This document shows positions 1 to 64,000 of a DNA stretch of 64,000 nt, one piece after another. This DNA comes from Thermoflexus sp. (GTDB lineage: Bacteria > Chloroflexota > Anaerolineae > Aggregatilineales > Aggregatilineaceae): NCBI GenBank assembly GCA_020724465.1, contig DYGX01000005.1, forward strand, positions 1 to 64,000. The letters run 5' to 3'. How positions within the stretch are numbered: the first letter of the stretch is position 1; every line of letters begins with the position of its first letter. A program made the position numbers and the translations under genes. Under the pieces are notes generated by a model that saw nothing but the letters and a program-made list of their open reading frames with translations, was not told the DNA's origin and ran no database searches.

Positions 1-1
1 G

Positions 2-202
2 CATTCGCGTTCGCCAACTCGACCGTTTCGCCGCTTAAATTGGCGAAGGTATTGTCTTCAGCAGGCGCTGCTGTTTCTGCCGCTGGCGCTGGTCTGGATC
101 TGGGTGTTTTCCGGCGTGGTTTCGCTCTTGAGTGTTCTGGTCTTTCTGGCGGGTTATCTGCTCGCCATTTTGCTGAGTATTCAGATCGCGATCAACGCCT
201 AG
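2..202 (+). CDS. C-terminal end of a membrane protein (partial)
   Basis: The frame open from base 2 to the TAG at 200-202 encodes the last 66 residues of a protein that starts before the window. An Arg-rich stretch is followed by two hydrophobic segments (about visible residues 20-40 and 42-62), rich in Leu, Val, Phe and Trp, and the protein ends in a short Ile/Ala/Asn tail. This fits an inner-membrane protein ending with two membrane helices. No family can be named from this fragment. Downstream is a 326-base gap before an FHA gene on the same strand. Confidence 0.6.
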   Translation, partial: HSRSPTRPFRRLNWRRYCLQQALLFLPLALVWIWVFSGVVSLLSVLVFLAGYLLAILLSIQIAINA

Positions 203-528
203 AGGTTGTTAGAGACCGTCTGAACAGTCTCATTTTCTCATCTCCGCACAGGTGGAGATGGACGAAAGACGCGCTTGTTTGGCCAGATGGGGATTGTTCT
301 TGGCCAGCCTTCTCAAATGCTCTCTTATCCCCTTTGCAGACCGGGATTGTAGAGGCAAGCCGGCGCCAGGTGTAGGAGCCGGGCACGCTCGGCCCGCGAC
401 AAGACCGGCGCTTCCCCGTCAAGCTCACAACACGCTCTCGAGCGCCGGCCCGCTTGGCTTCCGGATCGCGACCCGCCTGCGCTATACTCTCGACAGACGA
501 GAGCAGGTACGGCGACCGGACGGGGACG
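203..528 (+). other. Intergenic stretch with weak hairpin and a -10-like box
   Basis: No convincing gene is visible. A 5-bp hairpin (GAGAC 212-216 with GTCTC 227-231) followed by ATTTT could be a weak terminator for the upstream membrane protein. TATACT at 485-490 is a plausible -10 element for the FHA gene starting at 529; no good -35 is seen at the expected spacing. Confidence 0.4.
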
Positions 529-1221
529 ATGACCGAGCCGCGACAAGGGCTGGCGAAACTCACCTGGCAGGACCCGCAGACGGGTGAGCTGCGCGAATAC
601 GTGCTGGAACGCGGGGCAACCGTGACCATCGGGCGCAGCCCCAACAACCACATCTGCATCCCGGAGCGCCACGTCTCGCGCCAGCACGCGGCGATTCTGG
701 ACCGCGACGGTGTCTTCGTGCTGGTCGATTACCACAGCGCCAACGGCACGTTCGTCAACGAGCAGCCGGTCGCGGGGGCAGTTCCCCTGGCGTCGGGAGA
801 TATGATCCGGCTGTACGTGCCGGTGCTGACCTTCTCCGAAGGCGTAACCGAACGGGAACACGCTCATGCCGCCGCGTCTGGCACGCTGATCCGGGGCCAG
901 GCCGGCGCCTATCCCACGCTGACCATCCGCACCGGTCCGCAGGCCGGGACCGTGATCCCGTTGCTGGCCCCGGTGGTGACCATTGGCCGCGCCACGCGCC
1001 ATGCCGTCTGGGATATCTCGCTGCCCGATCAGGCGGTTTCGCGCCCGCACGCGGAACTGCGGCGCGCCGCGGACGGCTCGTGGACGCTGGCCGATCTGAA
1101 CAGCGCCAACGGCACCTTCGTCAACGGCGCGCCGCTGGACGCGCGCGCTCCGGCTCCCCTTGAAGATGGCGACGCGATCACGCTCGGCCAGACGACGCTG
1201 GTGTTCCAGGCAGGGGTGTGA
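529..1221 (+). CDS. Protein with two FHA domains
   Basis: A 230-residue cytoplasmic protein made almost entirely of two forkhead-associated domains, which bind phosphothreonine peptides. Each carries the canonical pattern: TIGRSPNN..SRQH..SANGTFVN in the first (about residues 34-80) and TIGRA..SRPH..SANGTFVN in the second (about 155-205). There is no kinase or membrane segment, so it is likely an adaptor in Ser/Thr phosphorylation signalling whose partner lies elsewhere. The ATG at 529 is preferred over the in-frame codon at 454 because the protein then starts just before the first FHA fold and lies downstream of TATACT at 485-490. It stands alone, and the next gene converges on it from the other strand. 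Confidence 0.85.
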   Translation: MTEPRQGLAKLTWQDPQTGELREYVLERGATVTIGRSPNNHICIPERHVSRQHAAILDRDGVFVLVDYHSANGTFVNEQPVAGAVPLASGDMIRLYVPVLTFSEGVTEREHAHAAASGTLIRGQAGAYPTLTIRTGPQAGTVIPLLAPVVTIGRATRHAVWDISLPDQAVSRPHAELRRAADGSWTLADLNSANGTFVNGAPLDARAPAPLEDGDAITLGQTTLVFQAGV

Positions 1222-1258
1222 GTCTGATCGGCCCCATTCACGGAAGCGCCAGGCGCGC

Positions 1259-2077
1259 TCACCGTTCCTGCTCGACGAAGCGCACCTCGAACAGCTTGGG
1301 CCACAGCTTGCCGGTAATCAGAAAAACGTCGTTCTCCGCGTCATAGGCGATCCCGTTCAGCACGGCGCCGGCTGCCAGCCCGGCCCGCTCTTGCTCGGTG
1401 AGCAGCCCGCTGGCATCGATCACGCCGACCACCACCCCGTTTGTCTTGTCGATCTGCAAGATGTAATCGGTCTGCCAGACGTTGGCGTACAGGTGATCGC
1501 CCACGCACTCGAGTTCGTTCAGGTTGCCGACCGGCTGCCCCTGCAGCGTCACTGCGCCGCTGAAGATCAGTTCGAACGTCTCCGGGTTGCGCAGGGAGAT
1601 AAACGGCGTGCCGTCCGTCATGTAGAGGATTTTCCCGTCGTAGCACAGACCCCAGCCCTCGCCCTCGTATTCGAAGGTGCCGATCTGCTCGAAGGTCGCG
1701 CGGTCGTACACGAACGCCACGTTTTCTTTCCACGTAAGCTGGATCAGGCGATCGTCCACCAACGCCAGTCCTTCGGCGAAGTATTCCTCGGGCAGCTCGA
1801 TCTGCTGCTGGACTTCGCCGGATTGGGGATCGACCGCGCGCAGCGTTGACTCGCCGTAGCGCCCGGTGCTCTCGTAGAACAGGCCGTCGTGAAGCAACAA
1901 GCCCTGAATCCAGGCGTTGGGGTCGTGGTGGCGCACGGAGATGACCTCGGGCTTCAGGAAGCGCACAGGGCGCGACATCGGGTTTTCGCTCTGCGCGGCG
2001 GCCAGGCCGGGCGCCAGCGCCGCGACAAGCAGCATCGCCAGCGCGAGCAGCGGGAAGGTACGCTTCAACCGGTTCAT
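1259..2077 (-). CDS. Secreted glutamine cyclotransferase-like beta-propeller
   Basis: 272 residues with an N-terminal signal peptide (hydrophobic core about 8-27, AAA-type cleavage site). The mature part matches the plant-type glutaminyl-peptide cyclotransferase family, a five-bladed propeller that cyclises N-terminal Gln to pyroglutamate. The family signatures are visible: WIQGLLLHDGLFYESTGRYG near the start, EGWGLCYDG in the middle, and LNELECVGD..ANVWQTDYI followed by LNGIAYD toward the end. The ATG at 2077 has GAGGAG six bases upstream. It probably acts outside the membrane on secreted proteins. The inositol monophosphatase gene lies 42 bp upstream on the same strand, so the two may be co-transcribed. 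Confidence 0.85.
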   Translation of the reverse strand: MNRLKRTFPLLALAMLLVAALAPGLAAAQSENPMSRPVRFLKPEVISVRHHDPNAWIQGLLLHDGLFYESTGRYGESTLRAVDPQSGEVQQQIELPEEYFAEGLALVDDRLIQLTWKENVAFVYDRATFEQIGTFEYEGEGWGLCYDGKILYMTDGTPFISLRNPETFELIFSGAVTLQGQPVGNLNELECVGDHLYANVWQTDYILQIDKTNGVVVGVIDASGLLTEQERAGLAAGAVLNGIAYDAENDVFLITGKLWPKLFEVRFVEQER

Positions 2078-2119
2078 TTACGACTCCTCACATGGCACTT
2101 GCGGCGATAAACAGATCAC

Positions 2120-2971
2120 CTATTCCACAGGGCGCGGCGCGTCGTCGCCCAGCGTCAGAACGGCGATCATCTGGTCGTGCACGCGGCCGTTGCTGGCGAC
2201 GATCTGGTGCCCCATCAGGGCCTGTTGCGAGCGCGCCCCGCTGTAATCGGTAACCCGCCCGCCCGCCTCTTCGACGAACAGAATCCCGGCCTGCACATCC
2301 CACGGGTTGGGGCCGGATTCCCAATAGCCCTCATAGCGCCCGGCAGCGACGTAGCACAGGTCGAGCGCCGCCGATCCCACACAGCGCACCGCCTGAGCGC
2401 GACGCAGAAAATGGCCGAACTGCGCCGCGTTGTTGTCCGGGTTGGTCCAGCGATCGTAGGGGAAGCCGGTGACCAGCATCGCCCGGCTGAGCGCGCTTTC
2501 GTCCGTGACGCGCAGAGGCCGCCCGTTGAGCGTGGCGCCGTGCCCGCGAATGCCCTTGAACACCTCGTCGCGCAGCGGGTCGTAGACGACGCCGAGCAGC
2601 GGGTTCAGGTCCGGATCGGACAGCGCCAGGCACACGGAGAAGAACGGCATGCGGTGCGCGAAGTTGACCGTGCCATCGAGCGGATCGACGTACCAGTGAT
2701 ACGGCGTGTGGCTGGCGGGCGTGCCATAGCCGCCGCCCTCTTCCCCGACGATGTGGGTGTCGGGGAACGCGTCGCGCAGCGCCCCGACGATGAAGGCTTC
2801 GGTTTCCTTGTCGGCGGCGGTGACGAGATCGATCACGGTGCTTTTGTGGGCGGCCTCGCGGGCGCGCTCGTAATGCTGAAGCAAGATTGCGCCGGCCTGC
2901 CGCGCGATGCTCTCGGCGATGTCCAGCGTAAGGGCGAGGTTCAGTTCTTCGACCTGGTCTGATGCAGCCAT
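2120..2971 (-). CDS. suhB: Inositol monophosphatase family phosphatase
   Basis: 283 residues of the Mg2+-dependent inositol monophosphatase (SuhB/IMPase) superfamily, hydrolysing inositol-1-phosphate or related sugar phosphates. All metal-site motifs are present: DLVTAADKETE near residue 47, GEEGG near 76, DPLDGTVNFAH near 95 and WDVQAGILFVEEAGG near 225. Length matches the family. TATAAT on the minus strand at 3068-3073 gives a likely promoter with a leader of about 90 nt. Substrate preference cannot be told from sequence; histidinol-phosphatase or fructose-bisphosphatase activity is possible in this superfamily. Confidence 0.9.
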   Translation of the reverse strand: MAASDQVEELNLALTLDIAESIARQAGAILLQHYERAREAAHKSTVIDLVTAADKETEAFIVGALRDAFPDTHIVGEEGGGYGTPASHTPYHWYVDPLDGTVNFAHRMPFFSVCLALSDPDLNPLLGVVYDPLRDEVFKGIRGHGATLNGRPLRVTDESALSRAMLVTGFPYDRWTNPDNNAAQFGHFLRRAQAVRCVGSAALDLCYVAAGRYEGYWESGPNPWDVQAGILFVEEAGGRVTDYSGARSQQALMGHQIVASNGRVHDQMIAVLTLGDDAPRPVE

Positions 2972-3067
2972 AAGCGGGTGTTATCCTTTGTTTGCAGAGT
3001 CCCGGCGGCCGCTGCGCCAGAAGGCGCTCTGACGCGGGCCGGACGGCATACGATGCGAATCGGGCGC

Positions 3068-3073
3068 ATTATA
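3068..3073 (-). promoter_or_regulatory. -10 element upstream of the inositol monophosphatase gene
   Basis: Perfect TATAAT read on the minus strand in the gap between two leftward genes, about 97 bases before the ATG at 2971. No consensus -35 hexamer is visible at 16-18 bp. Confidence 0.5.
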
Positions 3074-3105
3074 CCGCGCTGCGCCTGATCGCGAGGGCGC
3101 ACGAC

Positions 3106-3127
3106 AGAGCCGCCCGCGGGCGGCTCT
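3106..3127 (-). terminator. Perfect 22-nt GC-rich palindrome after the NHL gene
   Basis: An 11-base arm (AGAGCCGCCCG) is followed directly by its reverse complement, ending 24 bp beyond the stop codon of the leftward gene at 3151. It can form a strong hairpin but no T-run follows, so termination is possible but not assured. Confidence 0.4.
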
Positions 3128-3150
3128 CGATCAACGGGGCGCGCGGCGGC

Positions 3151-4671
3151 TCAGTCGAAACGCACCCGCACAAGCTGCGCAAAGCTCAGGTTACTGTCGG
3201 CAGCGACCACGTCCCCGTCGCTGAGCACGGCCAGCCCCGGGATCTCGTAGAAGACCCCTGGCTCAAAGGGCGGATGCTCTTCCTGCTGCGTGTCGAACGA
3301 CATCAGATCGAACTGCGACGACCCGAACCGCCCCAGCAGCGTGCCATCCGGCGCGAAGTGATAGATCGCGCCGGTGGCGGGGGCGCTGACGTAGATCGAG
3401 CCGTCCGGCGCAACCGCCAGCGCACCCGGCCCGACGAACAGCACCGACGCGCCCAACCCCTCGCGTAGCAGCGCGCCCTGCGTGTCGAAGACGCGCACGC
3501 CCCCGTCGCCGCTGCTCTCCGCAGCGTAGAGGTAGCCATCCGGTCCAAAGGCGATCGCCGCGCTGTAAAAGTAGTCGGCGCGGCCCAGCTCGAAGGTGCG
3601 CAGTTGCTGGCCGGTGGGGTCGAAGACGACGACCTGCCCGATCTGCTCGTTCTCCGCTGCGCCCGGCGTCGAGATCAGGATGTAGAGGTTCGCATCCGGC
3701 CCGGCGACGATCTGAACGTTGAAGCCGACGGCATACCCGGCGCCGTCCGTGATGGAGAACGCCGCCCGCTGCGTGCCGTCCGGCGCGACCTGCGTCACCG
3801 TCCCCGCGTAATCGATGCCCCACAGCGTGCCGTCGGGCGCGGCGGTGATGTCCGCGAAGTAGTAGGGCGCGTCCGCTCCGCCCAGCAGCCCCTGGTAGGT
3901 GCCGTCCGCGGTGAAAACGTGCACGCCGGCCAGCATATCGAGCACATAGAGCGTGTCGCCCGCGCCGGAAACCACGTCGATGAAGCCGTTGACATTCCCC
4001 GGCTCGAACGCTTCGCCGCTCACCGGCATCTGCTGCTGCCAGACGACGCTGCCGGTTTCCACCGGCGCGGCGAGCGCCTGCGCGCTGAAAGACTCGATCA
4101 CGGCCAGCAGCGTTGGCTCGGCGGCGGCCAGGGTGGCTTCGTCGGCGGCGGCGGCTGCGACCAGGGCCAGCCCGCCCGGCCCCAGATCGACCGCGTAGAG
4201 CGCCTGCGTCAGCCCGAAGGTGGCGCCGCTGGTTTTGACGACAAGCTTATCCCCGGCGCTGATCGCCTGCGGCGCTGAGAAGGTTCCTTCCGTGCCGAGC
4301 AGCGCGATGTAGTCCGCGATCAGCCCTTCGGCGTCTCCGTCCAGGCTGAGGCCCATCAGGGTGAGTTGCTCGGCCAGACCCGCCGGGGGAATCACGGCGA
4401 CGGCGATTTGGCCGGGTTCAAGCTGCGCCGCGGTGTTGAGCGCGTCGAGCGCCGCCTGCGAGTTCGCCAGCGTGATCGTCCCGAACTGCTCGACCACCGC
4501 CCAACCAGCGGGATGCCGGAAGGTCAGCGCGCCGTCGAGCGTGGTATAGGTCTGCGACAGGTCGTCCTGGGCCAGGGCCGGGGCAGACACCGGCGCGGCC
4601 AGCGCCGCCAGCAGAAGCAGCCCGATCAGGCGGAGAGCCGTCTGGCGTGGTGCAGTGTGGCGATGAGTCAT
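3151..4671 (-). CDS. Secreted NHL/beta-propeller protein
   Basis: 506 residues with a signal peptide (hydrophobic about 12-33, ending APALAQ). The first part of the mature protein (about 40-200) is a small domain beginning LTFRHPAGWAVVEQ, resembling the PsbP-like repeats of the secreted protein at 45340-46851. The remainder (about 205-500) is a propeller with NHL-like blades, seen as recurring AxDGxLWGID, GPDGYLYAAES and APDGSIYVSAP elements. It is probably a surface or exported protein with a binding role; no catalytic motif is visible. Confidence 0.75.
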   Translation of the reverse strand: MTHRHTAPRQTALRLIGLLLLAALAAPVSAPALAQDDLSQTYTTLDGALTFRHPAGWAVVEQFGTITLANSQAALDALNTAAQLEPGQIAVAVIPPAGLAEQLTLMGLSLDGDAEGLIADYIALLGTEGTFSAPQAISAGDKLVVKTSGATFGLTQALYAVDLGPGGLALVAAAAADEATLAAAEPTLLAVIESFSAQALAAPVETGSVVWQQQMPVSGEAFEPGNVNGFIDVVSGAGDTLYVLDMLAGVHVFTADGTYQGLLGGADAPYYFADITAAPDGTLWGIDYAGTVTQVAPDGTQRAAFSITDGAGYAVGFNVQIVAGPDANLYILISTPGAAENEQIGQVVVFDPTGQQLRTFELGRADYFYSAAIAFGPDGYLYAAESSGDGGVRVFDTQGALLREGLGASVLFVGPGALAVAPDGSIYVSAPATGAIYHFAPDGTLLGRFGSSQFDLMSFDTQQEEHPPFEPGVFYEIPGLAVLSDGDVVAADSNLSFAQLVRVRFD

Positions 4672-4765
4672 GATCCGTCCTTTGTCCGCTAACTCGTGAT
4701 GTCGGGCGATGACGTGCCCGCCGATAATACCACCGATCGGCGCGTGGCCCGCAAATCGGGCGCGG

Positions 4766-6013
4766 CTAGCGCGCGAAATGGGCCACGCACTGGATGAAGG
4801 CCGTCTGCGGCAACATGTCGACCGGCTGCACGTCGATCAGGCGGTAACCTTTCTGGGCCAGGCGTTTGGCGTCGCGGGCCAGGGTCGCGGGGTCGGCGCT
4901 GATGTAAACCAGCGCGCGCGGACCCACCGCCGCCAGCGCGTCCAGGGCGCGCCCGTCCACGCCCGACGGCGGCGGATCGAGCACCGCCGCGTCGTACTGC
5001 TCCGCGAGCGCCGGAAGCACGGCCTCGACGCTGCCTTCGATCAGATCGACGTTCTCGAAATCGGCCAGGTTTTCGTCGGCGTCGGTCACGGCGGGCGGAT
5101 AGCTCTCGATGGCGGTGACCAGCGAGGCGCGCTCTGCCAGAAAAGCGGTCAGCGTGCCGACTCCCGCGTACAGATCGAGCACCGTCTCGCTGCCGTTCAG
5201 ATTCAGGCGTTCCAATACCAGATCGATCACGCGCTCGATCTGCGGCAGGTTGGCGTGAAAGAAAGCGCCCGCCGTTACCCGGAAGCGCCGCCCACGCACG
5301 CGATAGACGACATGGCTGGAGCCGATCAGGTTGACCGGCTCGTTGTCGCGGAGCAGAAAGTTGATCGACACGGGGCGATCTACCTCAAGCTCGGGTGCCT
5401 CGTCATCACGCGTGCTCAGAACGATCATCGGCGCACCTTCCGAGCTGGCGTGCAGGCGCACGCGCTCAAGCTCCGGGATCTCGTCCAGCGCCAGCTCCTC
5501 GAACAGCTCCATCAGCTCGGGCCGGATGATGTGACACTCCTCGATCGGGATGAGCGTCTGGCCGTCGGTGCCGGGATAGCACAGTCGCCCGGCGTCGTCG
5601 GTGTAGAAGGTGGTGCTCAGGCGATAGCCCCAGGCTTCCGGGCTGGGCACGGTCGGGTGCACGACGGGATTGCGAAAGCCGCCAACGCGCCGGAGCTGGT
5701 CGATGACGACGTCGCGCTTGAAATCGGGTTGTGCCTCGTACGCGATATGCTGGAAGGCGCACCCACCGCAGCGCCCCGGCCCGAAATGCGGGCAGCGCGG
5801 GCGCACGCGCAGCGGCGACGGTGTGAGTAGCGTCACGCCCTGTGCCAGCGCATAGCGCCCGCGGTCGTCTACGATGCGGGCGATGATCCGCTCGCCGGGG
5901 ATGGCGTACGGCACGAAAACAGGGCGTCCCTGGGCGTGCCCCACCGCGCTGCCCCCGTGCGCCATGGCGTCGAGGGTTAGCTCAAAGGTGTCATCGGAGT
6001 GGCGGCGGGACAT
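4766..6013 (-). CDS. RlmD/TrmA-family RNA uridine methyltransferase homologue without catalytic residues
   Basis: 415 residues. A TRAM domain (about 5-65) is followed by a Cys motif CPHFGPGRCGGC plus a later Cys (IPIEECHII), as in 4Fe-4S members, then a SAM-binding fold with DLYAGVGTLT. In active enzymes the nucleophile lies in an SCNP or SCDP motif and the base is a Glu about 35 residues later. Here these read YISADPATLARD (Ala near 373) and TAFIQCVAHF (Gln near 408), so both catalytic residues appear lost. The DPPR motif is DPPPSG. The ATG at 6013 has AAGGAG six bases upstream and is preferred to a more upstream start. It may bind RNA without methylating U, or act differently. Confidence 0.85.
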   Translation of the reverse strand: MSRRHSDDTFELTLDAMAHGGSAVGHAQGRPVFVPYAIPGERIIARIVDDRGRYALAQGVTLLTPSPLRVRPRCPHFGPGRCGGCAFQHIAYEAQPDFKRDVVIDQLRRVGGFRNPVVHPTVPSPEAWGYRLSTTFYTDDAGRLCYPGTDGQTLIPIEECHIIRPELMELFEELALDEIPELERVRLHASSEGAPMIVLSTRDDEAPELEVDRPVSINFLLRDNEPVNLIGSSHVVYRVRGRRFRVTAGAFFHANLPQIERVIDLVLERLNLNGSETVLDLYAGVGTLTAFLAERASLVTAIESYPPAVTDADENLADFENVDLIEGSVEAVLPALAEQYDAAVLDPPPSGVDGRALDALAAVGPRALVYISADPATLARDAKRLAQKGYRLIDVQPVDMLPQTAFIQCVAHFAR

Positions 6014-6057
6014 GGCGGCTCCTTGAACGCTTGGAAATCGGCGGCGAATCCGGCGCG

Positions 6058-6072
6058 AGTATAGCGTATAAT
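6058..6072. promoter_or_regulatory. Overlapping divergent -10 elements
   Basis: TATAAT on the plus strand (6067-6072) and TATACT on the minus strand (6058-6063) sit side by side in the gap between the leftward RlmD-like gene (ATG 6013) and the rightward membrane protein gene. No consensus -35 is seen for either. Mutual occlusion of the two promoters is possible. Confidence 0.5.
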
Positions 6073-6120
6073 CGGACGCAGCGGCGAACCGGTATGCCGG
6101 CGGGATGGACACGCGACAGG

Positions 6121-6666
6121 ATGCGTATGGCAGAGGACAATCAACTGACCGGCGCGCGGCTTTCGGATCACCCGCATCCGCGCCCGGCCCTGCGCCGGGT
6201 GACGGGCTGGCTGATCGCGGGCGGGCTGGCCGGGATCGCTGTTGGAATTGCGGGCCTGCTGGCGCTGGGGATCGGGTACCGCCTGCCGCTGCTGGCGCTG
6301 GCGGCGGTTTTCCTGGCCGGGCTGGCGCCGCCGCTTCTGCTGCTGAGCGCGCTGCATCCGCGCGTCACCGTCTACGAGCGGGGATTATGGCTGCAGCCGC
6401 TGCTGTGGCGCGGAAGCTGGGTTCCGTGGGACGCGCTGGCGGGGATTCACGACCACACCCTGATCCAGCGCACTCGTCGCACCCGCTGGGAGCGTGAGCG
6501 CGAGGGGCGGCTCGTTAGCGTCGAGCATGGGCTGCCGCCAATCTACGCCGTCGTCGGGCGGATGGCGGGCCTGGGCCGCCGCCGCGCCTTCGGGATCGCC
6601 TCGCACAGCCACTGCGATTATCCCGCGCTGCTGGCCGCCATCCGGCGGCACATGCCGCGCCGCTGA
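6121..6666 (+). CDS. Two-helix membrane protein with a PH-like cytoplasmic tail
   Basis: 181 residues. Two membrane helices (about 25-48 and 52-75) are followed by a soluble domain beginning HPRVTVYERGLW and containing WVPWDALAGIHDHT, the arrangement seen in DUF6585-like proteins with a PH-type fold. Function is unknown. ATGs at 6094, 6121 and 6127 are in frame; 6121 lies downstream of TATAAT at 6067-6072 and close to an AGGA sequence, but 6127 is equally possible. It is transcribed divergently from the RlmD-like gene. Confidence 0.7.
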   Translation: MRMAEDNQLTGARLSDHPHPRPALRRVTGWLIAGGLAGIAVGIAGLLALGIGYRLPLLALAAVFLAGLAPPLLLLSALHPRVTVYERGLWLQPLLWRGSWVPWDALAGIHDHTLIQRTRRTRWEREREGRLVSVEHGLPPIYAVVGRMAGLGRRRAFGIASHSHCDYPALLAAIRRHMPRR

Positions 6667-6897
6667 CCGCCCGGGCCGCGCCGGGAAGCGATTGCTTCGC
6701 CGGGCACAGGCCCCTATACCCGCTCGAGCTAACAGAACCCCACACTACATCATAAACCAACTCGGACCATCGAGCGTCTGCGAGGTTGCAGACTAACTCA
6801 CTTGCTAAACCGCCTGGGGGCCATAGATGTTACAAGATCCAAGCATTTCTAATGGAATGTATGATGATAATCTGGGGATTGTTGGGGATGGGACTGT

Positions 6898-7536
6898 CTA
6901 GCGGAAGAGCGCTCGGCTGACCTCGTCGCCGAAGATGGCGATCGCAAAAAACAGCGCGATCAGGATGATGAGCGCGATCCAGAAGAACGCGCTGCTGCCC
7001 GGCTCGACCTGCGCCCGCGCCGCGACGGCTTCTTCCGAGGCCCAACCGTGCACGATCGCGAGATGGTCCGCGATGGCGCTCTTGAGATACGCCGTAAAGC
7101 TGGGAGCGATGCGCTGCCAGGCGCGCTGGCCGGCGAGGTACTGGTACACCGGCGGATCGTGACCCTCGCCGGCGCGCATAAAGTCGAAGGCGTCCTCGCC
7201 GTGCCGCGCGAAGACGATCGCGTCGTCCGGCAGCGGTGTGGACACGCCGCCGGCCCGCAGCATCTGTTCCGCGACGTCGCGCAGCGTGTAGAGGTGCGGC
7301 CCGCACAGGATCTCGGTCTCCGCGAACAGCTCGCCCATCCCGCTGCCCATCGCCAGCAGAAATTCGCGGTAGAGGCGGGGCAACGGGCGCCCGTGGTGCG
7401 CTTCCAGCGCGCGCACCTGATCTTCCGGACAGCCCTGGATCGCGTCTGGCGTGGCGATGTCCTGCTCGATCAGCACCCGCGCGATGGCGGCCATAGCCCC
7501 GCCGGGGGATGCAGGGGGCGGAGAGGGGTCGCTCAT
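6898..7536 (-). CDS. SUKH (SMI1/KNR4) protein with C-terminal membrane anchor
   Basis: 212 residues. After a Pro-rich N-terminus, residues about 30-180 resemble the SMI1/KNR4 (SUKH) fold: LEAHHGRPLPRLYREFLLAMG, then FAETEILCG, DDAIVFARHGEDAFDFM and DPPVYQYL. Many SUKH proteins are immunity proteins in toxin systems and others are housekeeping adaptors. A hydrophobic segment near the C-terminus (about 184-203, WIALIILIALFFAIAIFG) would anchor it by its tail with the SUKH domain inside. The ATG at 7536 overlaps the stop of the upstream glycosyltransferase gene as ATGA, so translation is probably coupled. No toxin gene is adjacent. Confidence 0.7.
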   Translation of the reverse strand: MSDPSPPPASPGGAMAAIARVLIEQDIATPDAIQGCPEDQVRALEAHHGRPLPRLYREFLLAMGSGMGELFAETEILCGPHLYTLRDVAEQMLRAGGVSTPLPDDAIVFARHGEDAFDFMRAGEGHDPPVYQYLAGQRAWQRIAPSFTAYLKSAIADHLAIVHGWASEEAVAARAQVEPGSSAFFWIALIILIALFFAIAIFGDEVSRALFR

Positions 7537-8831
7537 GGGGTGTCGTGCTCGCCTTTGGGCGCGACGGGCGCCGCGTTCTGGCGCCGCGCCGTGTTCACTT
7601 CCCGCTTGCTGCGGCGCACGGTGGGGTCTTCGTGGCCGATCAGCTTTTCGTAGGCGGCGCGCAGCAGAGCGGCGCTGTGCTCCCAGGCGTGCGTGCTGAC
7701 CACCCACTCGCGCCCGGTGCGTCCCAACGCCGCCGCCTGCGCCGGGTCCTCGATCAGGCTAACGATCGCGTCGGCGAAGCTCTCGGCCGTGTCGCGCAGC
7801 AGTAGATGCTGGCCGTCCACCGCGTGCAGCCCTTCCGCGCCGATCGTGGTGCTGATCACGGGGCAGCCGCAGGCGAGCGCTTCCAGCAGCTTGAAGCGCG
7901 TGCCGCTGCCGCTGCGCAGCGGGCAGACGAACATGGTAGCGCGCTGCAAATAGGGCCGCGTGTCGTCTACCATTCCTGTCAGCGTGACACCGGGGATGGA
8001 CTCCTGCAGGGCGCGCATCTCCGGCGTGGGATCCTTGCCCACCACCACGAACTGAAAGTCCGGGTAGCGGCGGCGCACCAGGGGCAGGATCTCCTGCGCG
8101 AAATAGAGCACGGCGTCGGCATTGGGGAAGTACTTGTAGTCGCCCAGAAAGAGCGCGGTCTGTGGCTCGCGCTCGACGGCGGGATCGATGTTGAAATAGC
8201 GCACGTCAACGCCGTTGGGCGTGGGCACCGTCAGCACGCCCGGCGTGGCGCGCCGGATCGCCGCCGCGTCCACATTCGACATCGTGCCCACCACGGTCGC
8301 TTCGGACCAGGCGCGCGGCTCCCAGACGCGCATCTTCAGCGCTTCCAGCGCGATGGCCGGGCGCGTGTACCAGGGTTGGGCCACGCGGGCGTGGCGCCCC
8401 CAGGCGACGTACTCGATGGCCGGTTCGGAGAGCAGCACCGGCACGTCCGGCTGCGCGGGCAGGTTGGGCAGCATATAGAACGATTCGACATGGATCAGGT
8501 CGATGCGGCGCTCGGCCAGCACCTGGGCGACGGCGGCTTCCATCGCCGGGGTGTGATAGAGGCGCATGGTGATCGGCTTGAGCGAGGTCAGGCTGAGCAG
8601 CGCGGCGCGAAGCGTGCTGGGGCTGGGCGCACGCGGGACGACGATCAGGTCGCACCACGCGTCCAGCGGCGTCAGATCGAAAGCCGTTTCTTCGGGGCGC
8701 CCAAAACAGACGAGGGTGATGGCGTAGTGCTCGCTCAGATGCTGGATCAGATTGTAGGTGCGGCTGCGCCCGCCGCTGGTGGGCGGGTACGGCACATAGG
8801 GTGTCAGCATCAAAACGTGCGGTTTGGACAT
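7533..8831 (-). CDS. GT4-type glycosyltransferase
   Basis: 432 residues with the two-Rossmann GT-B layout. The N-terminal domain begins HVLMLTPYVPYPPTSGGRSR, typical of GT4 glycosyltransferases, and the C-terminal nucleotide-sugar domain has FLGDYKYFPNADAVLYF, PLRSGSGTRFKLLEALACG and the E of GAEGL. Such enzymes transfer sugars from NDP-sugars in polysaccharide or glycolipid synthesis. The ATG at 8831 has AAGGAA seven bases upstream and begins exactly at the fold, so the more upstream frame is not used. A short Arg/Lys-rich C-terminal tail precedes the ATGA overlap with the SUKH gene. Donor and acceptor are unknown. Confidence 0.87.
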   Translation of the reverse strand: MSKPHVLMLTPYVPYPPTSGGRSRTYNLIQHLSEHYAITLVCFGRPEETAFDLTPLDAWCDLIVVPRAPSPSTLRAALLSLTSLKPITMRLYHTPAMEAAVAQVLAERRIDLIHVESFYMLPNLPAQPDVPVLLSEPAIEYVAWGRHARVAQPWYTRPAIALEALKMRVWEPRAWSEATVVGTMSNVDAAAIRRATPGVLTVPTPNGVDVRYFNIDPAVEREPQTALFLGDYKYFPNADAVLYFAQEILPLVRRRYPDFQFVVVGKDPTPEMRALQESIPGVTLTGMVDDTRPYLQRATMFVCPLRSGSGTRFKLLEALACGCPVISTTIGAEGLHAVDGQHLLLRDTAESFADAIVSLIEDPAQAAALGRTGREWVVSTHAWEHSAALLRAAYEKLIGHEDPTVRRSKREVNTARRQNAAPVAPKGEHDTP

Positions 8832-9009
8832 GGGCGTGCTTCCTTGTCGTGTCTGCCGACAGTGTAGCAGGTTGGGCAAAGGGGCGTCAAGCGGGGGCAG
8901 GCCGGGCGCTGCCCAAGCGTAGTGACCGCCCGCCACAGATCCGGTAAACTTGCGGGGGTGTATGCAGGGCGGCGCACGCCCTATCGTGCAGAATGAGGAG
9001 CTGTCTCGC

Positions 9010-9825
9010 ATGATTCGTCGTGAAGAAGCGGATGCGACCTGGCTGATTCATCAGGCCGCGCACGCCTATATCGCCGGGCAGATCGCCGAGCACTGGGTCG
9101 GCAACGGCTCGATGCAGCTCAGCCCGCGCGAGGAGTTGGTGCTGGCGGCCTATGCGCACGACAGCGGCTGGATCCGCGCCGAGCAGCGGCCTGTGCTCAA
9201 CCACTACGGGCAGCCGGCCACTTTCACCGAGATGCGGCTTGACGACCACTTCGATATCTGGCGCGACAGCATCCAGATCGTCTTCGCCCAGAACCGGTAC
9301 GCCGGCCTGCTGACCAGCCTGCACTGCTCGGCGCTCTATGAGCAGCGGCTGCGCTATGTGGACGATCCGCCATCGGCCAAGGCCCGCATCCGGCACTTCC
9401 TGGAAGAGCGCCACGCGTGGGAGAACCGCCTGATCGAGGCGCTCAGCACGCACCCACGCTATGGGCTGGCGGTGGTGCCGGAAGCGCTGGCGCTGAATCT
9501 GCGCCTGCTACAGGTGTGGGATTATCTGTCGCTGCTGGTGTGCATGGGGCCGGTCTTCGAGCAAACACTGGACGACGTGCCGCTACACGGACAGGAACGC
9601 GTCGTGATACAGGTGGCCGCCAATGGGCCGCGCGGTATCGCCATCGATCCCTATCCGCTGCGCCAGCCGCTCACGATCTGGATCGACGCGCGCCCCGTGA
9701 TCGGCGGTCCCTTCGCGTCCGATGAGGACTTTCAGCGCCGGCTGGCCGAGACCGGCTACAAGCCAATGGTCTTCGAAATCGGGCCGCTGAGCGCGCGCAG
9801 TCCAATCAATCATGGGGACAGGTAA
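9010..9825 (+). CDS. DUF3891 family protein
   Basis: 271 residues, all-alpha in the first two thirds, with HD-like features: ATWLIHQAAHAYIAG, then LAAYAHDSGW and LHCSALYEQR. This pattern (histidines and an HD pair, then H-C-S) fits DUF3891, a family of unknown function that looks like a divergent HD hydrolase. The ATG at 9010 has GAGGAG about ten bases upstream. The 3' end overlaps the last 16 bases of the convergent response regulator gene. Confidence 0.75.
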   Translation: MIRREEADATWLIHQAAHAYIAGQIAEHWVGNGSMQLSPREELVLAAYAHDSGWIRAEQRPVLNHYGQPATFTEMRLDDHFDIWRDSIQIVFAQNRYAGLLTSLHCSALYEQRLRYVDDPPSAKARIRHFLEERHAWENRLIEALSTHPRYGLAVVPEALALNLRLLQVWDYLSLLVCMGPVFEQTLDDVPLHGQERVVIQVAANGPRGIAIDPYPLRQPLTIWIDARPVIGGPFASDEDFQRRLAETGYKPMVFEIGPLSARSPINHGDR

Positions 9826-10205
9826 GGGCGGACGCTGTCGCGCAGCTCGGTGAGCGAGAACGGCTTGGTGATGTAGGCCGCCACGTTCTCCAGCGCGTCC
9901 GGCGCGTGCTGCGATGGCGGCTCGTGGTGGTTGGCGGAGAGCACGATCACCGGCGTGTGACGCAGGACCGGATCGGCCTGCAGAGCGGCGTACACTTCCA
10001 GGCCGTTCATGCCCGGCAGGTTGAGATCAAGCAGAATCAAGGCGGGCTGTTTGCGGCGGATCAGCTCCAGGCCGTGGAAACCGTCGTAAGCTACATGAAA
10101 CGCGTTGGTCCACGGGCGCACGGTGACCTGAATCAGGCGGGCTAAATCGGGGTCGTCTTCCAGGCAGACGACGACCCGCTCCTGGCCGGAGGACATATCA
10201 ATCAT
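9810..10205 (-). CDS. Single-domain response regulator
   Basis: 131 residues comprising only a receiver (CheY-like) domain. The acidic pair is in CLEDDPD (16-18), the phospho-acceptor is Asp60 in LILLDLNLPGMNG, and the Ser and Lys switch residues are in IVLSAN and YITKPFS. There is no output domain, so it likely relays phosphate or docks on a partner; no histidine kinase is nearby. The ATG at 10205 follows AAGGTAAGG. It is divergent from another response regulator and converges on DUF3891 with a 16-base overlap. Confidence 0.9.
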   Translation of the reverse strand: MIDMSSGQERVVVCLEDDPDLARLIQVTVRPWTNAFHVAYDGFHGLELIRRKQPALILLDLNLPGMNGLEVYAALQADPVLRHTPVIVLSANHHEPPSQHAPDALENVAAYITKPFSLTELRDSVRPYLSP

Positions 10206-10350
10206 GCCTTACCTTTAATTCTTTACTTCCTTCAGGAATCCTGAGATTATTTTACCGGCAGACAATTAAACACCAAATAACGACCTATGAAAAACCGATA
10301 AAAATCTATTACAATGAGACGGGTATCCGGCGCAGAGGGGGGATGGGCAC
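10206..10350. promoter_or_regulatory. AT-rich divergent control region between two response regulators
   Basis: This 145-bp gap is markedly AT-rich against its surroundings. It holds a minus-strand -10-like TAAAAT (10249-10254), a plus-strand -10-like TACAAT (10310-10315), and a perfect short inverted repeat TCAGGA-A-TCCTGA at 10232-10244 in the leader of the leftward gene, a candidate operator. No -35 matches are convincing. Confidence 0.5.
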
Positions 10351-11112
10351 ATGGCCGCTCGCAGTCTCAAGGTGCTGATCCTCGACACGGATTATTACGC
10401 CCGGCAGGCGATCAACAGCTATCTGGCGTGGGACCGGCGGACACGCGTGGTGCATCTGGCCGACACATTGCAATCGGTGATCGACTATGTCGAGCGCACG
10501 CCGGAGATCGAATGGCCGGATGTCGTCCTGCTGGATGCCGACGCCGCGGACTCGCCCGAAAACCTGGCGGAGCTGGTCAAGCGGCTCGAAGACACCATCC
10601 CGAACGTGATGACGCTGGTGCTGGACCGCAAGCTCAATCTGGATACCGTGCGCGCGGTTGCCCGCGCCAATGCCGACGGCTATCTGCTGCGCGACGAAGT
10701 GCGCATTCATATCGCCTGGGCTATCGTCTGGGCGCAGGATCACGACTTTGTCGTCACGGCCAGCGTCAAAGAGGCGCTGCACGACGAGTTTGAATCGCGC
10801 CTGTTTCGCTCGGCGACCGTTCCGGAGCGCCGCCAGTATCCGGAGCTGACCGCCCGCATCCGCCAGGCGCTGCAACTGTGCGTGGTCGAGAGGATGTCCG
10901 CTGAGCTGGCTGCCGATGAGATGGGCGTCAGCCCGCACACGGTGCGCAGCTACATCAAGCAAGGCTATCGCATCCTGGAAGCGTATGACGATACGGTCTA
11001 TCCGCCAGATATGAGTCCGCAGGAGCGCGCGTTCATGCGCTTCACGGCGCTGGCGGACCCGGACGAGGAAGACGCGTCCCCCGACAACTCCGGCGACAGC
11101 GCAAGATCATAA
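10351..11112 (+). CDS. Response regulator with LuxR-like HTH output
   Basis: 253 residues. An atypical receiver domain (1-130) keeps the acidic DTD (12-14) and the acceptor Asp62 in VVLLDADA, but the usual Lys of the GYLLKD motif is Arg (GYLLRDEV). A helical linker leads to a helix-turn-helix of LuxR type (about 175-210: LAADEMGVSPHTVRSYIKQG). It ends in an acidic, Ser-rich tail. It is likely a DNA-binding regulator in a two-component pathway, possibly phosphorylation-independent. The 5' region is AT-rich with TACAAT at 10310-10315. Confidence 0.82.
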   Translation: MAARSLKVLILDTDYYARQAINSYLAWDRRTRVVHLADTLQSVIDYVERTPEIEWPDVVLLDADAADSPENLAELVKRLEDTIPNVMTLVLDRKLNLDTVRAVARANADGYLLRDEVRIHIAWAIVWAQDHDFVVTASVKEALHDEFESRLFRSATVPERRQYPELTARIRQALQLCVVERMSAELAADEMGVSPHTVRSYIKQGYRILEAYDDTVYPPDMSPQERAFMRFTALADPDEEDASPDNSGDSARS

Positions 11113-11124
11113 TCAAGAGGGCAA

Positions 11125-12054
11125 TCAGGTCGCGGCGCGGGTGTGATGGGCCAGCAGGCGGAAGATCGTCTCGCGCCTGGGGGCTTCGTCCCCGCAGCTT
11201 CCATACACCGCGAACGCAGCCATCTCTTCGGTGACACGCACTTCGTGCAGCGCGTTGCGCGCGCGTTCTTCGAGCATCACCGTCCACGCGCCGTCTGATT
11301 CTGCGACAGCCACCCGCAGGCCGAGCGCGTCCAGCGCGCGGATGCCGGTGGCACGGCGCACGAAGTAGTCTGCCGCCTGGGCCGGGCGGGGATAGCTGCT
11401 TCGCCCCCGATACAGGTCCACCGTCACCAGCCCGTCGCGGCAGTCGTTCATCAGGGCGCGCGCCCGCTCCGGCGGCACGCGGCCATAGACCGCGCCCTGC
11501 GGGAAGCAGATCACGTTGGGGGCGAAGCGGTGCCCGCCGACGTGCGACGACTGCCAGACGACCGGCCCGCCGTGCTGCATCATTTCGATATGCACCGGCA
11601 ACCCAAACACCGGGCAGCAGCGATCGCGCCGCCCGTGCATGCAGATCGTGAAGAGCGGCCTCGTCTGGCGATGGGCCTCGTAGCCGGGGGCGCCCTGGGC
11701 CACCGCGCCGAGGTCCAGACTCAGCAGATCTTCGTAGTCGGTGAGAATGAACTCGTAGAGCACCTGCTGGTCGGGATGGGTCAGCGCGACGAAAAAGCGC
11801 AGGCCGGGTGTCTGGAGACGCGGTCGCTGGCGGATCAGAAGCAGCCGCGCGTTGGGGATGAATTTGAGGTATGAATCGAGGCGCGCCTGAACCGTCTCGG
11901 GCAGGTCGTTGTCGGTGGTGGCGCGCGGCTGCCAGCGCCCCGGATATTCGAGCAAGAACCAGGTGGTGACGTGCGGGGCCGTCGCGGCCAGCGGCTCATC
12001 CACCTGGCGCGAGACAGCGGAGCAGTAGAAGTCGGTGCCGGGTTCGCCGGTCAT
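11125..12054 (-). CDS. Apd1-like / sucrase-ferredoxin family thioredoxin-fold ferredoxin
   Basis: 309 residues of the sucrase/ferredoxin-like family. The start (FYCSAVSR...TWFLLEYPGRW) and the central TICMHGRRDRCCPVFG and SSHVGGHRFAPNVICFPQG segments are diagnostic. The Cys pair together with the H-x3-H motif match the two-Cys two-His [2Fe-2S] site known for Apd1-type proteins. The C-terminal 100 residues are an added domain without recognised motifs. A redox role is likely; substrate unknown. The gene starts three bases after the epimerase stop, so they form an operon, and its 3' end converges on the response regulator 12 bp away. Confidence 0.82.
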   Translation of the reverse strand: MTGEPGTDFYCSAVSRQVDEPLAATAPHVTTWFLLEYPGRWQPRATTDNDLPETVQARLDSYLKFIPNARLLLIRQRPRLQTPGLRFFVALTHPDQQVLYEFILTDYEDLLSLDLGAVAQGAPGYEAHRQTRPLFTICMHGRRDRCCPVFGLPVHIEMMQHGGPVVWQSSHVGGHRFAPNVICFPQGAVYGRVPPERARALMNDCRDGLVTVDLYRGRSSYPRPAQAADYFVRRATGIRALDALGLRVAVAESDGAWTVMLEERARNALHEVRVTEEMAAFAVYGSCGDEAPRRETIFRLLAHHTRAAT

Positions 12055-12057
12055 GCG

Positions 12058-13023
12058 CTAAAGCGGCTCCTCGACCTCGTCCGCGGTCGGCTGTCCCAGG
12101 AAGCGCCGCAGCGATCCCAGCGCGGTGAAGCGCCGCATATAGCCGAGATTCTCCGGCGTGAACGGGCGCAGCGTGATCCCGAAATGCTCCACCAGCGCGT
12201 TGTGCTCGACCACGTTGTCGATCTTCAGCAGGTCGAGCAGGCTGGGCGTGACCGGCGGGTTGGGCAGCAGACCGAGCAGCGCCACGGCCGGGCGCAGTAG
12301 CGGGATCGGGACCTTGACTGTCAGGCGGCGCGCGCCGAGCGCCTGCAGCACGCGCCGGACGATCTCCTCGTAGGTCAACACTTCCGGTCCACCGATCTCC
12401 AGCTCGCGGCCGATGGTGGCGTCGTCGTCCAGCGCCAACGCGACCGCTTCCACCAGGTCGCCGACGTACACCGGCTGAAAGCGCGCCTGTCCGTCACCCA
12501 CGATGGGAAAGATCAGCGGGACGAGCTTGATCAGCCGCGCCTGGACATTGGCGAATTCGTCCTGCGGCCCCCACACGACCGAGGGGCGGAAGGCCGTCCA
12601 GTCCAGCCCCGAGGCGGCGACATAGTCTTGAGCGCGGCCCTTGCTGCGCAGAAAGGGGTACGGCAGGCGGCTGTCGGCCCCGTTCTGGCTCATGTTGATG
12701 AAGCGCCGCACGCCGGCGGCGCGGGCGGCGTCCACCATGTTGATCGTGCCCTGGGTGTTGATCGCCTCATAGGTGGCGCGGCCTTTTTCCATGGCGATAG
12801 CGACCAGATGCACAACCGCGCTGACCCCGTCGAGCGCCGGGCGCAGCGTCTCGGGGCGCGTCACGTCGCCCTGCACCAGCTCAATCCGGTCCCGGATGGC
12901 TGCCAGCCGGGCGTCTGCCTTGTCCGGATTGCGCACCAGCGCACGCACCGGCTGGCCGCGCTCGACCAGCCGCCGCACCAGGTTGCTGCCGATGTAGCCT
13001 GAAGCGCCTGTGACCAGGATCAT
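12058..13023 (-). CDS. NAD(P)-dependent epimerase/NDUFA9-like atypical SDR
   Basis: 321 residues. A Rossmann start ILVTGASGYIGSNLV (GxxGxxG) identifies an extended or atypical short-chain dehydrogenase. The absence of the usual YxxxK catalytic pair (the region reads RSKGRAQDYV) and the pattern TAFRPSVVWGPQDEF...FQPVYVGDLVEAV point to the NDUFA9-like/NAD(P)H-binding group. It may bind nucleotide in respiratory complex or quinone biosynthesis roles; this is inference. GAAAGGAC precedes the ATG at 13023. Confidence 0.8.
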   Translation of the reverse strand: MILVTGASGYIGSNLVRRLVERGQPVRALVRNPDKADARLAAIRDRIELVQGDVTRPETLRPALDGVSAVVHLVAIAMEKGRATYEAINTQGTINMVDAARAAGVRRFINMSQNGADSRLPYPFLRSKGRAQDYVAASGLDWTAFRPSVVWGPQDEFANVQARLIKLVPLIFPIVGDGQARFQPVYVGDLVEAVALALDDDATIGRELEIGGPEVLTYEEIVRRVLQALGARRLTVKVPIPLLRPAVALLGLLPNPPVTPSLLDLLKIDNVVEHNALVEHFGITLRPFTPENLGYMRRFTALGSLRRFLGQPTADEVEEPL

Positions 13024-13077
13024 GCCATGTCCTTTCGCTGCGGGTGGATCGGGCTGCTGACTACTGCGATTCTACAC

Positions 13078-13114
13078 AAAACCGGGCCAGGAGACCGTTT
13101 CCTGCCCGGTTTTT
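13078..13114 (-). terminator. Intrinsic terminator after the DUF1328 gene
   Basis: A 10-bp stem (AAAACCGGGC 13078-13087 with GCCCGGTTTT 13104-13113) extends inward through AGGA/TCCT past one bulge. Read leftward it lies 28 bp after the stop of the small membrane gene at 13142 and ends in TTTT. It can also work in the other direction. Confidence 0.75.
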
Positions 13115-13141
13115 CACCAAACCTTGAGCTGTGCTGCTGGT

Positions 13142-13306
13142 TCAGACGCGCGCGCGGCGCCCCGTGAGCAGCGAAAGGACGAGGAGAACCAGGAAGACGA
13201 CAAAAACGATTTTGGCGATCGTCGCGGCCACATTAGCCAGCACCGCAAAGCCAAGTATGGCCGCCACTACCGCGACGATCAGAAAGAACAGCGCCCAACC
13301 GAGCAT
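13142..13306 (-). CDS. DUF1328 small membrane protein
   Basis: 54 residues with two hydrophobic helices: [20 protein letters not shown], then [22 protein letters not shown], ending in GRRARV. This matches the DUF1328/UPF0391 family (YtjA in E. coli), whose function is unknown and which often accompanies stress genes. The ATG at 13306 has AAAGGAGAGG close upstream and is chosen over a longer frame. It is monocistronic, followed by a clear terminator. Confidence 0.85.
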
Positions 13307-13520
13307 ATCGCACCTCTCCTTTAAGCATGTTTTAAAGTAGTGGATGAAAGATGCTTCGTGCGCGGCAGCGCCGCACACCCGGTATAAGGCCTCAACACTT
13401 TATTGTGAATCGTTCCTACAGAAGTTATGGCACATTTCCACCCGAACCGCAAGCCTCCAGGGGCGGTGCATGCTCGGCCTGCGTCAAAGGCGACGCTGTG
13501 GACGGGTAGAGATGGGTTGG

Positions 13521-15446
13521 CTAGCCCTGTGCCTCGACGCGCACCGTCGCCAGCGGCAGCAGCCCGTTTGCCGCACGGGGATCGGCTGGCGGCAGGCGGT
13601 CGGCGGGCGCGTCGACCGGGTAGACGGCGACCGCGATCGTGTACTGGCCCGGTGCGCTGCCCGGCGGGATGACCAGCCCGTGCGGGTCGATCACGACTTC
13701 GCCCGGCTGCCAGCCGGTCGTCAGCGCGCGGTTGTTGTCCGGCTCGGCGTCGTGCTGTGCGGCGAGCGTGCCATCCGGCGTGAGAAGCTGCACCGTGATC
13801 TTGTAACGCGTGCTGAGCGGGGCATCCGCACGCCAGAAGAGGGTCACGCCCAGCGCGTCGCCGGGATGCGCCCGGTCCGCGCTCATGCTCGCGCCGGTCA
13901 GAGTCATCGCGTCTCCAAAGCGCACGTCGAGCGCCGTCTGGGGCGTGCCGGATGGCCCGGCCAGGACCGCGTACTCCGCCAGGCGCACGTCGCCGTACCA
14001 GGTCGAGCGCAGGGGGAAGGCGCCTGCGTCGAGGGTGGCCGCCACCACCCGCCGGGGATCGCGCTCGTCCTCGCCCCAGAACAGGGCGAAGACGCGCTCG
14101 TGCTGCGTCAGCAACGCCTCGACCCCGGCGCGGGTCTGCGCATCGTCGCCCCCCAGGCCGCGCGGCAGGGGGTAGACCGGCACGGGACCGTCGTAGTAGT
14201 ACGAGAAGACCTCGATCTGGTTGGGCGCGTCGAGGATGATCGCGTCGCCGGGCCGCGCCGCGTGCGCCAGCCAGGCGGCAATAGCGCGGTAATCGGCGCG
14301 GGCGGCTGCCGGATCGTGGTACAGCGTGTCCAGCGTGCGAAGCTGCGCCGCAAGCACGGCTGCGATCAGCAGTAGCGGAACCGCGACCAGCCAGCGCCTG
14401 CGCTCCCTGAGCGCCGTCCACCAACCCGCCGCGCCCCCGGCCATCCACAGGGCAGCCGCGACCGCCGCCGGGACCAGGAACTTGAGATTGGCGGGCCGGT
14501 ACGCACCGGAAAGCAGCAGTCCGCCAACCGCCGCCGCGATCCAGACGGGCGGCAGAGCCGCGCGCCAGCCACGCGGCAGAGCGCCGTTCGCCCTCGCGCC
14601 GCGCAGCACGCCGAGCGCCAGCACGCCCGGCGCGATCAGCATCCCCCAGGGCAGATCGCGCACCCCGCCGCCAAGCGTGATCGCGCTCAGGCTGGCGCGC
14701 AGGCGCTCGAGAATGGGGCCGGTCGCCTGCGCGGCGGGCCAGGCCGTAACCTGGCTCCAGGCAGTGGGCAGCCAGGGCGCAAACAGCGCCAGCGCCAGCG
14801 CGTTGAGCGCCAGATAGGCGAGCAGGGCGCGGCGGGCGGCGTGCGCCTGACCGCGCCGGACCGCTCCCGCCGCCCACAGCGCGAACAGGGCACCCTGCGC
14901 CAGAAGCGTAAAGGGATAGGCGTAGTGGGTGTACAACCCCGCCGCGGTGAGCAGCGCCAGCGCCAGCGTCCGGTCCCATGCCGCGCGCGCCAGCCACGCG
15001 ACGAAGACCAGCGTGCTCAGCGCCGCCAGCAGGCCGAGCAGCGCATACATGCGCGTTTCCTGGCTGTAATAGACCGCCAGCGGATTCAGCGCCACCAACA
15101 CCCCGGCCAGCGCGCCCGCGCCCGGCCCGTACAACCGTCGCCCCAGTGCGATTGCGGCAGCCACCGTCAGCCCGCCCGCGAGGGCGGACGGCGTTCGCAG
15201 CGCCAGCTCGCTGGTTCCCGCCAGCGCGATCCAGGCTTTGAGCAGCAGGTAATAGCCGGGGGGATGGATGTCGCGCGCGGCGGCGTCGAGCAGGTCCGCG
15301 ACTCCGCGCTCGGCCAGCCGCAGGCTGTTGCCCTCATCGTTCCACAGCGACTGCGCGTCGATGCGGTAGAACCGCGCGCCCGCCGCGATCAGCAGCACAA
15401 GCAATGCCATCGGCAGCAGCCAGCGGCGCGCGGTCGCTCGGGCCAT
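13521..15446 (-). CDS. GT39-like membrane glycosyltransferase with C-terminal beta domain
   Basis: 641 residues. About ten membrane helices occupy residues 10-390. The periplasmic loop after the first helix carries SLWNDEGNSLRLAERG and DIHPPGYYLLLKAW, and YSQETRMYAL follows: the signatures of GT-C enzymes related to protein O-mannosyl/ArnT transferases (GT39/GT83), which use polyprenyl-phosphate sugars. After the membrane part comes a soluble region and an Ig-like C-terminal domain (about 490-635). It starts three bases after the glycoside hydrolase gene, so the two are an operon acting on extracellular glycans. Confidence 0.85.
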   Translation of the reverse strand: MARATARRWLLPMALLVLLIAAGARFYRIDAQSLWNDEGNSLRLAERGVADLLDAAARDIHPPGYYLLLKAWIALAGTSELALRTPSALAGGLTVAAAIALGRRLYGPGAGALAGVLVALNPLAVYYSQETRMYALLGLLAALSTLVFVAWLARAAWDRTLALALLTAAGLYTHYAYPFTLLAQGALFALWAAGAVRRGQAHAARRALLAYLALNALALALFAPWLPTAWSQVTAWPAAQATGPILERLRASLSAITLGGGVRDLPWGMLIAPGVLALGVLRGARANGALPRGWRAALPPVWIAAAVGGLLLSGAYRPANLKFLVPAAVAAALWMAGGAAGWWTALRERRRWLVAVPLLLIAAVLAAQLRTLDTLYHDPAAARADYRAIAAWLAHAARPGDAIILDAPNQIEVFSYYYDGPVPVYPLPRGLGGDDAQTRAGVEALLTQHERVFALFWGEDERDPRRVVAATLDAGAFPLRSTWYGDVRLAEYAVLAGPSGTPQTALDVRFGDAMTLTGASMSADRAHPGDALGVTLFWRADAPLSTRYKITVQLLTPDGTLAAQHDAEPDNNRALTTGWQPGEVVIDPHGLVIPPGSAPGQYTIAVAVYPVDAPADRLPPADPRAANGLLPLATVRVEAQG

Positions 15447-15449
15447 GCC

Positions 15450-17171
15450 CTACAACCCCCAGCGGAGCGCGTAGGCGCGGATCGCGATTGTCGTCACGCC
15501 GATCAGCGCAACCATCGCTGTGAGCACCCAGGGCAGGCGCTGGCGCGCGCCGAAGTCCAGCACGATCAGGTCGTCCAGGCCGGTCCAGTCCGGCGCGGTG
15601 AGCGCCAGCGTGTGCGTGCCCGCGCTCAACCCCCCGGCCAGCGCGGCGCAGCCTGCCTCGCCCGGCGGCAGCGCGACCGCCCGCGCTTCCTCAGCGCCGA
15701 TCCGCACGCGGACGGTCACCGGCGCGTCGAGCGCGGCGTGACACAGCGCGACGCCCGTGCCCTGGATGCGGAAGGTGCGGGACTCGCCTGAGTCGCTCGT
15801 TTCGCTGATGGCGTGGACCCGTGTGCTGTGCCGCCCGGCGCCGAGCGTCTTCGGCTGCGTGCCGGTGATGTACGCCTTGAGCGACTCGTAGACCGGCGTG
15901 AGCGTGAAGTCCGGCTCGACCATGCGGAAGTAGTACCAGCTCGCGCCGCGTTCGGAATCGTCGGCGCGCTTGAAGAACCAGTAGTTGATCACGCCGATCC
16001 AGGGCCATTCTTCGATGGCGCGGGCATAGGCCAGCGGCGCCCAGGCGGCGGCCTCGTCCATCGTCACGCGCCCGTACTGCTCCCAGTCCGTGATAGACGG
16101 ATCGTCGGGGACCGGGTTCCACCCCGCCTCGCTGATCCAGATCGGCTTGTGCGCGTCGCCGTTGGCGATCATCATGTCGCGGATCCACAGGTGGCGCGGG
16201 TAGTTGATGGTGGTCTGGCGCAGGCGCCGGTCGGTCGGGCCGCTCCACAACCCGTATCCCTGCACGCTCAACACGTCGAAGCACGCGCCCGCGCCTGCCT
16301 GATACATGCGTTGCAAGTAAAGCAGGTCGTAGGCGTTGCGCCCGCTCAGGTCGATGGTCGGCCCCAGCGCGCCGGTGATGACCACGATCTCCGGGTCGAT
16401 CGCTTTCAGCGCGTCGTGCGTGCGACACAGCATCTCGGTGTAGGCTTCCGCGCTGACGGTCTGGTCGCCCCACTCCGGATAGAGATTCGGCTCGTTCCAG
16501 ACCTGGTAGTGCGTGATGCGTCCCCGGTAGCGCCCGGCGACTGCTGCCGCGTAATCCACGAAGTCTTGCAGGTCGGCGGGCGGCGCGAAGTCGCCGCTCA
16601 CGTCGGGCGACTGCGCCCAGTCCGGCGGGGCGCTCAGCCGCGCGATAATCCGCACGCCGTACTGCTCGGCCAGATCGACGATCGTGTCGTACTTCTCCCA
16701 GGCGCTGATCGCATCCGGCAGGCCGTCACCGTCGCGGTCGTGGCGCCGGTCGATAAAGTCGCCCTTGCCATCGATCTCGATGTCTTCCCAGGGGAACTGC
16801 TGGCGGATCCAGCCAAACCCGGCCTCGCTGATCAGGCGCATCTGTTCCTCGCGCTTGCTCAGCTCGACTTCCTGCTCCAGAAACGTGTTCACGCCGAAGG
16901 GGTTGACGTCGGCGTGCGCGATCTCGGCGAACGGCTCGGTCTGCGGCTGGACGCGCGTCCAGCGGGCGAGGTATTGGCCGAAGCCGACGATCTGCCCGCC
17001 GGGGTCGGTTTCGCCGGTCAGCCGCCACAGCGCATCGTACACCCGGCCTTCGAAGGCCAGGTCAAGCGCGAGTGCGGCCCCGCCCAGCGCGATCAGAGCG
17101 ATGAGCAGCGCCCAGGTCCGCAGGTGGAAGCCGAGCAGGCGGCGGCCAGAGGGTGACGTTGGGTGTGTCAT
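15450..17171 (-). CDS. Membrane-anchored clan GH-A glycoside hydrolase
   Basis: 573 residues. An N-terminal membrane helix (about 14-37) and a C-terminal helix (about 545-565) flank an extracellular TIM-barrel. The acid/base Glu is in YQVWNEPNLYPEW (about 235) and the nucleophile Glu in IWISEAGWNP (about 345), as in GH39/GH5-type clan-A enzymes. DRDGDGLPD (about 145) resembles a calcium loop. Polysaccharide substrate unknown. ATGs at 17171 and 17180 are possible. TATAAT lies at 17179-17184, seven bases before the ATG at 17171, so a leaderless transcript is likely. It is followed after three bases by the GT39-like gene. Confidence 0.85.
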   Translation of the reverse strand: MTHPTSPSGRRLLGFHLRTWALLIALIALGGAALALDLAFEGRVYDALWRLTGETDPGGQIVGFGQYLARWTRVQPQTEPFAEIAHADVNPFGVNTFLEQEVELSKREEQMRLISEAGFGWIRQQFPWEDIEIDGKGDFIDRRHDRDGDGLPDAISAWEKYDTIVDLAEQYGVRIIARLSAPPDWAQSPDVSGDFAPPADLQDFVDYAAAVAGRYRGRITHYQVWNEPNLYPEWGDQTVSAEAYTEMLCRTHDALKAIDPEIVVITGALGPTIDLSGRNAYDLLYLQRMYQAGAGACFDVLSVQGYGLWSGPTDRRLRQTTINYPRHLWIRDMMIANGDAHKPIWISEAGWNPVPDDPSITDWEQYGRVTMDEAAAWAPLAYARAIEEWPWIGVINYWFFKRADDSERGASWYYFRMVEPDFTLTPVYESLKAYITGTQPKTLGAGRHSTRVHAISETSDSGESRTFRIQGTGVALCHAALDAPVTVRVRIGAEEARAVALPPGEAGCAALAGGLSAGTHTLALTAPDWTGLDDLIVLDFGARQRLPWVLTAMVALIGVTTIAIRAYALRWGL

Positions 17172-17178
17172 GCGGGGC

Positions 17179-17184
17179 ATTATA
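17179..17184 (-). promoter_or_regulatory. -10 element giving a leaderless transcript
   Basis: Perfect TATAAT on the minus strand lies seven bases before the ATG at 17171, so a start site at normal distance would fall at or next to the start codon. No -35 consensus is visible. Confidence 0.5.
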
Positions 17185-17355
17185 GCCAAAGGCGGCGCAA
17201 AGCAGCCAGAAGCAGCGACGAACAGCGAAAAGCAGGCGGCGCGATGGGCAGGCAGACGGAGCCTGCTGGACGCGTCGCCGCCAGAGCATGGCGAGAGCAT
17301 AGCAGGCGCATGATGGGCAGCGAGTTCGGCGCCCGGTGCGTGTGGAGAACGGTGC

Positions 17356-17361
17356 TAGAAT
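17356..17361 (+). promoter_or_regulatory. -10-like TAGAAT before the DUF3160 gene
   Basis: TAGAAT followed by GAGACC, about 46 bp before the ATG at 17407. A similar TAGAATGA sequence stands before the next gene. In the leader, CCCC at about 17379 could pair with the G-rich ribosome binding site. Confidence 0.4.
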
Positions 17362-17406
17362 GAGACCATCGCGTATCATCCCCGTTGAGGGGGGAGAAAA
17401 AACCGG

Positions 17407-19950
17407 ATGGGCACTTCACGCTCGCTTGTATCGTTCGTGTTGCTGGCTCTCGCGCTCAGCTTGCTGGCGCCAGGGCTGGCGGGCACTCGTTTCGTGAGCG
17501 CGCAGGCGGGCTGCGAAGGAGCACCGCCTCCGCGCCTGATTCCTGGCGAGCGCGGCGCCGTCAGCTTCACCGATGGGCAGCCGCTCAACGTGCGCGCGGC
17601 GGCCTCGCTGGGCGCCGCCCGGATCGGGCAGTTGCCGGAAGGTACGCTGTTCGACGTGGTGGAAGGCCCCGCCTGCGCCGACGGGCTGTACTGGTGGCAG
17701 ATCAAAACATCCGATATCGCGGGGGTGATCGCGGAAGGGGCGGACGGCGTCTATTTTGTCGAGCCGATCGCCGAAGTGTGGCCGACGCCGTCGCAGGACA
17801 GCGGGCCACTGGTGCCACCGTTCGAGGGCGGGCCGCTGGCCGTCTGGGACTGGGCCGCGTTCATCGCCGACTCGTGGTACCAGGGCGTGCCGGACCCGCT
17901 GACCATCGCGCTGCCCGAACGCTATCAGGGCGACCTGCCCGGCCTGCCGGTCGATCTGAGCGCGGTGTTGTTCGTGGACGACGCCAAGCTGAACGCGGCG
18001 CAGCGCGCGCTGCTGGCGCAGAACGGGTTTGTGGTTGTGCCGGGCGGTTTTGAGCAGTTCCACATAGCCTACCAGGACTCAGCAGACTGGTCGATCGTCC
18101 CGCCGGGCTATGACTGGCAGGATGAAGCGACGGCCGGCGGGTACGGGCACGCCTACTTCGTGACCACGGACGCCGTGCTCCACGCGCTGCATTATATCTT
18201 CGACAACCTGCTGACCGACCTGGAGCGGGCGCGGTTTGGCGACCTGATGGTGCGCCGGGTGCTCGTTCCCACGCTGCGAGCGGCGCACGCCCAGACGGCC
18301 GAGGCCGCCGGTACGCCGCTGGCAGAAGCCGCGCGCGCGGCGGAGCTGTATCTGGCCGTGGGCCTGGAGCTGTACGCGCCCGGCGAAGCGGCGGCCATCG
18401 CCGGGCCGGATCTGGCTGCCGAGGCTCAGGCGATCGCGGCGCTGGCGCTGGCCGGCGAGGGCCAGCACAAGGTGCCGTTCCTGGGCGGTTATCGGGAAGA
18501 CTTCAGCCAGTACCGCCCGCGCGGTCACTACGCGGGCGACGAGGCGCTGGAACGCTACTTCCGGGGCACGATGTGGATGAGCCGGATCACCTTTCTGGCG
18601 AGCGATCCCGACGCCACCCGAATCGCGCTGATGCTGCTGCGGGCGCTGCGTGCGGCGCCGGGCGCGCTTGAGGGCTGGACCACGCTGCACGACACGCTGA
18701 GCTTCCTGATCGGCCCGGTTGACGACCTGGGTCCGCCGGAGTACGCGCCGTTGGTGGATGCGGCATTCGGCCCGGAGATGCCGCTCGACGCGCTGGCGGA
18801 CGGCACCCGGCTGGATGCGTTCCGCCAAGAGCTGGCCACACTGCCCGCGCCGCGCGTGAACGGGCTGATCGTCCCCGACGACACGACCGCCGAAGAACTG
18901 ACCGAGGGTACGCGCGGCTTCCGCTTCATGGGCCAGCGTTTCACGCTCGACGGCTACGTCATGCAGCAGCTCATGTATCCCTACGTCGGCACGCGCGAGA
19001 ACCCGCGCCTGCTGCCCCTGGGGCTGGATGTGCCCGCGGCGGTCGCCGGGTCCGAGGTGGCTTACCGGCTGGCCATCCAGGCAGGCGCCGGGGATTTTCT
19101 CAACTACGACACGCAGGTTCTCAAGCTGGCGTCCGAACTGGGTGTGCTGAGCGACGACCAGTGGCTGGAGAACACCTACGGCGCGTGGTTGTGGGCGCTG
19201 CGCCCGCTGTGGGGGCGCGCACCGAGTGCCGCCGCCTATCCAGAGCTGATGCTGACGGAAGCCTGGCTGCGCAAAGACCTGCAAACCGGGCTGGCAAGCT
19301 GGACCGAGCTGAAGCACGACACGGTACTCTACGTCAAACAGCCGACCGGTTTCGGCGGGGGCGGCCCGCCGCTCGCCAGCTTCGGCTATGTCGAGCCGAA
19401 CCCGCTGGTCTTTGCGCGGGTCGCGGTCGTCGCGGCGCTGACCTACCAGGGGCTGGCCGGGCAGGGTTTCCTGGAGACGCCCGGCGAGGCTTTCCTCGAT
19501 CCCGTGCTGACCACGCTGCAGGAGCTGCGCACCCTGGGGATGCAGTCGGCGCGTCTGGCGGAGATGGCCCGTCGCGAGCTGGCCGGCGAGCCGCTCAGCG
19601 AGGATGATTACTGGCTGATCCTGGGGTTTGGTAACTACCTGCACGGCCTGCTGTACACGCTCTGGCAGGGCGAAGGCGAGCCGGACCCGGTGGCGCTGGT
19701 GACGGATGTCGCCAGCAATCCGAGCGCGGGGCTGGCGTTGCAGGAAGCGGTCGGCAACGTGGACCTGATCTACGTCGTCGTGCCGCTGCCGGACGGCTCG
19801 CTGCAACTGGTGCGCGGCGGCGTGTTCAGCTACTACGAGTTCCTGCACAACATCAACGACCGGATGACGGATGACGCCTGGCGCGCGCAGGTGGCAAGCG
19901 GCGATCTGCCGCCCCGCCCCGCGTGGGCAAGCGCGTTCTTCAGCGATTGA
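17407..19950 (+). CDS. Secreted DUF3160 protein with N-terminal SH3b domain
   Basis: 847 residues. A signal peptide (about 1-33, ending VSAQA) is followed by a bacterial SH3 domain (about 45-120: PLNVRAAASLGAARIGQLPEGTLF...YWWQIK). A long alpha-rich DUF3160 region (about 195-840) follows, containing FVTTDAVLHALHYIFDNLL and later TELKHDTVLYVKQPTG and GFGNYLHGLLYT. DUF3160 has no known biochemical function and is common in Chloroflexota and some archaea. It has a strong G-rich ribosome binding site and a terminator hairpin 13 bp after the stop. Confidence 0.9.
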   Translation: MGTSRSLVSFVLLALALSLLAPGLAGTRFVSAQAGCEGAPPPRLIPGERGAVSFTDGQPLNVRAAASLGAARIGQLPEGTLFDVVEGPACADGLYWWQIKTSDIAGVIAEGADGVYFVEPIAEVWPTPSQDSGPLVPPFEGGPLAVWDWAAFIADSWYQGVPDPLTIALPERYQGDLPGLPVDLSAVLFVDDAKLNAAQRALLAQNGFVVVPGGFEQFHIAYQDSADWSIVPPGYDWQDEATAGGYGHAYFVTTDAVLHALHYIFDNLLTDLERARFGDLMVRRVLVPTLRAAHAQTAEAAGTPLAEAARAAELYLAVGLELYAPGEAAAIAGPDLAAEAQAIAALALAGEGQHKVPFLGGYREDFSQYRPRGHYAGDEALERYFRGTMWMSRITFLASDPDATRIALMLLRALRAAPGALEGWTTLHDTLSFLIGPVDDLGPPEYAPLVDAAFGPEMPLDALADGTRLDAFRQELATLPAPRVNGLIVPDDTTAEELTEGTRGFRFMGQRFTLDGYVMQQLMYPYVGTRENPRLLPLGLDVPAAVAGSEVAYRLAIQAGAGDFLNYDTQVLKLASELGVLSDDQWLENTYGAWLWALRPLWGRAPSAAAYPELMLTEAWLRKDLQTGLASWTELKHDTVLYVKQPTGFGGGGPPLASFGYVEPNPLVFARVAVVAALTYQGLAGQGFLETPGEAFLDPVLTTLQELRTLGMQSARLAEMARRELAGEPLSEDDYWLILGFGNYLHGLLYTLWQGEGEPDPVALVTDVASNPSAGLALQEAVGNVDLIYVVVPLPDGSLQLVRGGVFSYYEFLHNINDRMTDDAWRAQVASGDLPPRPAWASAFFSD

Positions 19951-19963
19951 GCGGCGCAAGCGC

Positions 19964-19994
19964 ATCGGGCGGCCCACGGCCGCCCGATCTTTAC
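19964..19994 (+). terminator. Terminator after the DUF3160 gene
   Basis: A perfect 10-bp stem (ATCGGGCGGC 19964-19973, GCCGCCCGAT 19979-19988) with a 5-nt loop, followed by CTTTACACCCCTTTT. Confidence 0.7.
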
Positions 19995-20082
19995 ACCCCT
20001 TTTACGCTGTGTTCCCCAAATCTATCCTAGAATGAAAGCAGCGCCCTGGGGCCGCTGGCCCTCGTTGCCCACGGAGGACACC

Positions 20083-21651
20083 ATGAATCTCTCTCGCTGG
20101 CGCCGTGTGGTTCCGCTGCTGTTGCTTGGCCTGGCCGCCGCGCTGCTGCCGGTTACCGGCGGCGTCGAGCGCGCGGCAGGCGGCGGGCCGTGGTCCGCCT
20201 GGATCTACAACGACGCAACCGGCGCGCTGGTCCGTGTGTTTCCGGACGGCGTCGCGCCCGAATCGTACCTGTTCCCGCTGCCCACCGGTGTTTCGAGCCT
20301 GCCTTACTCGCTGGCGTTTTCGCGCACTGGCGACCGCTTCGCCGCCTGCCTGACCGATGACGCCGGGGTGACCTCGGTGCGCGTCTACGACATCTACGAC
20401 GCGCTCTATCGCGGCGCTTACGTCGCGTCTGGGCGGGTGGAAGGTTGCTGGCTGGAAAGATACGCGTTTAGCGAGGACGGCTCGCAGTTGGCGTTTGGCC
20501 TGTTCAATCACTACCCGTTTGACGCGGATCCCCGGCCGGGGTGGGAGTTGATCGTGATGGATGCGCAGACGGGCGCGGTGCTGCACCGCCTGGCCGCCGA
20601 CGACCCGGTCGTGACGGCGCTGGGGATCGATGTGGGCGGCACGATCCCGGCGGTGGTGACGTTCGAGATGCAGACGCCCGCCACGCCGGGACGAATCGCT
20701 TTCCGGCCGGTGCTGTACGGCATGGAAGGCATGCCGGAATACCACAGCCTGATCTGGCAGCTCGATGATGGCAGTGTGCGCGTCGAAGGGCTGCACGGTA
20801 AGGGCGTGCTGGACCTGCTGCTGCCAACCGGCGAGATGCTGTATCTGGACGAGTTCGACCATTTGCCGAAAGGCGTGCTGGAAGGGCCGGGCTTTCTCTA
20901 CAACGTCGTGCTGTACGCCAACCCGTCGGGCGACCATTACCCGGTCTATCACGCCGGCGCGGTGGTGCTTGGCTCCCCGGCCTTCATCGACGACGGGCGC
21001 CGCTTTGCGGTCATGACCTATGCGCCGCCGGGACCGCCGGACTGGTTCGCGCTCGACCGCAACGGGACCAGCACGCCGCTGCCGGTTGAGGGCGAGACGT
21101 ACCGCGTGTGGGGCACACCGGATGGCTACGTATATCTGGTGGGCGGCGGTGTGGAACCGGCGGTGCCTGCCGTGCGGTATGCGCGCTTTATGCCAGATGG
21201 CTCGCTCGAGACATTCGAGGCGTGGAGCGGCGTGCCCGGTGAATACTGGCGGCTGGTGTGGGTCAGCCCGCTGACCGGCGGCGAAGATCTGCCGCCGTTT
21301 GCGCCGATGCCGATGCTCGGCGAGCCGCCCGCCCTGCCGCCGACGGCGACAGCCGCGCCGGCTTTCCCCACGCCCACGACCACGCCCACCGGGTTGACGA
21401 TCGGCGGCTACGCGGCGGTCAACACCACAGCCGGGGATATGCTGCGGGTGCGCAGCGGCCCTGGCCTGGAGCACGGGGTGCTGTTCCTGCTGCCGAGCCG
21501 CACAATTGTCATCGTGCGCGAGGGGCCGGTTTCCGGCAGTGGCTATACCTGGTGGCGAGTCGAGACGCTTGACGGGCGCACGGGTTGGGCCGTGGACGGC
21601 GTACCCGAAGGAGACGGCTGGCTGCCGACGCTCATCCCGTCGGCCGGGTGA
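20083..21651 (+). CDS. Secreted WD40/propeller-like protein with C-terminal SH3b domain
   Basis: 522 residues. A signal peptide (about 1-32) precedes a beta-rich region whose repeats resemble WD40/PD40 blades (LAFSRTGDRFAACLTDDAG, YAFSEDGSQLAFGLF). A Pro/Thr-rich linker (about 410-435) leads to an SH3b domain (about 445-510: DMLRVRSGPGLEHGVLFLLP...YTWWRVET). The ATG at 20083 has GGAGGA six bases upstream. It resembles the larger surface protein at 46992-49874 in architecture. TAGAATGA about 52 bp upstream may be the -10 region. Confidence 0.78.
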   Translation: MNLSRWRRVVPLLLLGLAAALLPVTGGVERAAGGGPWSAWIYNDATGALVRVFPDGVAPESYLFPLPTGVSSLPYSLAFSRTGDRFAACLTDDAGVTSVRVYDIYDALYRGAYVASGRVEGCWLERYAFSEDGSQLAFGLFNHYPFDADPRPGWELIVMDAQTGAVLHRLAADDPVVTALGIDVGGTIPAVVTFEMQTPATPGRIAFRPVLYGMEGMPEYHSLIWQLDDGSVRVEGLHGKGVLDLLLPTGEMLYLDEFDHLPKGVLEGPGFLYNVVLYANPSGDHYPVYHAGAVVLGSPAFIDDGRRFAVMTYAPPGPPDWFALDRNGTSTPLPVEGETYRVWGTPDGYVYLVGGGVEPAVPAVRYARFMPDGSLETFEAWSGVPGEYWRLVWVSPLTGGEDLPPFAPMPMLGEPPALPPTATAAPAFPTPTTTPTGLTIGGYAAVNTTAGDMLRVRSGPGLEHGVLFLLPSRTIVIVREGPVSGSGYTWWRVETLDGRTGWAVDGVPEGDGWLPTLIPSAG

Positions 21652-21684
21652 GCAGCCTCAGGCACGATCGCGGGGGCATAAGAG

Positions 21685-21714
21685 AGCGGCGGGGCTTCGG
21701 GCGGCCCCGCCGCT
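21685..21714 (+). terminator. Strong hairpin between convergent genes
   Basis: An 11-bp perfect stem (AGCGGCGGGGC and its complement) with an 8-nt loop, 33 bp after the stop at 21651. No T-run follows, so the role as a terminator is likely but not certain. Confidence 0.5.
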
Positions 21715-21809
21715 GAGTAGTGGGGTCGGCCCCTGCCAGCCGGGTATTGACAGGGACCTGGGCCTCAGCGGCCCGTCCGGGTAGACGGACCGCGTGCCTT
21801 CAGTGTTGT

Positions 21810-23450
21810 TTAGCGGCCCTTGCCTTTGCCGGGGTTAGACTTGGGAGCCTTATCCGGTTTGGGAGCCTTGTCCGGTTTGCCCGTGGTTTCGGGCTTGCCG
21901 GGGGCCTTGTCTTTCGCCTGACCAGGCGGCAGCGGGCGGCCAGCGTCCATCGCTTCGACCTCAACCTCATCGCCGTCGTCCATGCCGTCGTCGGCCTCGT
22001 CGCCCTCGTCATCATCCGTCACGAACTTGACCTTCCCGGAGATGACCTGGCCGGGTGCCAGGGCGCTGGGGTGAACGTCGAAGTCCTTCTTGATCTGGCC
22101 CCAGCCCAGGCCGGAGCTCTTCATGTCCAGCAGGTCCTGGGCGGTGGCTTCCTGATCGTTCAGCTCGCCGAGGATCAGCGCGCGCGCGATCTCGCCGAAG
22201 CCGAAGCCGTCGCAGTGCCACTGCATGATCTGGCCGTAGGAAACGTCAAACGCTTCGGCCAGGCGGGCGCCCACCGGGTGCGGATCCGCACCGACGCAGA
22301 CCTCGAATTCTTCCTCGTCTTCGGTGTCGCAGGCATCGCCAACACCGTCGCCGTCAGCGTCCGCCTGATCCGGATTGTAGACAGCCGGGCAGTTGTCCAG
22401 CGCGTCGACCACGCCGTCCTCGTCGGTATCGACCAGGTCCGGGTCGCAGGCGTCGCCGATGCCGTCGCCATCGCTATCCAGTTGATCGTTATTGGGGACC
22501 AGCGGGCAGTTGTCCAGTGCGTCGACAATGCCGTCGTTGTCCGTATCCATGAAGTCCGGGTCGCAGGCGTCGCCAACGCCGTCACCGTCGCTGTCAAGCT
22601 GGTCGGCGTTGGGCGTCAGCGGGCAGTTGTCGACCGCATCCGGCACGCCGTCCTGGTCGGCGTCCATGAAATCCGGGTCGCAGGCGTCGCCGATGCCGTC
22701 ACCGTCGCTGTCCGCCTGGGTCGGATTGTATGTCAGCGGGCAGTTGTCCAGCGCGTCAACCACGCCGTCCTCGTCGGTGTCGACCAGGTCCGGGTCGCAG
22801 GCGTCGCCGATGCCGTCACCGTCGCTGTCCGCCTGGTCATTGTTGGCGACCAGCGGGCAGTTGTCCAGCGCGTCGACAATCCCGTCGTTGTCGGTGTCGA
22901 TCAGGTCCGGGTCGCAGGCGTCGCCAACGCCGTCACCGTCGCTGTCCGCCTGGTCCGGGTTGTAGACGGCCGGGCAGTTGTCCAGCGCGTCGACAAACCC
23001 ATCCTCGTCAGAGTCGACCAGGTCCGGGTCGCAGACGTCGCCAACGCCGTCACCGTCGCTGTCTGCCTGGTCCGGGTTCGGGATGGTCGGACAGTTGTCT
23101 GCGTCGTTGGGGATGCCGTCGTCGTCTGCGTCATCATCCAGCACGAGCGTCAGCGTGAAGAGGCTGTCGTCGCTCAGCAGATAGCCGGTGACGGTCACGA
23201 CATCGCCCACTTTTAGGCTCAGCGGGTCGAACTTACCCGCCGGATCGACGCGGACGCCGTCCACCACGATGTAGCCTGCTGTAACAACCTGAACCTCACC
23301 CGTAATTTCGACCACCACGTCGAAGGTGTCGTCGCCGCCATCCTGCGCTTGCACTGCCGTTGGCGCCGGCATGTAGATCGCCATGCCGAGCACAAGCGCC
23401 GCCGTGATAAGAATGGCCTGTATTCCGATCAAGAGCTTCCGTTCGACCAT
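21810..23450 (-). CDS. Secreted calcium-binding protein with seven thrombospondin type 3 repeats
   Basis: 546 residues. A signal peptide or N-terminal anchor (about 7-35) precedes a small beta domain (about 42-105, DUF5666-like). Seven TSP3 repeats follow, each with paired DxDxDG-type loops and a DNCP motif, spaced exactly 39 residues (117 bp) apart. After them comes a Cys-containing domain ([19 protein letters not shown]...GWGQIKKDF) that I associate with secreted Chloroflexota proteins. The tail is acidic then Lys/Pro-rich ([12 protein letters not shown]). Calcium binding is expected from the Asp loops. The ATG at 23450 has AAGGAG about ten bases upstream. The leader can fold into a strong nested structure. 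Confidence 0.88.
22330..23130 (-). repeat. 117-bp in-frame tandem repeat (TSP3 units)
   Basis: The GGGCAGTTG landmark recurs at 22387, 22504, 22621, 22738, 22855 and 22972, exactly 117 bp apart, with a degenerate seventh copy near 23089. Each unit encodes one TSP3 repeat. Near-identity suggests recent duplication or homogenisation. Confidence 0.9.
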
Positions 23451-23472
23451 GTGTTTTCTCTCCTTCGTTTTT

Positions 23473-23549
23473 CCGTCTCATGAATTTGGCTGGGACCGGC
23501 GCTTCAGCTCCGGCTTCAAGCCGGTCGGTGGGTGTAACCTGTGAGACGG
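23473..23549 (-). promoter_or_regulatory. Structured leader of the TSP3 gene
   Basis: On the minus strand the leader has an outer perfect 8-bp stem (bases 23542-23549 with 23473-23480) enclosing a perfect 7-bp stem (GACCGGC 23494-23500 with GCCGGTC 23520-23526). The outer 3' arm ends about 22 bases before the ATG, close to the AAGGAG. The nested fold could control translation. I do not recognise it as a known riboswitch. Confidence 0.5.
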
Positions 23550-23662
23550 ATGCTTAAACGCCGCGCAGACGCGCAGCACTGAACCGGTCCAGCTACACGC
23601 TATACCGGGCGGCGCGGGGCAATTTAACTGGTACTTTAGTGCCAGAAACCGGGGTGTGAGAG

Positions 23663-23698
23663 AAAAAGCCGCGGGGCGATCGGCGTGATCGCCCCGCG
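23663..23698 (-). terminator. Intrinsic terminator after the HerA-like ATPase gene
   Basis: A perfect 11-bp stem (CGCGGGGCGAT 23670-23680, complement 23688-23698) with a 7-nt loop. Read leftward, it is followed by GCTTTTTC. Confidence 0.9.
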
Positions 23699-23730
23699 AC
23701 GCAGGGAAAAGCGCAAGGATTCGGACGCTG

Positions 23731-26460
23731 TTACGCGTTCCAGGCCGGGAGCAGAAGCGGCTGCCCGTTGGCCGTGATCAGCCAGTGCGGGCGCCACCCG
23801 ATGCCGAAAATGCCCAGGTAGATATCTTTCTTGTACGGCGAGATGCGATATTCCTCAACCAGCGACGCCGCTTCGCCCCAGTAAGCGTTGGCTTCGGCCA
23901 GGGCATGCTGGAATTCCTGCTCCTTCTCGTAAAGCTGGCGCTCCAGCTCGGCGATCTGGGCTTCCGATTTGTAGATGTCTTCCTGGATATAGCCCTTGTA
24001 GCGGCGGGTGCGACTGACGCGCGACAGCGTGTACGTGGTGCGCCCGCGCAGCAAGCTGAGCAGCGCCTCGCCGGTGGTGAACAGTTCCTCGTTCTTGGCC
24101 TCTTGAAGCTGCTGGCGCTCGCCTTCCAGCCCACGCGCGATCTGGCGCAGGCGCCCCTCCAGTTTGTCGAATTCGACGGCATAGCGCCGCGTGATCTGGT
24201 CGACGGCCTCGTCGCGCCGCTGCCGGGCGATTGCCTGGGCCTGAACCAGAAAGTCGCGGCGGCGCATGTCCGGGCTGCCGTACAGGTCCAGCACGGGGTT
24301 ATGGGGCACGGCGACGCCGGCCGTCTGGTAGATCGTCTCGATCAGATCGTTCTTGAGCGCGGTCAGGCGCCTGGAATCTGCCAGCCCAGGCGGCAGGTCC
24401 ATGAAGGCCGCGTCGCCGGCGGGTTGCTGCGAGAGGCGTTTGGGATCGACCGGGGGCACTTCGTGCTCGTCCCAATGCACCAGCCCGGCGTTCGACACAT
24501 CCGGGACGTGGTAGGCGTAGGTGCGTGTGAACGTCAGGTTCGCCTTGCGATCGGTGTAGCGCACATCGGCCTGGGCGAAGAGCACCGGGCTGTAGACCAG
24601 CCGCGCACCCCCCGCCGCCGGGACGGCCAGCCCGGTTTGCTGCTGCCACTGCGCGCGGGCCTGGTCGGGCATGCGTTCCAGCGGCAGATAGTACTGGTTG
24701 ATCGAGGCCGCAACCGGCGGCGGGGCAGCATTGAGGCCCGCCATCTGAGGCTCCGGCGCGCGCGGAGCGACGACCGTCGGCAGGGCCGGCTCGGCAGGCG
24801 GGATGTCCTCGACCCCGGCAGGCAGCGAGACGGGCCGCACCGGCGGCGCGTCGAAGTCCGGCAGGGTTGCCGGGCGCGGTGTGGCCTGCGGTTCGGGCAT
24901 CTCGGGCAGGGTGGCCGGGGGCGGTGTCGACCCGGCCAGGATGGGAGTCTCAAGAGGCCCGCCCTGCTCCGGCAGGCGATCGGGGGGTGGGGGTGCGGCG
25001 TGCCGCGCCTGCAACTCCGCGTAGGTCTGGTAATAGGGTTTCTGCCGCTGATCGGCCATCAACTGGCGGATCTGCTGGCGGGTGAGCGGCCCGCGCAAAT
25101 AGCTCATCGCCCAGCGCGTGTGCATGGGGAACGCCCCACCGCTGTCGTGGACGTTGTGCATGATAAAGACGCGCGGGTCGATGCTGCTCAGCATGCGGTC
25201 GATGTCATCGATGTTGAACGGATGGTTGGCCGACTGAAGTGATTCCAGCCCGGTCAGCACGCGGTTCTTGTCGTTTTCGGTTTGCAGCTTGCCGATGAAC
25301 CACGTCCCGGCGTTCGACAGGCCCTTGTAGTCCAGGTCGCCGGGGTTCTGCGTGGCAAGCACCAGCCCCACGCCGAAGGCGCGCGCCTGCTTGAGCAGCC
25401 GCAGCAGCGGCTCTTTGCTGGGCGGGTTGCGCGGGTGCGGCGGGAAGAAGCCGAAGACCTCGTCGAAGTACAGGATCGAGCGCAGGCTGGTGGTGCCGCT
25501 GAGGGTGCGCATCCAGGCCAGCATGTTCTCGAGCAGCAGCGTGACGATGAACATGCGCTCGGCGTCGTTCAGGTGCGCCACGTAGAAGATGCTGACGCGC
25601 GGCTTGCCCTCGGGCGTATAGAGCAGGCTCTGGATGTCGAGCGGCTCGCCCTGCAACCAGCTCTGGAAGCTCGGCGCAGCGATGATGTTGTTCAGGTCCA
25701 TCGCCAGGCTGAAGCGATCTTTTTCGGGGAAGAACGTGTCTACGTCGAAGACGCCCAGCTTGGCGAAGGGCGGTTTCTGGACGCGCAGAATCACGTCTTC
25801 GAGCGTCAGGTCCTGCCCCAGGCGCCAGGCGTGCTCGAAGATGTTGGCGATCAGCACGTGCTCGCGGTCCTTGACCGGCTCGACCTGTTTGCCGACCAGC
25901 GCCAGCAGCGCGGTCACAATGCCGCTGATGCGCTCGCGATGCAGCTCCTCGTCGGCCTCGAACCCGTCGCGCGGGGCTTGCATGGCGTCGATGATGCTGA
26001 CCGGCAGTCCGGAATCCGAGCCGGGCGTGTAGATGCTGAAACGGGCGTTGGCTTTGAGCCGCGCCAGTCGCTGCGGCGTGATGCCCCAGCTCGCCAGGCC
26101 GTCGCGCCACTGCTGCGCGACTTCCTGCGCATACTCGTCGACTTCCATGCCCGCACGCCGCGCGTCGTCGATGTTGACCCAGGGCGCGAAGTCTTCCGGG
26201 CGCAGTTCCGGGAAGGTCAGCATGAGGTTGGTGATGTCGCCCTTCGGGTCGATCACGATGGACGGGATGTTGTCCATCACCGCTTCTTCGAGCAGGGTGA
26301 TGCACAGCCCCGTCTTGCCGCTGCCGGTCATGCCGACCACCACGGCGTGCGTGGTCAGATCGCGCGAGTCGTAATACACGATCTCGTCGATCAGCCGGCG
26401 GGTGGTCGGGTCGAAGCGGCGGCCAAGATAGAAGGTGGTGGGGGCTTCAATAAAGGGCAT
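23731..26460 (-). CDS. HerA/FtsK-like P-loop ATPase with C-terminal coiled coil
   Basis: 909 residues. The Walker A motif VVGMTGSGKT is at 41-50 and IPSIVIDPKGD follows. The Walker B region RSILYFDEVFGFFPP (about 325) and the sensor-like LVLATQNPGDLDYKGL identify a HerA/VirB4-type (DUF87) ATPase. A Pro/Ala-rich linker (about 500-590) connects to a C-terminal half with a beta region and a long coiled coil (about 730-860, rich in Glu, Gln and Arg). Such ATPases pump DNA or act in membrane-linked motors; the substrate is unknown. No nuclease partner such as NurA is adjacent. It is the last gene of a leftward cluster and has a strong terminator. Confidence 0.82.
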   Translation of the reverse strand: MPFIEAPTTFYLGRRFDPTTRRLIDEIVYYDSRDLTTHAVVVGMTGSGKTGLCITLLEEAVMDNIPSIVIDPKGDITNLMLTFPELRPEDFAPWVNIDDARRAGMEVDEYAQEVAQQWRDGLASWGITPQRLARLKANARFSIYTPGSDSGLPVSIIDAMQAPRDGFEADEELHRERISGIVTALLALVGKQVEPVKDREHVLIANIFEHAWRLGQDLTLEDVILRVQKPPFAKLGVFDVDTFFPEKDRFSLAMDLNNIIAAPSFQSWLQGEPLDIQSLLYTPEGKPRVSIFYVAHLNDAERMFIVTLLLENMLAWMRTLSGTTSLRSILYFDEVFGFFPPHPRNPPSKEPLLRLLKQARAFGVGLVLATQNPGDLDYKGLSNAGTWFIGKLQTENDKNRVLTGLESLQSANHPFNIDDIDRMLSSIDPRVFIMHNVHDSGGAFPMHTRWAMSYLRGPLTRQQIRQLMADQRQKPYYQTYAELQARHAAPPPPDRLPEQGGPLETPILAGSTPPPATLPEMPEPQATPRPATLPDFDAPPVRPVSLPAGVEDIPPAEPALPTVVAPRAPEPQMAGLNAAPPPVAASINQYYLPLERMPDQARAQWQQQTGLAVPAAGGARLVYSPVLFAQADVRYTDRKANLTFTRTYAYHVPDVSNAGLVHWDEHEVPPVDPKRLSQQPAGDAAFMDLPPGLADSRRLTALKNDLIETIYQTAGVAVPHNPVLDLYGSPDMRRRDFLVQAQAIARQRRDEAVDQITRRYAVEFDKLEGRLRQIARGLEGERQQLQEAKNEELFTTGEALLSLLRGRTTYTLSRVSRTRRYKGYIQEDIYKSEAQIAELERQLYEKEQEFQHALAEANAYWGEAASLVEEYRISPYKKDIYLGIFGIGWRPHWLITANGQPLLLPAWNA

Positions 26461-26622
26461 GCCGTTCTGCCTCTCTGGAACGCGCGTGGCTGCCGCGCGC
26501 GGGCTACCGTCGAACGATGTGATGCTAAGTTTAGCACGGATTTTCTAGGGTGGGGATGGATTTAACCACCGCCGTATCAGCCTCAGCCTGCGCTGCGGGC
26601 GATCGCTCCGGCATGCCGCGTG

Positions 26623-27672
26623 TCAGAGCAGGCGAAACCGGCGGTCGGTGTGATACTCGATCAGGACGGGCGTGCCGGGTTGCGGCAGATCGCCGGGCAG
26701 AAGATCGCTGCGCAGGCGGCTGGCTTCGCTGGTGATCGGGCGCCGCGCCGGAGTGAGGAAGCGGAACCGCACCGTCAGGCGGCGCTTGCCGTCCGGTTCG
26801 AGCCGGGTCTGGGCGGCGACGATCTGGCCGCGCAGCAGGCGCCCGCGCAGCGCCCCCCGGCCGGGCAGGCGCACGATCCAGTTCAGCACGCCGACCAGCA
26901 GCGCGATCGCCGCCGCACCCCCGGCCAGGATCGCCAGGCGCTCGCGGCGTGTGTCGTCCGGCGTCATCGCGTCCAGCCGCGAGCGAGCCGGATCGTCGCG
27001 CAGGTAGATGATCGGCACCGTCGGCGGGCGCGTTTCGGCCAGCCAGTCGTGCAGATCGGCGCTGATCCGCTGCTCGCCGAAGAATTCAGGCGCGTTCTCG
27101 GCCTCACTCGCCGGCGGCAGGCGAAACCGGTAGGCGACGGTATGCGATCCGCCGGACTCAGGGGCGACCGGCGCGCTGAGTCCGATGAGGTCCGCCTGGG
27201 CGGCGATGCCATTCTGACGCAGCCGGAACCAGTCGATCCACGCCGGCGCGGCCAGCCCGCTCAAGAACCCGGCGGCCAGCAGCAGCAACCCCATCAGCAG
27301 GCTCAGCGCCCGGCTGCCGCGCGGCGCCGGCGCGGCGCCCTGGCTCCAGTGCTGGCGGACGCGCGCGCGGTTGGCAGGGTTGAGCAGAAAGGCCGCGCCG
27401 GGTGTTGAGGTGCGCGGCGTCTGGCGGCCTGTGCGCGGCGAGGGAGCGGGAACCGATGGCCCCCGGCGGCTGAGCACCTGCCAGATCGCCTCGCGTACAC
27501 CAGGGTCAGGATCGGTCTGGTACAGATAGTCGAAGACCTGCAGCACGCGCGGGTCGTCGGTGACGTGGCTCAGCACCTCAATCGCCTGCCGGCGCTCGTC
27601 GGCGTTGCCGCTGCGCAGCAGCTTGAGGCTTTTCAACACATCCGCCGATGTGGGAGAGGCTGCGTCGCTCAT
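26623..27672 (-). CDS. Membrane protein with HEAT-like N-terminus and DUF3592-like domains
   Basis: 349 residues. The N-terminal 75 residues have HEAT-type helices (LLRSGNADERRQAIEVLSHV, then DPDPGVREAIWQVL). Two membrane helices (about 120-145 and 245-268) bracket a beta domain (about 150-235) resembling DUF3592, with PTVPIIYLRDDPARSRLD; a second similar beta unit ends the protein (PGTPVLIEYHTDRRFRLL). Function unknown. The ATG at 27672 lies 16 bp after the stop of the PLD-like gene, so it is in the same operon. Confidence 0.65.
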   Translation of the reverse strand: MSDAASPTSADVLKSLKLLRSGNADERRQAIEVLSHVTDDPRVLQVFDYLYQTDPDPGVREAIWQVLSRRGPSVPAPSPRTGRQTPRTSTPGAAFLLNPANRARVRQHWSQGAAPAPRGSRALSLLMGLLLLAAGFLSGLAAPAWIDWFRLRQNGIAAQADLIGLSAPVAPESGGSHTVAYRFRLPPASEAENAPEFFGEQRISADLHDWLAETRPPTVPIIYLRDDPARSRLDAMTPDDTRRERLAILAGGAAAIALLVGVLNWIVRLPGRGALRGRLLRGQIVAAQTRLEPDGKRRLTVRFRFLTPARRPITSEASRLRSDLLPGDLPQPGTPVLIEYHTDRRFRLL

Positions 27673-27688
27673 GGTGTGCTGCGCCTGC

Positions 27689-29002
27689 TCAGCAGGTAAA
27701 CGCCTCGGATGGTAAAGGCTCGGCCTCGGCCCAGCGCCGCGCGAACTCCTCAAGGAACGCCTGGGCGATGTCGCGGTTGAACAGGATCAGCATGTTCTCG
27801 TCGTTGTTGTTGGTCGCGCTGCCGGTGAAGTTGAACGACCCAAACGCTACCGTGGTGTCGTCGATGATGAAGACCTTGTGGTGCAGGATATCCGGGTTGC
27901 CGTCCTGGCGGATTTCCAGCCCGGCGCAGGCCATCGGCGCGACAAAGCGGCGCTGGCTGCGCTCGACGATGCCGCGCACGTCGAGCACACCCGCGGCAGA
28001 CTGCCCGATGATCACATTCATCAGGTCTTCGCGGGTGATCACAAACGCCATGAACCGCACGGTGCGTGCCGACCGCACCAGCTCGCTCAGCCGGTCAACC
28101 GGATCGCTCGGATACGCGGTCCAGGATGGGCTGCCCTCGGACTCGAAAAAGGTTTCGATCCGCGTGCCGTTGACGGTGATCACGGGGTTAGGCAGGTTGT
28201 TGGGCGAGGTGGGGCCAAACTGCCCGGCCCACATTTCGTCGAACTCCGCCTGGAAGTTCTCGGCGAGCTGGCGCGAGCGGATCAGGATCGAGCTGTTGTT
28301 ATTGTTGTAGAAGCCGTTGTGGGTGATGTTGGTCGAGCCGGTCCAGACGTACAGCCCATCGATGATGAAGAACTTGTTGTGCATGAAGGCCCGCCGCGGC
28401 GCATCAGACCGGACCGGAATCCCCTCGAACTCCAGTTCCTCAATGGTCGAGTTGGGGCTTTCCAACCCGAACTCGTCATCGGTGACGATGCGGATCTGGA
28501 TGCCGCGCTGGTGGGCGCGCAGCAGCGCATCCGTGACCGCGCGCGAGTCCATCTGGTACACCGCCAGGTCGATAGTGCTGGTGGCGTTGTCGATGGCGTT
28601 GACCAGCGCCGCCTCGACCGGCGAGCCGGTGAAGCGGGTTTCGTCGCGGGTGTTAATCGGCGCGGTGAAATAGAGCTGGTACCAGCCGCCGTCGATGCCG
28701 CCGGGGATCGGCACGGCCTCGCCGCCGGGGATGCTCGCGATCGGCGTGCCGGGGCTGGTGGGGACGGGCGTCAGCGCGATGGTCGGGAAGGGCGTCGGGA
28801 CGGTGGTTGGGACGGCAGTCGCGGCAGGGGACGCAACGGGTGCCGGAGGTGTCTCTTCGGTTTCCAGGTTCAGCAGGTCGATGTTAAACACATACTGCGC
28901 GATCAGCACAATGCCGATCACCACCAGCCCGGTCACCGTCCCGATCGTGATGCGCTGACCGCCGGTTGGTCCCTGGCTCTTGCTTGAGCGCTTGCGGGTC
29001 AT
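27689..29002 (-). CDS. Membrane-anchored phospholipase D-like protein
   Basis: 437 residues. An N-terminal membrane helix (about 18-40) and a Pro/Thr-rich linker (about 50-95) place the catalytic part outside the membrane. Two intact HKD motifs are present: HNKFFIIDGLYVWTGSTN (about 205) and HHKVFIIDDTTVAFGSFN (about 380), as in the PLD superfamily of phosphodiesterases (phospholipases, cardiolipin synthases and nucleases). The anchored form fits a lipase or an exported nuclease of Nuc type. Start and stop overlap the upstream unknown gene as ATGA, so translation is coupled. Confidence 0.85.
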   Translation of the reverse strand: MTRKRSSKSQGPTGGQRITIGTVTGLVVIGIVLIAQYVFNIDLLNLETEETPPAPVASPAATAVPTTVPTPFPTIALTPVPTSPGTPIASIPGGEAVPIPGGIDGGWYQLYFTAPINTRDETRFTGSPVEAALVNAIDNATSTIDLAVYQMDSRAVTDALLRAHQRGIQIRIVTDDEFGLESPNSTIEELEFEGIPVRSDAPRRAFMHNKFFIIDGLYVWTGSTNITHNGFYNNNNSSILIRSRQLAENFQAEFDEMWAGQFGPTSPNNLPNPVITVNGTRIETFFESEGSPSWTAYPSDPVDRLSELVRSARTVRFMAFVITREDLMNVIIGQSAAGVLDVRGIVERSQRRFVAPMACAGLEIRQDGNPDILHHKVFIIDDTTVAFGSFNFTGSATNNNDENMLILFNRDIAQAFLEEFARRWAEAEPLPSEAFTC

Positions 29003-29724
29003 AGTCCCTCGTCTCCTTGTGGATGTGGTGTGTCCTCGTTGCCGTCACTCTCTGCCGGCTCGTCGGGCGACTCCGGCAAGGTGGGCAGTGCCCGAAGCAG
29101 CCGGCCCAGCAAGCTGGTATTGCGCTCCGGCCCGGCAGGTCGATCGCCGAGCTGCGGCGTGTCAGGCGCTGGCGGCGCGGGGTCGGGCGTGTCCGGCGGA
29201 GCCGGGGGTGGCGCGAGATCGGGTGGTTCCGCCGGGGGTGAGGGCGGCGCAGCGGGTGGAGCTTCCGGCGACGCAGCGCCCTTTGGTGTCAGCCGGGCGA
29301 TCAGCTCGTGCAGCAGTTCGGCGTTGCTGTGGTTGGGGTGATCCGCGATCCACGCGGCGATCTCGTCATCGGATAGTACCGGCGCGTCCGGCCCGAACAC
29401 CTCGCGGCTGAGCTGGTTGATCTTGGCGAAGGTGCGCGTCAGCCAGGCAGCGTCTTTTTTGTTGCGATACGTCACCACCCAGTTGATGCGCGCCATCAGG
29501 CGGCCCAGCGTGTAGGCGCTGTTGTCGATCTGCTCGCTGTCGGGGGCGACTTCCCCGGCCTGGGCGAGCCGCTGCGCGACCGTCCGGGCCTGCTCCGCGC
29601 CCCAGTTGACAAGCGGGAGCGCCTCGTCGTCGGTCAATCCTTCGCGCAGGCCGCTGTTTCCGGCCAGCGCGTCCTGGATCTGTTTGGTCCACCGGTCGAG
29701 CTGATCGGCCTGAAAGGGTGTCAT
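28999..29724 (-). CDS. Unknown protein with helical N-terminus and Pro-rich tail
   Basis: 241 residues. The first 130 residues are soluble and mainly helical (MTPFQADQLDRWTKQIQDAL..., LPLVNWGAEQARTVAQRLAQ, ARINWVVTYRNKKDAAWLTR). Residues about 150-195 are almost pure Pro/Ala/Asp. The tail is acidic. I do not recognise the family. It is the first gene of the leftward cluster that continues with PLD-like, DUF3592-like and HerA-like genes, and it overlaps the PLD-like gene by four bases. Confidence 0.65.
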   Translation of the reverse strand: MTPFQADQLDRWTKQIQDALAGNSGLREGLTDDEALPLVNWGAEQARTVAQRLAQAGEVAPDSEQIDNSAYTLGRLMARINWVVTYRNKKDAAWLTRTFAKINQLSREVFGPDAPVLSDDEIAAWIADHPNHSNAELLHELIARLTPKGAASPEAPPAAPPSPPAEPPDLAPPPAPPDTPDPAPPAPDTPQLGDRPAGPERNTSLLGRLLRALPTLPESPDEPAESDGNEDTPHPQGDEGL

Positions 29725-29873
29725 GTAAAGTGACCTTGCCTGTTGGCTGGTGCAGTACGTTCATTCTAGCCGCGCCTGGGGCAATCAGCAATCTTCGGCG
29801 CGGGGGTGGGCCGGGAATTTACGCGCTCTGGAACGCTCCCGGCGCCGATTCTCGCCGGGGCGGCGCGCTGCGG

Positions 29874-29879
29874 TATACT
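29874..29879 (+). promoter_or_regulatory. -10-like TATACT before the epimerase gene
   Basis: TATACT lies 58 bp before the ATG at 29937, in the divergent gap with the leftward cluster. No good -35 is visible. Confidence 0.4.
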
Positions 29880-29936
29880 GGGGAGCGGCATGTGAATTGG
29901 CTGTCATCGTCTGCGCGGGGTGTGATGGAGCGGCCT

Positions 29937-30920
29937 ATGATCAAGGCTTTGGTGACCGGCGGGACCGGCTTCGTCGGCTCGCATATCGCGCGCGAGTTGC
30001 GGCAGCGCGGCTATCCGGTGCGCGTGCTGCGCCGCGCGACCAGCCGGCTTGATGCCATCGCCGATCTCGATGTCGAACACGCGATTGGCGATATCCTCGA
30101 TTTCGACTCGCTGCTGGCGGCCATGGAAGGGGTCGATTGGGTGTTCCACACCGCAGCGGTGGCGGACTACTGGCGCAGCGAGCCGGACTGGATCTATCGC
30201 GTTAATGTAGACGGGACGCGCAACGTCCTGCGCGCCGCCGAGCAGACGGGCGTCCGGCGCGTCATCTTCACCAGCAGCGCGGCATCGATCGGCTACCGCA
30301 CCGATCTGCGCCCGGTGGACGAGACGGTGCGCTTCAACTGGGACCCGCGCCTGACACCGTATGGGCACAGCAAGTTTTTGGCCGAGGCCGAAGTCTACCG
30401 CGCCATCCGGCGCGGGCTGGACTGCGTGATCCTCAACCCGGCGGTGATTCTGGGGCCGAACGACCTCAACCAGATTTCGAGCAGCGTGGTGATCGAAGTG
30501 GCGCGCGACCATGTCCCCCCGACCGTTCCGCCCGGCGGGGTCACGCTGATCGATGTGCGCGACGTGGCCGCGGCCCATGTCACCGCCGCCGAGCGCGGGC
30601 GCACCGGCGAGCGCTATCTGCTGGGGGCGGTCGATGTGACACACAAAGCCTGGATGCGCCTGACGGCGGATGCGGTCGGTAAGCCCGTCCGACCGGTTAC
30701 CCTGCCGGCGCCGGTGGTCCGGCTGCTTGCGGTCCTCGCCGACCTGGCGCGCTGGACTGGCGTGCGGCTGCCGCTCGAGGGCAATCAGCTTCGCCTGAGC
30801 ACGCGCATGCTGTTCTACAACTGCGCCAAATCCTGGCGCGAGCTGGGCGAGCCGCGCGTGCCGATCCAGCAGAGCATCCGCGATACCTACGCCTGGTATC
30901 GCTCGCGCGGCGAGATCTAG
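29937..30920 (+). CDS. NAD-dependent epimerase / dihydroflavonol-reductase-like SDR
   Basis: 327 residues. Extended short-chain dehydrogenase with ALVTGGTGFVGSHIA at the start (GxxGxxG), VFHTAAVADYW, IFTSSAASIGYR, and the catalytic YxxxK in TPYGHSKFLAE. NPAVILGPND matches the dihydroflavonol-4-reductase/3-beta-HSD-like group that includes hopanoid-linked HpnA. The substrate is a sugar nucleotide or a sterol-like ketone. The ATG at 29937 has GGAG six bases upstream; 29925 is also in frame. Confidence 0.83.
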   Translation: MIKALVTGGTGFVGSHIARELRQRGYPVRVLRRATSRLDAIADLDVEHAIGDILDFDSLLAAMEGVDWVFHTAAVADYWRSEPDWIYRVNVDGTRNVLRAAEQTGVRRVIFTSSAASIGYRTDLRPVDETVRFNWDPRLTPYGHSKFLAEAEVYRAIRRGLDCVILNPAVILGPNDLNQISSSVVIEVARDHVPPTVPPGGVTLIDVRDVAAAHVTAAERGRTGERYLLGAVDVTHKAWMRLTADAVGKPVRPVTLPAPVVRLLAVLADLARWTGVRLPLEGNQLRLSTRMLFYNCAKSWRELGEPRVPIQQSIRDTYAWYRSRGEI

Positions 30921-31048
30921 AGCGCTGCGCAGAAGCGCACGCTGTCCGGGCGAGGTGGGTTGTGGTCCGCCGCGCCCGCTTTTTGATTCTGTGCTATGCT
31001 GGCGCTGATTAGTGTTTGAGAAAGTGTTTTTCGGGAGGTCCGAGCACC

Positions 31049-31921
31049 ATGGGTGAGTACCGAGCTGTCAATTACAAGGCCGAGCTGGTCGGTGTGTTGG
31101 GCGACCCGGTGGCCGAAAACCCGACCGGCGTGATGCAGGAAGCAGCGTTCCGCGCGGTCGGCCTGAACTGGCGCTACCTGACGATCCAGGTCAAGCCGGA
31201 CGACCTGGAAGACGCCATCCGGGGCGTGCGTGCCTTTGGGATGCGCGGCATCAACCTGACCATCCCGCACAAGGTGGCGGTGATGCAATATCTGGACGAG
31301 ATCGCGCCGGACGCGCAGATGATCGGCGCGGTCAACACCGTGCGGCGTGTCGGCGATCATTTGATCGGCGAGAACACGGATGGCAAAGGCTTTCTGCGCG
31401 GGTTGCAGACGGACGCCGGTTTCGACCCGGCCGGCAAACGCGTCGTCATCCTGGGCGCGGGCGGCGCAGCACGCGCCGTCAGCACCGAGCTGGTGCTGGC
31501 AGGCGCGGCAGAGCTGATCATCGTCAATCGTACGCCGCTGCGCGGCGAGCAGATGGTGGCCGATTTGCGCCACCGGACCGGGGGAACGGTCTCGCTCTTG
31601 CCGTGGACCGGGACGTACGTCGTGCCGCCCGACGTCGATCTGCTGGTCAACGCCACCTCGATCGGCCTTTACCCGGACGTGGACGCCATGCCCGATGTGG
31701 ACCTGTCGCAGGCCAGAGCGGATCTGCTGGTCAGCGACGTGGTGTTCAACCCGCCCGAAACGCGCCTGCTACAGGCGGCGAAGGAGCGCGGACTGCGCAC
31801 TCTCGACGGGCTGTCGATGCTGGTCTACCAGGGCGTGATCGCCTTTGAGCTGTGGACTGGCCGCGACGCGCCGGAGCAGGTGATGAAAGACGCGCTGAAA
31901 GAGGCGCTGGGCGTCGCGTAG
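31049..31921 (+). CDS. aroE: Shikimate dehydrogenase (AroE-like, atypical substrate motif)
   Basis: 290 residues with the two-domain AroE fold. The catalytic Lys is in INLTIPHKVAV, the Asp in ENTDGKGF, GAVNT is present, and the NADP-binding loop is VILGAGGAARAV with NRT following. The N-terminal shikimate-binding motif, usually AHSxSP with two Ser residues contacting substrate, reads AENPTG here, so substrate contacts differ. Reaction: NADPH-dependent reduction of 3-dehydroshikimate in aromatic amino-acid synthesis, or a related quinate-type step. GGGAGG precedes the ATG. An intrinsic terminator follows. Confidence 0.85.
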   Translation: MGEYRAVNYKAELVGVLGDPVAENPTGVMQEAAFRAVGLNWRYLTIQVKPDDLEDAIRGVRAFGMRGINLTIPHKVAVMQYLDEIAPDAQMIGAVNTVRRVGDHLIGENTDGKGFLRGLQTDAGFDPAGKRVVILGAGGAARAVSTELVLAGAAELIIVNRTPLRGEQMVADLRHRTGGTVSLLPWTGTYVVPPDVDLLVNATSIGLYPDVDAMPDVDLSQARADLLVSDVVFNPPETRLLQAAKERGLRTLDGLSMLVYQGVIAFELWTGRDAPEQVMKDALKEALGVA

Positions 31922-31952
31922 CGCGGCTGCCGCTCAAACGATGCAACAAAGA

Positions 31953-31982
31953 GCCGGGCGGACCCACGCCCGGCTTTTTTGT
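31953..31982 (+). terminator. Intrinsic terminator after the aroE-like gene
   Basis: A perfect 8-bp stem (GCCGGGCG 31953-31960, CGCCCGGC 31967-31974) with a 6-nt loop, followed by six T residues. Confidence 0.95.
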
Positions 31983-31985
31983 TTT

Positions 31986-32096
31986 CCCCTCACCCCAAAC
32001 CCCTCTCCCTCTTGCGACTGCGTCGCGGGGAGAGGGGCTTCGGTCGCCATGCCGCGCTCCCCGCGTGCGAGAGAGAAGGGGCCGGGGGATGAGGGG
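31986..32096 (+). repeat. Dispersed CCCTCACCCC...GAGGGG palindromic repeat, copy 1
   Basis: An intergenic element beginning CCCCTCACCCC and ending GGATGAGGGG with internal CTCTCCC/GGGAGAG arms. Its first half is nearly identical to the reverse complement of the copy at 60894-61005. Elements of this pattern recur in intergenic DNA of several bacterial groups. Confidence 0.8.
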
Positions 32097-32195
32097 ACAA
32101 CCGCGCGGTGGGTTGGAGAACCGAAAACCGCAACCCCGGTTGGCAAAACAGGTTTATACTACACTTATCATCGATGCAACTGCTGCGGGGTTCCT

Positions 32196-33512
32196 ATGCG
32201 ACGCTCACTGCTGCCCTACCTCATGCTCTGCCTGTGCCTGTTTCTATCCCGCTCTCTTCCCGCTGCGGCTCAGTCGCCCGGCGAGAGAGACGCCGCGGCG
32301 GCTGTTATTGCCGCGCTGAATGCCTGGCGGCTGGAAGAAGATCGGTGGCCGCTCAAGCCCAACGACACCCTGCGAGCGATGGCGCACGCCCAGGCATCCT
32401 ATTTGCTGACGCTGCCCACGCTGCCCGAGGGTGGGGATATTCACCTGGGGCGCGAGGGCGAGCGCCCGCAGGAGCGCGCCCGGCGCGCGCCGTACAACTG
32501 GCCAAGCTACAACCGCCCGGAGCAGATCGCCCTCACCGAAATCGCGTACGACGGCGCCGACGTGGCCGCCGCGCTGCGCTTCTGGAAAGACTCGGAGACG
32601 CATCGTGGCGCGGCACTCAGCCAGGTCTACCGCGAGATTGGCGCGGCGGCGCTGGCGCACGACGGCGGCTATTTGTTTATCGTCGTGCTGGGGGCCCGGC
32701 CCAACGTGCTTCCGGCCCAGGTCAACCTGGGAGCCGGGCTGCTGTATCTGTCGGACGAACGCTATACGTACGCCAGCGGCGGGCGCTGGATCCACGACGC
32801 GGCCCGCGTGCGCTTTTTCGACGCAGAGGGCCGCCCGCTGGGCAGCGGATGGCAGCCCTGGCAGATGACCCTGCCGCTGCCGCAGAACACAGGCGACCGG
32901 CTGTTCGTGATGCTCTCGGATGGTACGGTCGATGTGCTGACCGAGGTCCGGCTTGAGCGCGACGCAGCGCCGCTGCCCGCCGGGCTGGCCGCACTGCTGC
33001 CCACCGCCACCCCGCCGCCGACCGCGATCGCGACGGCCACGCCGCGCTCCGGCGCGCCTGTTCCCAGCAGCACCCCGATCATCGTGCCGAGCGCGCCGAC
33101 CCCGCCGCCCGGCTCGGTCATCCCCACCCCTACGCCGCGCGGCGGCAGCGATCTGACTCTGATCTACGACGCCCGCTCGCTGACGATCTGGAATAGCGCC
33201 GGACGCGCGCTCGACCTGACCGGCCTGGTGCTGGAACAAGGGGATCGGCGCCTGCCCATTGGCGCGTGGCAGACCCCCTGGTTGAGCGGTTCGTTGCAAG
33301 CGTTCGCCGCGCGCGACTGCCTGCAGGTCTGGGCGTGGAGCGAGCCGACCGATCCGCCCGCGCCATCGGACTGCCGTTACGTGCGCGGGGCGATCACTAT
33401 CGAGCCGCTGGACCGGCCCTGGCTTGGCGCGCCGTTCAACGTCAGCCGCAACGGGCAGCGATTGGCGGCCTGCCCGGTCGCGCCGGGGCGCTGCTCGTTC
33501 TCGCTGGACTAG
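32196..33512 (+). CDS. Secreted CAP/SCP-domain protein
   Basis: 438 residues. A signal peptide (about 1-25, ending AAAQS) precedes a CAP (SCP/PR1-like) domain: LNAWRLEEDRWPLKPNDTLR, MAHAQASYLL, HLGREGER and WKDSETHRGAAL. These correspond to the conserved His/Glu cavity residues, though the pattern is divergent. A Pro/Thr/Ala linker (about 275-330) leads to a C-terminal beta region with Cys pairs. Extracellular binding of lipids or proteins is typical for the family. The ATG at 32196 starts the signal peptide; upstream TATACT at 32155-32160 is a possible -10. Confidence 0.75.
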   Translation: MRRSLLPYLMLCLCLFLSRSLPAAAQSPGERDAAAAVIAALNAWRLEEDRWPLKPNDTLRAMAHAQASYLLTLPTLPEGGDIHLGREGERPQERARRAPYNWPSYNRPEQIALTEIAYDGADVAAALRFWKDSETHRGAALSQVYREIGAAALAHDGGYLFIVVLGARPNVLPAQVNLGAGLLYLSDERYTYASGGRWIHDAARVRFFDAEGRPLGSGWQPWQMTLPLPQNTGDRLFVMLSDGTVDVLTEVRLERDAAPLPAGLAALLPTATPPPTAIATATPRSGAPVPSSTPIIVPSAPTPPPGSVIPTPTPRGGSDLTLIYDARSLTIWNSAGRALDLTGLVLEQGDRRLPIGAWQTPWLSGSLQAFAARDCLQVWAWSEPTDPPAPSDCRYVRGAITIEPLDRPWLGAPFNVSRNGQRLAACPVAPGRCSFSLD

Positions 33513-33563
33513 AGGCTGTGGACCTTGCGGGACGGGCTGTGAGAGGAGCGATCCCGGCGCTGG

Positions 33564-34502
33564 TCAGCGCGAGATCAGGATGATGCTGATCAGGATCAGC
33601 GCGCCGCCTGCCGCGCCGAGCAGCGACAGCGTCTCGCCGAAGACGATCAGCCCGATCAGGATGCCGCTGAGCGGCTCGAAGAGCGACACGACGCTGACCA
33701 CCTGCGCGCTGACACGCTCCAGCCCCATGAAATAGAACAGGTACGACAGCCCCAGCGAAAACACGCCGAGCGGAATCAGGATCGGCAGGTTGTCCGCCAC
33801 GACGCCCGGCGAGGTGCGCAGCGCAAACGGCAGCATCATCAGCGTGGTGATGCCCAGGCTCCACAGCGTCTGCGTGTAGCCGTTGACGTCGTGGCGCAGC
33901 CGGCGGCCCAGCATCATCGCCAGGCCGTAGGTAATCCCGGACAGGGCCGCGGCAACCACACCGTCCAGCGTCGCCCAGTCCAGCGTGATCGCGCCGGGAT
34001 CGGTCAGCATCACCATCCCGATCGCGGCCAGCGGGATGCTGACGCGGGTGTAGCGCGCGGGCGGCTCGTGCAGCAGCAGCGGCGCCAGCACGGCGACATA
34101 TACCGGCGCGGAATTGACCAGCAGGGCGGCGATGGCCGCTGTAGTGTGCTGGATCGCGTAGGTAAACAGCCCGGCCGTCAGCCCGACGATCAACCCCAGC
34201 AGCGCCAGACGCCCCACCGCCGGGCGGTAGGCGCGGACGCGCAGCGCCGCCGGGTAGCGCGGCAGGAACAAACACAGAAACGAGAAGCCGAACAGCGAGC
34301 GGTAGAAGGTGATGCTGCCGACGTTCATCCCCTCGGTCAGCCGCACGAACAGGATCGCCGTGCTGAAGCAGATCGCCCCGGCGATAACCAGCAGGATCCC
34401 CTGCCACTCCCGGCCGCGGTCGGACGCGGCCCAGCGCGGTGACAGGCGCGCCAGCGAGCGGCCAGGCGGCGTGACGCCGGACGTGGCGGGATCACCAGCC
34501 AT
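33564..34502 (-). CDS. EamA-family (DMT superfamily) transporter
   Basis: 312 residues with ten predicted helices in two EamA repeats: GILLVIAGAICFSTAILFVR, then ALLVNSAPVYVAVLAPLLL in the first, and SGITYGLAMMLGRRL, then VSVVSLFEPLSGILIGLIV in the second. These proteins export metabolites or amino acids; the substrate is unknown. The ATG at 34502 lies inside the last 11 bases of the LCP gene, so the two are translationally linked. Confidence 0.87.
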   Translation of the reverse strand: MAGDPATSGVTPPGRSLARLSPRWAASDRGREWQGILLVIAGAICFSTAILFVRLTEGMNVGSITFYRSLFGFSFLCLFLPRYPAALRVRAYRPAVGRLALLGLIVGLTAGLFTYAIQHTTAAIAALLVNSAPVYVAVLAPLLLHEPPARYTRVSIPLAAIGMVMLTDPGAITLDWATLDGVVAAALSGITYGLAMMLGRRLRHDVNGYTQTLWSLGITTLMMLPFALRTSPGVVADNLPILIPLGVFSLGLSYLFYFMGLERVSAQVVSVVSLFEPLSGILIGLIVFGETLSLLGAAGGALILISIILISR

Positions 34503-35574
34503 GGGCCGTCCCGAAAACCTGCGCCACCAGACCGCGGATCGCCGTGTAATCCGGCACGAGGACCGATTGCTCGTCAATCATGGTGGCGTAGACGTAGGGA
34601 TAGCTCAGCACGCCATAGGTGATGTTATCGGCGGGGATGGCGCTGAATTCCGCAGCCAGGCGGAGTAGATCGGGCAGGCTGAGATCGGTATCCACATTGG
34701 TCTGAAGCTGCGTCCACAACGCCGGGGCGAACTCGATCAGCGCCGTGGCGAGACCCAGCTCGTCGATCTTGGCGCGGACGGCGGCGATCACCTGTTGCTG
34801 GCGGTGCATGCGCTCGCGGTCGTCCGAGTTGTGGCGGCTGCGCACGTATTTGAGCGCCGTGGCGCCGTCCAGATGGTGCCACCCGGCATCCAGGTAGAAC
34901 GGGTCGTAGCCATACGACATGTCGGGGTAGGTGGGGTCGGCGATCGGCTGCTCCACCAGCACATCGATCCCGTCAATGACGTCGATCAGGGCGACGAAGG
35001 CCGCAAAATCGAACACGGCGTAGGCATCAACCGGGACGCCGAAATTGTAGCTGACGGTCTGGGCTGCCAGCGCGCCGCCCCGCCCGCTGTACTGCCCGGC
35101 AACATAGGCTGTGTTGATGCGATCGTTGCGATAGCCGGGGATCGTCACGTACAGATCGCGCGGGATGCTCAACACGCCGACGCGCTGGTTGACACGGTCC
35201 AGGCTGATGAGCATCATCACGTCGGTGCGGAAGAAGCTCTCCGGTTCTCCGGGCCGCCGGTCGCCCCCCATCAGTAGCAGCGTGAAGCGCGGCGCCGGGA
35301 GCGGCGTCGGCGTGAGCGTCGGCGTGGCCGTGGGCAGGATCCCGCGATCTGGTCCGGAACTGTCCATCGGGACAGGCGTACCCCCGCCGCCGAACGGCGT
35401 GATGGTCGGCACGGGCGAGGCGGCAGCGGTGGGCACGATCGGCGCGCCGGGCGCGGGCAGGACGCCGGGCACGGTCGGGGTGGGGGCGCTCTGGGCCGGC
35501 GGGCCGGCCCAGGTGGGCAGAGCCGCGCCCAGCATCAGCACCAGTGTGACAGACAGCAGCCAACGACGGAGCAT
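34492..35574 (-). CDS. LytR-CpsA-Psr (LCP) family cell-wall ligase
   Basis: 360 residues. A signal or anchor sequence (about 1-25) and a Pro/Thr linker (about 28-95) lead to an LCP domain (about 105-260): LLMGGDRRPGE, RTDVMMLISLDRVNQRVGVLSIPRD, RINTAYVAG and LKYVRSRHNSDDRERMHRQQ. The Arg and Asp residues that bind polyprenyl pyrophosphate are present. Such enzymes transfer glycopolymers from lipid carriers to the cell wall or to proteins. The ATG at 35574 has GAGGAAA upstream. Confidence 0.9.
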   Translation of the reverse strand: MLRRWLLSVTLVLMLGAALPTWAGPPAQSAPTPTVPGVLPAPGAPIVPTAAASPVPTITPFGGGGTPVPMDSSGPDRGILPTATPTLTPTPLPAPRFTLLLMGGDRRPGEPESFFRTDVMMLISLDRVNQRVGVLSIPRDLYVTIPGYRNDRINTAYVAGQYSGRGGALAAQTVSYNFGVPVDAYAVFDFAAFVALIDVIDGIDVLVEQPIADPTYPDMSYGYDPFYLDAGWHHLDGATALKYVRSRHNSDDRERMHRQQQVIAAVRAKIDELGLATALIEFAPALWTQLQTNVDTDLSLPDLLRLAAEFSAIPADNITYGVLSYPYVYATMIDEQSVLVPDYTAIRGLVAQVFGTAHGW

Positions 35575-35680
35575 GACGGCTTTCCTCAACCTTGACGCCG
35601 TTTGATCATACTCAGAACCCGGCCAAACGAAAAACACGCCCCGGCAGGTGAGGCGTGCCTGGCGGCGCGCGGGCGGCCAG

Positions 35681-36640
35681 CTACTGGTCCAGCTCGTCGC
35701 GCACGGCCTGATAGAGTGAGGCGGCCTTCAGCTCGCTGAGCGTATAGCACGGGCCGCCCAGCCAGTCGGCTAGCTGCTGCGCCAGCCCCTGGTCGAACGC
35801 CGCGTGCTCCATGTTGATCGTCACGTTGCGGATCTCGTCCTCTTTGATTGCCTCGGCGATGCGCCGCGCTTCTTCGAGCGGCGGCAGATGCGTCATCGAG
35901 ACGTTGCCGGCGCCGTCGGTCAGCAGGATCATCAGCGGCAAGACATCCGGGTGGCTGAGCTTTTCCTTGTGGAAGACCTGGTGCGCCAGCCACAACCCGG
36001 CCGAGAGCGGCGTTTTGCCCCCCACCGGGATATCGGCCAGGGCCTTTTTGGCAAGCGTCACCGAGTTGGTGGGCGGCAGGACAAGCGAGGCGCGGTCCTT
36101 CTGGAAGACGACCAGCCCCACGCGGTCGCGCCGCTGGTAGGCATCGGTCAGCAGCGACATGATCGCGCCCTTGGTAGCGTTCATACGCTCGGCGACGGCC
36201 ATGCTCCAGCTCGCATCGACCACGAACAGGATCAGGTTGCCGGACTTGCGAACGCGGATCTTGCGCTGGAGATCGTCCGTGCGGATAGCGTAGGCCAGCC
36301 CGTTCTTTTCGCGCTCAAGCTGGTGCGGCGCGGCGGCGCGCAGCGTGGCGTCGAACGCGATATCGTCGTGCCGGTTGCGAACGGGGCGCGCTTGGATATA
36401 GCGGCCGTGTTTGCTTTCCGTGCGCGTGCGGCTGCGACGGCCCGGAATACGCCGGGTCAGCCGGTCGAGCGGCGTGTCCAGGCGGCGCGGCGTGAACTCC
36501 TGGCCGGGATCGACGCGCTTTCCCCCTTCCCACCAGCGGGCGTCCTGGGGGTTGTTGAAGATATCTTGAGGCGCCGGCGGCGCTTCGGTGGTTGCAGTTT
36601 CGTCATCAGGCTGACCGGTTGAATCGGTCAGCCGCTGACT
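35681..36640 (-). CDS. chlD: VWA part of the chelatase medium subunit, read in the -1 frame
   Basis: This frame is open from the A8 slippery site to the stop at 35681 and has no convincing start of its own near its 5' end. It encodes a linker (QDIFNNPQDARWWEGGK, then RRIPGRRSRTRTESKHGRYI) and a von Willebrand A domain with intact metal site: DASWS, TPLSAGL, and LTDGAG. Joined to the upstream AAA+ part by a -1 shift, it gives about 686 residues, the usual size of ChlD/BchD medium subunits. An internal start at 36223 would begin inside the VWA strand and is less likely. Partner: a large chelatase subunit (CobN/ChlH type) not in this window. Confidence 0.8.
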   Translation of the reverse strand, partial: SQRLTDSTGQPDDETATTEAPPAPQDIFNNPQDARWWEGGKRVDPGQEFTPRRLDTPLDRLTRRIPGRRSRTRTESKHGRYIQARPVRNRHDDIAFDATLRAAAPHQLEREKNGLAYAIRTDDLQRKIRVRKSGNLILFVVDASWSMAVAERMNATKGAIMSLLTDAYQRRDRVGLVVFQKDRASLVLPPTNSVTLAKKALADIPVGGKTPLSAGLWLAHQVFHKEKLSHPDVLPLMILLTDGAGNVSMTHLPPLEEARRIAEAIKEDEIRNVTINMEHAAFDQGLAQQLADWLGGPCYTLSELKAASLYQAVRDELDQ

Positions 36641-36647
36641 TTTTTTT
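36609..36647 (-). promoter_or_regulatory. Programmed -1 ribosomal frameshift signal
   Basis: Minus strand: eight consecutive A (36640-36647) read GAA AAA AAA in the zero frame. After a 6-nt spacer (GTCAGC) comes a perfect 9-bp hairpin (GGCTGACCG 36625-36633, CGGTCAGCC 36609-36617, 7-nt loop) that contains the zero-frame TGA. GGAG lies about six bases upstream of the A-run. A -1 slip joins the AAA+ frame to the VWA frame. Confidence 0.8.
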
Positions 36648-37740
36648 CCGTGGCTCCGGCCGGGTCTTCGACGCTGGAGCGGACTTCGACGGCCTGGTCC
36701 TTGTCGTAGGTTTCGGCGATATTCTCCAGCCGCTCTTCTAGCTCGCCTTCGTAGAGCGTGGTTTCGCTGAACGGGCCGCGCTTCAGGCGGTGTGGCAGCG
36801 CCAGCTCGGCGGCCAGCAAAATGTCGCGCTCGGTGACGTGCGTCCGGCCTTCGAACGCCGCGTGCGCCCGCGCCGTCTTCAGGATAACCAAATCGGCGCG
36901 GTGGCCGTCCACTTTCAGGCTGGCGGTCAGGTTGGCGATGGTAAACAGATCGCGCCGCGTGTACTCGACGTTATCCACGATGCGCCGCCCGGCCTCGATC
37001 CGTTCGGACAGCTCGCGCTCCTGAGAGAGCCACTGCTGGCGGAAGGCTTCGGGGTCCGCGTCGTACTGGATGTGGCGCTCCAGAATCGCCATGCGATCGG
37101 CCGGGTTGCTGAGGCCGTGCACTTCGACCGACAGCGCGAAGCGGTCCAGCAGTTGGGGGCGCAGCTCGCCCTCCTCGGGGTTCATCGTCCCCACCAGGAT
37201 AAAGCGCGCCGGGTGCTGGAAGCTGATGCCCTCGCGCTCGACGATGTTGATACCCATCGCCGCCGAGTCGAGCAGCAGATCGACTACGTGGTCGTCCAGC
37301 AGGTTGACTTCGTCCACATAGAGGATGCCCCGGTTGGCGGCGGCCAGCACGCCAGGGTCGAAGTGACGCTCGCCCTTCTGAATGGCCTTTTCGATGTCCA
37401 GCGTGCCGACGACACGATCCTCGGTGGCGCTCACCGGCAGATCGATCAAGCGGGTGCGGCGGGTCTTCACAGGCAGTTCCTCCCCGCGCGCCAGCCGCTC
37501 GCGGCACTCGGTGCACAGCCGCTCGGGGTGCTTTGGATCGCAGCTAAACCGGCAGTCCGCCACCACTTCGATATCCGGCAGCAGCGCCGCCAGCGCGCGC
37601 GCCGCGGTCGATTTGGCCGTGCCGCGCTCGCCGCGAATCAAAACACCGCCGATGCTGGAATTGACAGCGTTCAGGATCAGGGCGCGTTTCATGCGCTCTT
37701 GGCCGACAATAGCGGTAAAAGGATAGACAGCTTGTCGCAC
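36628..37740 (-). CDS. chlI: AAA+ chelatase subunit (ChlI-like), zero-frame product
   Basis: 370 residues ending at the TGA 36628-36630. Mg/Co-chelatase AAA+ module: VLIRGERGTAKSTAARAL (Walker A), GILYVDEVNLLDDHVVDLLL (Walker B), FILVGTMNPEEGELRPQLLDRF (sensor and Arg finger region), and the C-terminal helical domain with VDGHRADLVILKTARAHAAF. The GTG at 37740 has CGAGG six bases upstream. The zero-frame product equals a small subunit; a -1 shift near codon 367 extends it into the VWA domain. ATP-driven insertion of Co or Mg into a tetrapyrrole is the likely role. Confidence 0.9.
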   Translation of the reverse strand: MRQAVYPFTAIVGQERMKRALILNAVNSSIGGVLIRGERGTAKSTAARALAALLPDIEVVADCRFSCDPKHPERLCTECRERLARGEELPVKTRRTRLIDLPVSATEDRVVGTLDIEKAIQKGERHFDPGVLAAANRGILYVDEVNLLDDHVVDLLLDSAAMGINIVEREGISFQHPARFILVGTMNPEEGELRPQLLDRFALSVEVHGLSNPADRMAILERHIQYDADPEAFRQQWLSQERELSERIEAGRRIVDNVEYTRRDLFTIANLTASLKVDGHRADLVILKTARAHAAFEGRTHVTERDILLAAELALPHRLKRGPFSETTLYEGELEERLENIAETYDKDQAVEVRSSVEDPAGATEKKVSG

Positions 37741-37784
37741 GATTGGCCTCGGGTAACTGAGTATGCGATAGCACGAGCGCTTCG

Positions 37785-37790
37785 ATTATA
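37785..37790 (-). promoter_or_regulatory. -10 element of the chelatase gene
   Basis: Perfect TATAAT on the minus strand, about 45 bases before the GTG at 37740. It lies beside the cluster of DnaA-box-like sites. No clear -35 is seen. Confidence 0.5.
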
Positions 37791-37870
37791 ACGCACCCGC
37801 TCCGGTCCGGGCAGGGCCGTTTGGTTGCCCTGCACAAGACGCCGGAGTCTCGCGCCACCGGGCGTGACGG

Positions 37871-38064
37871 ATATCAACAGGTTATGCACAGGCATCCGCT
37901 TGTTTATCGACAGCCGTTCCACCGTTCCGCTGCCGGTTATGCACACCCGGGACGCACTTGCTGACAGGTTGTCGGCTGCCGTGACGGAGTCGTCCACAGT
38001 CTATCTACCGTGTTCTGTGGATTTATCGACAGTTTGTCGACAACCTGCCAACAGTTTATCGCCA
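37871..38064 (+). other. Cluster of DnaA-box-like nonamers in helical phase
   Basis: Two exact TTATNCACA matches (TTATGCACA at 37882 and 37937), two TTATCGACA (37904, 38023), TTGTCGACA (38034), TCGTCCACA (37990), TTATCGCCA (38056) and a degenerate ATATCAACA (37871), all on one strand. Start-to-start distances are 11, 22, 33, 53, 33, 11 and 22, near multiples of 11 bp. An opposite-strand AAATCCACA covers 38016-38024. This 190-bp gap otherwise contains no gene. Origin-like, DnaA-titrating or DnaA-regulated DNA is possible. Confidence 0.55.
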
Positions 38065-39384
38065 GATGGGTGCGTAGGTGGCGTCTGGGTCGAAGAACTG
38101 CTCGGGCGCGCCGAAGGCGGGCTTCAGGTCGAACAGCCAGGTCGCCGCCGGATCGTAGTGAGCGAAGAACGGCCGCTTGACCCAATCCGGATCGCGCCCC
38201 TGAAGGAAACTCAACACAAAGACGCGCTGGCCGCCGATCTGGGTGACGCCGTTGATCAGGACCTTGCCGGGCGTGGCCGACATGACCGGCCCGCGCACCG
38301 TCCGCCCCAGCCCCGACACCTGGCTGTATGCCTTGCGGAAGATCGTGTAGGACTCGGCCAGCGGCACTTCGAAGTAGTTTTTCGGGCCGGTGTCGCGGCT
38401 GACGAACATGTAGTACGGAACCAGCCCCAGCTTGACGCCCTGCCGCCACAGCGAGGCCCAGGCCCGGGCGCTGTCGTTGACGTGGCGGATGATCGGCGCC
38501 TGCATGCGGATCTCGCAGCCGATTGCGCGCAGGCGGGCAATGGCGCGCTGCGCGACGGGCGTGGATAGCTCGCGCGGGTGGCTGTAGTGGCCCATGATTG
38601 CCACGTGGCGCCCGCTACGGATGATTTTCTCGAACAGGCGCAGCAAGTCGTCGGCGTCCTCGTCGGTGACGAACCGCTGCGGCCAGTAGGCCAGCGCCTT
38701 CGTCCCAATGCGGATGGTCTGCACGTGCCCCAGGTCGGGCCGCAGCAGCGGCTCGATGTACTCGCGCAGCGCCCGCGTCTTCATGATCATGGGATCGCCG
38801 CCGGTGAACAACACGTCGCTGACTTCGGGATGCACCCGCAGATAGCGCACCAAGCCGTCAACTTCCTTGGCGGCGAATTTGAGATCCGGCATGCCCACGA
38901 ACTGCGCCCAGCGGAAGCAGTACGAGCAGTAGGCGTGGCAGGTCTGGCCGCGGCTGGGGAAGAACAGCACAGTTTCGGGATACTTATGCTGCAGGCCCGG
39001 CAGCGGCTCGCCGTCCAGTTCCGGCACGTTATGGGTGAGCTGCCCGGCCGGGTGCGGGTTATGGCGCAGGCGAATTGCATTGACGGTAGCGCGCAGTTCG
39101 GCTGCCGGAGCGCCCCGCCGGATCAGGCTCGACACGGTCCGGTAATCCGTGTCGGACAGCATCCCGCGCTGAGGGAACGTGAGCTGATAGATCGGATCGT
39201 CTGGCACCTTGTCCCAGTCGATCAGATGGTCGACAACGTAAGCGTTGGTGCGGAACGGGAAGACGGCTGAAACCACCTCGATCGTTTCGCGCAGCGAGCG
39301 GTCGAGCCGCTCCACTTGCGGAATGGCGCTCAGCGAGGTCCGCGTTACGGGCTGATAGGTGGTGTGTTGAAGCGCTTCGGTCAT
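38056..39384 (-). CDS. KamA-family radical SAM protein
   Basis: 442 residues. The radical SAM cluster motif CHAYCSYC (CxxxCxxC, about 165) is followed by FTGGDPMIMKTRALREYIEPL, RIGTKALAYWPQRF and HYSHPRELS, the pattern of lysine 2,3-aminomutase relatives that use SAM and PLP. The full LAM substrate set cannot be judged, so only the family is assigned; beta-lysine synthesis or a related aminomutase reaction is possible. The ATG at 39384 has GAGGAGAG close upstream and is preferred to the longer frame. The leader carries strong hairpins. Confidence 0.85.
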   Translation of the reverse strand: MTEALQHTTYQPVTRTSLSAIPQVERLDRSLRETIEVVSAVFPFRTNAYVVDHLIDWDKVPDDPIYQLTFPQRGMLSDTDYRTVSSLIRRGAPAAELRATVNAIRLRHNPHPAGQLTHNVPELDGEPLPGLQHKYPETVLFFPSRGQTCHAYCSYCFRWAQFVGMPDLKFAAKEVDGLVRYLRVHPEVSDVLFTGGDPMIMKTRALREYIEPLLRPDLGHVQTIRIGTKALAYWPQRFVTDEDADDLLRLFEKIIRSGRHVAIMGHYSHPRELSTPVAQRAIARLRAIGCEIRMQAPIIRHVNDSARAWASLWRQGVKLGLVPYYMFVSRDTGPKNYFEVPLAESYTIFRKAYSQVSGLGRTVRGPVMSATPGKVLINGVTQIGGQRVFVLSFLQGRDPDWVKRPFFAHYDPAATWLFDLKPAFGAPEQFFDPDATYAPIWR

Positions 39385-39883
39385 GGCTCTCTCCTCAAAT
39401 TGCGGACGCCGGCAGTAGATCTGCCACGCAAGCCGGGCCACGGGAAGTCGATTAGGGCGGCGCGGGCGTCGTCCTCTGGCCGAAAATCCGGTTGGGCCGA
39501 CAACTGAAGGACAGACGTCACCCGTCTGGGTTCTGTCAGACCAACAGCAGCCGCGCAATGATCGAGAAATGGCGTTGCGGAAACGAAGCCGGTTGAATGC
39601 AAGCAGCGATGTCCGGCTTGCGTCATCGGCCTGGGCAGAGCGGCTCAGCCTCTGCCCGCGCAGGCCGCTCCGTGGGGCCTGCGACCTAACCCTTTAGGGA
39701 TCGCGTGCCAGCGGTTGTCAAACCTGCACACGATATGTTTCCATTATAGACGATCTTGACGTGCCAAGAATTGAATATCCATAGAGAATTATCTCGTCCT
39801 TACGCTTCTTCGGGAGTTAAAATGCGCATGGCGACAATTCTTTCTCAATGGTTAAGCAATTCTGGAAAACCGGCGCGATTCGT
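39385..39883 (-). other. Long gap with hairpins upstream of the radical SAM gene
   Basis: No gene is seen. Two adjacent perfect 8-bp hairpins lie at 39633-39657 (GGGCAGAG/CTCTGCCC) and 39659-39683 (CGCAGGCC/GGCCTGCG). A nested pair lies near 39510-39537 (GACAGA/TCTGTC around CAGACG/CGTCTG). The part from about 39720 onward is AT-rich and belongs to the promoter region of the S1 gene. The hairpins may form a leader or small RNA on the minus strand; no known class was matched. Confidence 0.4.
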
Positions 39884-39912
39884 TTGATAATTACCTGTCC
39901 TGTGTGTATAAT
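39884..39912 (+). promoter_or_regulatory. Near-consensus sigma-70 promoter of the S1-type gene
   Basis: TTGATA (39884-39889), a 17-bp spacer, and TATAAT (39907-39912). The start site is expected near 39919, giving a leader of about 30 nt with GGAG before the ATG at 39948. Confidence 0.85.
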
Positions 39913-39947
39913 GCCAGCGCGTTTGCAGGTACCGGAGATTTAACCTC

Positions 39948-41699
39948 ATGCAGTCCAACAACCCGAGCCTCGGTGATGAACGGCGCCCTGATAATCCGTT
40001 TGCTGCCGAGCAACCTACCGCCGATTCTCAGGAGCAACCTGGGATGATGGCCCACGACGAGTATCCGCAGTGGGAAGAGGACCCCAACTCCACCGGGTCC
40101 GCGCCTGAACCGGAAGCGGAGTCCGAAATTCCGGCTGAGGACGCCAGCAAGGCCGGCCTCGCCCAGGGTGCGGACGTCCAGGCGGACGAGGAGGTCGACC
40201 AGGCCGCCGAAAGCGTCGAGGCGGCTGCCGAAGCGGTCGACCAGGCGGACGCCGGCGACACAGCAGACGTTCGCGATGACTCCGGCGCTGACGAGGAAGC
40301 TGTCGACGCGGACGAAGCCGGCGAGGACACCGAAGCTGAAGCAGAGGAAGGCGAAGAACCGCCCGTCCGCAAGGGCCAGATCGTGGACGGCATTGTGCTG
40401 GACACCAGCCCGACCGAAGTCCTGGTCGATCTGGGCGACGGCATTCAGGGTGTGGTAGCCAGCCGCGAGCTGGAGCGTATGGATCGCGCCGCGCTCGAAG
40501 CGCTCAGCGTCGGCAGCCCGGTAACGGCGTATGTGCTCAAAGCACGCGGCTCGGATGGGCGCCCGGTACTCTCGCTCGCGCGCGCCGAAGAAGAAAAGAA
40601 CTGGCGTCTGGCAGAAGAGCACTACCAGAACCAGAAAGTGTATTTCAGCAAGGTGGCCGGCTACAACAAGGGTGGCCTGATCGTGCGCTTTGGCAAGGTG
40701 CGCGGTTTTGTGCCGGCCAGCCAGGTCAGCCGCGACCGCCAGCGCCGCGCCGTGGGCGACAGCCCCGAGGAACGTTGGGGCCACATGGTCGGGGACGACA
40801 TCGCGGTGAAAGTTGTCGAGATCGACCGCAGCCGCAACCGTCTGATCCTCTCCGAGCGGGCCGCCGCCCGCGAGGCACGCGAGCAGCAGAAAGCGCGGTT
40901 GCTGAAGGATCTGACGGTCGGCGAGGTGCGCAAGGGCCGGGTCATCAGCGTGGCCGATTTTGGCGCGTTCGTCGATCTGGGCGGGGCCGACGGCCTGGTG
41001 CACCTGACCGAGATCTCGTGGAAGCACGTGACGCATCCGCGTGAGGTGCTGGAAGTCGGGCAGGAAGTCGAGGTCGAGGTGATCAGCATCGACCCCGAGC
41101 GCAAGCGCATCGGCCTGAGCATGAAGCGCCGCGAGCACGACCCGTGGGATGATGTGGTGGCCCAGTACAAGATCGGGCAGCTTGTCCAGGCGACGGTGAC
41201 CAAGCTGACGAAGTTCGGCGCGTTCGCCCGTCTGGTCGATTCGCCCGAGATCGAGGGCCTGATCCACATCTCCGAGCTGGCCGATTACCGCGTCAGCCAC
41301 CCGCGCGAAGTCGTGCTGGTGGGCGATGTGCTGACGCTGCGCATCGTCAAGATCGACGCGGAGCAGCGCCGGCTGGGGCTGTCGCTGCGCCAGGTGGACT
41401 CGGCCAAATATATGGACCAGGACTGGCAGTTCTTCGCCGAGGACTATGCCGGCGAGGAGTTTGCGGACGAGCCTCAGGCAGCCGCTGAGGCGGAGCCGCA
41501 AGCCGAGCTGGAAGAAACCGCGCCAACCGCTGAGGCGGAGCCGCAAGCCGAGCTGGAAGAAGCCGCGCCCGCCGGTGAGATCGAGCCGGAAACAGAAGCG
41601 ATCGAGTCGTCGGACGATGACGAGGACGATGATGACGGGGACGACGACGAAGACGACGATGATGACGACGATGACGACGATGAGGAAGACGACGACTAG
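39948..41699 (+). CDS. rpsA: Ribosomal protein S1-type RNA-binding protein, four S1 domains
   Basis: 583 residues. Four S1 OB-fold domains span about 140-500: GQIVDGIVLDTSPTEVLVDL, then KVAGYNKGGLIVRFGKVRGF, GRVISVADFGAFVDLG..GLVH, and ATVTKLTKFGAFARL..GLIHISEL. Both ends are long acidic low-complexity tails (residues 1-135 rich in Glu/Ala/Asp; the last 90 end almost wholly Asp/Glu). A 15-codon duplication lies in the C-terminal tail. Expected to bind mRNA on the 30S subunit. Strong promoter upstream and an intrinsic terminator downstream. Confidence 0.87.
   Translation: MQSNNPSLGDERRPDNPFAAEQPTADSQEQPGMMAHDEYPQWEEDPNSTGSAPEPEAESEIPAEDASKAGLAQGADVQADEEVDQAAESVEAAAEAVDQADAGDTADVRDDSGADEEAVDADEAGEDTEAEAEEGEEPPVRKGQIVDGIVLDTSPTEVLVDLGDGIQGVVASRELERMDRAALEALSVGSPVTAYVLKARGSDGRPVLSLARAEEEKNWRLAEEHYQNQKVYFSKVAGYNKGGLIVRFGKVRGFVPASQVSRDRQRRAVGDSPEERWGHMVGDDIAVKVVEIDRSRNRLILSERAAAREAREQQKARLLKDLTVGEVRKGRVISVADFGAFVDLGGADGLVHLTEISWKHVTHPREVLEVGQEVEVEVISIDPERKRIGLSMKRREHDPWDDVVAQYKIGQLVQATVTKLTKFGAFARLVDSPEIEGLIHISELADYRVSHPREVVLVGDVLTLRIVKIDAEQRRLGLSLRQVDSAKYMDQDWQFFAEDYAGEEFADEPQAAAEAEPQAELEETAPTAEAEPQAELEEAAPAGEIEPETEAIESSDDDEDDDDGDDDEDDDDDDDDDDEEDDD
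41482..41570 (+). repeat. 45-bp in-frame direct repeat in the S1 acidic tail
   Basis: The block starting CCGCTGAGGCGGAGCCGCAA at 41482 recurs at 41527, identical for about 35 bases. It encodes two copies of AEAEPQAELEE. Confidence 0.85.
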
Positions 41700-41725
41700 C
41701 GTCCCCCGCTGATCGGTCGACGGTG

Positions 41726-41759
41726 GCCCTGCCCCTGCGTGGGACAGGGCTTTTCTTTT
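41726..41759 (+). terminator. Intrinsic terminator after the S1-type gene
   Basis: GCCCTG 41726-41731 pairs with CAGGGC 41745-41750, with further inner pairing, followed by TTTTCTTTT. Confidence 0.85.
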
Positions 41760-41762
41760 GCC

Positions 41763-42917
41763 CTACAGCGCCGCGCTGAGCAGGCCCATTCCTGCGCCGA
41801 ACAGCACTACCCACGCCGAGTTAACCCGCCAGCGCACCAGCAGCACTGTTGCGCCCGCGCCGACCAGCACGGTGAACAGATCGACCAGGGCGGCGCGCCC
41901 CAGCTCCCACGTCACGCCGGCCATCAGCGCCAGCGCGGCGACGTTGACGCCATCCAGAAAGGCCCCGGCCCAGCGCGATCGGCGGATGCGCGGGATCAGC
42001 GGGTTGCTGAGCGCGACCACCAGGAACGCCGGAGCGTAGATTCCCGCTGTCGCCAGCACAGCGCCCGGCACACCAGCCAAAATATAGCCGATGAAGGTCG
42101 CCGAGGTGGAAAGCGGGCCGGGCGTAAACTGGCCGATTGCGATCGCATCCAGCAATTGCTGCTCGGTCAGCCAGCCGTTCGCCCGGACCAGATCGGCCTG
42201 CATATAGGCGAAGAGGACATAGCCCGACCCGTACAGCAGCGCGCCGATTTTCAGGAAGATCAGCGTCATGCTCCACAGGCTGAAGCCGGACGCGCTGCCG
42301 GATGCCAGCCCGCTCCCCAGCAGGGGCAGCGGCAGCCAGAGCGCCCTGCCTGCGCCGGACCGCAGATGCCGCGCGTTTTCGACCAGCATCACCGCCGCGC
42401 CGCCCGCCAGCAGCACGATCACGAAGTTGGCCCCGGCCAGGTGGGCGACCAGCGCCGCCAGCCCGACCAGCGCGGTTGCGACCCCCTTAACAGCTTTGCG
42501 CCCCAGCCCCCACAACGCCAGCACGATCAGGGGGATGGTCACCGGCTTGATGCCGTACAGCAGCCATTCGACGGCGGGCGTTGAGCCATACCGGACGTAT
42601 CCCCAGGCAATCCCCAGCACGATGATCATCGCGGGCAGCAGAAATGCCACACCGCCCGCCAGCAGGCCGATCCAGCCGGCGCGCACAAAGCCCAGGTGCA
42701 TCGACATTTCGCTGGAGTTGGGGCCGGGGATCAGGTTGGTGGCGCCGAGCAGATCGAGATAGTGCGCCTCGCTGACCCATTTGCGGCGCTCGACCAGCTC
42801 GTGCCGCATGATCGCGATATGCGCCGCCGGGCCGCCGAACGCCGTCAGGCCGATCCGCAGAAAGATGGTGGCGACTTCGCGCCAGTTCCCGCGTGGAGGC
42901 GTGGAAGTATCGGCCAT
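41763..42917 (-). CDS. chrA: Chromate transporter family protein (ChrA, two-domain form)
   Basis: 384 residues with two homologous CHR halves: LTAFGGPAAHIAIMRHELVE, then GATNLIPGPNSSEMSMHLGF in the first; FLKIGALLYGSGYVLFAYMQ, then GQFTPGPLSTSATFIGYIL in the second. These contain the FGG/YGSG and PGP signatures. About 10-12 helices. The family exports chromate or sulfate-like anions; the true substrate may differ. The ATG at 42917 is used; a TTG at 42938 overlapping the galK stop is an alternative. It is downstream of galT-galK on the same strand. Confidence 0.85.
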   Translation of the reverse strand: MADTSTPPRGNWREVATIFLRIGLTAFGGPAAHIAIMRHELVERRKWVSEAHYLDLLGATNLIPGPNSSEMSMHLGFVRAGWIGLLAGGVAFLLPAMIIVLGIAWGYVRYGSTPAVEWLLYGIKPVTIPLIVLALWGLGRKAVKGVATALVGLAALVAHLAGANFVIVLLAGGAAVMLVENARHLRSGAGRALWLPLPLLGSGLASGSASGFSLWSMTLIFLKIGALLYGSGYVLFAYMQADLVRANGWLTEQQLLDAIAIGQFTPGPLSTSATFIGYILAGVPGAVLATAGIYAPAFLVVALSNPLIPRIRRSRWAGAFLDGVNVAALALMAGVTWELGRAALVDLFTVLVGAGATVLLVRWRVNSAWVVLFGAGMGLLSAAL

Positions 42918-42934
42918 CGGGTCAGGCGGGCCGG

Positions 42935-44098
42935 TCAAAAACGCTCGACGCCGCTGCCCGCCGCGGCCTGGCAGACGTACAACTGCGGCGTGAGGCCGGT
43001 CTGCGCCTGGTACGCCGGACCAACGGCCTGCACGAATGCGTCAACCGCGCCGTTCTCGACCAGCGCGACGGCGCACCCGCCGAATCCGCCGCCGGTCATG
43101 CGCGCGCCGTAGCAGCCGGGCTGGGCGTTCGCCAGGTCCGCCATGATGTCCAGCTCGCGGCAGCTTACCTCATAATCATCGCGCAGACTGGCGTGGCTTT
43201 CGCGCATGGCCTGTCCGGCGGTCTTCAGGCCGCCGCTGCGCAGCGCCATGGCGAAGACGTTGGTCCGCAGGTTCTCGCCGACGACATGGCGCGCCCGGCG
43301 GTAGAGCACATCCCCCAGCCGCTCGCGCGCGGCTTCGACCTGCTCGCGGGTGGCGTCGCGCAGGGCAGGCACGCCGAGCAGCCGGGCCGCTTCTTCGCAC
43401 TGCTCGCGGCGCAGCGCATACTCGGAATCGACCAGCCCGCGCCGCTTGGCCGTGTCCATGATCACGATGCTGATCCCGCCGGGAAGCGGGATCGGCGTGG
43501 TTTCCAGGCTACGGCAGTCGATCAGCAGCGCGTGCTGCGCCACGCCCATCGCCGACGCCATCTGATCCATGACGCCGCACGGCATGCCGATGAACCGGTG
43601 CTCCACCTCGACCCCGCCGAGCGCGATCGCCTGCTTGGAGAGCGACGCCCCGGCCAGCGCCAGACCCAGCTCGATCATGACGACCTCGACCGCCGCCGAC
43701 GACGACAGCCCGGCCCCAACCGGGATGTCGCCGCCCATGACCGCGTCGAAGCCGGGGACGGCGATCCCTTGCGCTGCCAGCCACCACATCGCCCCGCGCG
43801 GGTACCTGCTCCACGCCGGGAGTTCGGGATCGTCGAGGGTGTCCAGCGTGAAGCGCGTCTGATCTTCAAAGTCCACCGAGACGAGGTGCACCTGGCCGTC
43901 AGCGCGGGGCCGCGCCGCGACGTAGATCGCGCGATCGATCGCCGCCGGGAGCACGAAGCCGTCGTTGTAATCGGTGTGCTCGCCGATCAGATTGACGCGC
44001 CCCGGCGCGCGCGCCAGCAGGGCCGGGGCGCCATCGAAACGCGTGCGGAAAACTTCGAGCACGTGCTCGCGGACGGTGGATGTTCGGTCGTCGCTCAT
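42935..44098 (-). CDS. galK: Galactokinase
   Basis: 387 residues, GHMP kinase. The galactokinase signature RAPGRVNLIGEHTDYNDGFV is at 30-49, the ATP loop IPVGAGLSSSAAVEV at about 127-141, and the third motif ARMTGGGFGGCAVAL at about 335-349. It phosphorylates galactose to galactose-1-phosphate in the Leloir pathway. The ATG at 44098 is two bases after the galT stop, so the genes are co-transcribed. Confidence 0.96.
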   Translation of the reverse strand: MSDDRTSTVREHVLEVFRTRFDGAPALLARAPGRVNLIGEHTDYNDGFVLPAAIDRAIYVAARPRADGQVHLVSVDFEDQTRFTLDTLDDPELPAWSRYPRGAMWWLAAQGIAVPGFDAVMGGDIPVGAGLSSSAAVEVVMIELGLALAGASLSKQAIALGGVEVEHRFIGMPCGVMDQMASAMGVAQHALLIDCRSLETTPIPLPGGISIVIMDTAKRRGLVDSEYALRREQCEEAARLLGVPALRDATREQVEAARERLGDVLYRRARHVVGENLRTNVFAMALRSGGLKTAGQAMRESHASLRDDYEVSCRELDIMADLANAQPGCYGARMTGGGFGGCAVALVENGAVDAFVQAVGPAYQAQTGLTPQLYVCQAAAGSGVERF

Positions 44099-44100
44099 GC

Positions 44101-45144
44101 CTACTTCGCTTTCGTGTAATGCCGATCGCTCTGCTCGCGCAGCCGCGCCGCCGCCTGTTCGGGCGTGATATCGCGCTGGGGCGTGCCGAGCATCTCGTAG
44201 CCGACCATATGCTTTTTGATCGTGGCGCTGCGCAGCAGCGGCGGGTAGAAGTGGGCGTGCAGATGCCAGTACGGATAGTCACCGCCATCGGTGGGTGCCT
44301 GATGAAAGCCCATGCTGTATGGGAACGAGGTGCGGAACAGATTGTCATAGCGCACCGTGATCTGCCGCAGAGCGTCCGCCAGTCCGTCGCGCTCGTCCGC
44401 GCGCAGCGCGGGCAGGCTGCCGGCGGCGCGGTGCGGGATTAGCAGCGTCTCGAACGGCCAGATCGCCCAGAACGGGACGAGCACCGTCCACGTGTCGTTG
44501 GCGTAGAGGATGCGCTCGCCGCGCCGCCGCTCTTCGTCCAGATAGTCGCTGAGCAGGGTGCGCCCGTGCGCGGCGTAGTAGGCGCGCTGGGTGGTATCTT
44601 CCTTGAGCACCTCACGCGGGAGCCGCCCGGTGGCCCAGATCTGCCCGTGCGGGTGCGGGTTGGAGGCGCCCATCATCGCGCCGCGATTCTCGAAGACCTG
44701 CACATAGCCGATGAAATCTCGCCCGCCGAGGTCTTCCGTCTGCTCGGCCCAGGTATCGACCACGGGGCGAATCTCGGCGGGAGTCATCTCGGCCAGGGTC
44801 AGATCGTGGCGCGGGCTGAAGCAGATCACACGGGCGATGCCGCGCTCGCCCTGGATGCGAAAGAGCGGGTGCGAGTCCGGCTCGTCGTCGGGCGTGTCCG
44901 GCAGCAGGGCGGGAAAATCGTTGTCGAAGACGAACGTGCCGGTATAGGGCGGGTTGACCTGGCCGCCCGCGCGCGCGTTGCCGGGGCACAGATAGCAGCC
45001 CGGATCGTACGCCGGGCGGACTTCGGGCGGCAGCTCCTCGACCTGGCCCTGCCAGGGGCGCAGCGCGCGATGGGGCGACACCAGGATCCACTCGTTGGTG
45101 AGCGGGTTCAGCCGCCGGTGCGGGTGCTGGCTGGGATCGAACAC
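44101..45144 (-). CDS. galT: Galactose-1-phosphate uridylyltransferase
   Basis: 347 residues. HIT-superfamily GalT with [20 protein letters not shown] at the start, CYLCPGN, the active-site [12 protein letters not shown] (nucleophilic His of HPH, about 170), and the C-terminal [15 protein letters not shown]. It swaps UMP between UDP-glucose and galactose-1-phosphate. GTG start at 45144 with GAGG seven bases upstream. First gene of a galT-galK(-chrA) run; galE is not in the window. Confidence 0.95.
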
Positions 45145-45227
45145 GACTCTACCTCGTCACAACGCAAACGCTCGAACCGTGCCTAGTGTACAGAAGGCCG
45201 GCCATTCGCGCTAAGAATGCGGGTCGA

Positions 45228-45256
45228 TTGCCCCGCGCATGGGCCGCTTCTATAAT
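45228..45256 (+). promoter_or_regulatory. Promoter of the secreted triple-repeat gene
   Basis: TTGCCC (45228-45233), a 17-bp spacer, and TATAAT (45251-45256), 84 bp before the ATG at 45340. Confidence 0.65.
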
Positions 45257-45339
45257 GGCGATGCAGACAAGAGGGACGCACGGACGGCGCGCTGCCGGCG
45301 CGCGGGAGACACTGGCGCCCACAAGGAGGACAAACACCC

Positions 45340-46851
45340 ATGCTCAAGACAATGCGTCTTCTCGTTCTACTGGCGCTGTTTGCCTGGCCGGGCGGCGCGG
45401 CTGCCGCACAGGGCGGCGGCCTGGATCAAACCTATGTGATCGAGTCCGCCGGGATCACGCTTCACTATCCGTCCGGCTGGCAGATCGAGCGCGATCCAGA
45501 GGGCGCTGTGCTCCTGACCACCGGCGAGGTCGACCTGGCGCCGGGCTGGTATTTCCCCGAGCATTTCGACGCGTTGGGCATCACCCCTGGCGACGCGGCC
45601 AGCGCGCTTGAATACAGCTTCTTTCCGACCGATGAAGCTGTGGTGTTCGACCGGGCTTCGGTGCGGCGCGAGGTGGTCGAAGGGCGCGTGCTGACGCTCT
45701 ATAGCTACGATGACCGCGACGAGCAGGGGCCTTACACGGTGGTGATGGCCGCGGTCGAGGCGCCAGACGGCTCGTTTTTTGTGGCCGAGATCTACCCGCT
45801 GCATGGGCTGAGCGTGCCGGACGCGGACCTGTTCGACGCGCTGCGGATTGTGGCCGCGGTGGAGATCGCCTCACTGGACGCGGAGCAAGCCGCGCCGGAT
45901 GAAACGCGGGCGTTCGAGTTCTTCGAAACGCGCATCGTGGTCGATGTGCCGTCGGGCTGGGCCGACTATCTGGACGAAGACGCGTTCCTGACGCTGGAAA
46001 GCGCCGCGACGGTCTTTGAGCCGCGCTGGTACTTTGCCGACGAGCTGCCCGATCTCGGTCTGCCGCCGGGCGATGTGGTCGGCGTGTTGGGAGTCGTCGC
46101 CGGGCGCCTGAGCCTGACCCTGGACCCGGCGCAGGTCGAGATCGAAATCGTGCAGGGGCGCACCCTTTTCAGCGCCGTCTTTACCCGCGAAGACGAGCTG
46201 GGCGCCTACGAAACCCTGCTGGCCGGCGTGGTGCTGGATGACGGGTCGGTCCTGACGGCTTACGTCTACCCGATTGAAGAGGCCGTGCTCAACGAGCGGG
46301 ATGCCGCGCTGGGCATTCTCGCGTCGGCGCGCATTGCCCCGCCGGTGTTCACCCCACCCGATGCCCCGCTGGATGTAGACTTCACGTTTGAGGGCGACGG
46401 TGTGCGCTTCGCCTACCCGTCCGCCTGGTCAATCGCAGACGATGACGGCTTCATCTACCTGTACAGCGACGTCACCTATCTCGACCCCTACTACACGCTG
46501 GCGGACGATCTGGCTGCGGACGGGATCGCGCCCGACGATCTGGCGGGCGGGCTGGAGTCGTTGTGGCGCTCGCTGTACGAGGACGAAGGGCTGCTGTTTG
46601 ACCCGTCGGCAGTCGAGCAGACTACCGTCGAAGGGCGCGCGCTGGCCGTCTACCGCTTTGAGCATCCCGACGACACGGGCACGCACGAACACTGGATGAC
46701 CGCCGTCCGGCTGGATGACGGATCGCAGTTCTACGCCGACGCCTACCCGCGCGATGGGGACACGCTTGAGGAACCCGAGCTGGCCCTGCGCATTACCGCC
46801 AGCGCCCAGATCAAGATCAGCGTTCCGGCGGCGCGGCGCTCACTGGCCTAG
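45340..46851 (+). CDS. Secreted protein with three PsbP-like repeats
   Basis: 503 residues. A signal peptide (about 1-23, ending AAAAQ) precedes three similar domains of about 150-160 residues, each opening with a hydrophobic-PSGW motif: ITLHYPSGWQI (about 39), IVVDVPSGWADY (about 201), VRFAYPSAWSI (about 354). Each ends with a strand containing AEIYP, AYVYP or ADAYP. This looks like a PsbP/DUF1795-type fold repeated in tandem. Function unknown, exported. AAGGAGG precedes the ATG at 45340. Confidence 0.75.
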   Translation: MLKTMRLLVLLALFAWPGGAAAAQGGGLDQTYVIESAGITLHYPSGWQIERDPEGAVLLTTGEVDLAPGWYFPEHFDALGITPGDAASALEYSFFPTDEAVVFDRASVRREVVEGRVLTLYSYDDRDEQGPYTVVMAAVEAPDGSFFVAEIYPLHGLSVPDADLFDALRIVAAVEIASLDAEQAAPDETRAFEFFETRIVVDVPSGWADYLDEDAFLTLESAATVFEPRWYFADELPDLGLPPGDVVGVLGVVAGRLSLTLDPAQVEIEIVQGRTLFSAVFTREDELGAYETLLAGVVLDDGSVLTAYVYPIEEAVLNERDAALGILASARIAPPVFTPPDAPLDVDFTFEGDGVRFAYPSAWSIADDDGFIYLYSDVTYLDPYYTLADDLAADGIAPDDLAGGLESLWRSLYEDEGLLFDPSAVEQTTVEGRALAVYRFEHPDDTGTHEHWMTAVRLDDGSQFYADAYPRDGDTLEEPELALRITASAQIKISVPAARRSLA

Positions 46852-46861
46852 AGGTTATTTT

Positions 46862-46923
46862 CCCTCACCCCCGGTCCCTCTCCCGAAACGCAGCGCACCG
46901 GGAGAGCGATTTAGGGTGACGGG
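46862..46923 (+). repeat. Dispersed CCCTCACCC repeat, copy 2 (short)
   Basis: Begins CCCTCACCCCCGG, contains the 8-bp arms CTCTCCCG/CGGGAGAG, and ends GGGTGACGGG. It is a shorter relative of the elements at 31986 and 60894. Confidence 0.6.
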
Positions 46924-46959
46924 ATTCGGGCAGCCCCGTGCAGCCGGAGCTGCCCGAAT
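46924..46959. terminator. Hairpin between convergent genes
   Basis: A perfect 11-bp inverted repeat (ATTCGGGCAGC 46924-46934, GCTGCCCGAAT 46949-46959) with a 14-nt loop, between the 3' ends of genes on opposite strands. No T-run. Confidence 0.5.
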
Positions 46960-46991
46960 TCGATCGGCGCAGTGGCACGCGGCTATCCGGC

Positions 46992-49874
46992 TTAGCCAAT
47001 CGGCTCCAGCCAGTAGACGGCCCCCTCACCTTCCGGCGTCCAGCCGAGCGCGCCGTTGTAGTTGACCTGCCACCAGATGCGGCCATCGTTGCCGCACTGC
47101 GGCCCGCTGACCACAGTGAACTCCGCGCCGCCGGGGATATAGGTGATGATCGTGCTGCCGGGGCCCGTCGCGGGCTGAGTGCGCAGCGCGTTCGGATCGC
47201 CTGGCGTCACGCGCGCCCGGATGCCCGGCACCAGACGGGTGATCTGGCCGGAGCTGCACATGAAGGGCGACACCCAGTAATCCGGGTTCTGGCCCTCGGC
47301 GGTCCAGCCGACCATCCCGGCATAGTTGACGCGCCACCAGTAGCGGCCTTCCGGCCCGCAGACCGGCCCTTCCAGCACGCGGAAGAACCCGCCGCCCGGG
47401 ATCTGCCCGACGACGTCGCTCCCCTCGCCGGGGCGTGGCTGCGAGCGCAGCACGTTCGACGGGCCGGGCAGCACGAAGCCCGCGGCGCCAACTTGCAGGC
47501 GCGGCGCCAGCGTGCAGGCCACCGGCGGCGGCGGGGGATTGCCGGGCAATGGTTCGAGCCAGTAGGTCGCGCCTTCGCCTTCCGGCGTCCACCCAACCAG
47601 CCCGGAGTAGTCCACGCGGAACCAGTAGCGCCCGTCCGGGCCGCACACCGGCCCTTCCAACACGCGGAAGGCTCCGAAGGCCGGGATGTAGCCGATCACT
47701 GCGCTGCCAGGGCCGGTAGCCGGCTGGGTCCGCACCGCGTTGGATTCACCCGGTGTGACGCGGCCCTGATCGCCGGGGCGCAGGCGCGGCGTGAGCGTAC
47801 AGGTGACGGGCGGTGCTGGCAGGCCCGCATACGGCTCCAGCCAGTAGGTGCTGCCGGAGCCTTCAGCGGTCCAGCCGATCAAGCCGTTATAGTTGACGCG
47901 CCACCACGACCACCCCTCGGGTCCGCACTGCGGCCCGCTGAGGACGACGAAGATTCCGCCGCCGGGGATCTGGCCAATGGCGCTGCTGTTGGCGGCAGGC
48001 ATCACGCGCAGCGTGTTCGGCTCGCCCGGTGTAACACGGCCCAGGATGCCGGTTGTCAGGCGGGGCAGCGGGCTGTTGGCACACACGAAGGGCGCGATCC
48101 AGTAGGCGTTGCCCTCGCCCTCGGCGGTCCAACCGGTCATGCCCGCGTAGGAAACCTGCCACCAGTAGCGCCCGTCCGGCCCGCACTGCGGCCCGCCGAC
48201 CACGGTGAAGAACGCGCCGCCGGGAATGCGCCCCAGGATCGGGCTGTCGGGGCCGGGGCGCGGCTGGGCGCGCAGCAGGTTCGGCAGGCCGGGCAGGACA
48301 TACCCCGGCGCGCCCACCTGCAAGCGCGGCGCGAGCGTGCACTGCACCGGCTGGAAGTTGTACGGCTGCAGCCAGTAGATCCCGCCCTGGCCTTCCGGCG
48401 TCCACCCGATCAGGCCGCTGTAGTTGACCAGCCACCAGAAGCGCCCTTCGGGGTCGCAGACCGGCCCATCCTGCACGGTGAACACGCCGTTGCCGGGGAT
48501 CTGGCCCAGAATCCGGCTGTCTGGGCCGCGCCGGGGCAGGCTGCGCACGACGTTCGGCAGGCCGGGTGTCACCTGGCCGAGGCTGCCGACCTGCAGGCGC
48601 GGGGCCGGCTGGCAGAAGGGCGCGCCGGCTCCGGCGGCTGCCTGGGGAGCGCCCGCGTCCAGCTCGAACAGCACTTCGGCGCCGGTCTCGCCCGCGGGCA
48701 CCTGCCAGACCATCGTGCCCCACAGCACAGCCGCTTCGGACGGAGCATTGAGGTCTTCTGTGCCGGGAACCGGCTCGATGGCGCCGTTGCGCCAGATCTG
48801 CACCCGCTCGCCCACATGGGCGACCGACAGCCCATCCGGCGAGATGGCGACGATCGCCGCGCGCGGGTCACCGGTGGTGTCCAACGCCTGCGAGCTTTGG
48901 CGGTCGGGCGCCAGCAAGAACCAGATCGCGCGTTGGTCGCTTTCCGGGTCGTTGTTCGGAGCCAGCGCCAGCGCCGCGGACACCTCGCCCGCCGACGCAC
49001 TGACCAACTGCGGCGGCGAAAGCATATCCTGCTGCTCGCCGGTCAGGGGATCGAGCAGGAACTGCTTGCCCGACGGGTACAGCAGCCCGATGTACTCGTG
49101 TCCCTCGTACACCATCCAGGCGTGCAACAGGCTGAATTCGGTGCTGGAGCTGCCGATCACATATGAGGCCAGTTGCGCCCCGGCCGGGTCGAACAGCGTC
49201 AGGCGCTCTTCGAACTCGCCGCTTTCGGGGTTGATCGCGCCAGGGTTATGCACGCTGATACCCACCTGGCCCCACTGCACTTCGTGCAGCGGGACGTTCC
49301 CGGCGTCGGCATAGGGGCCCGGCAGATTATCGGCGATGACGGTTGAGGTGTTGGCGGTCAGGTCGTGCACAACCAGCCGATACGTCAGATCGGCGGCGTT
49401 GACCTCGCTCCACGCCAGGCGCGTCCCATCCGGCGACCAGGCCGGTTTGCCGCGCATGATCGCGTTCTGCCACGCGCCGTCAGCGCCCAGGGCGGCGCCC
49501 GCAGGCTGCTCGGCGATGGTGCGCGACTGGCCGGTGGCCAGATCGAGCACGGCGATATTGCTGGGGATCACGCCCCCGACGGGCTGGCCCTGGGTCACGG
49601 CATCCACCGCCACGCTCGCCCAGGCGTTGTAGGCCACGCGCCCACCCCCCGGCGCGAGCGCGGGCTGGGTGATATAGCCCCAGGTAGTGAGCTGGGCCGG
49701 CGCGGGGCTGCCCAGCGTCCAGGACCACAGATCGCCGTTCTTGAGGATGATCAGCGGCTCGCCCGATGGCTGCGCTGCCGCCGGACGGGGCGCGTCGTTT
49801 CCGGGCGCCAGCAAGCTCACGACCAGCAGCGTGAGGGTGAGCGTCAGAGTAATCCACGGTCTTGCGCGCTGCAT
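46992..49874 (-). CDS. Large secreted propeller protein with six SH3b repeats
   Basis: 960 residues. A signal peptide (about 1-35) is followed by a WD40/TolB-like propeller (about 40-410: PAWSPDGTRLAWSEV, AISPDGLSVAHVGE). Six SH3b repeats of about 85-92 residues run to the C-terminus, each beginning Cys..PRL.xG..G.V.PG..N and containing GQIPG..F.V..GPxCGxxGRYWW.V.Y.G..GWT.EG. Repeats 2 and 5 are especially alike. Wall or glycan binding is typical of SH3b modules. AAAGGAC lies upstream of the ATG at 49874. Confidence 0.85.
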   Translation of the reverse strand: MQRARPWITLTLTLTLLVVSLLAPGNDAPRPAAAQPSGEPLIILKNGDLWSWTLGSPAPAQLTTWGYITQPALAPGGGRVAYNAWASVAVDAVTQGQPVGGVIPSNIAVLDLATGQSRTIAEQPAGAALGADGAWQNAIMRGKPAWSPDGTRLAWSEVNAADLTYRLVVHDLTANTSTVIADNLPGPYADAGNVPLHEVQWGQVGISVHNPGAINPESGEFEERLTLFDPAGAQLASYVIGSSSTEFSLLHAWMVYEGHEYIGLLYPSGKQFLLDPLTGEQQDMLSPPQLVSASAGEVSAALALAPNNDPESDQRAIWFLLAPDRQSSQALDTTGDPRAAIVAISPDGLSVAHVGERVQIWRNGAIEPVPGTEDLNAPSEAAVLWGTMVWQVPAGETGAEVLFELDAGAPQAAAGAGAPFCQPAPRLQVGSLGQVTPGLPNVVRSLPRRGPDSRILGQIPGNGVFTVQDGPVCDPEGRFWWLVNYSGLIGWTPEGQGGIYWLQPYNFQPVQCTLAPRLQVGAPGYVLPGLPNLLRAQPRPGPDSPILGRIPGGAFFTVVGGPQCGPDGRYWWQVSYAGMTGWTAEGEGNAYWIAPFVCANSPLPRLTTGILGRVTPGEPNTLRVMPAANSSAIGQIPGGGIFVVLSGPQCGPEGWSWWRVNYNGLIGWTAEGSGSTYWLEPYAGLPAPPVTCTLTPRLRPGDQGRVTPGESNAVRTQPATGPGSAVIGYIPAFGAFRVLEGPVCGPDGRYWFRVDYSGLVGWTPEGEGATYWLEPLPGNPPPPPVACTLAPRLQVGAAGFVLPGPSNVLRSQPRPGEGSDVVGQIPGGGFFRVLEGPVCGPEGRYWWRVNYAGMVGWTAEGQNPDYWVSPFMCSSGQITRLVPGIRARVTPGDPNALRTQPATGPGSTIITYIPGGAEFTVVSGPQCGNDGRIWWQVNYNGALGWTPEGEGAVYWLEPIG

Positions 49875-50161
49875 GTCCGCACGTCCTTTCGGTAGCAGAA
49901 GACTTGTCTCTGCAGATGTCGGTTGACTCTTCTCATCATACGGACGTTTGTCGTGCTGTTTTGGCCTGCTTCCAGGTCATTACTCTGCGCTCAGCCTCCC
50001 ATCTCCCCACCGGACGGCGCGATCGGATTCGACCAGGTGACCTATGCCAAAACCCGTCACGTGCTTCATGTGCCGGGCCGATGAAATTCGTAAACTGGAC
50101 CACAATGATTATGGAGCAGGCAACCCGGTGCGCAACTTCTGGCTGCCGGTGGAGGAACGTG
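49875..50161. other. Divergent gap
   Basis: Contains TATGAT on the minus strand (49935-49940), a candidate -10 for the SH3b protein, and TTGACT on the plus strand near 49923. A short open frame at 50044-50235 is probably not a gene. No other structure is seen. Confidence 0.35.
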
Positions 50162-50536
50162 ATGCCCTGGAGCAAGTCGAACTATCCCGCATCGATGAAG
50201 AACATGCCCGCTGCGACCCGCAACAAGGCGATTGAGATCGCCAACTCGCTGCTGGAAGAAGGGTACGACGAAGGGCGCGCCATCGCGATCGCGCAGAGCC
50301 AGGCGCGCGAGTGGGCGCGCAACCATGGCGAGGCCGGGCATGCCGACCGCGTGCATGTCGAGCCGCACGCGCGCGGGTGGGCAGTCCGCAGCGAAGACGC
50401 GCAGCGCCCTGCCCGGGTATACGACCGCAAGGAAGATGCTGTGGCACGCGCGCGGGCGATGGCGCAGCGGCGCAAGGGCCGCCTGGTCGTGCATAAGACG
50501 GATGGCTCGGTCCAGGATAAGCGCGACTACGCCTAA
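50162..50536 (+). CDS. DUF2188 family protein
   Basis: 124 residues. The start MPWSKSNYPASMKNMPAATR and NKAIEIANSLLEEGYDEGRA form a helical ChaB-like segment, followed by a DUF2188 beta unit (VEPHARGWAVRSEDAQRPAR...GRLVVHKTDGSVQDKRDY). The combination is a known small bacterial family of unknown function, often near stress genes. The ATG at 50162 has GGAGG six bases upstream. The CsbD-like gene follows 93 bp later. Confidence 0.8.
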   Translation: MPWSKSNYPASMKNMPAATRNKAIEIANSLLEEGYDEGRAIAIAQSQAREWARNHGEAGHADRVHVEPHARGWAVRSEDAQRPARVYDRKEDAVARARAMAQRRKGRLVVHKTDGSVQDKRDYA

Positions 50537-50578
50537 ACCGTGGACGACGAGGCCGGCACCAGCCGGCAGGGTTCGAGC

Positions 50579-50610
50579 AGTGTATTGTCAGTGAAGTGTA
50601 TTGTCAGCGA
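50579..50610 (+). repeat. 16-bp tandem repeat before the CsbD-like gene
   Basis: AGTGTATTGTCAGTGA (50579-50594) followed directly by AGTGTATTGTCAGCGA (50595-50610), one mismatch. It lies just before the ribosome binding site AAAGGAG. Confidence 0.7.
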
Positions 50611-50629
50611 GATAAAGGAGACAAATGCA

Positions 50630-50842
50630 ATGGCCGATCCGATTTGGGACAAGATTGAAGGCAACTGGAAGCAGTTTCAGGGCGAGGTCCAGCGCCGCTG
50701 GGGCCGTCTGACCGATGACGACATGAAGGAAATCCAGGGGCGCCGCCAGATTCTCGAGGGGAAACTTCAGGAGCGCTACGGCAAGGCGCGCGAAGAAATC
50801 AACCGCGAGATCGACGAGTGGGCCAATGAGCTGAGGGTTTAA
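50630..50842 (+). CDS. CsbD-like stress protein
   Basis: 70 residues, highly charged and helical. IWDKIEGNWKQFQGEVQRRW followed by GRLTDDDMKEIQGRRQILEG, KLQERYGKAREE and IDEWA matches the CsbD family (YjbJ in E. coli), abundant stress-induced proteins of unknown mechanism. The ATG at 50630 has AAAGGAG about ten bases upstream. A terminator hairpin follows. Confidence 0.92.
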   Translation: MADPIWDKIEGNWKQFQGEVQRRWGRLTDDDMKEIQGRRQILEGKLQERYGKAREEINREIDEWANELRV

Positions 50843-50895
50843 CCGGATTCCGCCGGTCTAGCCACCTGAATCACCTGAAATCACCTGTAACGCAC

Positions 50896-50923
50896 AACAG
50901 CCCCTGGCACGCCGGGGGCTGTT
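50896..50923 (+). terminator. Terminator hairpin after the CsbD-like gene
   Basis: A 9-bp stem (AACAGCCCC 50896-50904, GGGGCTGTT 50915-50923), 53 bp after the stop. The following T-run is poor. Confidence 0.6.
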
Positions 50924-50946
50924 GGCCTGTGTGCCGGGCGCGCTTT

Positions 50947-51056
50947 GCTGAAATTGTGACGCACGTGACGGGAGAGGCGAAGCTGGATTGCGTCGTAGGG
51001 GCGATGCTGGCATCGCCCGCTGCCCCACCACCGCGCGTTTGATCCCCTATTTCAGC
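50947..51056. repeat. 110-bp element bounded by 8-bp inverted repeats
   Basis: GCTGAAAT (50947-50954) and ATTTCAGC (51049-51056) are perfect inverted ends. Inside is a perfect 8-bp hairpin GGGCGATG/CATCGCCC (50999-51018). It resembles a miniature mobile or REP-like element; no transposase is present and no second copy was seen. Confidence 0.4.
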
Positions 51057-51135
51057 ATGGGCCGAGCAAGCCCGGCTCCCTGCCGCGTGGCGCCGGGATT
51101 GCCCCCGGTCCGGGCTGCAAAGTGCATCACAGCGT

Positions 51136-52230
51136 CTAGCCGGCTTCCAGGATCAGGGGCCGCGTGACGATATTGCCCCCGACGCTGACATCCCGCGACG
51201 GCCAGCCATACATGGCGGTCAGCACTTCGGGCATCTGCCCCGCCGGGCGGACCAGCACGGAATCTTCGCTCTTGGTGCCGGAGATCGACGGGTTCCAGGC
51301 GCAGACCATGCCTTCCTCAAGCGTGAACGTCTCGCCGGGTGTGGCAAGGACTTCGCGCGGGGTATAGCCCGCCACGCCGCCCTGGTGATGGAACTGCCAC
51401 TCGCCGTCGAACCCAACGCGCGCGTAGGCTTCCTGCGCGACGCGGAAGATATCTGCCAGGGTCGCGCCGGGCTGCGAGGCAGCGATCATGGCGGCGTCGA
51501 CATAGGCGCAGGCGTCCATTTTGCGACGCAGCTCACCGGGCAGCGGTCCAAAGTGCACCAGCCGCGTCAGCGAACAGACCAGCCCGTGCTGGCGCCCGCA
51601 GAGCACCAGCATGGCGTAGCGGTCGATGATCCGGTTGGTGGGCAGGGGATGCCGCACGGTGTACACGCGCTCATCCGCAGCGACCAGCACGACGGTTGGG
51701 GTAATATTGAAGCGGCGCGTCTCGTAGCACAGCGCCGCGGCAGCTTCCGTTTCGCTGGTGCCGGGCGTCAGACGGTTCGCCGCGCGCTGCATCGCCTCGG
51801 CGCAGTTGACCGCCAGCGTCCTGAAGCGATCCTGTTCGGCGGGCAGCAGCCGCGCGCGCAGACGGGTGAGCGCGTTGCTCAGATCGCGCGCGTCGGGCCG
51901 TGGAAAATCCACCCCCAGCACGGCGCCGGCCGGGCGCTCGGTGGGCGCGTGCCAGGGGTCGATGCGGAGCGTGAAGCCGCGCGTGTCCAGGCGGTCTTCG
52001 GCGCGCAGCCGGGGCGCCTCGATCGTGGTCGTCCACAGCTCGCAGCGGTCCTGGGTGACGACCACACTCGCCGCGCCGAAGGGAGACGCGGTATCGATGG
52101 CGACCTCGGCGCCGCCTGTGATCCAGCTTACGTTCTCCACGCGGCGCAACCACAGCGTGTCGACGCCCTGCTCTTCCATCAGGGCGCGCAGGCGGGCCAG
52201 CTTGGTCTCGAATTCGAGAGAGCTAATCAT
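51136..52230 (-). CDS. M24-family creatinase/aminopeptidase-like protein lacking metal ligands
   Basis: 364 residues. The N-terminal creatinase-like domain (1-130) and the C-terminal pita-bread fold resemble Xaa-Pro aminopeptidases, but of the usual five metal ligands (D, D, H, E, E) the first two positions read Cys and Ser (LVLCGRQHGLVCSLTRLVHF) and the penultimate Glu is Asn (CAWNPSISGTKSED); HHQGGVAGY and the last Glu remain. It is probably not a metallopeptidase; binding or metal-free creatinase-like chemistry is possible. The ATG at 52230 has GGAGGAA about ten bases upstream. Divergent from groEL. Confidence 0.8.
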   Translation of the reverse strand: MISSLEFETKLARLRALMEEQGVDTLWLRRVENVSWITGGAEVAIDTASPFGAASVVVTQDRCELWTTTIEAPRLRAEDRLDTRGFTLRIDPWHAPTERPAGAVLGVDFPRPDARDLSNALTRLRARLLPAEQDRFRTLAVNCAEAMQRAANRLTPGTSETEAAAALCYETRRFNITPTVVLVAADERVYTVRHPLPTNRIIDRYAMLVLCGRQHGLVCSLTRLVHFGPLPGELRRKMDACAYVDAAMIAASQPGATLADIFRVAQEAYARVGFDGEWQFHHQGGVAGYTPREVLATPGETFTLEEGMVCAWNPSISGTKSEDSVLVRPAGQMPEVLTAMYGWPSRDVSVGGNIVTRPLILEAG

Positions 52231-52345
52231 GTGAATTACTTCCTCCACCCCATCAAAGTGTATTGGATGCTTTCAGCCAACATACGTAATTCTGCACTAG
52301 GACGCTATCTTCTCGCAACCGGCCCGGAACCCTAGCAGAGTCCCC

Positions 52346-52373
52346 TTGACAGTGCTAATTTTGCGCTTAGAAT
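52346..52373 (+). promoter_or_regulatory. groEL promoter
   Basis: Perfect -35 TTGACA (52346-52351), a 16-bp spacer, and TAGAAT (52368-52373). Confidence 0.85.
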
Positions 52374-52399
52374 TAGCAATCGCCCTGGGAGACTGCTAA
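52373..52399 (+). promoter_or_regulatory. CIRCE operator (HrcA binding site)
   Basis: TTAGCAATC (52373-52381), nine bases, and GACTGCTAA (52391-52399). The consensus is TTAGCACTC-N9-GAGTGCTAA; each half has one mismatch and the spacer is exact. An extra half-site GTGCTAA lies at 52352-52358, inside the promoter spacer. Confidence 0.9.
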
Positions 52400-52599
52400 T
52401 CTTGCAGACTTCTGATGCGGTTTATATGTGTTTCTTACACAACTGGGGTAATGATCAAAACGTGCGCTGTGAGCCTCACCTCGGGGCCGCACGGTGCGCA
52501 AAGTGCCCCACCTGTCCGCACGCACCGGACGGTTGTCTGACGGTGTTAACCATCGCAAATGCGAGCGACCAGTTACACAGCAGAGGAGTAAATTGACCC

Positions 52600-54237
52600 A
52601 TGCCCAAGCAACTCGTTTTCGATCAAGAAGCGCGCACCAGCCTGAAGTCCGGGATTGATACGCTCGCCAGGGCTGTGATGACGACGCTTGGCCCCAAAGG
52701 CCGCAACGTAGCCATCGACAAGAAATTCGGCGCGCCGACCATTACCCACGACGGCGTGTCGGTGGCGAAGGAAATCGAGCTTCAGGACCCCTATGAGAAC
52801 ATGGGTGCCCAGCTTCTGAAAGAAGCGGCGACCAAGACCAATGACATCGCCGGCGACGGCACCACCACCGCCACCGTGCTGGCCCACGCCATGGTGACCG
52901 ATGGCCTGCGCAACCTGGCGGCGGGCGCCAACCCGATGCTGCTCAAGCGCGGCATGGATGCGGCGGCGGAGCGCGTCTCGAAGGCGATCAGCGACATGGC
53001 GATCGAGATTAACACCAAGGAAGAGATCGCCTCGGTCGCGGCCATCAGCGCCCAGGACCGCGAGATCGGCCAGCTCATCGCGGACGTGATGGACAAGGTC
53101 GGTAAGGACGGCGTAATCACCGTCGAGGAAAGCAAAGGGCTGGAATTCGAGACGGAATATGTCGAGGGTATGCAGTTCGACCGCGGCTATATTTCGCCCT
53201 ATTTCATTACCAGCCCCGACACGATGGAAGCGGTCATTGAAGACGCTTACATCCTGATCCACGACAAGAAAATCTCGGCGGCGGCGGATCTGGTTCCGAT
53301 CCTCGAGAAGCTGCTGCAGATCGGCAAGCGCGAGCTGGTGATTATCGCCGAGGATGTGGACGGCGAGGCGCTGGCGACGCTGGTGCTCAACAAGCTGCGC
53401 GGGATGCTCAACGTCCTGGCCGTCAAGGCGCCGGGCTTTGGCGACCGGCGTAAGGCGATGCTGGGCGACATCGCGGTGCTGACCGGCGGCACGGTGATCA
53501 CCGAAGAGCTGGGCCGCAAGCTGGATTCGGTCACGATCGACGACCTGGGCCGCGCCGGCAAGGTGGTGGCCACCAAGAACGAAACCACGATCGTAGACGG
53601 CGCGGGCGACGAAGCCCAGATCCGCGCGCGGATCGAGCAGATCCGGATCGAGATCGAGAACTCGACCAGCGACTATGACCGCGAGAAGCTCCAGGAGCGC
53701 CTGGCGAAGCTGAGCGGCGGCGTGGCCGTGATCGGCGTGGGCGCCGCGACCGAAGTTGAGCTGAAGGAAAAGAAGCATCGCGTCGAGGACGCGCTGAGCG
53801 CGACCCGCGCGGCGGTGGAAGAAGGGATTGTTCCCGGCGGTGGTGTGGCGCTCATCAACGCGATGCACGCGCTGGACGATCTGAAGCTGGAGACCGACGA
53901 CGAGAACACCGGTGTCCAGATCGTGCGCCGCGCGCTGCAGATGCCGATGCGCGGCATCGTTCAGAACGCAGGCCTCGATGGCGCTGTGATCCAGCAGCAG
54001 GTCATCAACGAGCAGAAGGCGCAGAACAACCCGAACATCGGCTTCGACGTGATGACCGGCCAGTTTGTCGACATGATCAAAGCGGGCATCATCGACCCGG
54101 CCAAGGTGACACGCGGCGCGCTAGAGAACGCCGCCAGCATCGCGGGGATGATGCTGACCACCGAGGCGCTGATCACCGATGTGCCCGAGAAAGAGCCGCC
54201 CGTGCCCGCCGGTGGCGGCATGGATGGAATGATGTAA
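52600..54237 (+). CDS. groEL: Chaperonin GroEL
   Basis: 545 residues, standard length. The ATP site motifs are DGTTTATVL (about 88) and the Asp of the [10 protein letters not shown] region. The apical domain carries [20 protein letters not shown] (about 190-210), and [13 protein letters not shown] is at about 405. The C-terminal tail is Gly/Met-rich ([10 protein letters not shown]). It folds proteins as a double ring with GroES, which is not encoded next to it. Heat-shock control by HrcA is indicated by the CIRCE site. Confidence 0.98.
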
Positions 54238-54267
54238 TCTCACCAGGTGCCTGGCTCACCTTGAACG

Positions 54268-54306
54268 GCCGGGGACAGCCGCCACACGCTGTCCCCGGCG
54301 CGCTTT
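54268..54306 (+). terminator. groEL terminator
   Basis: A 12-bp perfect stem (GCCGGGGACAGC 54268-54279, complement 54288-54299) followed by GCGCTTTTG. Confidence 0.85.
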
Positions 54307-54396
54307 TGTGCGGCGCACGTTGACAATTCTGGTGGCTGGCGGCGTATCAGATCTTGGTTTGTGGGCAGGGATGCCCCAAGAAGAGGAGTTTTTTGG

Positions 54397-55899
<1,503 letters not shown>

Positions 55900-55937
55900 G
55901 CCGCCCGCGGCTGCCCGCGCAGCGCGCCAGGAACGAC

Positions 55938-55964
55938 AACGCCCCGGTCAGGCGCCGGGGCGTT
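55938..55964. terminator. Bidirectional terminator after the M32 gene
   Basis: A perfect 10-bp stem (AACGCCCCGG 55938-55947, CCGGGGCGTT 55955-55964) between convergent genes; TTTGATTCTT follows. Confidence 0.8.
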
Positions 55965-55988
55965 TGATTCTTGCGGCGAGGATAATCA

Positions 55989-56768
55989 CTAGCGGCCGTA
56001 GAGCCAGTTGAGCAGGCGGCGCAGCAGGCCGGGCTTTTTCGGCTCGCGGATCACCGTGTTGCCCCGGTTGTCGATCGCGATCTGAAGCACCTGACCGCGC
56101 TGGCGCGCTTCTTCCCATTCCATCTTCCGGTCGCGCGGGATCAGATAGGCGCGCATCCAGCGGTCGTGCTCGGTCCCGCGGATCCGGGCGAGCTTCCAGT
56201 CGTCGTCATAAAGCTGGATGTTGTAAAGCAGCAGTTGGTATTGATCCGAAGGTGACAGTTCAACCGGCGTTTCCGTAAAGTCGTAGGGCGCCGGCGACGG
56301 CTCGGCCTCGACCGCGGCACGCGGCGGCGCCGGGGGTGGTGTGGGCGGCGCGTAGTCCGGCTCGGCCGGTCGCACGACACGGGTAGAGCGCACGGTGGCG
56401 GCCTGGCCATTGTGGCCGTTGGCGCGTCCGGGCGCGGGAGTCCGGTAGGCGGTCTCGTGCCGGGTGTGCGAGGCGTCGAGCGCGCTGGATGGCTCGTCGT
56501 GAAGCGGCTGCCAGTGGGCGTCGTGTTCGGGAGCGACAGGCTCGTAGACCGGTTCGCGCGCGCCGGTGCGCGCGGCGTCGACCAGCGACGCGCCGGCCAT
56601 GCCGTCGATGAAATCCTGTTCCAGATCGTAGTCACGCGGATCGCGCCGGACGGATCCGCGCGCGGGCAGAGGGTGCTGATCGGATGGCAGCGTGGAATGA
56701 GTCTTCCAACGGGACTCAGGTCGAGACGATGCTAATCGGCTCGGTGCTCGATGGATATCGCGCGTCAT
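55989..56768 (-). CDS. Unknown soluble protein with Pro-rich middle
   Basis: 259 residues. The N-terminal half is hydrophilic and low-complexity with Asp-rich (DPRDYDLEQDFIDGMAGASL) and Pro/Ala-rich stretches. The C-terminal 95 residues look folded: LSPSDQYQLLLYNIQLYDDD, then RIRGTEHDRWMRAYLIPRDR and a basic tail LLRRLLNWLYGR that could touch membrane. I do not recognise the family. The ATG at 56768 is nine bases after TTAGGAG; GTG at 56774 is too close to it. Confidence 0.6.
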   Translation of the reverse strand: MTRDIHRAPSRLASSRPESRWKTHSTLPSDQHPLPARGSVRRDPRDYDLEQDFIDGMAGASLVDAARTGAREPVYEPVAPEHDAHWQPLHDEPSSALDASHTRHETAYRTPAPGRANGHNGQAATVRSTRVVRPAEPDYAPPTPPPAPPRAAVEAEPSPAPYDFTETPVELSPSDQYQLLLYNIQLYDDDWKLARIRGTEHDRWMRAYLIPRDRKMEWEEARQRGQVLQIAIDNRGNTVIREPKKPGLLRRLLNWLYGR

Positions 56769-57117
56769 GATCACGCACTCCTAACCTTGCGCCCGGGATG
56801 AATGAGGGTGGAAGTTCGTGCGGCGGGCAGATAGCTGCGCCACCGGAAAGCGATGTGAGATCGATGCGAAACCTCCACCGTTCAGAAACAGCGCTTGCCT
56901 ATCCGCATTATACCGGTGTTCTAACCCGTCACATTGAAACGCGTGTTCGCTTGTCCCTACCGCCGCGCCTTCTCACTCCTGAATTCACACATTTTTCACA
57001 TACCTTACCCAAACTTGTTTCAAACATACTGTCATTCTATGCGAATTTTCCAGGGGGTGCAAGCCGCACGCGCAGGAAATTCAGCAGATTTTTCGCTGGA
57101 TTCCGGCACACGGGCCG
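56769..57117 (-). other. Gap with -10 element before the unknown gene
   Basis: TATAAT on the minus strand at 56907-56912 is a plausible -10 for the gene starting at 56768, giving a leader of about 130 nt. The stretch 56930-57060 is AT-rich for this window. No gene or repeat is seen. Confidence 0.4.
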
Positions 57118-58017
57118 TCACTCCGGGTCGCCCGTCCGCCTGAATGGCCGCAGCCGGTCGAGCCACCGAGCCGGATCGGCTGGCAGCAGGTGCGCGCCTT
57201 CGACGTGCAGGCGTCGGTTGCCGGCGGCCATACTCTCGACCGTGAACACCGGGCGTCCGTAGCGGCTGGCGAAGCGCGCAGCGTAGAGGCTGCCGCTGTC
57301 GGTCCCTGCTTCGACCACGATCACAACGTTGCTCAGCCCGGCGATCAGACGGTTGCGCGCCACCAGCGCCCCGCTGCTCGGTTCGGCAGCGGGATGCACT
57401 TCCGCCAGCAGCGCCCCCTGCGCGGCGATGTGTTCGGCGAGCGCGGCGTTCGCCGGGGGATAAACCGTCAGCAGCCCGCTGCCCAGGACGGCCACCGTCA
57501 GCCCGCCCGCTCGCAGCGCCCCTTGATGCGCCGCCGTGTCGATGCCAAGCGCCAGCCCGCTGATGATCGCCCACCCGTCGCGCGCCAGGCTCTCGGCCAG
57601 CCTGCCTGCCAGTTGACGCGCGGCGAGCGTGGGGCGCCGTGTGCCGACAATCGCCGCCGTGGGAGTATCGTCGCCGGGCAGCGCCGCGCCGCGCCAGAAC
57701 AGCACGGCGGGTCCATCGTCCAGGGCGCGCAGCCGCGCAGGGAACGCGGCATCGTGCGGCAGCAGTGCCCGGATCCCTTCCGCCTGCCAGGCGGCCAGCG
57801 CCGCCTCAAGCGCGGGCAGATCGATGTTGCGGATGGCGGCAGCGGTCTTGGCGCCGACGCGTGGCACGGCGCGCAGCGCGGCCTCGTCGGCGGCGAACAC
57901 GCCGTCCAGCGAGCCGAACGCCGCGATCAGGCGCTCGATAGTGCGGCGTCCTATCTTGGGGATCAGGCTCAGCGCGATCCACACGGCGCGCTGGTGCGGG
58001 GTCTGCGGGGCGATCAT
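57118..58017 (-). CDS. dprA: DNA-processing protein DprA
   Basis: 299 residues. An N-terminal helix-hairpin-helix-like part (IPKIGRRTIERLIAAFGSLD...VPRVGAKTAAAI) is followed by the Rossmann-type DprA domain: AAIVGTRRPTLAARQLAGRL, AIISGLALGIDTAAHQGAL, VAVLGSGLLTVYP, and ARNRLIAGLSNVVIVVEAG. It loads RecA on incoming single-stranded DNA in transformation. The ATG overlaps the MFS stop as ATGA. Confidence 0.95.
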   Translation of the reverse strand: MIAPQTPHQRAVWIALSLIPKIGRRTIERLIAAFGSLDGVFAADEAALRAVPRVGAKTAAAIRNIDLPALEAALAAWQAEGIRALLPHDAAFPARLRALDDGPAVLFWRGAALPGDDTPTAAIVGTRRPTLAARQLAGRLAESLARDGWAIISGLALGIDTAAHQGALRAGGLTVAVLGSGLLTVYPPANAALAEHIAAQGALLAEVHPAAEPSSGALVARNRLIAGLSNVVIVVEAGTDSGSLYAARFASRYGRPVFTVESMAAGNRRLHVEGAHLLPADPARWLDRLRPFRRTGDPE

Positions 58018-59288
58018 CCGGCTGGCTCGTCGTCAAGTCGCTCGTGCAGGGTCATGAACTGCCACGCGCTGAGGATGGAGAGCACGGTGGTCAGCACGAA
58101 CAGCGCCTCGAACCCGATCGTCTTGGCGATGGCCCCGTTCAGCGCGCCCACGATGCTGACCACGCCGATCCAGGTGTTGAGCGCGCCCATATAGAGCGGC
58201 CGCTCGTCTTCGGGCGTGACGTTCAACCCCAGCGCCATGAGGTTCGAGAAGATCAGCCCTTTCTGAATCGCGGTCAGGGCATAGACCGGAATCATGTAGT
58301 ATTCCGCAGCCCGCTCGCGCACGCCGAGTGGCAGCGCCAGCAGCAGCATGATCCAGCCGGCCGCCTGCGCCAGCATCCCAAACGAGACGGGCAGGCGGTT
58401 GCCGATGCGCACGCTCACCCGCCCCGCCGCCACGCTGAACACCGGGCGCAAGATCGAGCTGACCAGCAGGTACATGCCCGCCAGCTCCAGCCGCACGCCG
58501 AGCCGCTGGCTGGCATAGACGATGATCAGCCCGTTTGCCATGCTGGATAGCTCGAAGAGCGTGCGCCCTCGCACGTAATGCCGGTAGTTGCGGTCGCCGC
58601 GCCAGATGGTGCGGATCAGCTTCAGCGACAGGCGCGGGTGATTGTCGGTTGGCTCCGAAGGCGGCTCTTTGACCAGCGAGAAGGCGAAGAAACCGAGCAT
58701 CTGCGTGACGCCCGCGACGATGAAAAGCAGGGCGTAATTGGTCGGGAAGTCGAAACGCGCGTCCGGGCCGGTGAAGTAGAGCACGACCGGCGCGCCGACA
58801 ATTGCCAGCACGCCGCCCAGTGCCCCGCGCCAGCCGAAGACCAGTCCCCGCTGGCGGGCCGGGATGATCTTGGCGACCACCTCGATGAACGGCAGGCCGG
58901 TCACCCCCGCCGCCAGGCCGCCGACCACCACGAACAACATCAGCGTCACCAGCAGCAGCGGGGTGCTGCGCGACAGGAAGACCACAGCCACCAGCACGAT
59001 CCAGCTCAGCATGCGCAGCACCGCCGACCAGTGATAGAGCGGCAGCGCGCGGCGCGTGCGCCGCAGCCAGCCAATCGTCCAGACCTGCGGCAGCGACCAG
59101 GTCGCGCTCTGTAACGGCGCGATCAGCCCCAGGATCAGCGGGTTCGAGGTCAGATGGGCGGCGAAGGCGGTCAGCACCAGATCGGGACTGGCGACGCTGT
59201 TCGTCGTCCCGATCATCAAAGCTCCGTTGAGAATTGTCAGGCGCGTGTTGCGGCGTGCGGTTGCGGGTGGTGTTGTTTTGGCAGACAC
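58014..59288 (-). CDS. Major facilitator superfamily transporter
   Basis: 424 residues with about 12 helices. Features include NGALMIGTTNSVASPDLVLT at the first helix, GLVFGWRGALGGVLAIVGAP and a central loop with DNHPRLSLKLIRTIWRGDRN, then six C-terminal helices. Substrate unknown. Start is GTG at 59288 with a weak ribosome binding site. Coupled to dprA by a four-base overlap. Confidence 0.83.
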   Translation of the reverse strand: MSAKTTPPATARRNTRLTILNGALMIGTTNSVASPDLVLTAFAAHLTSNPLILGLIAPLQSATWSLPQVWTIGWLRRTRRALPLYHWSAVLRMLSWIVLVAVVFLSRSTPLLLVTLMLFVVVGGLAAGVTGLPFIEVVAKIIPARQRGLVFGWRGALGGVLAIVGAPVVLYFTGPDARFDFPTNYALLFIVAGVTQMLGFFAFSLVKEPPSEPTDNHPRLSLKLIRTIWRGDRNYRHYVRGRTLFELSSMANGLIIVYASQRLGVRLELAGMYLLVSSILRPVFSVAAGRVSVRIGNRLPVSFGMLAQAAGWIMLLLALPLGVRERAAEYYMIPVYALTAIQKGLIFSNLMALGLNVTPEDERPLYMGALNTWIGVVSIVGALNGAIAKTIGFEALFVLTTVLSILSAWQFMTLHERLDDEPAG

Positions 59289-59481
59289 TATGCGACCTGG
59301 TGCCGGGCGGGTTCCGGAGCCGCCGGTACCTGCTTCCTAAGCGAATCCACAGCGGAACATCGAAGCCTAAGCTTACTCGGCGTCGGCGTCGCTGGCAAGG
59401 CCGGTTGTCTTTTCGCGCGGGGCGCGCCAGAATCTGACCAGACGACTGCTCCGGCTCGCGCCGGGTAAGGGGAACGCTCCC

Positions 59482-60099
59482 ATGACCGATCGCATTCGCG
59501 TGAGCTGTGCCAGCCTGTGCCGCATTGAGCACGAGGGCTGGTTCTTGCTGCTGCTCAACGCGAATCGCCGCCAGCGCGGGATCTACGTCCTGTCGCCCAT
59601 TGGCGGGGCGCTGACGATCACCCGCTACGACCGCCTGGCCTCGTTTGCCGCCGTCCTCGAAACCCCGCAAAACGACGACCTGCGGCTGACTCTGCCGCGC
59701 GATAAGCTGCCCGCTTTCCGCGAGTGGTTCTATTCCGGGCAGGACCGCGAGCGCTCCCCCTTCCGCGAGCTGTACGAAGAGCTGGTCGACGAGACCCATC
59801 TGCTCGACGCGCTGGCGCCCGAAGATGTCGTCTGGCAGCATCTGTGGACGGTGGAAGAGGAAGCTGTCACCGCGCGGGGCGGGCAGATCGGCGTCTTCAC
59901 GCACTATTTCCTTGAGATCTTCGGCGTAACGTTTGCCAACGACGCCGTCCTCAGCGCGCTGCTGACCGCTCCCCCGGAGAGCGGCGCGCGCTGGGTCACG
60001 CGCGATCAGATCGAAGAGGCCGCCCGCGTCGCGATCGTGGTCGATGGAGCGGAGCGGAACGTGCGCATCAACGGCCGCGCCATCCTGCACCCGCCGTAG
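59482..60099 (+). CDS. SMODS-associated-type NUDIX protein
   Basis: 205 residues. WFLLLLNANRRQRGIYVLSP and IGGAL form the first strands, then DDLRLTLPRDKLPAFREWFY, and a Nudix-like helix SPFRELYEELVDETHLL (RE..EE). The long insert between GG and REL, the DLRL element and the C-terminal FTHYFLEIFGV strand match the SMODS-associated NUDIX family seen with cyclic-nucleotide-based conflict systems. No nucleotidyltransferase or effector lies nearby, so it may be a solitary nucleotide-derivative binder or hydrolase. AAGGGGA precedes the ATG. Confidence 0.65.
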   Translation: MTDRIRVSCASLCRIEHEGWFLLLLNANRRQRGIYVLSPIGGALTITRYDRLASFAAVLETPQNDDLRLTLPRDKLPAFREWFYSGQDRERSPFRELYEELVDETHLLDALAPEDVVWQHLWTVEEEAVTARGGQIGVFTHYFLEIFGVTFANDAVLSALLTAPPESGARWVTRDQIEEAARVAIVVDGAERNVRINGRAILHPP

Positions 60100-60192
60100 C
60101 CGAGAGCTTGATCCACTCCGGATACAGCACGTACAGAGTCAGACCGGGTGATACAAGTGATGCTGCCGCCCGGCTGTTCTTGCCGCGCCCGC

Positions 60193-60729
60193 TTACCCCC
60201 ACATCGTCCAGGGGTTGTTCGGATCGTAGGCGCCGTAGATCACGGTGATGCGCACCGTATCCGCCCAGGTGCGAAACGCCGCCTGATCGCCATTGAGACG
60301 CCAGCGCATCCGGCGCGGGATGCGCAGCCAGGCAAACCCGATGAAGCGCCGCTCCTGCCGGGTCGCGTTGCGCAGCAGCTCGAAGTACCAGCGCGGCAGC
60401 GCCTCGCGCAGATCGGGATGGCGCCGCACGATGAAATCGCTGATGAAGGCCATGATCGCCACCACGAAGAACGCGAGCGGGGCGAAGGTCGCGCCGATGT
60501 AGCTGTAGGGGGCGAGGGCGTCGCCGGAGAACAGCCCGCCGGAGATCGCCGCCAGCCCGGTCCATTCCAGGAAGCGGCACAGCGGGTAGACGCGGTGTTC
60601 GGCGCCGTAGTCGCGGAAGTGCGCCATCAGGGGATCTTTCCACAGCCCGCTGATGATCGCGCCGTAATACAGGCTCTGCGACAGCGGCGCGACGATCATC
60701 ACGAAGGCGAGCAGCGGCGGGATAGCCAT
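60193..60729 (-). CDS. Integral membrane protein of unknown function
   Basis: 178 residues. Hydrophobic helices at about 3-25 (PPLLAFVMIVAPLSQSLYYG), 50-68 and 80-100, then a basic soluble tail (RRHPDLREALPRWYFELLRN...RFIGFAWLRIPRRMRWRL). I do not recognise the family. The ATG at 60729 begins the first helix; one at 60801 is in frame but TAGAAT at 60803-60808 looks like a promoter just before it, which favours 60729. Confidence 0.6.
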   Translation of the reverse strand: MAIPPLLAFVMIVAPLSQSLYYGAIISGLWKDPLMAHFRDYGAEHRVYPLCRFLEWTGLAAISGGLFSGDALAPYSYIGATFAPLAFFVVAIMAFISDFIVRRHPDLREALPRWYFELLRNATRQERRFIGFAWLRIPRRMRWRLNGDQAAFRTWADTVRITVIYGAYDPNNPWTMWG

Positions 60730-60893
60730 CAGACGGTCATCTTTAGCAGCGTCTTGCGAACAATAGGATGCCGCACCGGATCGATCCGGGGCTCCGATCA
60801 TGATTCTACCCGGTTGTGCTGCCTGCGTCGCTAGAGTCTGTGACGCACTTTTCGGCCATCAGCCCTGCCCGCCGCGTGAGACGGGGAAGACCA

Positions 60894-61005
60894 CCCCTCA
60901 ACCCCCGGCCCCTCGGTGCGGGGAGAAGGGGAACACAACACGGCAACTGAAAGCCCCTCGCCCCGCGGCGCAGCCGCAAGAGGGAGAGGGGTTTGGAGTG
61001 AGGGG
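60894..61005 (-). repeat. Dispersed CCCTCACCCC repeat, copy 3 (inverted)
   Basis: Its reverse complement begins CCCCTCACTCCAAACCCCTC and matches the first half of the element at 31986 with only a few mismatches over about 53 bases. Confidence 0.8.
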
Positions 61006-61015
61006 ATGACAGTCG

Positions 61016-62113
61016 CTAGTGGATGGCGAGCGCGTCGAAGTCCAGCGGGACGACTTCGAACCAGGTGTTGCCTGGCTTGAGGGTCAGCGGCACCGAACGC
61101 TCCTTGTCGGCCCAGAAGGTCAGCATGTCGTCTTCCTGCCAGCGGTGCCAGTAGCCGCTTGTCTGCACGCCGTCGCGGATGATAATCACCGGCCCCAGCG
61201 TCCAGATCTGGATCTCGATCGAGAAGCTCCGCTGCCCCTGCCACTCGCTCTCGACAATGCTCAGGTCGGGCTGGTGGTGCGCGTAGAGGATGACGACGTT
61301 CGCCGCGGTAACCTGCTCGCCGTTGTTGGCGTCGGTGTGCGGCACGCCGTCGACGCGGCGCGCATAGCGCCCGGTCGCCGGGTCATAAGTCCATTCCACC
61401 AGGTCCGCGCCGTAGTCGATGGTGATCGTGCGGGCGGGCGGGCCGGACGGCGGCTCGACGGAGAAGCGCATCCCGCCCAGGTCCGGGCGCGGGCGGTTGA
61501 CGCCGGCTGCCTCGGCGCGTGCCCACACGGCGGCCGGCACGGCAAACAGGTTATGCGGCACTTCAATGCTTGTGTCCCGGTAATAGAGCGGCGGGCCGGT
61601 GGTGACCCCCTCAAAGGCGCGGTCGGCAAACGGCAGGGACGCGATGCGCTGGCGGATCGGCTCGCTGGCGCCGGAGTACACCAGCAGCGTGTCGTACATC
61701 GCCGGAATCTCCAGATCGATCAGCCGCGCGCTGCGGATCGACCCGACGCGGGGCGGGGTGTGCGTCCAGAAGATGGCGGTGAAGCGCGTCAGCGGGCCTT
61801 CGGTCAGGTGCTCGAAGACCAGATCGGCCTGGGAGATCCCCGCCTGGGGGCGGACCAGATCGGGCGCGTTGGAGATCTTGGCGGCCAGCGGGCGGCGCGC
61901 CAGCACAGCCGGGTCGTCGACGGGCAGGCCGGTCAGCGGATTGATCGCGGGCAGCAGGCCGTCGGGGCCGATGACGTCCGGCGGTGGCGTGGCGGTGATG
62001 ACGATCGGGCCGCGTGTGGGTAGAGTGCAGGCGGCAGCCGCCAGCGCGCCAAACGCGACAGCCAGGGGGATGAGCATCTGGCGAAGCAGGCGGCGGGCCA
62101 TTTGCCATTGCAT
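61016..62113 (-). CDS. DUF3048 lipoprotein
   Basis: 365 residues. A lipoprotein signal (hydrophobic about 10-28, lipobox AAAC) precedes a DUF3048 domain: INPLTGLPVDDPAVLARRPL, AKISNAPDLVRPQAGISQAD, VFEHLTEGPLTRFTAIFW, and later SEWQGQRSFSIEIQIWTLGP. Family function is unknown; it is widespread in Gram-positives and Chloroflexota. The ATG at 62113 has GAGG eight bases upstream. A dispersed repeat lies just past its 3' end. Confidence 0.9.
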   Translation of the reverse strand: MQWQMARRLLRQMLIPLAVAFGALAAAACTLPTRGPIVITATPPPDVIGPDGLLPAINPLTGLPVDDPAVLARRPLAAKISNAPDLVRPQAGISQADLVFEHLTEGPLTRFTAIFWTHTPPRVGSIRSARLIDLEIPAMYDTLLVYSGASEPIRQRIASLPFADRAFEGVTTGPPLYYRDTSIEVPHNLFAVPAAVWARAEAAGVNRPRPDLGGMRFSVEPPSGPPARTITIDYGADLVEWTYDPATGRYARRVDGVPHTDANNGEQVTAANVVILYAHHQPDLSIVESEWQGQRSFSIEIQIWTLGPVIIIRDGVQTSGYWHRWQEDDMLTFWADKERSVPLTLKPGNTWFEVVPLDFDALAIH

Positions 62114-62410
62114 CTGTTTTGCCTCACAATAAAGCACAGTCTTCGGGCTGCTCGCAGCATCCAGGCCGACCGAGCATACCAGATTTCACCGGGTTGGGGG
62201 AAGGGCACCAGGCCCGGCGCCTGTTTGGCTGGGGAGCATCGCAACTGTTAAGGCAGCATTGAGGCGGGATGTGATCGATGAAACGGCGGTCATGTTGACT
62301 ACCATCTTCACGGAGAGTATGATCAGCGCGAATCTCTCCGCTGCTCGGTGGTGGCATGGTTGCAGTCGATCCGCTTCCAATGCGTTAACCCCGGGGTAGG
62401 AACGTCGACC
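62114..62410. other. Divergent gap
   Basis: A 297-bp spacer between the DUF3048 and DUF4388 genes. Short AT-rich parts near 62270-62330 may hold promoters, but no clear hexamer pair or repeat is seen. Confidence 0.3.
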
Positions 62411-63310
62411 ATGGCGCTCAAAGGGAATCTGGCGGATTTCAGCACCACGCAAATCTTGAACCTGATCCATCTGGCACGCAAAACGGGCACGCTGCGCCTG
62501 TTCGAGCCGGTGGTGTCCGATGAGATCATCACGGACGGCGCGGGCAACAAACGCCGCCGCATTGTGCCGGGCGAGGAGCGGGCCAGCATCGCCTTTCGCG
62601 ACGGCAAGCTGATCCTGGCGGCGATGGGCGACCAGGACGGCCACCTGGCGAACGTGCTGCACAAGGCGGGCAAGCTCAACGCCGAGCAGGCGCGCATCAT
62701 CCGCGAGCGGGGGGCCAAATATTCCGACAAGGCGCTGGCGCTGATGCTGATCAACGCCAACTACGTGACCCAGGCCGACGTGGTGCGCAGCATCAAGCAG
62801 CACACCATCGACATCGTCTACGACGTGATGACCTGGGAGCGCGAGCCGTTTGTCTTCGAGGAAAACCTCACGCCCCCGCCGGATCGCATCACCGTGCCGA
62901 TCGACCTGAAGAATGTGATCATCGAGGGAACGCGCCGCGCGCAGGAGATCAAGCCGCTCGAAGAAGAGCTGCCCAACCTCGATATGGCCCTCAAGTTCCC
63001 CGAATCCCCAGGCGAGAAGTTCCGCGGCATCCATCTGAGCGTGGATGAATGGCGCGTGGTGTCGTACATCAATCCGAAAAACTCGATCCGCCAGATCGCC
63101 AAAGCCTGTAACATGACCGACACGGAAATCCGGCGGATCGTGTATGCGCTGCTGCAGGCGGGGCTGGTCCAGCTCGTCCGGCCGCCGGGGATGCAGGCGC
63201 CCGTCCCCGCGCCTGCCGGCGCGGCCCGGCGCCCGGTCGTTGTCCCGCCATCGCAGGCGATCGAGCGCAGTGTGGTGGAGCGGCTGATCCAGCGCATCAA
63301 GGAAAGCTGA
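62411..63310 (+). CDS. DUF4388 (PATAN) domain protein
   Basis: 299 residues. The start MALKGNLADFSTTQILNLIH followed by ARKTGTLRLFEP and ERASIAFRDGKLILAAMGDQ is the classic DUF4388/PATAN pattern, found in bacterial signalling. The C-terminal half has a winged-helix-like unit (LSVDEWRVVSYINPKNSIRQ, then IAKACNMTDTEIRRIVYALL). The small-GTPase gene follows 66 bp later; such pairs are typical of gliding or polarity-type signalling modules. Confidence 0.85.
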   Translation: MALKGNLADFSTTQILNLIHLARKTGTLRLFEPVVSDEIITDGAGNKRRRIVPGEERASIAFRDGKLILAAMGDQDGHLANVLHKAGKLNAEQARIIRERGAKYSDKALALMLINANYVTQADVVRSIKQHTIDIVYDVMTWEREPFVFEENLTPPPDRITVPIDLKNVIIEGTRRAQEIKPLEEELPNLDMALKFPESPGEKFRGIHLSVDEWRVVSYINPKNSIRQIAKACNMTDTEIRRIVYALLQAGLVQLVRPPGMQAPVPAPAGAARRPVVVPPSQAIERSVVERLIQRIKES

Positions 63311-63376
63311 GCGAGTTTGGCCGAACGGGTGTTTTCTCGAGGTCTGCCGGCCCGGCAGAGCCGTTAGCATGGAAGA

Positions 63377-63937
63377 ATGAGATCGCGCATGCCCATCCAA
63401 ACCGTCAAAATGGTCGTAACCGGCCCCTTCAGTGCAGGCAAAACGGAGTTCATCCGGTCGATCAGCGAGATCGACGTGGTCACCACGGACGAGACGATCT
63501 CGCCGGAAGCCGCCGAGTACGGCGTGAAAGAACAGACGACTGTGGCGATGGACTTCGGCCGGATCACAGTCGATGACGACCTGGTTCTCTATCTGTTCGG
63601 CACGCCCGGCCAGCGCCGCTTTGACTTTATGTGGGAAATCCTGGCCGAGGGGATGCTTGGGTTTGTCGTGATGGTGGACAGCGCCAAGCCGGAGACCTTC
63701 CGCGAGGCGAAGAGCATTCTGGAAACCTTCCGCGCCTACGCGCCAACGCCGTATGTCGTCGCCGCCAACAAGCAGGATCATCCGGAGGCCTGGTCGCCGG
63801 AAGACTTGCGGATCGCCTTGCGGATCGAGGACCACATCAAGCTGCTGCCGTGTGTTGCGACAGAGCGGGAGAGCGTCAAGAACGTGCTCCTTGAGCTGTT
63901 GTATTCCATCCTCGACGAGATGGACGCCGGGCAGTAA
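63377..63937 (+). CDS. Small Ras-like GTPase (COG2229 type)
   Basis: 186 residues. P-loop GPFSAGKTEF (about 16-25), switch region with Thr, LFGTPGQRRFDFMWE (G3) and NKQD (G4). The FGTPGQ form of G3 instead of DxxGQ is characteristic of the COG2229/MglA-like bacterial GTPases. It probably cycles between GTP and GDP in signalling with the DUF4388 partner. The start at 63377 is uncertain; 63389 is also in frame. The 63 bases after it hold nothing recognisable. Confidence 0.9.
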   Translation: MRSRMPIQTVKMVVTGPFSAGKTEFIRSISEIDVVTTDETISPEAAEYGVKEQTTVAMDFGRITVDDDLVLYLFGTPGQRRFDFMWEILAEGMLGFVVMVDSAKPETFREAKSILETFRAYAPTPYVVAANKQDHPEAWSPEDLRIALRIEDHIKLLPCVATERESVKNVLLELLYSILDEMDAGQ

Positions 63938-64000
63938 CGCGGCGCGCGGCGCGCGCACGCGGGCGGCTGGCAGGCGATCTGGGGGGCGCGCGACGTGCCA

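Follow-up and report, generated by a model that had tools for sequence, protein, structure and literature searches.

An RlmD-like protein without its catalytic cysteine in Thermoflexus, and recurrence of this state in the class Anaerolineae

Proteins of the RlmD/RumA type which lack the catalytic cysteine together with other residues of the active site recur in the class Anaerolineae, where they are maintained by purifying selection and keep most of their other conserved motifs. One of them is encoded in the window, the whole stretch of DNA analysed here (64,000 nucleotides, positions 1 to 64,000 of the forward strand of contig DYGX01000005.1 of a Thermoflexus sp., assembly GCA_020724465.1). 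We consider, with a probability of about 0.6, that this protein is a pseudo-methyltransferase derived from a catalytically competent RlmD: a non-catalytic Fe-S protein which, to judge from sequence comparison, would bind rRNA and perhaps act in ribosome assembly.

The gene is a complete reading frame of 415 codons on the minus strand, from an ATG at 6013 to a stop at 4766-4768, whose translation confirms the coordinates 4766-6013 given in an earlier note on this DNA; read on the plus strand, the same interval is in a different frame and contains stops. The protein scores 250.8 bits against the RlmD model TIGR00479 (cut-off 183.55) and 34.2 bits against PF05958 (cut-off 23), and its top sequence match among solved structures is E. 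coli RumA (PDB 1uwv, E 1.2e-37). An AlphaFold model built from seven input sequences has a mean pLDDT of 86.9; Foldseek ranks six RlmCD chains at the top for this predicted structure, followed by RumA 2bh2, with a TM score by query of 0.85 against RlmCD 5zq0. The nearest named relatives are 'Anaerolinea sp. isolate Tomsk_5_66_7' (96%) and 'Anaerolineae bacterium' (72%). The features to which we refer below are the following.

2120-2971, minus strand: gene of the inositol-monophosphatase family (PF00459, 225.6 bits), marker of the ancestral locus in relatives (tblastn to their flanks)
4766-6013, minus strand: RlmD/RumA-like protein of 415 aa without the catalytic Cys (translation, TIGR00479, 1uwv match, AlphaFold, Foldseek)
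4790-4792, minus strand: general-base position, Gln408 (CAG) for Glu (family alignment)
4796-4798, minus strand: Phe406 for His, two residues ahead of the general base (alignment)
4811-4813, minus strand: Leu401 for the Phe of DMFP (alignment)
4895-4897, minus strand: nucleophile position, Ala373 (GCC) for Cys (family alignment)
4967-4969, minus strand: Pro349 for the Arg of DPPR, an Arg invariant in intact copies (alignment)
4970-4978, minus strand: Asp346-Pro347-Pro348, retained; the Asp aligns with RlmCD D381 (alignment)
5105-5107, minus strand: Glu303, retained (alignment), presumably with a role in SAM binding
5156-5176, minus strand: DLYAGVG (280-286), retained (alignment), which we take from family knowledge to be the SAM-binding motif
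5255-5257, minus strand: uracil-contact position, His253 for Gln, aligned with RlmCD Q283 (alignment)
5534-5536, minus strand: Fe-S ligand position Cys160 (alignment; RumA ligands)
5759-5770, minus strand: Fe-S ligand positions Cys82 and Cys85, CGGC (alignment; RumA ligands)
5792-5794, minus strand: Fe-S ligand position Cys74 (alignment; RumA ligands)
6031-6666, plus strand: divergent ORF of 211 aa that matches nothing in Pfam at 1e-3 and adjoins the gene in many relatives

The earlier note had recognised a nucleophile motif reading SADP, a Gln in place of the general base, and a spacing of 35 between the two positions equal to that of E. coli RumA. All of this holds: SADP lies at residues 372-375, and the alignment to 1uwv places the RumA Glu at residue 424, from which counting back 35 gives Cys389, which we take to be the RumA nucleophile. 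The list of two lost residues was nevertheless incomplete, since six conserved residues of the active-site region are replaced (Q253H, R349P, C373A, F401L, H406F and E408Q). The three genomes of the genus (g1) all carry Ala373 where RlmD has the nucleophilic Cys of SCxP, Gln408 for the general-base Glu, and His253 for the Gln that contacts uracil (RlmCD Q283, RumA Q265). Codon 373 is GCC in all three, against TGC or TGT in intact members of the family; these two base changes and the agreement between genomes make sequencing error, which the earlier note had named as a possible refutation, unlikely. A nucleophile moved to another position was rejected, as no new Cys occurs in the genus; at each of the six places where the window protein has Cys, so do 15 or 16 of the 16 family sequences.

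Other features of RlmD are retained. The earlier note had reported the SAM motif and the Fe-S cysteines, and both are present, the latter as C74, C82, C85 and C160, which would correspond by alignment to the RumA ligands Cys81/87/90/161 (PMC5614603). The uracil-contact Asp (RlmCD D381, RumA D363) is found as Asp346 in the three genus members and, like Phe251, also a uracil contact in RlmCD by alignment, is unchanged.

Family alignment, proposed in the earlier note as a check, confines the loss within the family to this one genus: Cys and Glu are missing in 3/3 genomes of the genus and kept in the 13 matching genomes of its other genera. We searched 61 genomes with the window protein, with a match in 58; the gene can be absent, as in two of 36 good relatives. 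Elsewhere in the order a copy without the Cys (hereafter Cys-less) is present in 8/8 matching f2 genomes, 8/8 f8 genomes, two of f3 and one of f4, and six of the eight f8 genomes have an intact copy in addition. In a 63-row tree from which the catalytic columns had been removed, the genus is nested inside its intact family (node 100/99). Four changes of Cys state are needed on this tree, all four forced by starred (well-supported) branches, and a single change suffices in 0% of 200 bootstrap trees. Dropped before this tree and from later counts were L056 (split over two frames), L058, L062, L064 and L065 (short or cut) and L067 and L068 (duplicates of L003 and L005); the Cys is present in L056, L062 and L065, and its position is not reached by L058 and L064. 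The incomplete Cys-less L061 was counted and left out of the trees.

The survey was extended to 150 class genomes at least 90% complete, of which 131 gave a match and 19 gave none at E 1e-20. From the other orders of the class 97 sequences were taken, with the reading frame chosen by profile score, and 20 of them are Cys-less; the class matches left out belong mostly to genera already sampled. Altogether the Cys is missing in 42 of 201 homologues, all 42 in Anaerolineae. A quick tree of 159 rows, in which the incomplete L178 is absent, requires 11 state changes, nine of them forced by starred branches with SH-aLRT as the sole support measure. Counts of changes on a tree cannot by themselves separate loss from gain; we interpret them as losses, since to return to the active state several residues would have to be restored simultaneously. 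Outside the class, the phylum sample (40 matches from 38 genomes, out of 90 matching) has the full set F-Q-D-R-C-H-E in 40/40 sequences.

Several individual sequences deserve mention. L015, L135 and L177 have Arg or Pro for Q253 but the usual Cys, Arg, His and Glu, and are possibly first steps or tolerated variants. L031 and L136 have Ser for Cys and Tyr for His while keeping Gln and Glu, and may represent early stages of loss. In L045 the homologous stretch from G058 covers 733 aa within an open frame of 968, which is either a fusion or a spurious long frame. Among the catalytically complete sequences from outside the class (L181-L220), seven of 40 are missing at least one Fe-S cysteine as aligned here, the reverse of the Cys-less pattern.

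In the alignment of 201 sequences, conservation among the 159 Cys-containing copies reaches 97% or more in 31 columns. All three genomes of the window's genus are changed at the same six columns (253, 349, 373, 401, 406 and 408) and unchanged at the other 25, and these six are also the least kept in the remaining 39 Cys-less copies: C373 in 0/39, F401 in 1/39, Q253 in 3/38, H406 in 6/39, R349 in 7/39 and E408 in 7/39. With C373 set aside, the chance that the two six-column sets coincide is 7e-6, a value which assumes exchangeable columns and ignores the kinship of the rows. The catalytic columns of Cys-less copies are scattered over many residues while most columns of the SAM site, the Fe-S site and the N-terminal and central domains are fixed. 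G284, G286, N315, C160, D399 and P402 are kept in 42/42, the Fe-S set is complete in 38/42 (the incomplete locus L061 being one of the four exceptions), and R69, Q88, H89, Q95, K99 and Y130 of the N-terminal/central domain, conserved when the Cys is present, are kept at 98-100% in its absence as well. Retention outside the genus is intermediate for F251 (11/39), R131 (19/39), D346 (23/39), D280 of the SAM motif (30/39) and G84 beside the Fe-S ligands (27/37), and the partial loss of R131, F251, D280 and G84 points to possible change in some of the binding surfaces as well. Nor is change within the genus confined to catalytic columns: in a looser, order-level set of 97 columns near-invariant in 38 intact copies, L287 is changed in all three genomes and columns 26, 262 and 288 in part of them.

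Cys-less copies are not decaying; they evolve under purifying selection. By a scripted Nei-Gojobori calculation, dN/dS of the window gene is 0.076 against its nearest relative, G001, and 0.22 against G002; comparisons with G002 are higher (0.22-0.24), and intact pairs also reach 0.24 (0.06-0.24 in families f1, f4 and f7). Close Cys-less pairs range from 0.03 to 0.08. Selection may be more relaxed in the mixed f4 pair L019-L031, with a ratio of 0.30, and in L046-L047 of f3, with 0.295. Five g19 genomes carry both copies, with dN/dS of 0.027-0.069 between Cys-less and 0.040-0.103 between intact copies. The Cys-less copy is lower in dN in 10/10 genome pairs and in dN/dS in 6/10; in the remaining four, where the intact copies have dS above 2, near saturation, the ratio is lower in the intact copy. 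The idea of stronger selection on the f8 Cys-less copy was dropped, given a lower dN/dS in just 6/10 pairs, and selection on the two f8 copies is comparably strong. The pattern of TRMT2B of Bovinae, a pseudo-enzyme among m5U methyltransferases, with a lost catalytic residue and the SAM site and the overall sequence conserved, is found here.

The locus adds a further line of evidence. Homologues of both neighbouring genes adjoin intact copies in several family members and also Cys-less copies of f8, the inositol-monophosphatase homologue being found beside L037-L042, L054 and L063; neither neighbour occurs in the flanks (about 2 kb) of the intact f8 copies L049-L053 and L066. The Cys-less copy is therefore the f8 gene at the ancestral locus. 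The intact f8 copies lie on a separate contig, group inside family f7 and lack the ancestral neighbours, which makes horizontal acquisition probable. Selection that maintains the Cys-less copy in genomes which also have an intact one provides the strongest single argument for a separate role of the Cys-less protein. Homologues of the 211-aa ORF flank the RlmD-like gene in many f1, f4, f7 and f8 relatives by tblastn and represent a conserved neighbour.

In the window's own genome (98.99% complete) there is a single PF05958 match at E <=0.001, so that the search for a second, intact paralogue suggested in the earlier note found none; a weak further match to the window protein (C33, 29%) covers residues 262-387 only. 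TrmFO, which is flavin/folate-dependent and not homologous to RlmD, exceeds its cut-off in 52 of 61 relatives, whether their RlmD-like copies are intact or Cys-less, with one full-length match in the window's genome (G000), and among these 61 relatives there is no sign that it or a TrmFO-like RlmFO has taken over 23S m5U formation in the genus. The assemblies of the genus (G000, G001 and G002) gave no 23S match. In G036, an f2 genome with a Cys-less copy only, the U1939 stretch, as we assume it to be numbered, is present with TT at the two free positions.

In the known m5U reaction, the Cys attacks C6 and the Glu removes the C5 proton, according to the accessible text of PMC7237155. RlmCD E443Q was engineered to keep the enzyme inactive for crystals of RNA complexes (PMC5614603, available part), and for this reason we rejected the idea, taken from RlmCD chains in the PDB, that Gln is tolerated as general base. 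The RlmCD variants Q283A and D381A are described in the available text of PMC6235398 as binding RNA without severe loss, with activity reduced to about 8% and 2%, respectively, on a U747 substrate and to about 50% and 4% on a U1939 substrate. From this mechanism and the inactive E443Q we infer that m5U activity has been lost: with Ala, Gln and His in these positions, a protein should be inactive for m5U and may still bind RNA. A limited search of literature available in part found no demonstration of m5U formation by a homologue carrying these residues.

In the scenario that we favour, the protein would be the vertical descendant of an RlmD capable of catalysis. Residues activating the target uracil would have been lost while the SAM fold, the Fe-S-ligand cysteines of the central domain and the N-terminal part were kept, and the ancestor's rRNA site, 23S around U1939 and/or U747, would most likely still be bound and helped to fold or assemble. 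The Fe-S cluster and either SAM or SAH would serve as structural or sensing ligands. Repeated loss in relatives which still keep the protein indicates that it probably holds RNA rather than modifying it. Catalysis-independent roles in tRNA folding have been described for TrmA and TruB (review PMC11301382, accessible part). A pure RNA chaperone would not be expected to retain the SAM motif, and its retention counts against this reading.

That same retention would be explained if the protein methylated a different atom or base and did so without the covalent intermediate. The earlier note had offered an RNA-binding pseudo-enzyme or a different chemistry, and the comparative evidence favours the former. 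A new active site shared by Cys-less clades should appear as a new conserved set, and none is common to them; what most resembles one is Q253R, fixed in 15/15 f2/f8 rows (one clade) as a possible new contact. The invariant SAM-fold residues speak for such an activity, as do D346, P347 and P348, kept in the window's genus and in 15, 14 and 12 of those 15 rows, but D346 is gone in 16 of 39 Cys-less copies outside the genus, where columns 373, 401, 406 and 408 vary widely (entropy 2.85-3.28 bits), and we consider such neofunctionalisation unlikely. Quite improbable, in our estimate, is a complex with another protein in place of RNA, for instance as a SAM/Fe-S sensor. The SAM and Fe-S residues are indeed among the best-kept features, and E. 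coli RumA is reported to sense reactive oxygen in a review available in part, but the near-invariant N-terminal and central residues fit continued, putative contact with RNA.

Little probability attaches to a loss of function under way, in which the modification would be dispensable and the gene an early pseudogene. L031 (FQDCSYE) and L136 (FQDRSYE), each confined to a single lineage, may represent recent losses, the L019-L031 ratio is elevated and the gene is missing in some relatives. Full-length open frames, the low dN/dS of close Cys-less pairs, the Fe-S and SAM residues kept across deep clades and the persistence of a Cys-less copy beside an intact one all disfavour decay. Scarcely any credence is left for m5U still formed at a low rate through another residue or a partner protein: an intact SAM motif and predicted fold speak for it, but the genus has no new cysteine, E443Q inactivates RlmCD, and the loss of Cys went together with that of Gln, Arg, His and Glu.

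Returning to a pseudo-methyltransferase, these observations bear on the old question of why rRNA modification enzymes are conserved when their modifications are often dispensable. Repeated removal of the catalytic part with the rest under selection separates the need for the protein from the need for the methyl group. A wider proposal, tentative and on balance rather doubtful, is that in Anaerolineae an rRNA methyltransferase was turned, some nine times or more independently, into a non-catalytic, Fe-S/SAM-binding checkpoint of ribosome assembly, this binding role being the ancestral reason for keeping RlmD and methylation a removable extra. For annotation, all four Cys-less proteins tried (the window protein, L037, L042 and L048) pass the cut-off of TIGR00479, an NCBIfam equivalog, which would thus name them as active enzymes and imply a modification that these organisms probably lack. 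In open-licence literature, no title or abstract among the matches listed concerns Cys-less RlmD in Chloroflexota or Anaerolineae, and the word cysteine is absent from the available part of PMC4119055, which mentions Chloroflexi and RlmD.

The window protein shares with RlmD/RumA, the 23S m5U1939 methyltransferase (COG2265), the Fe-S cysteines, the SAM motif and the predicted fold, and differs from it in the nucleophile, the general base and four more conserved residues. The predicted fold also resembles that of RlmCD of Streptococcus pneumoniae, an active enzyme with Glu443 and no Fe-S cluster, whereas the window protein has Gln408 and keeps the Fe-S cysteines. TrmFO-like proteins of mollicutes provide a parallel among m5U enzymes, being relatives with both catalytic cysteines replaced (PMC7226160, accessible part), and the same paper mentions a probable rlmD pseudogene in some mycoplasma strains. 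METTL17, a methyltransferase-like assembly factor, needs its [4Fe-4S] cluster to bind the mitoribosome, according to the available part of a review (PMC11452305); it acts on the small mitochondrial subunit and is an analogy. Inactive members of the same superfamily are already known in mammals: in TRMT2B of Bovinae and rat the Cys is altered, while the SAM site and the rest are well conserved, and a chaperone role has been suggested for the bovine protein (accessible text of PMC7237155). TRMT2B is mitochondrial and has Cys replaced by Tyr in Bovinae, whereas in the present case the Cys has disappeared along with Glu, Gln, Arg and His, in several lineages within one bacterial class.
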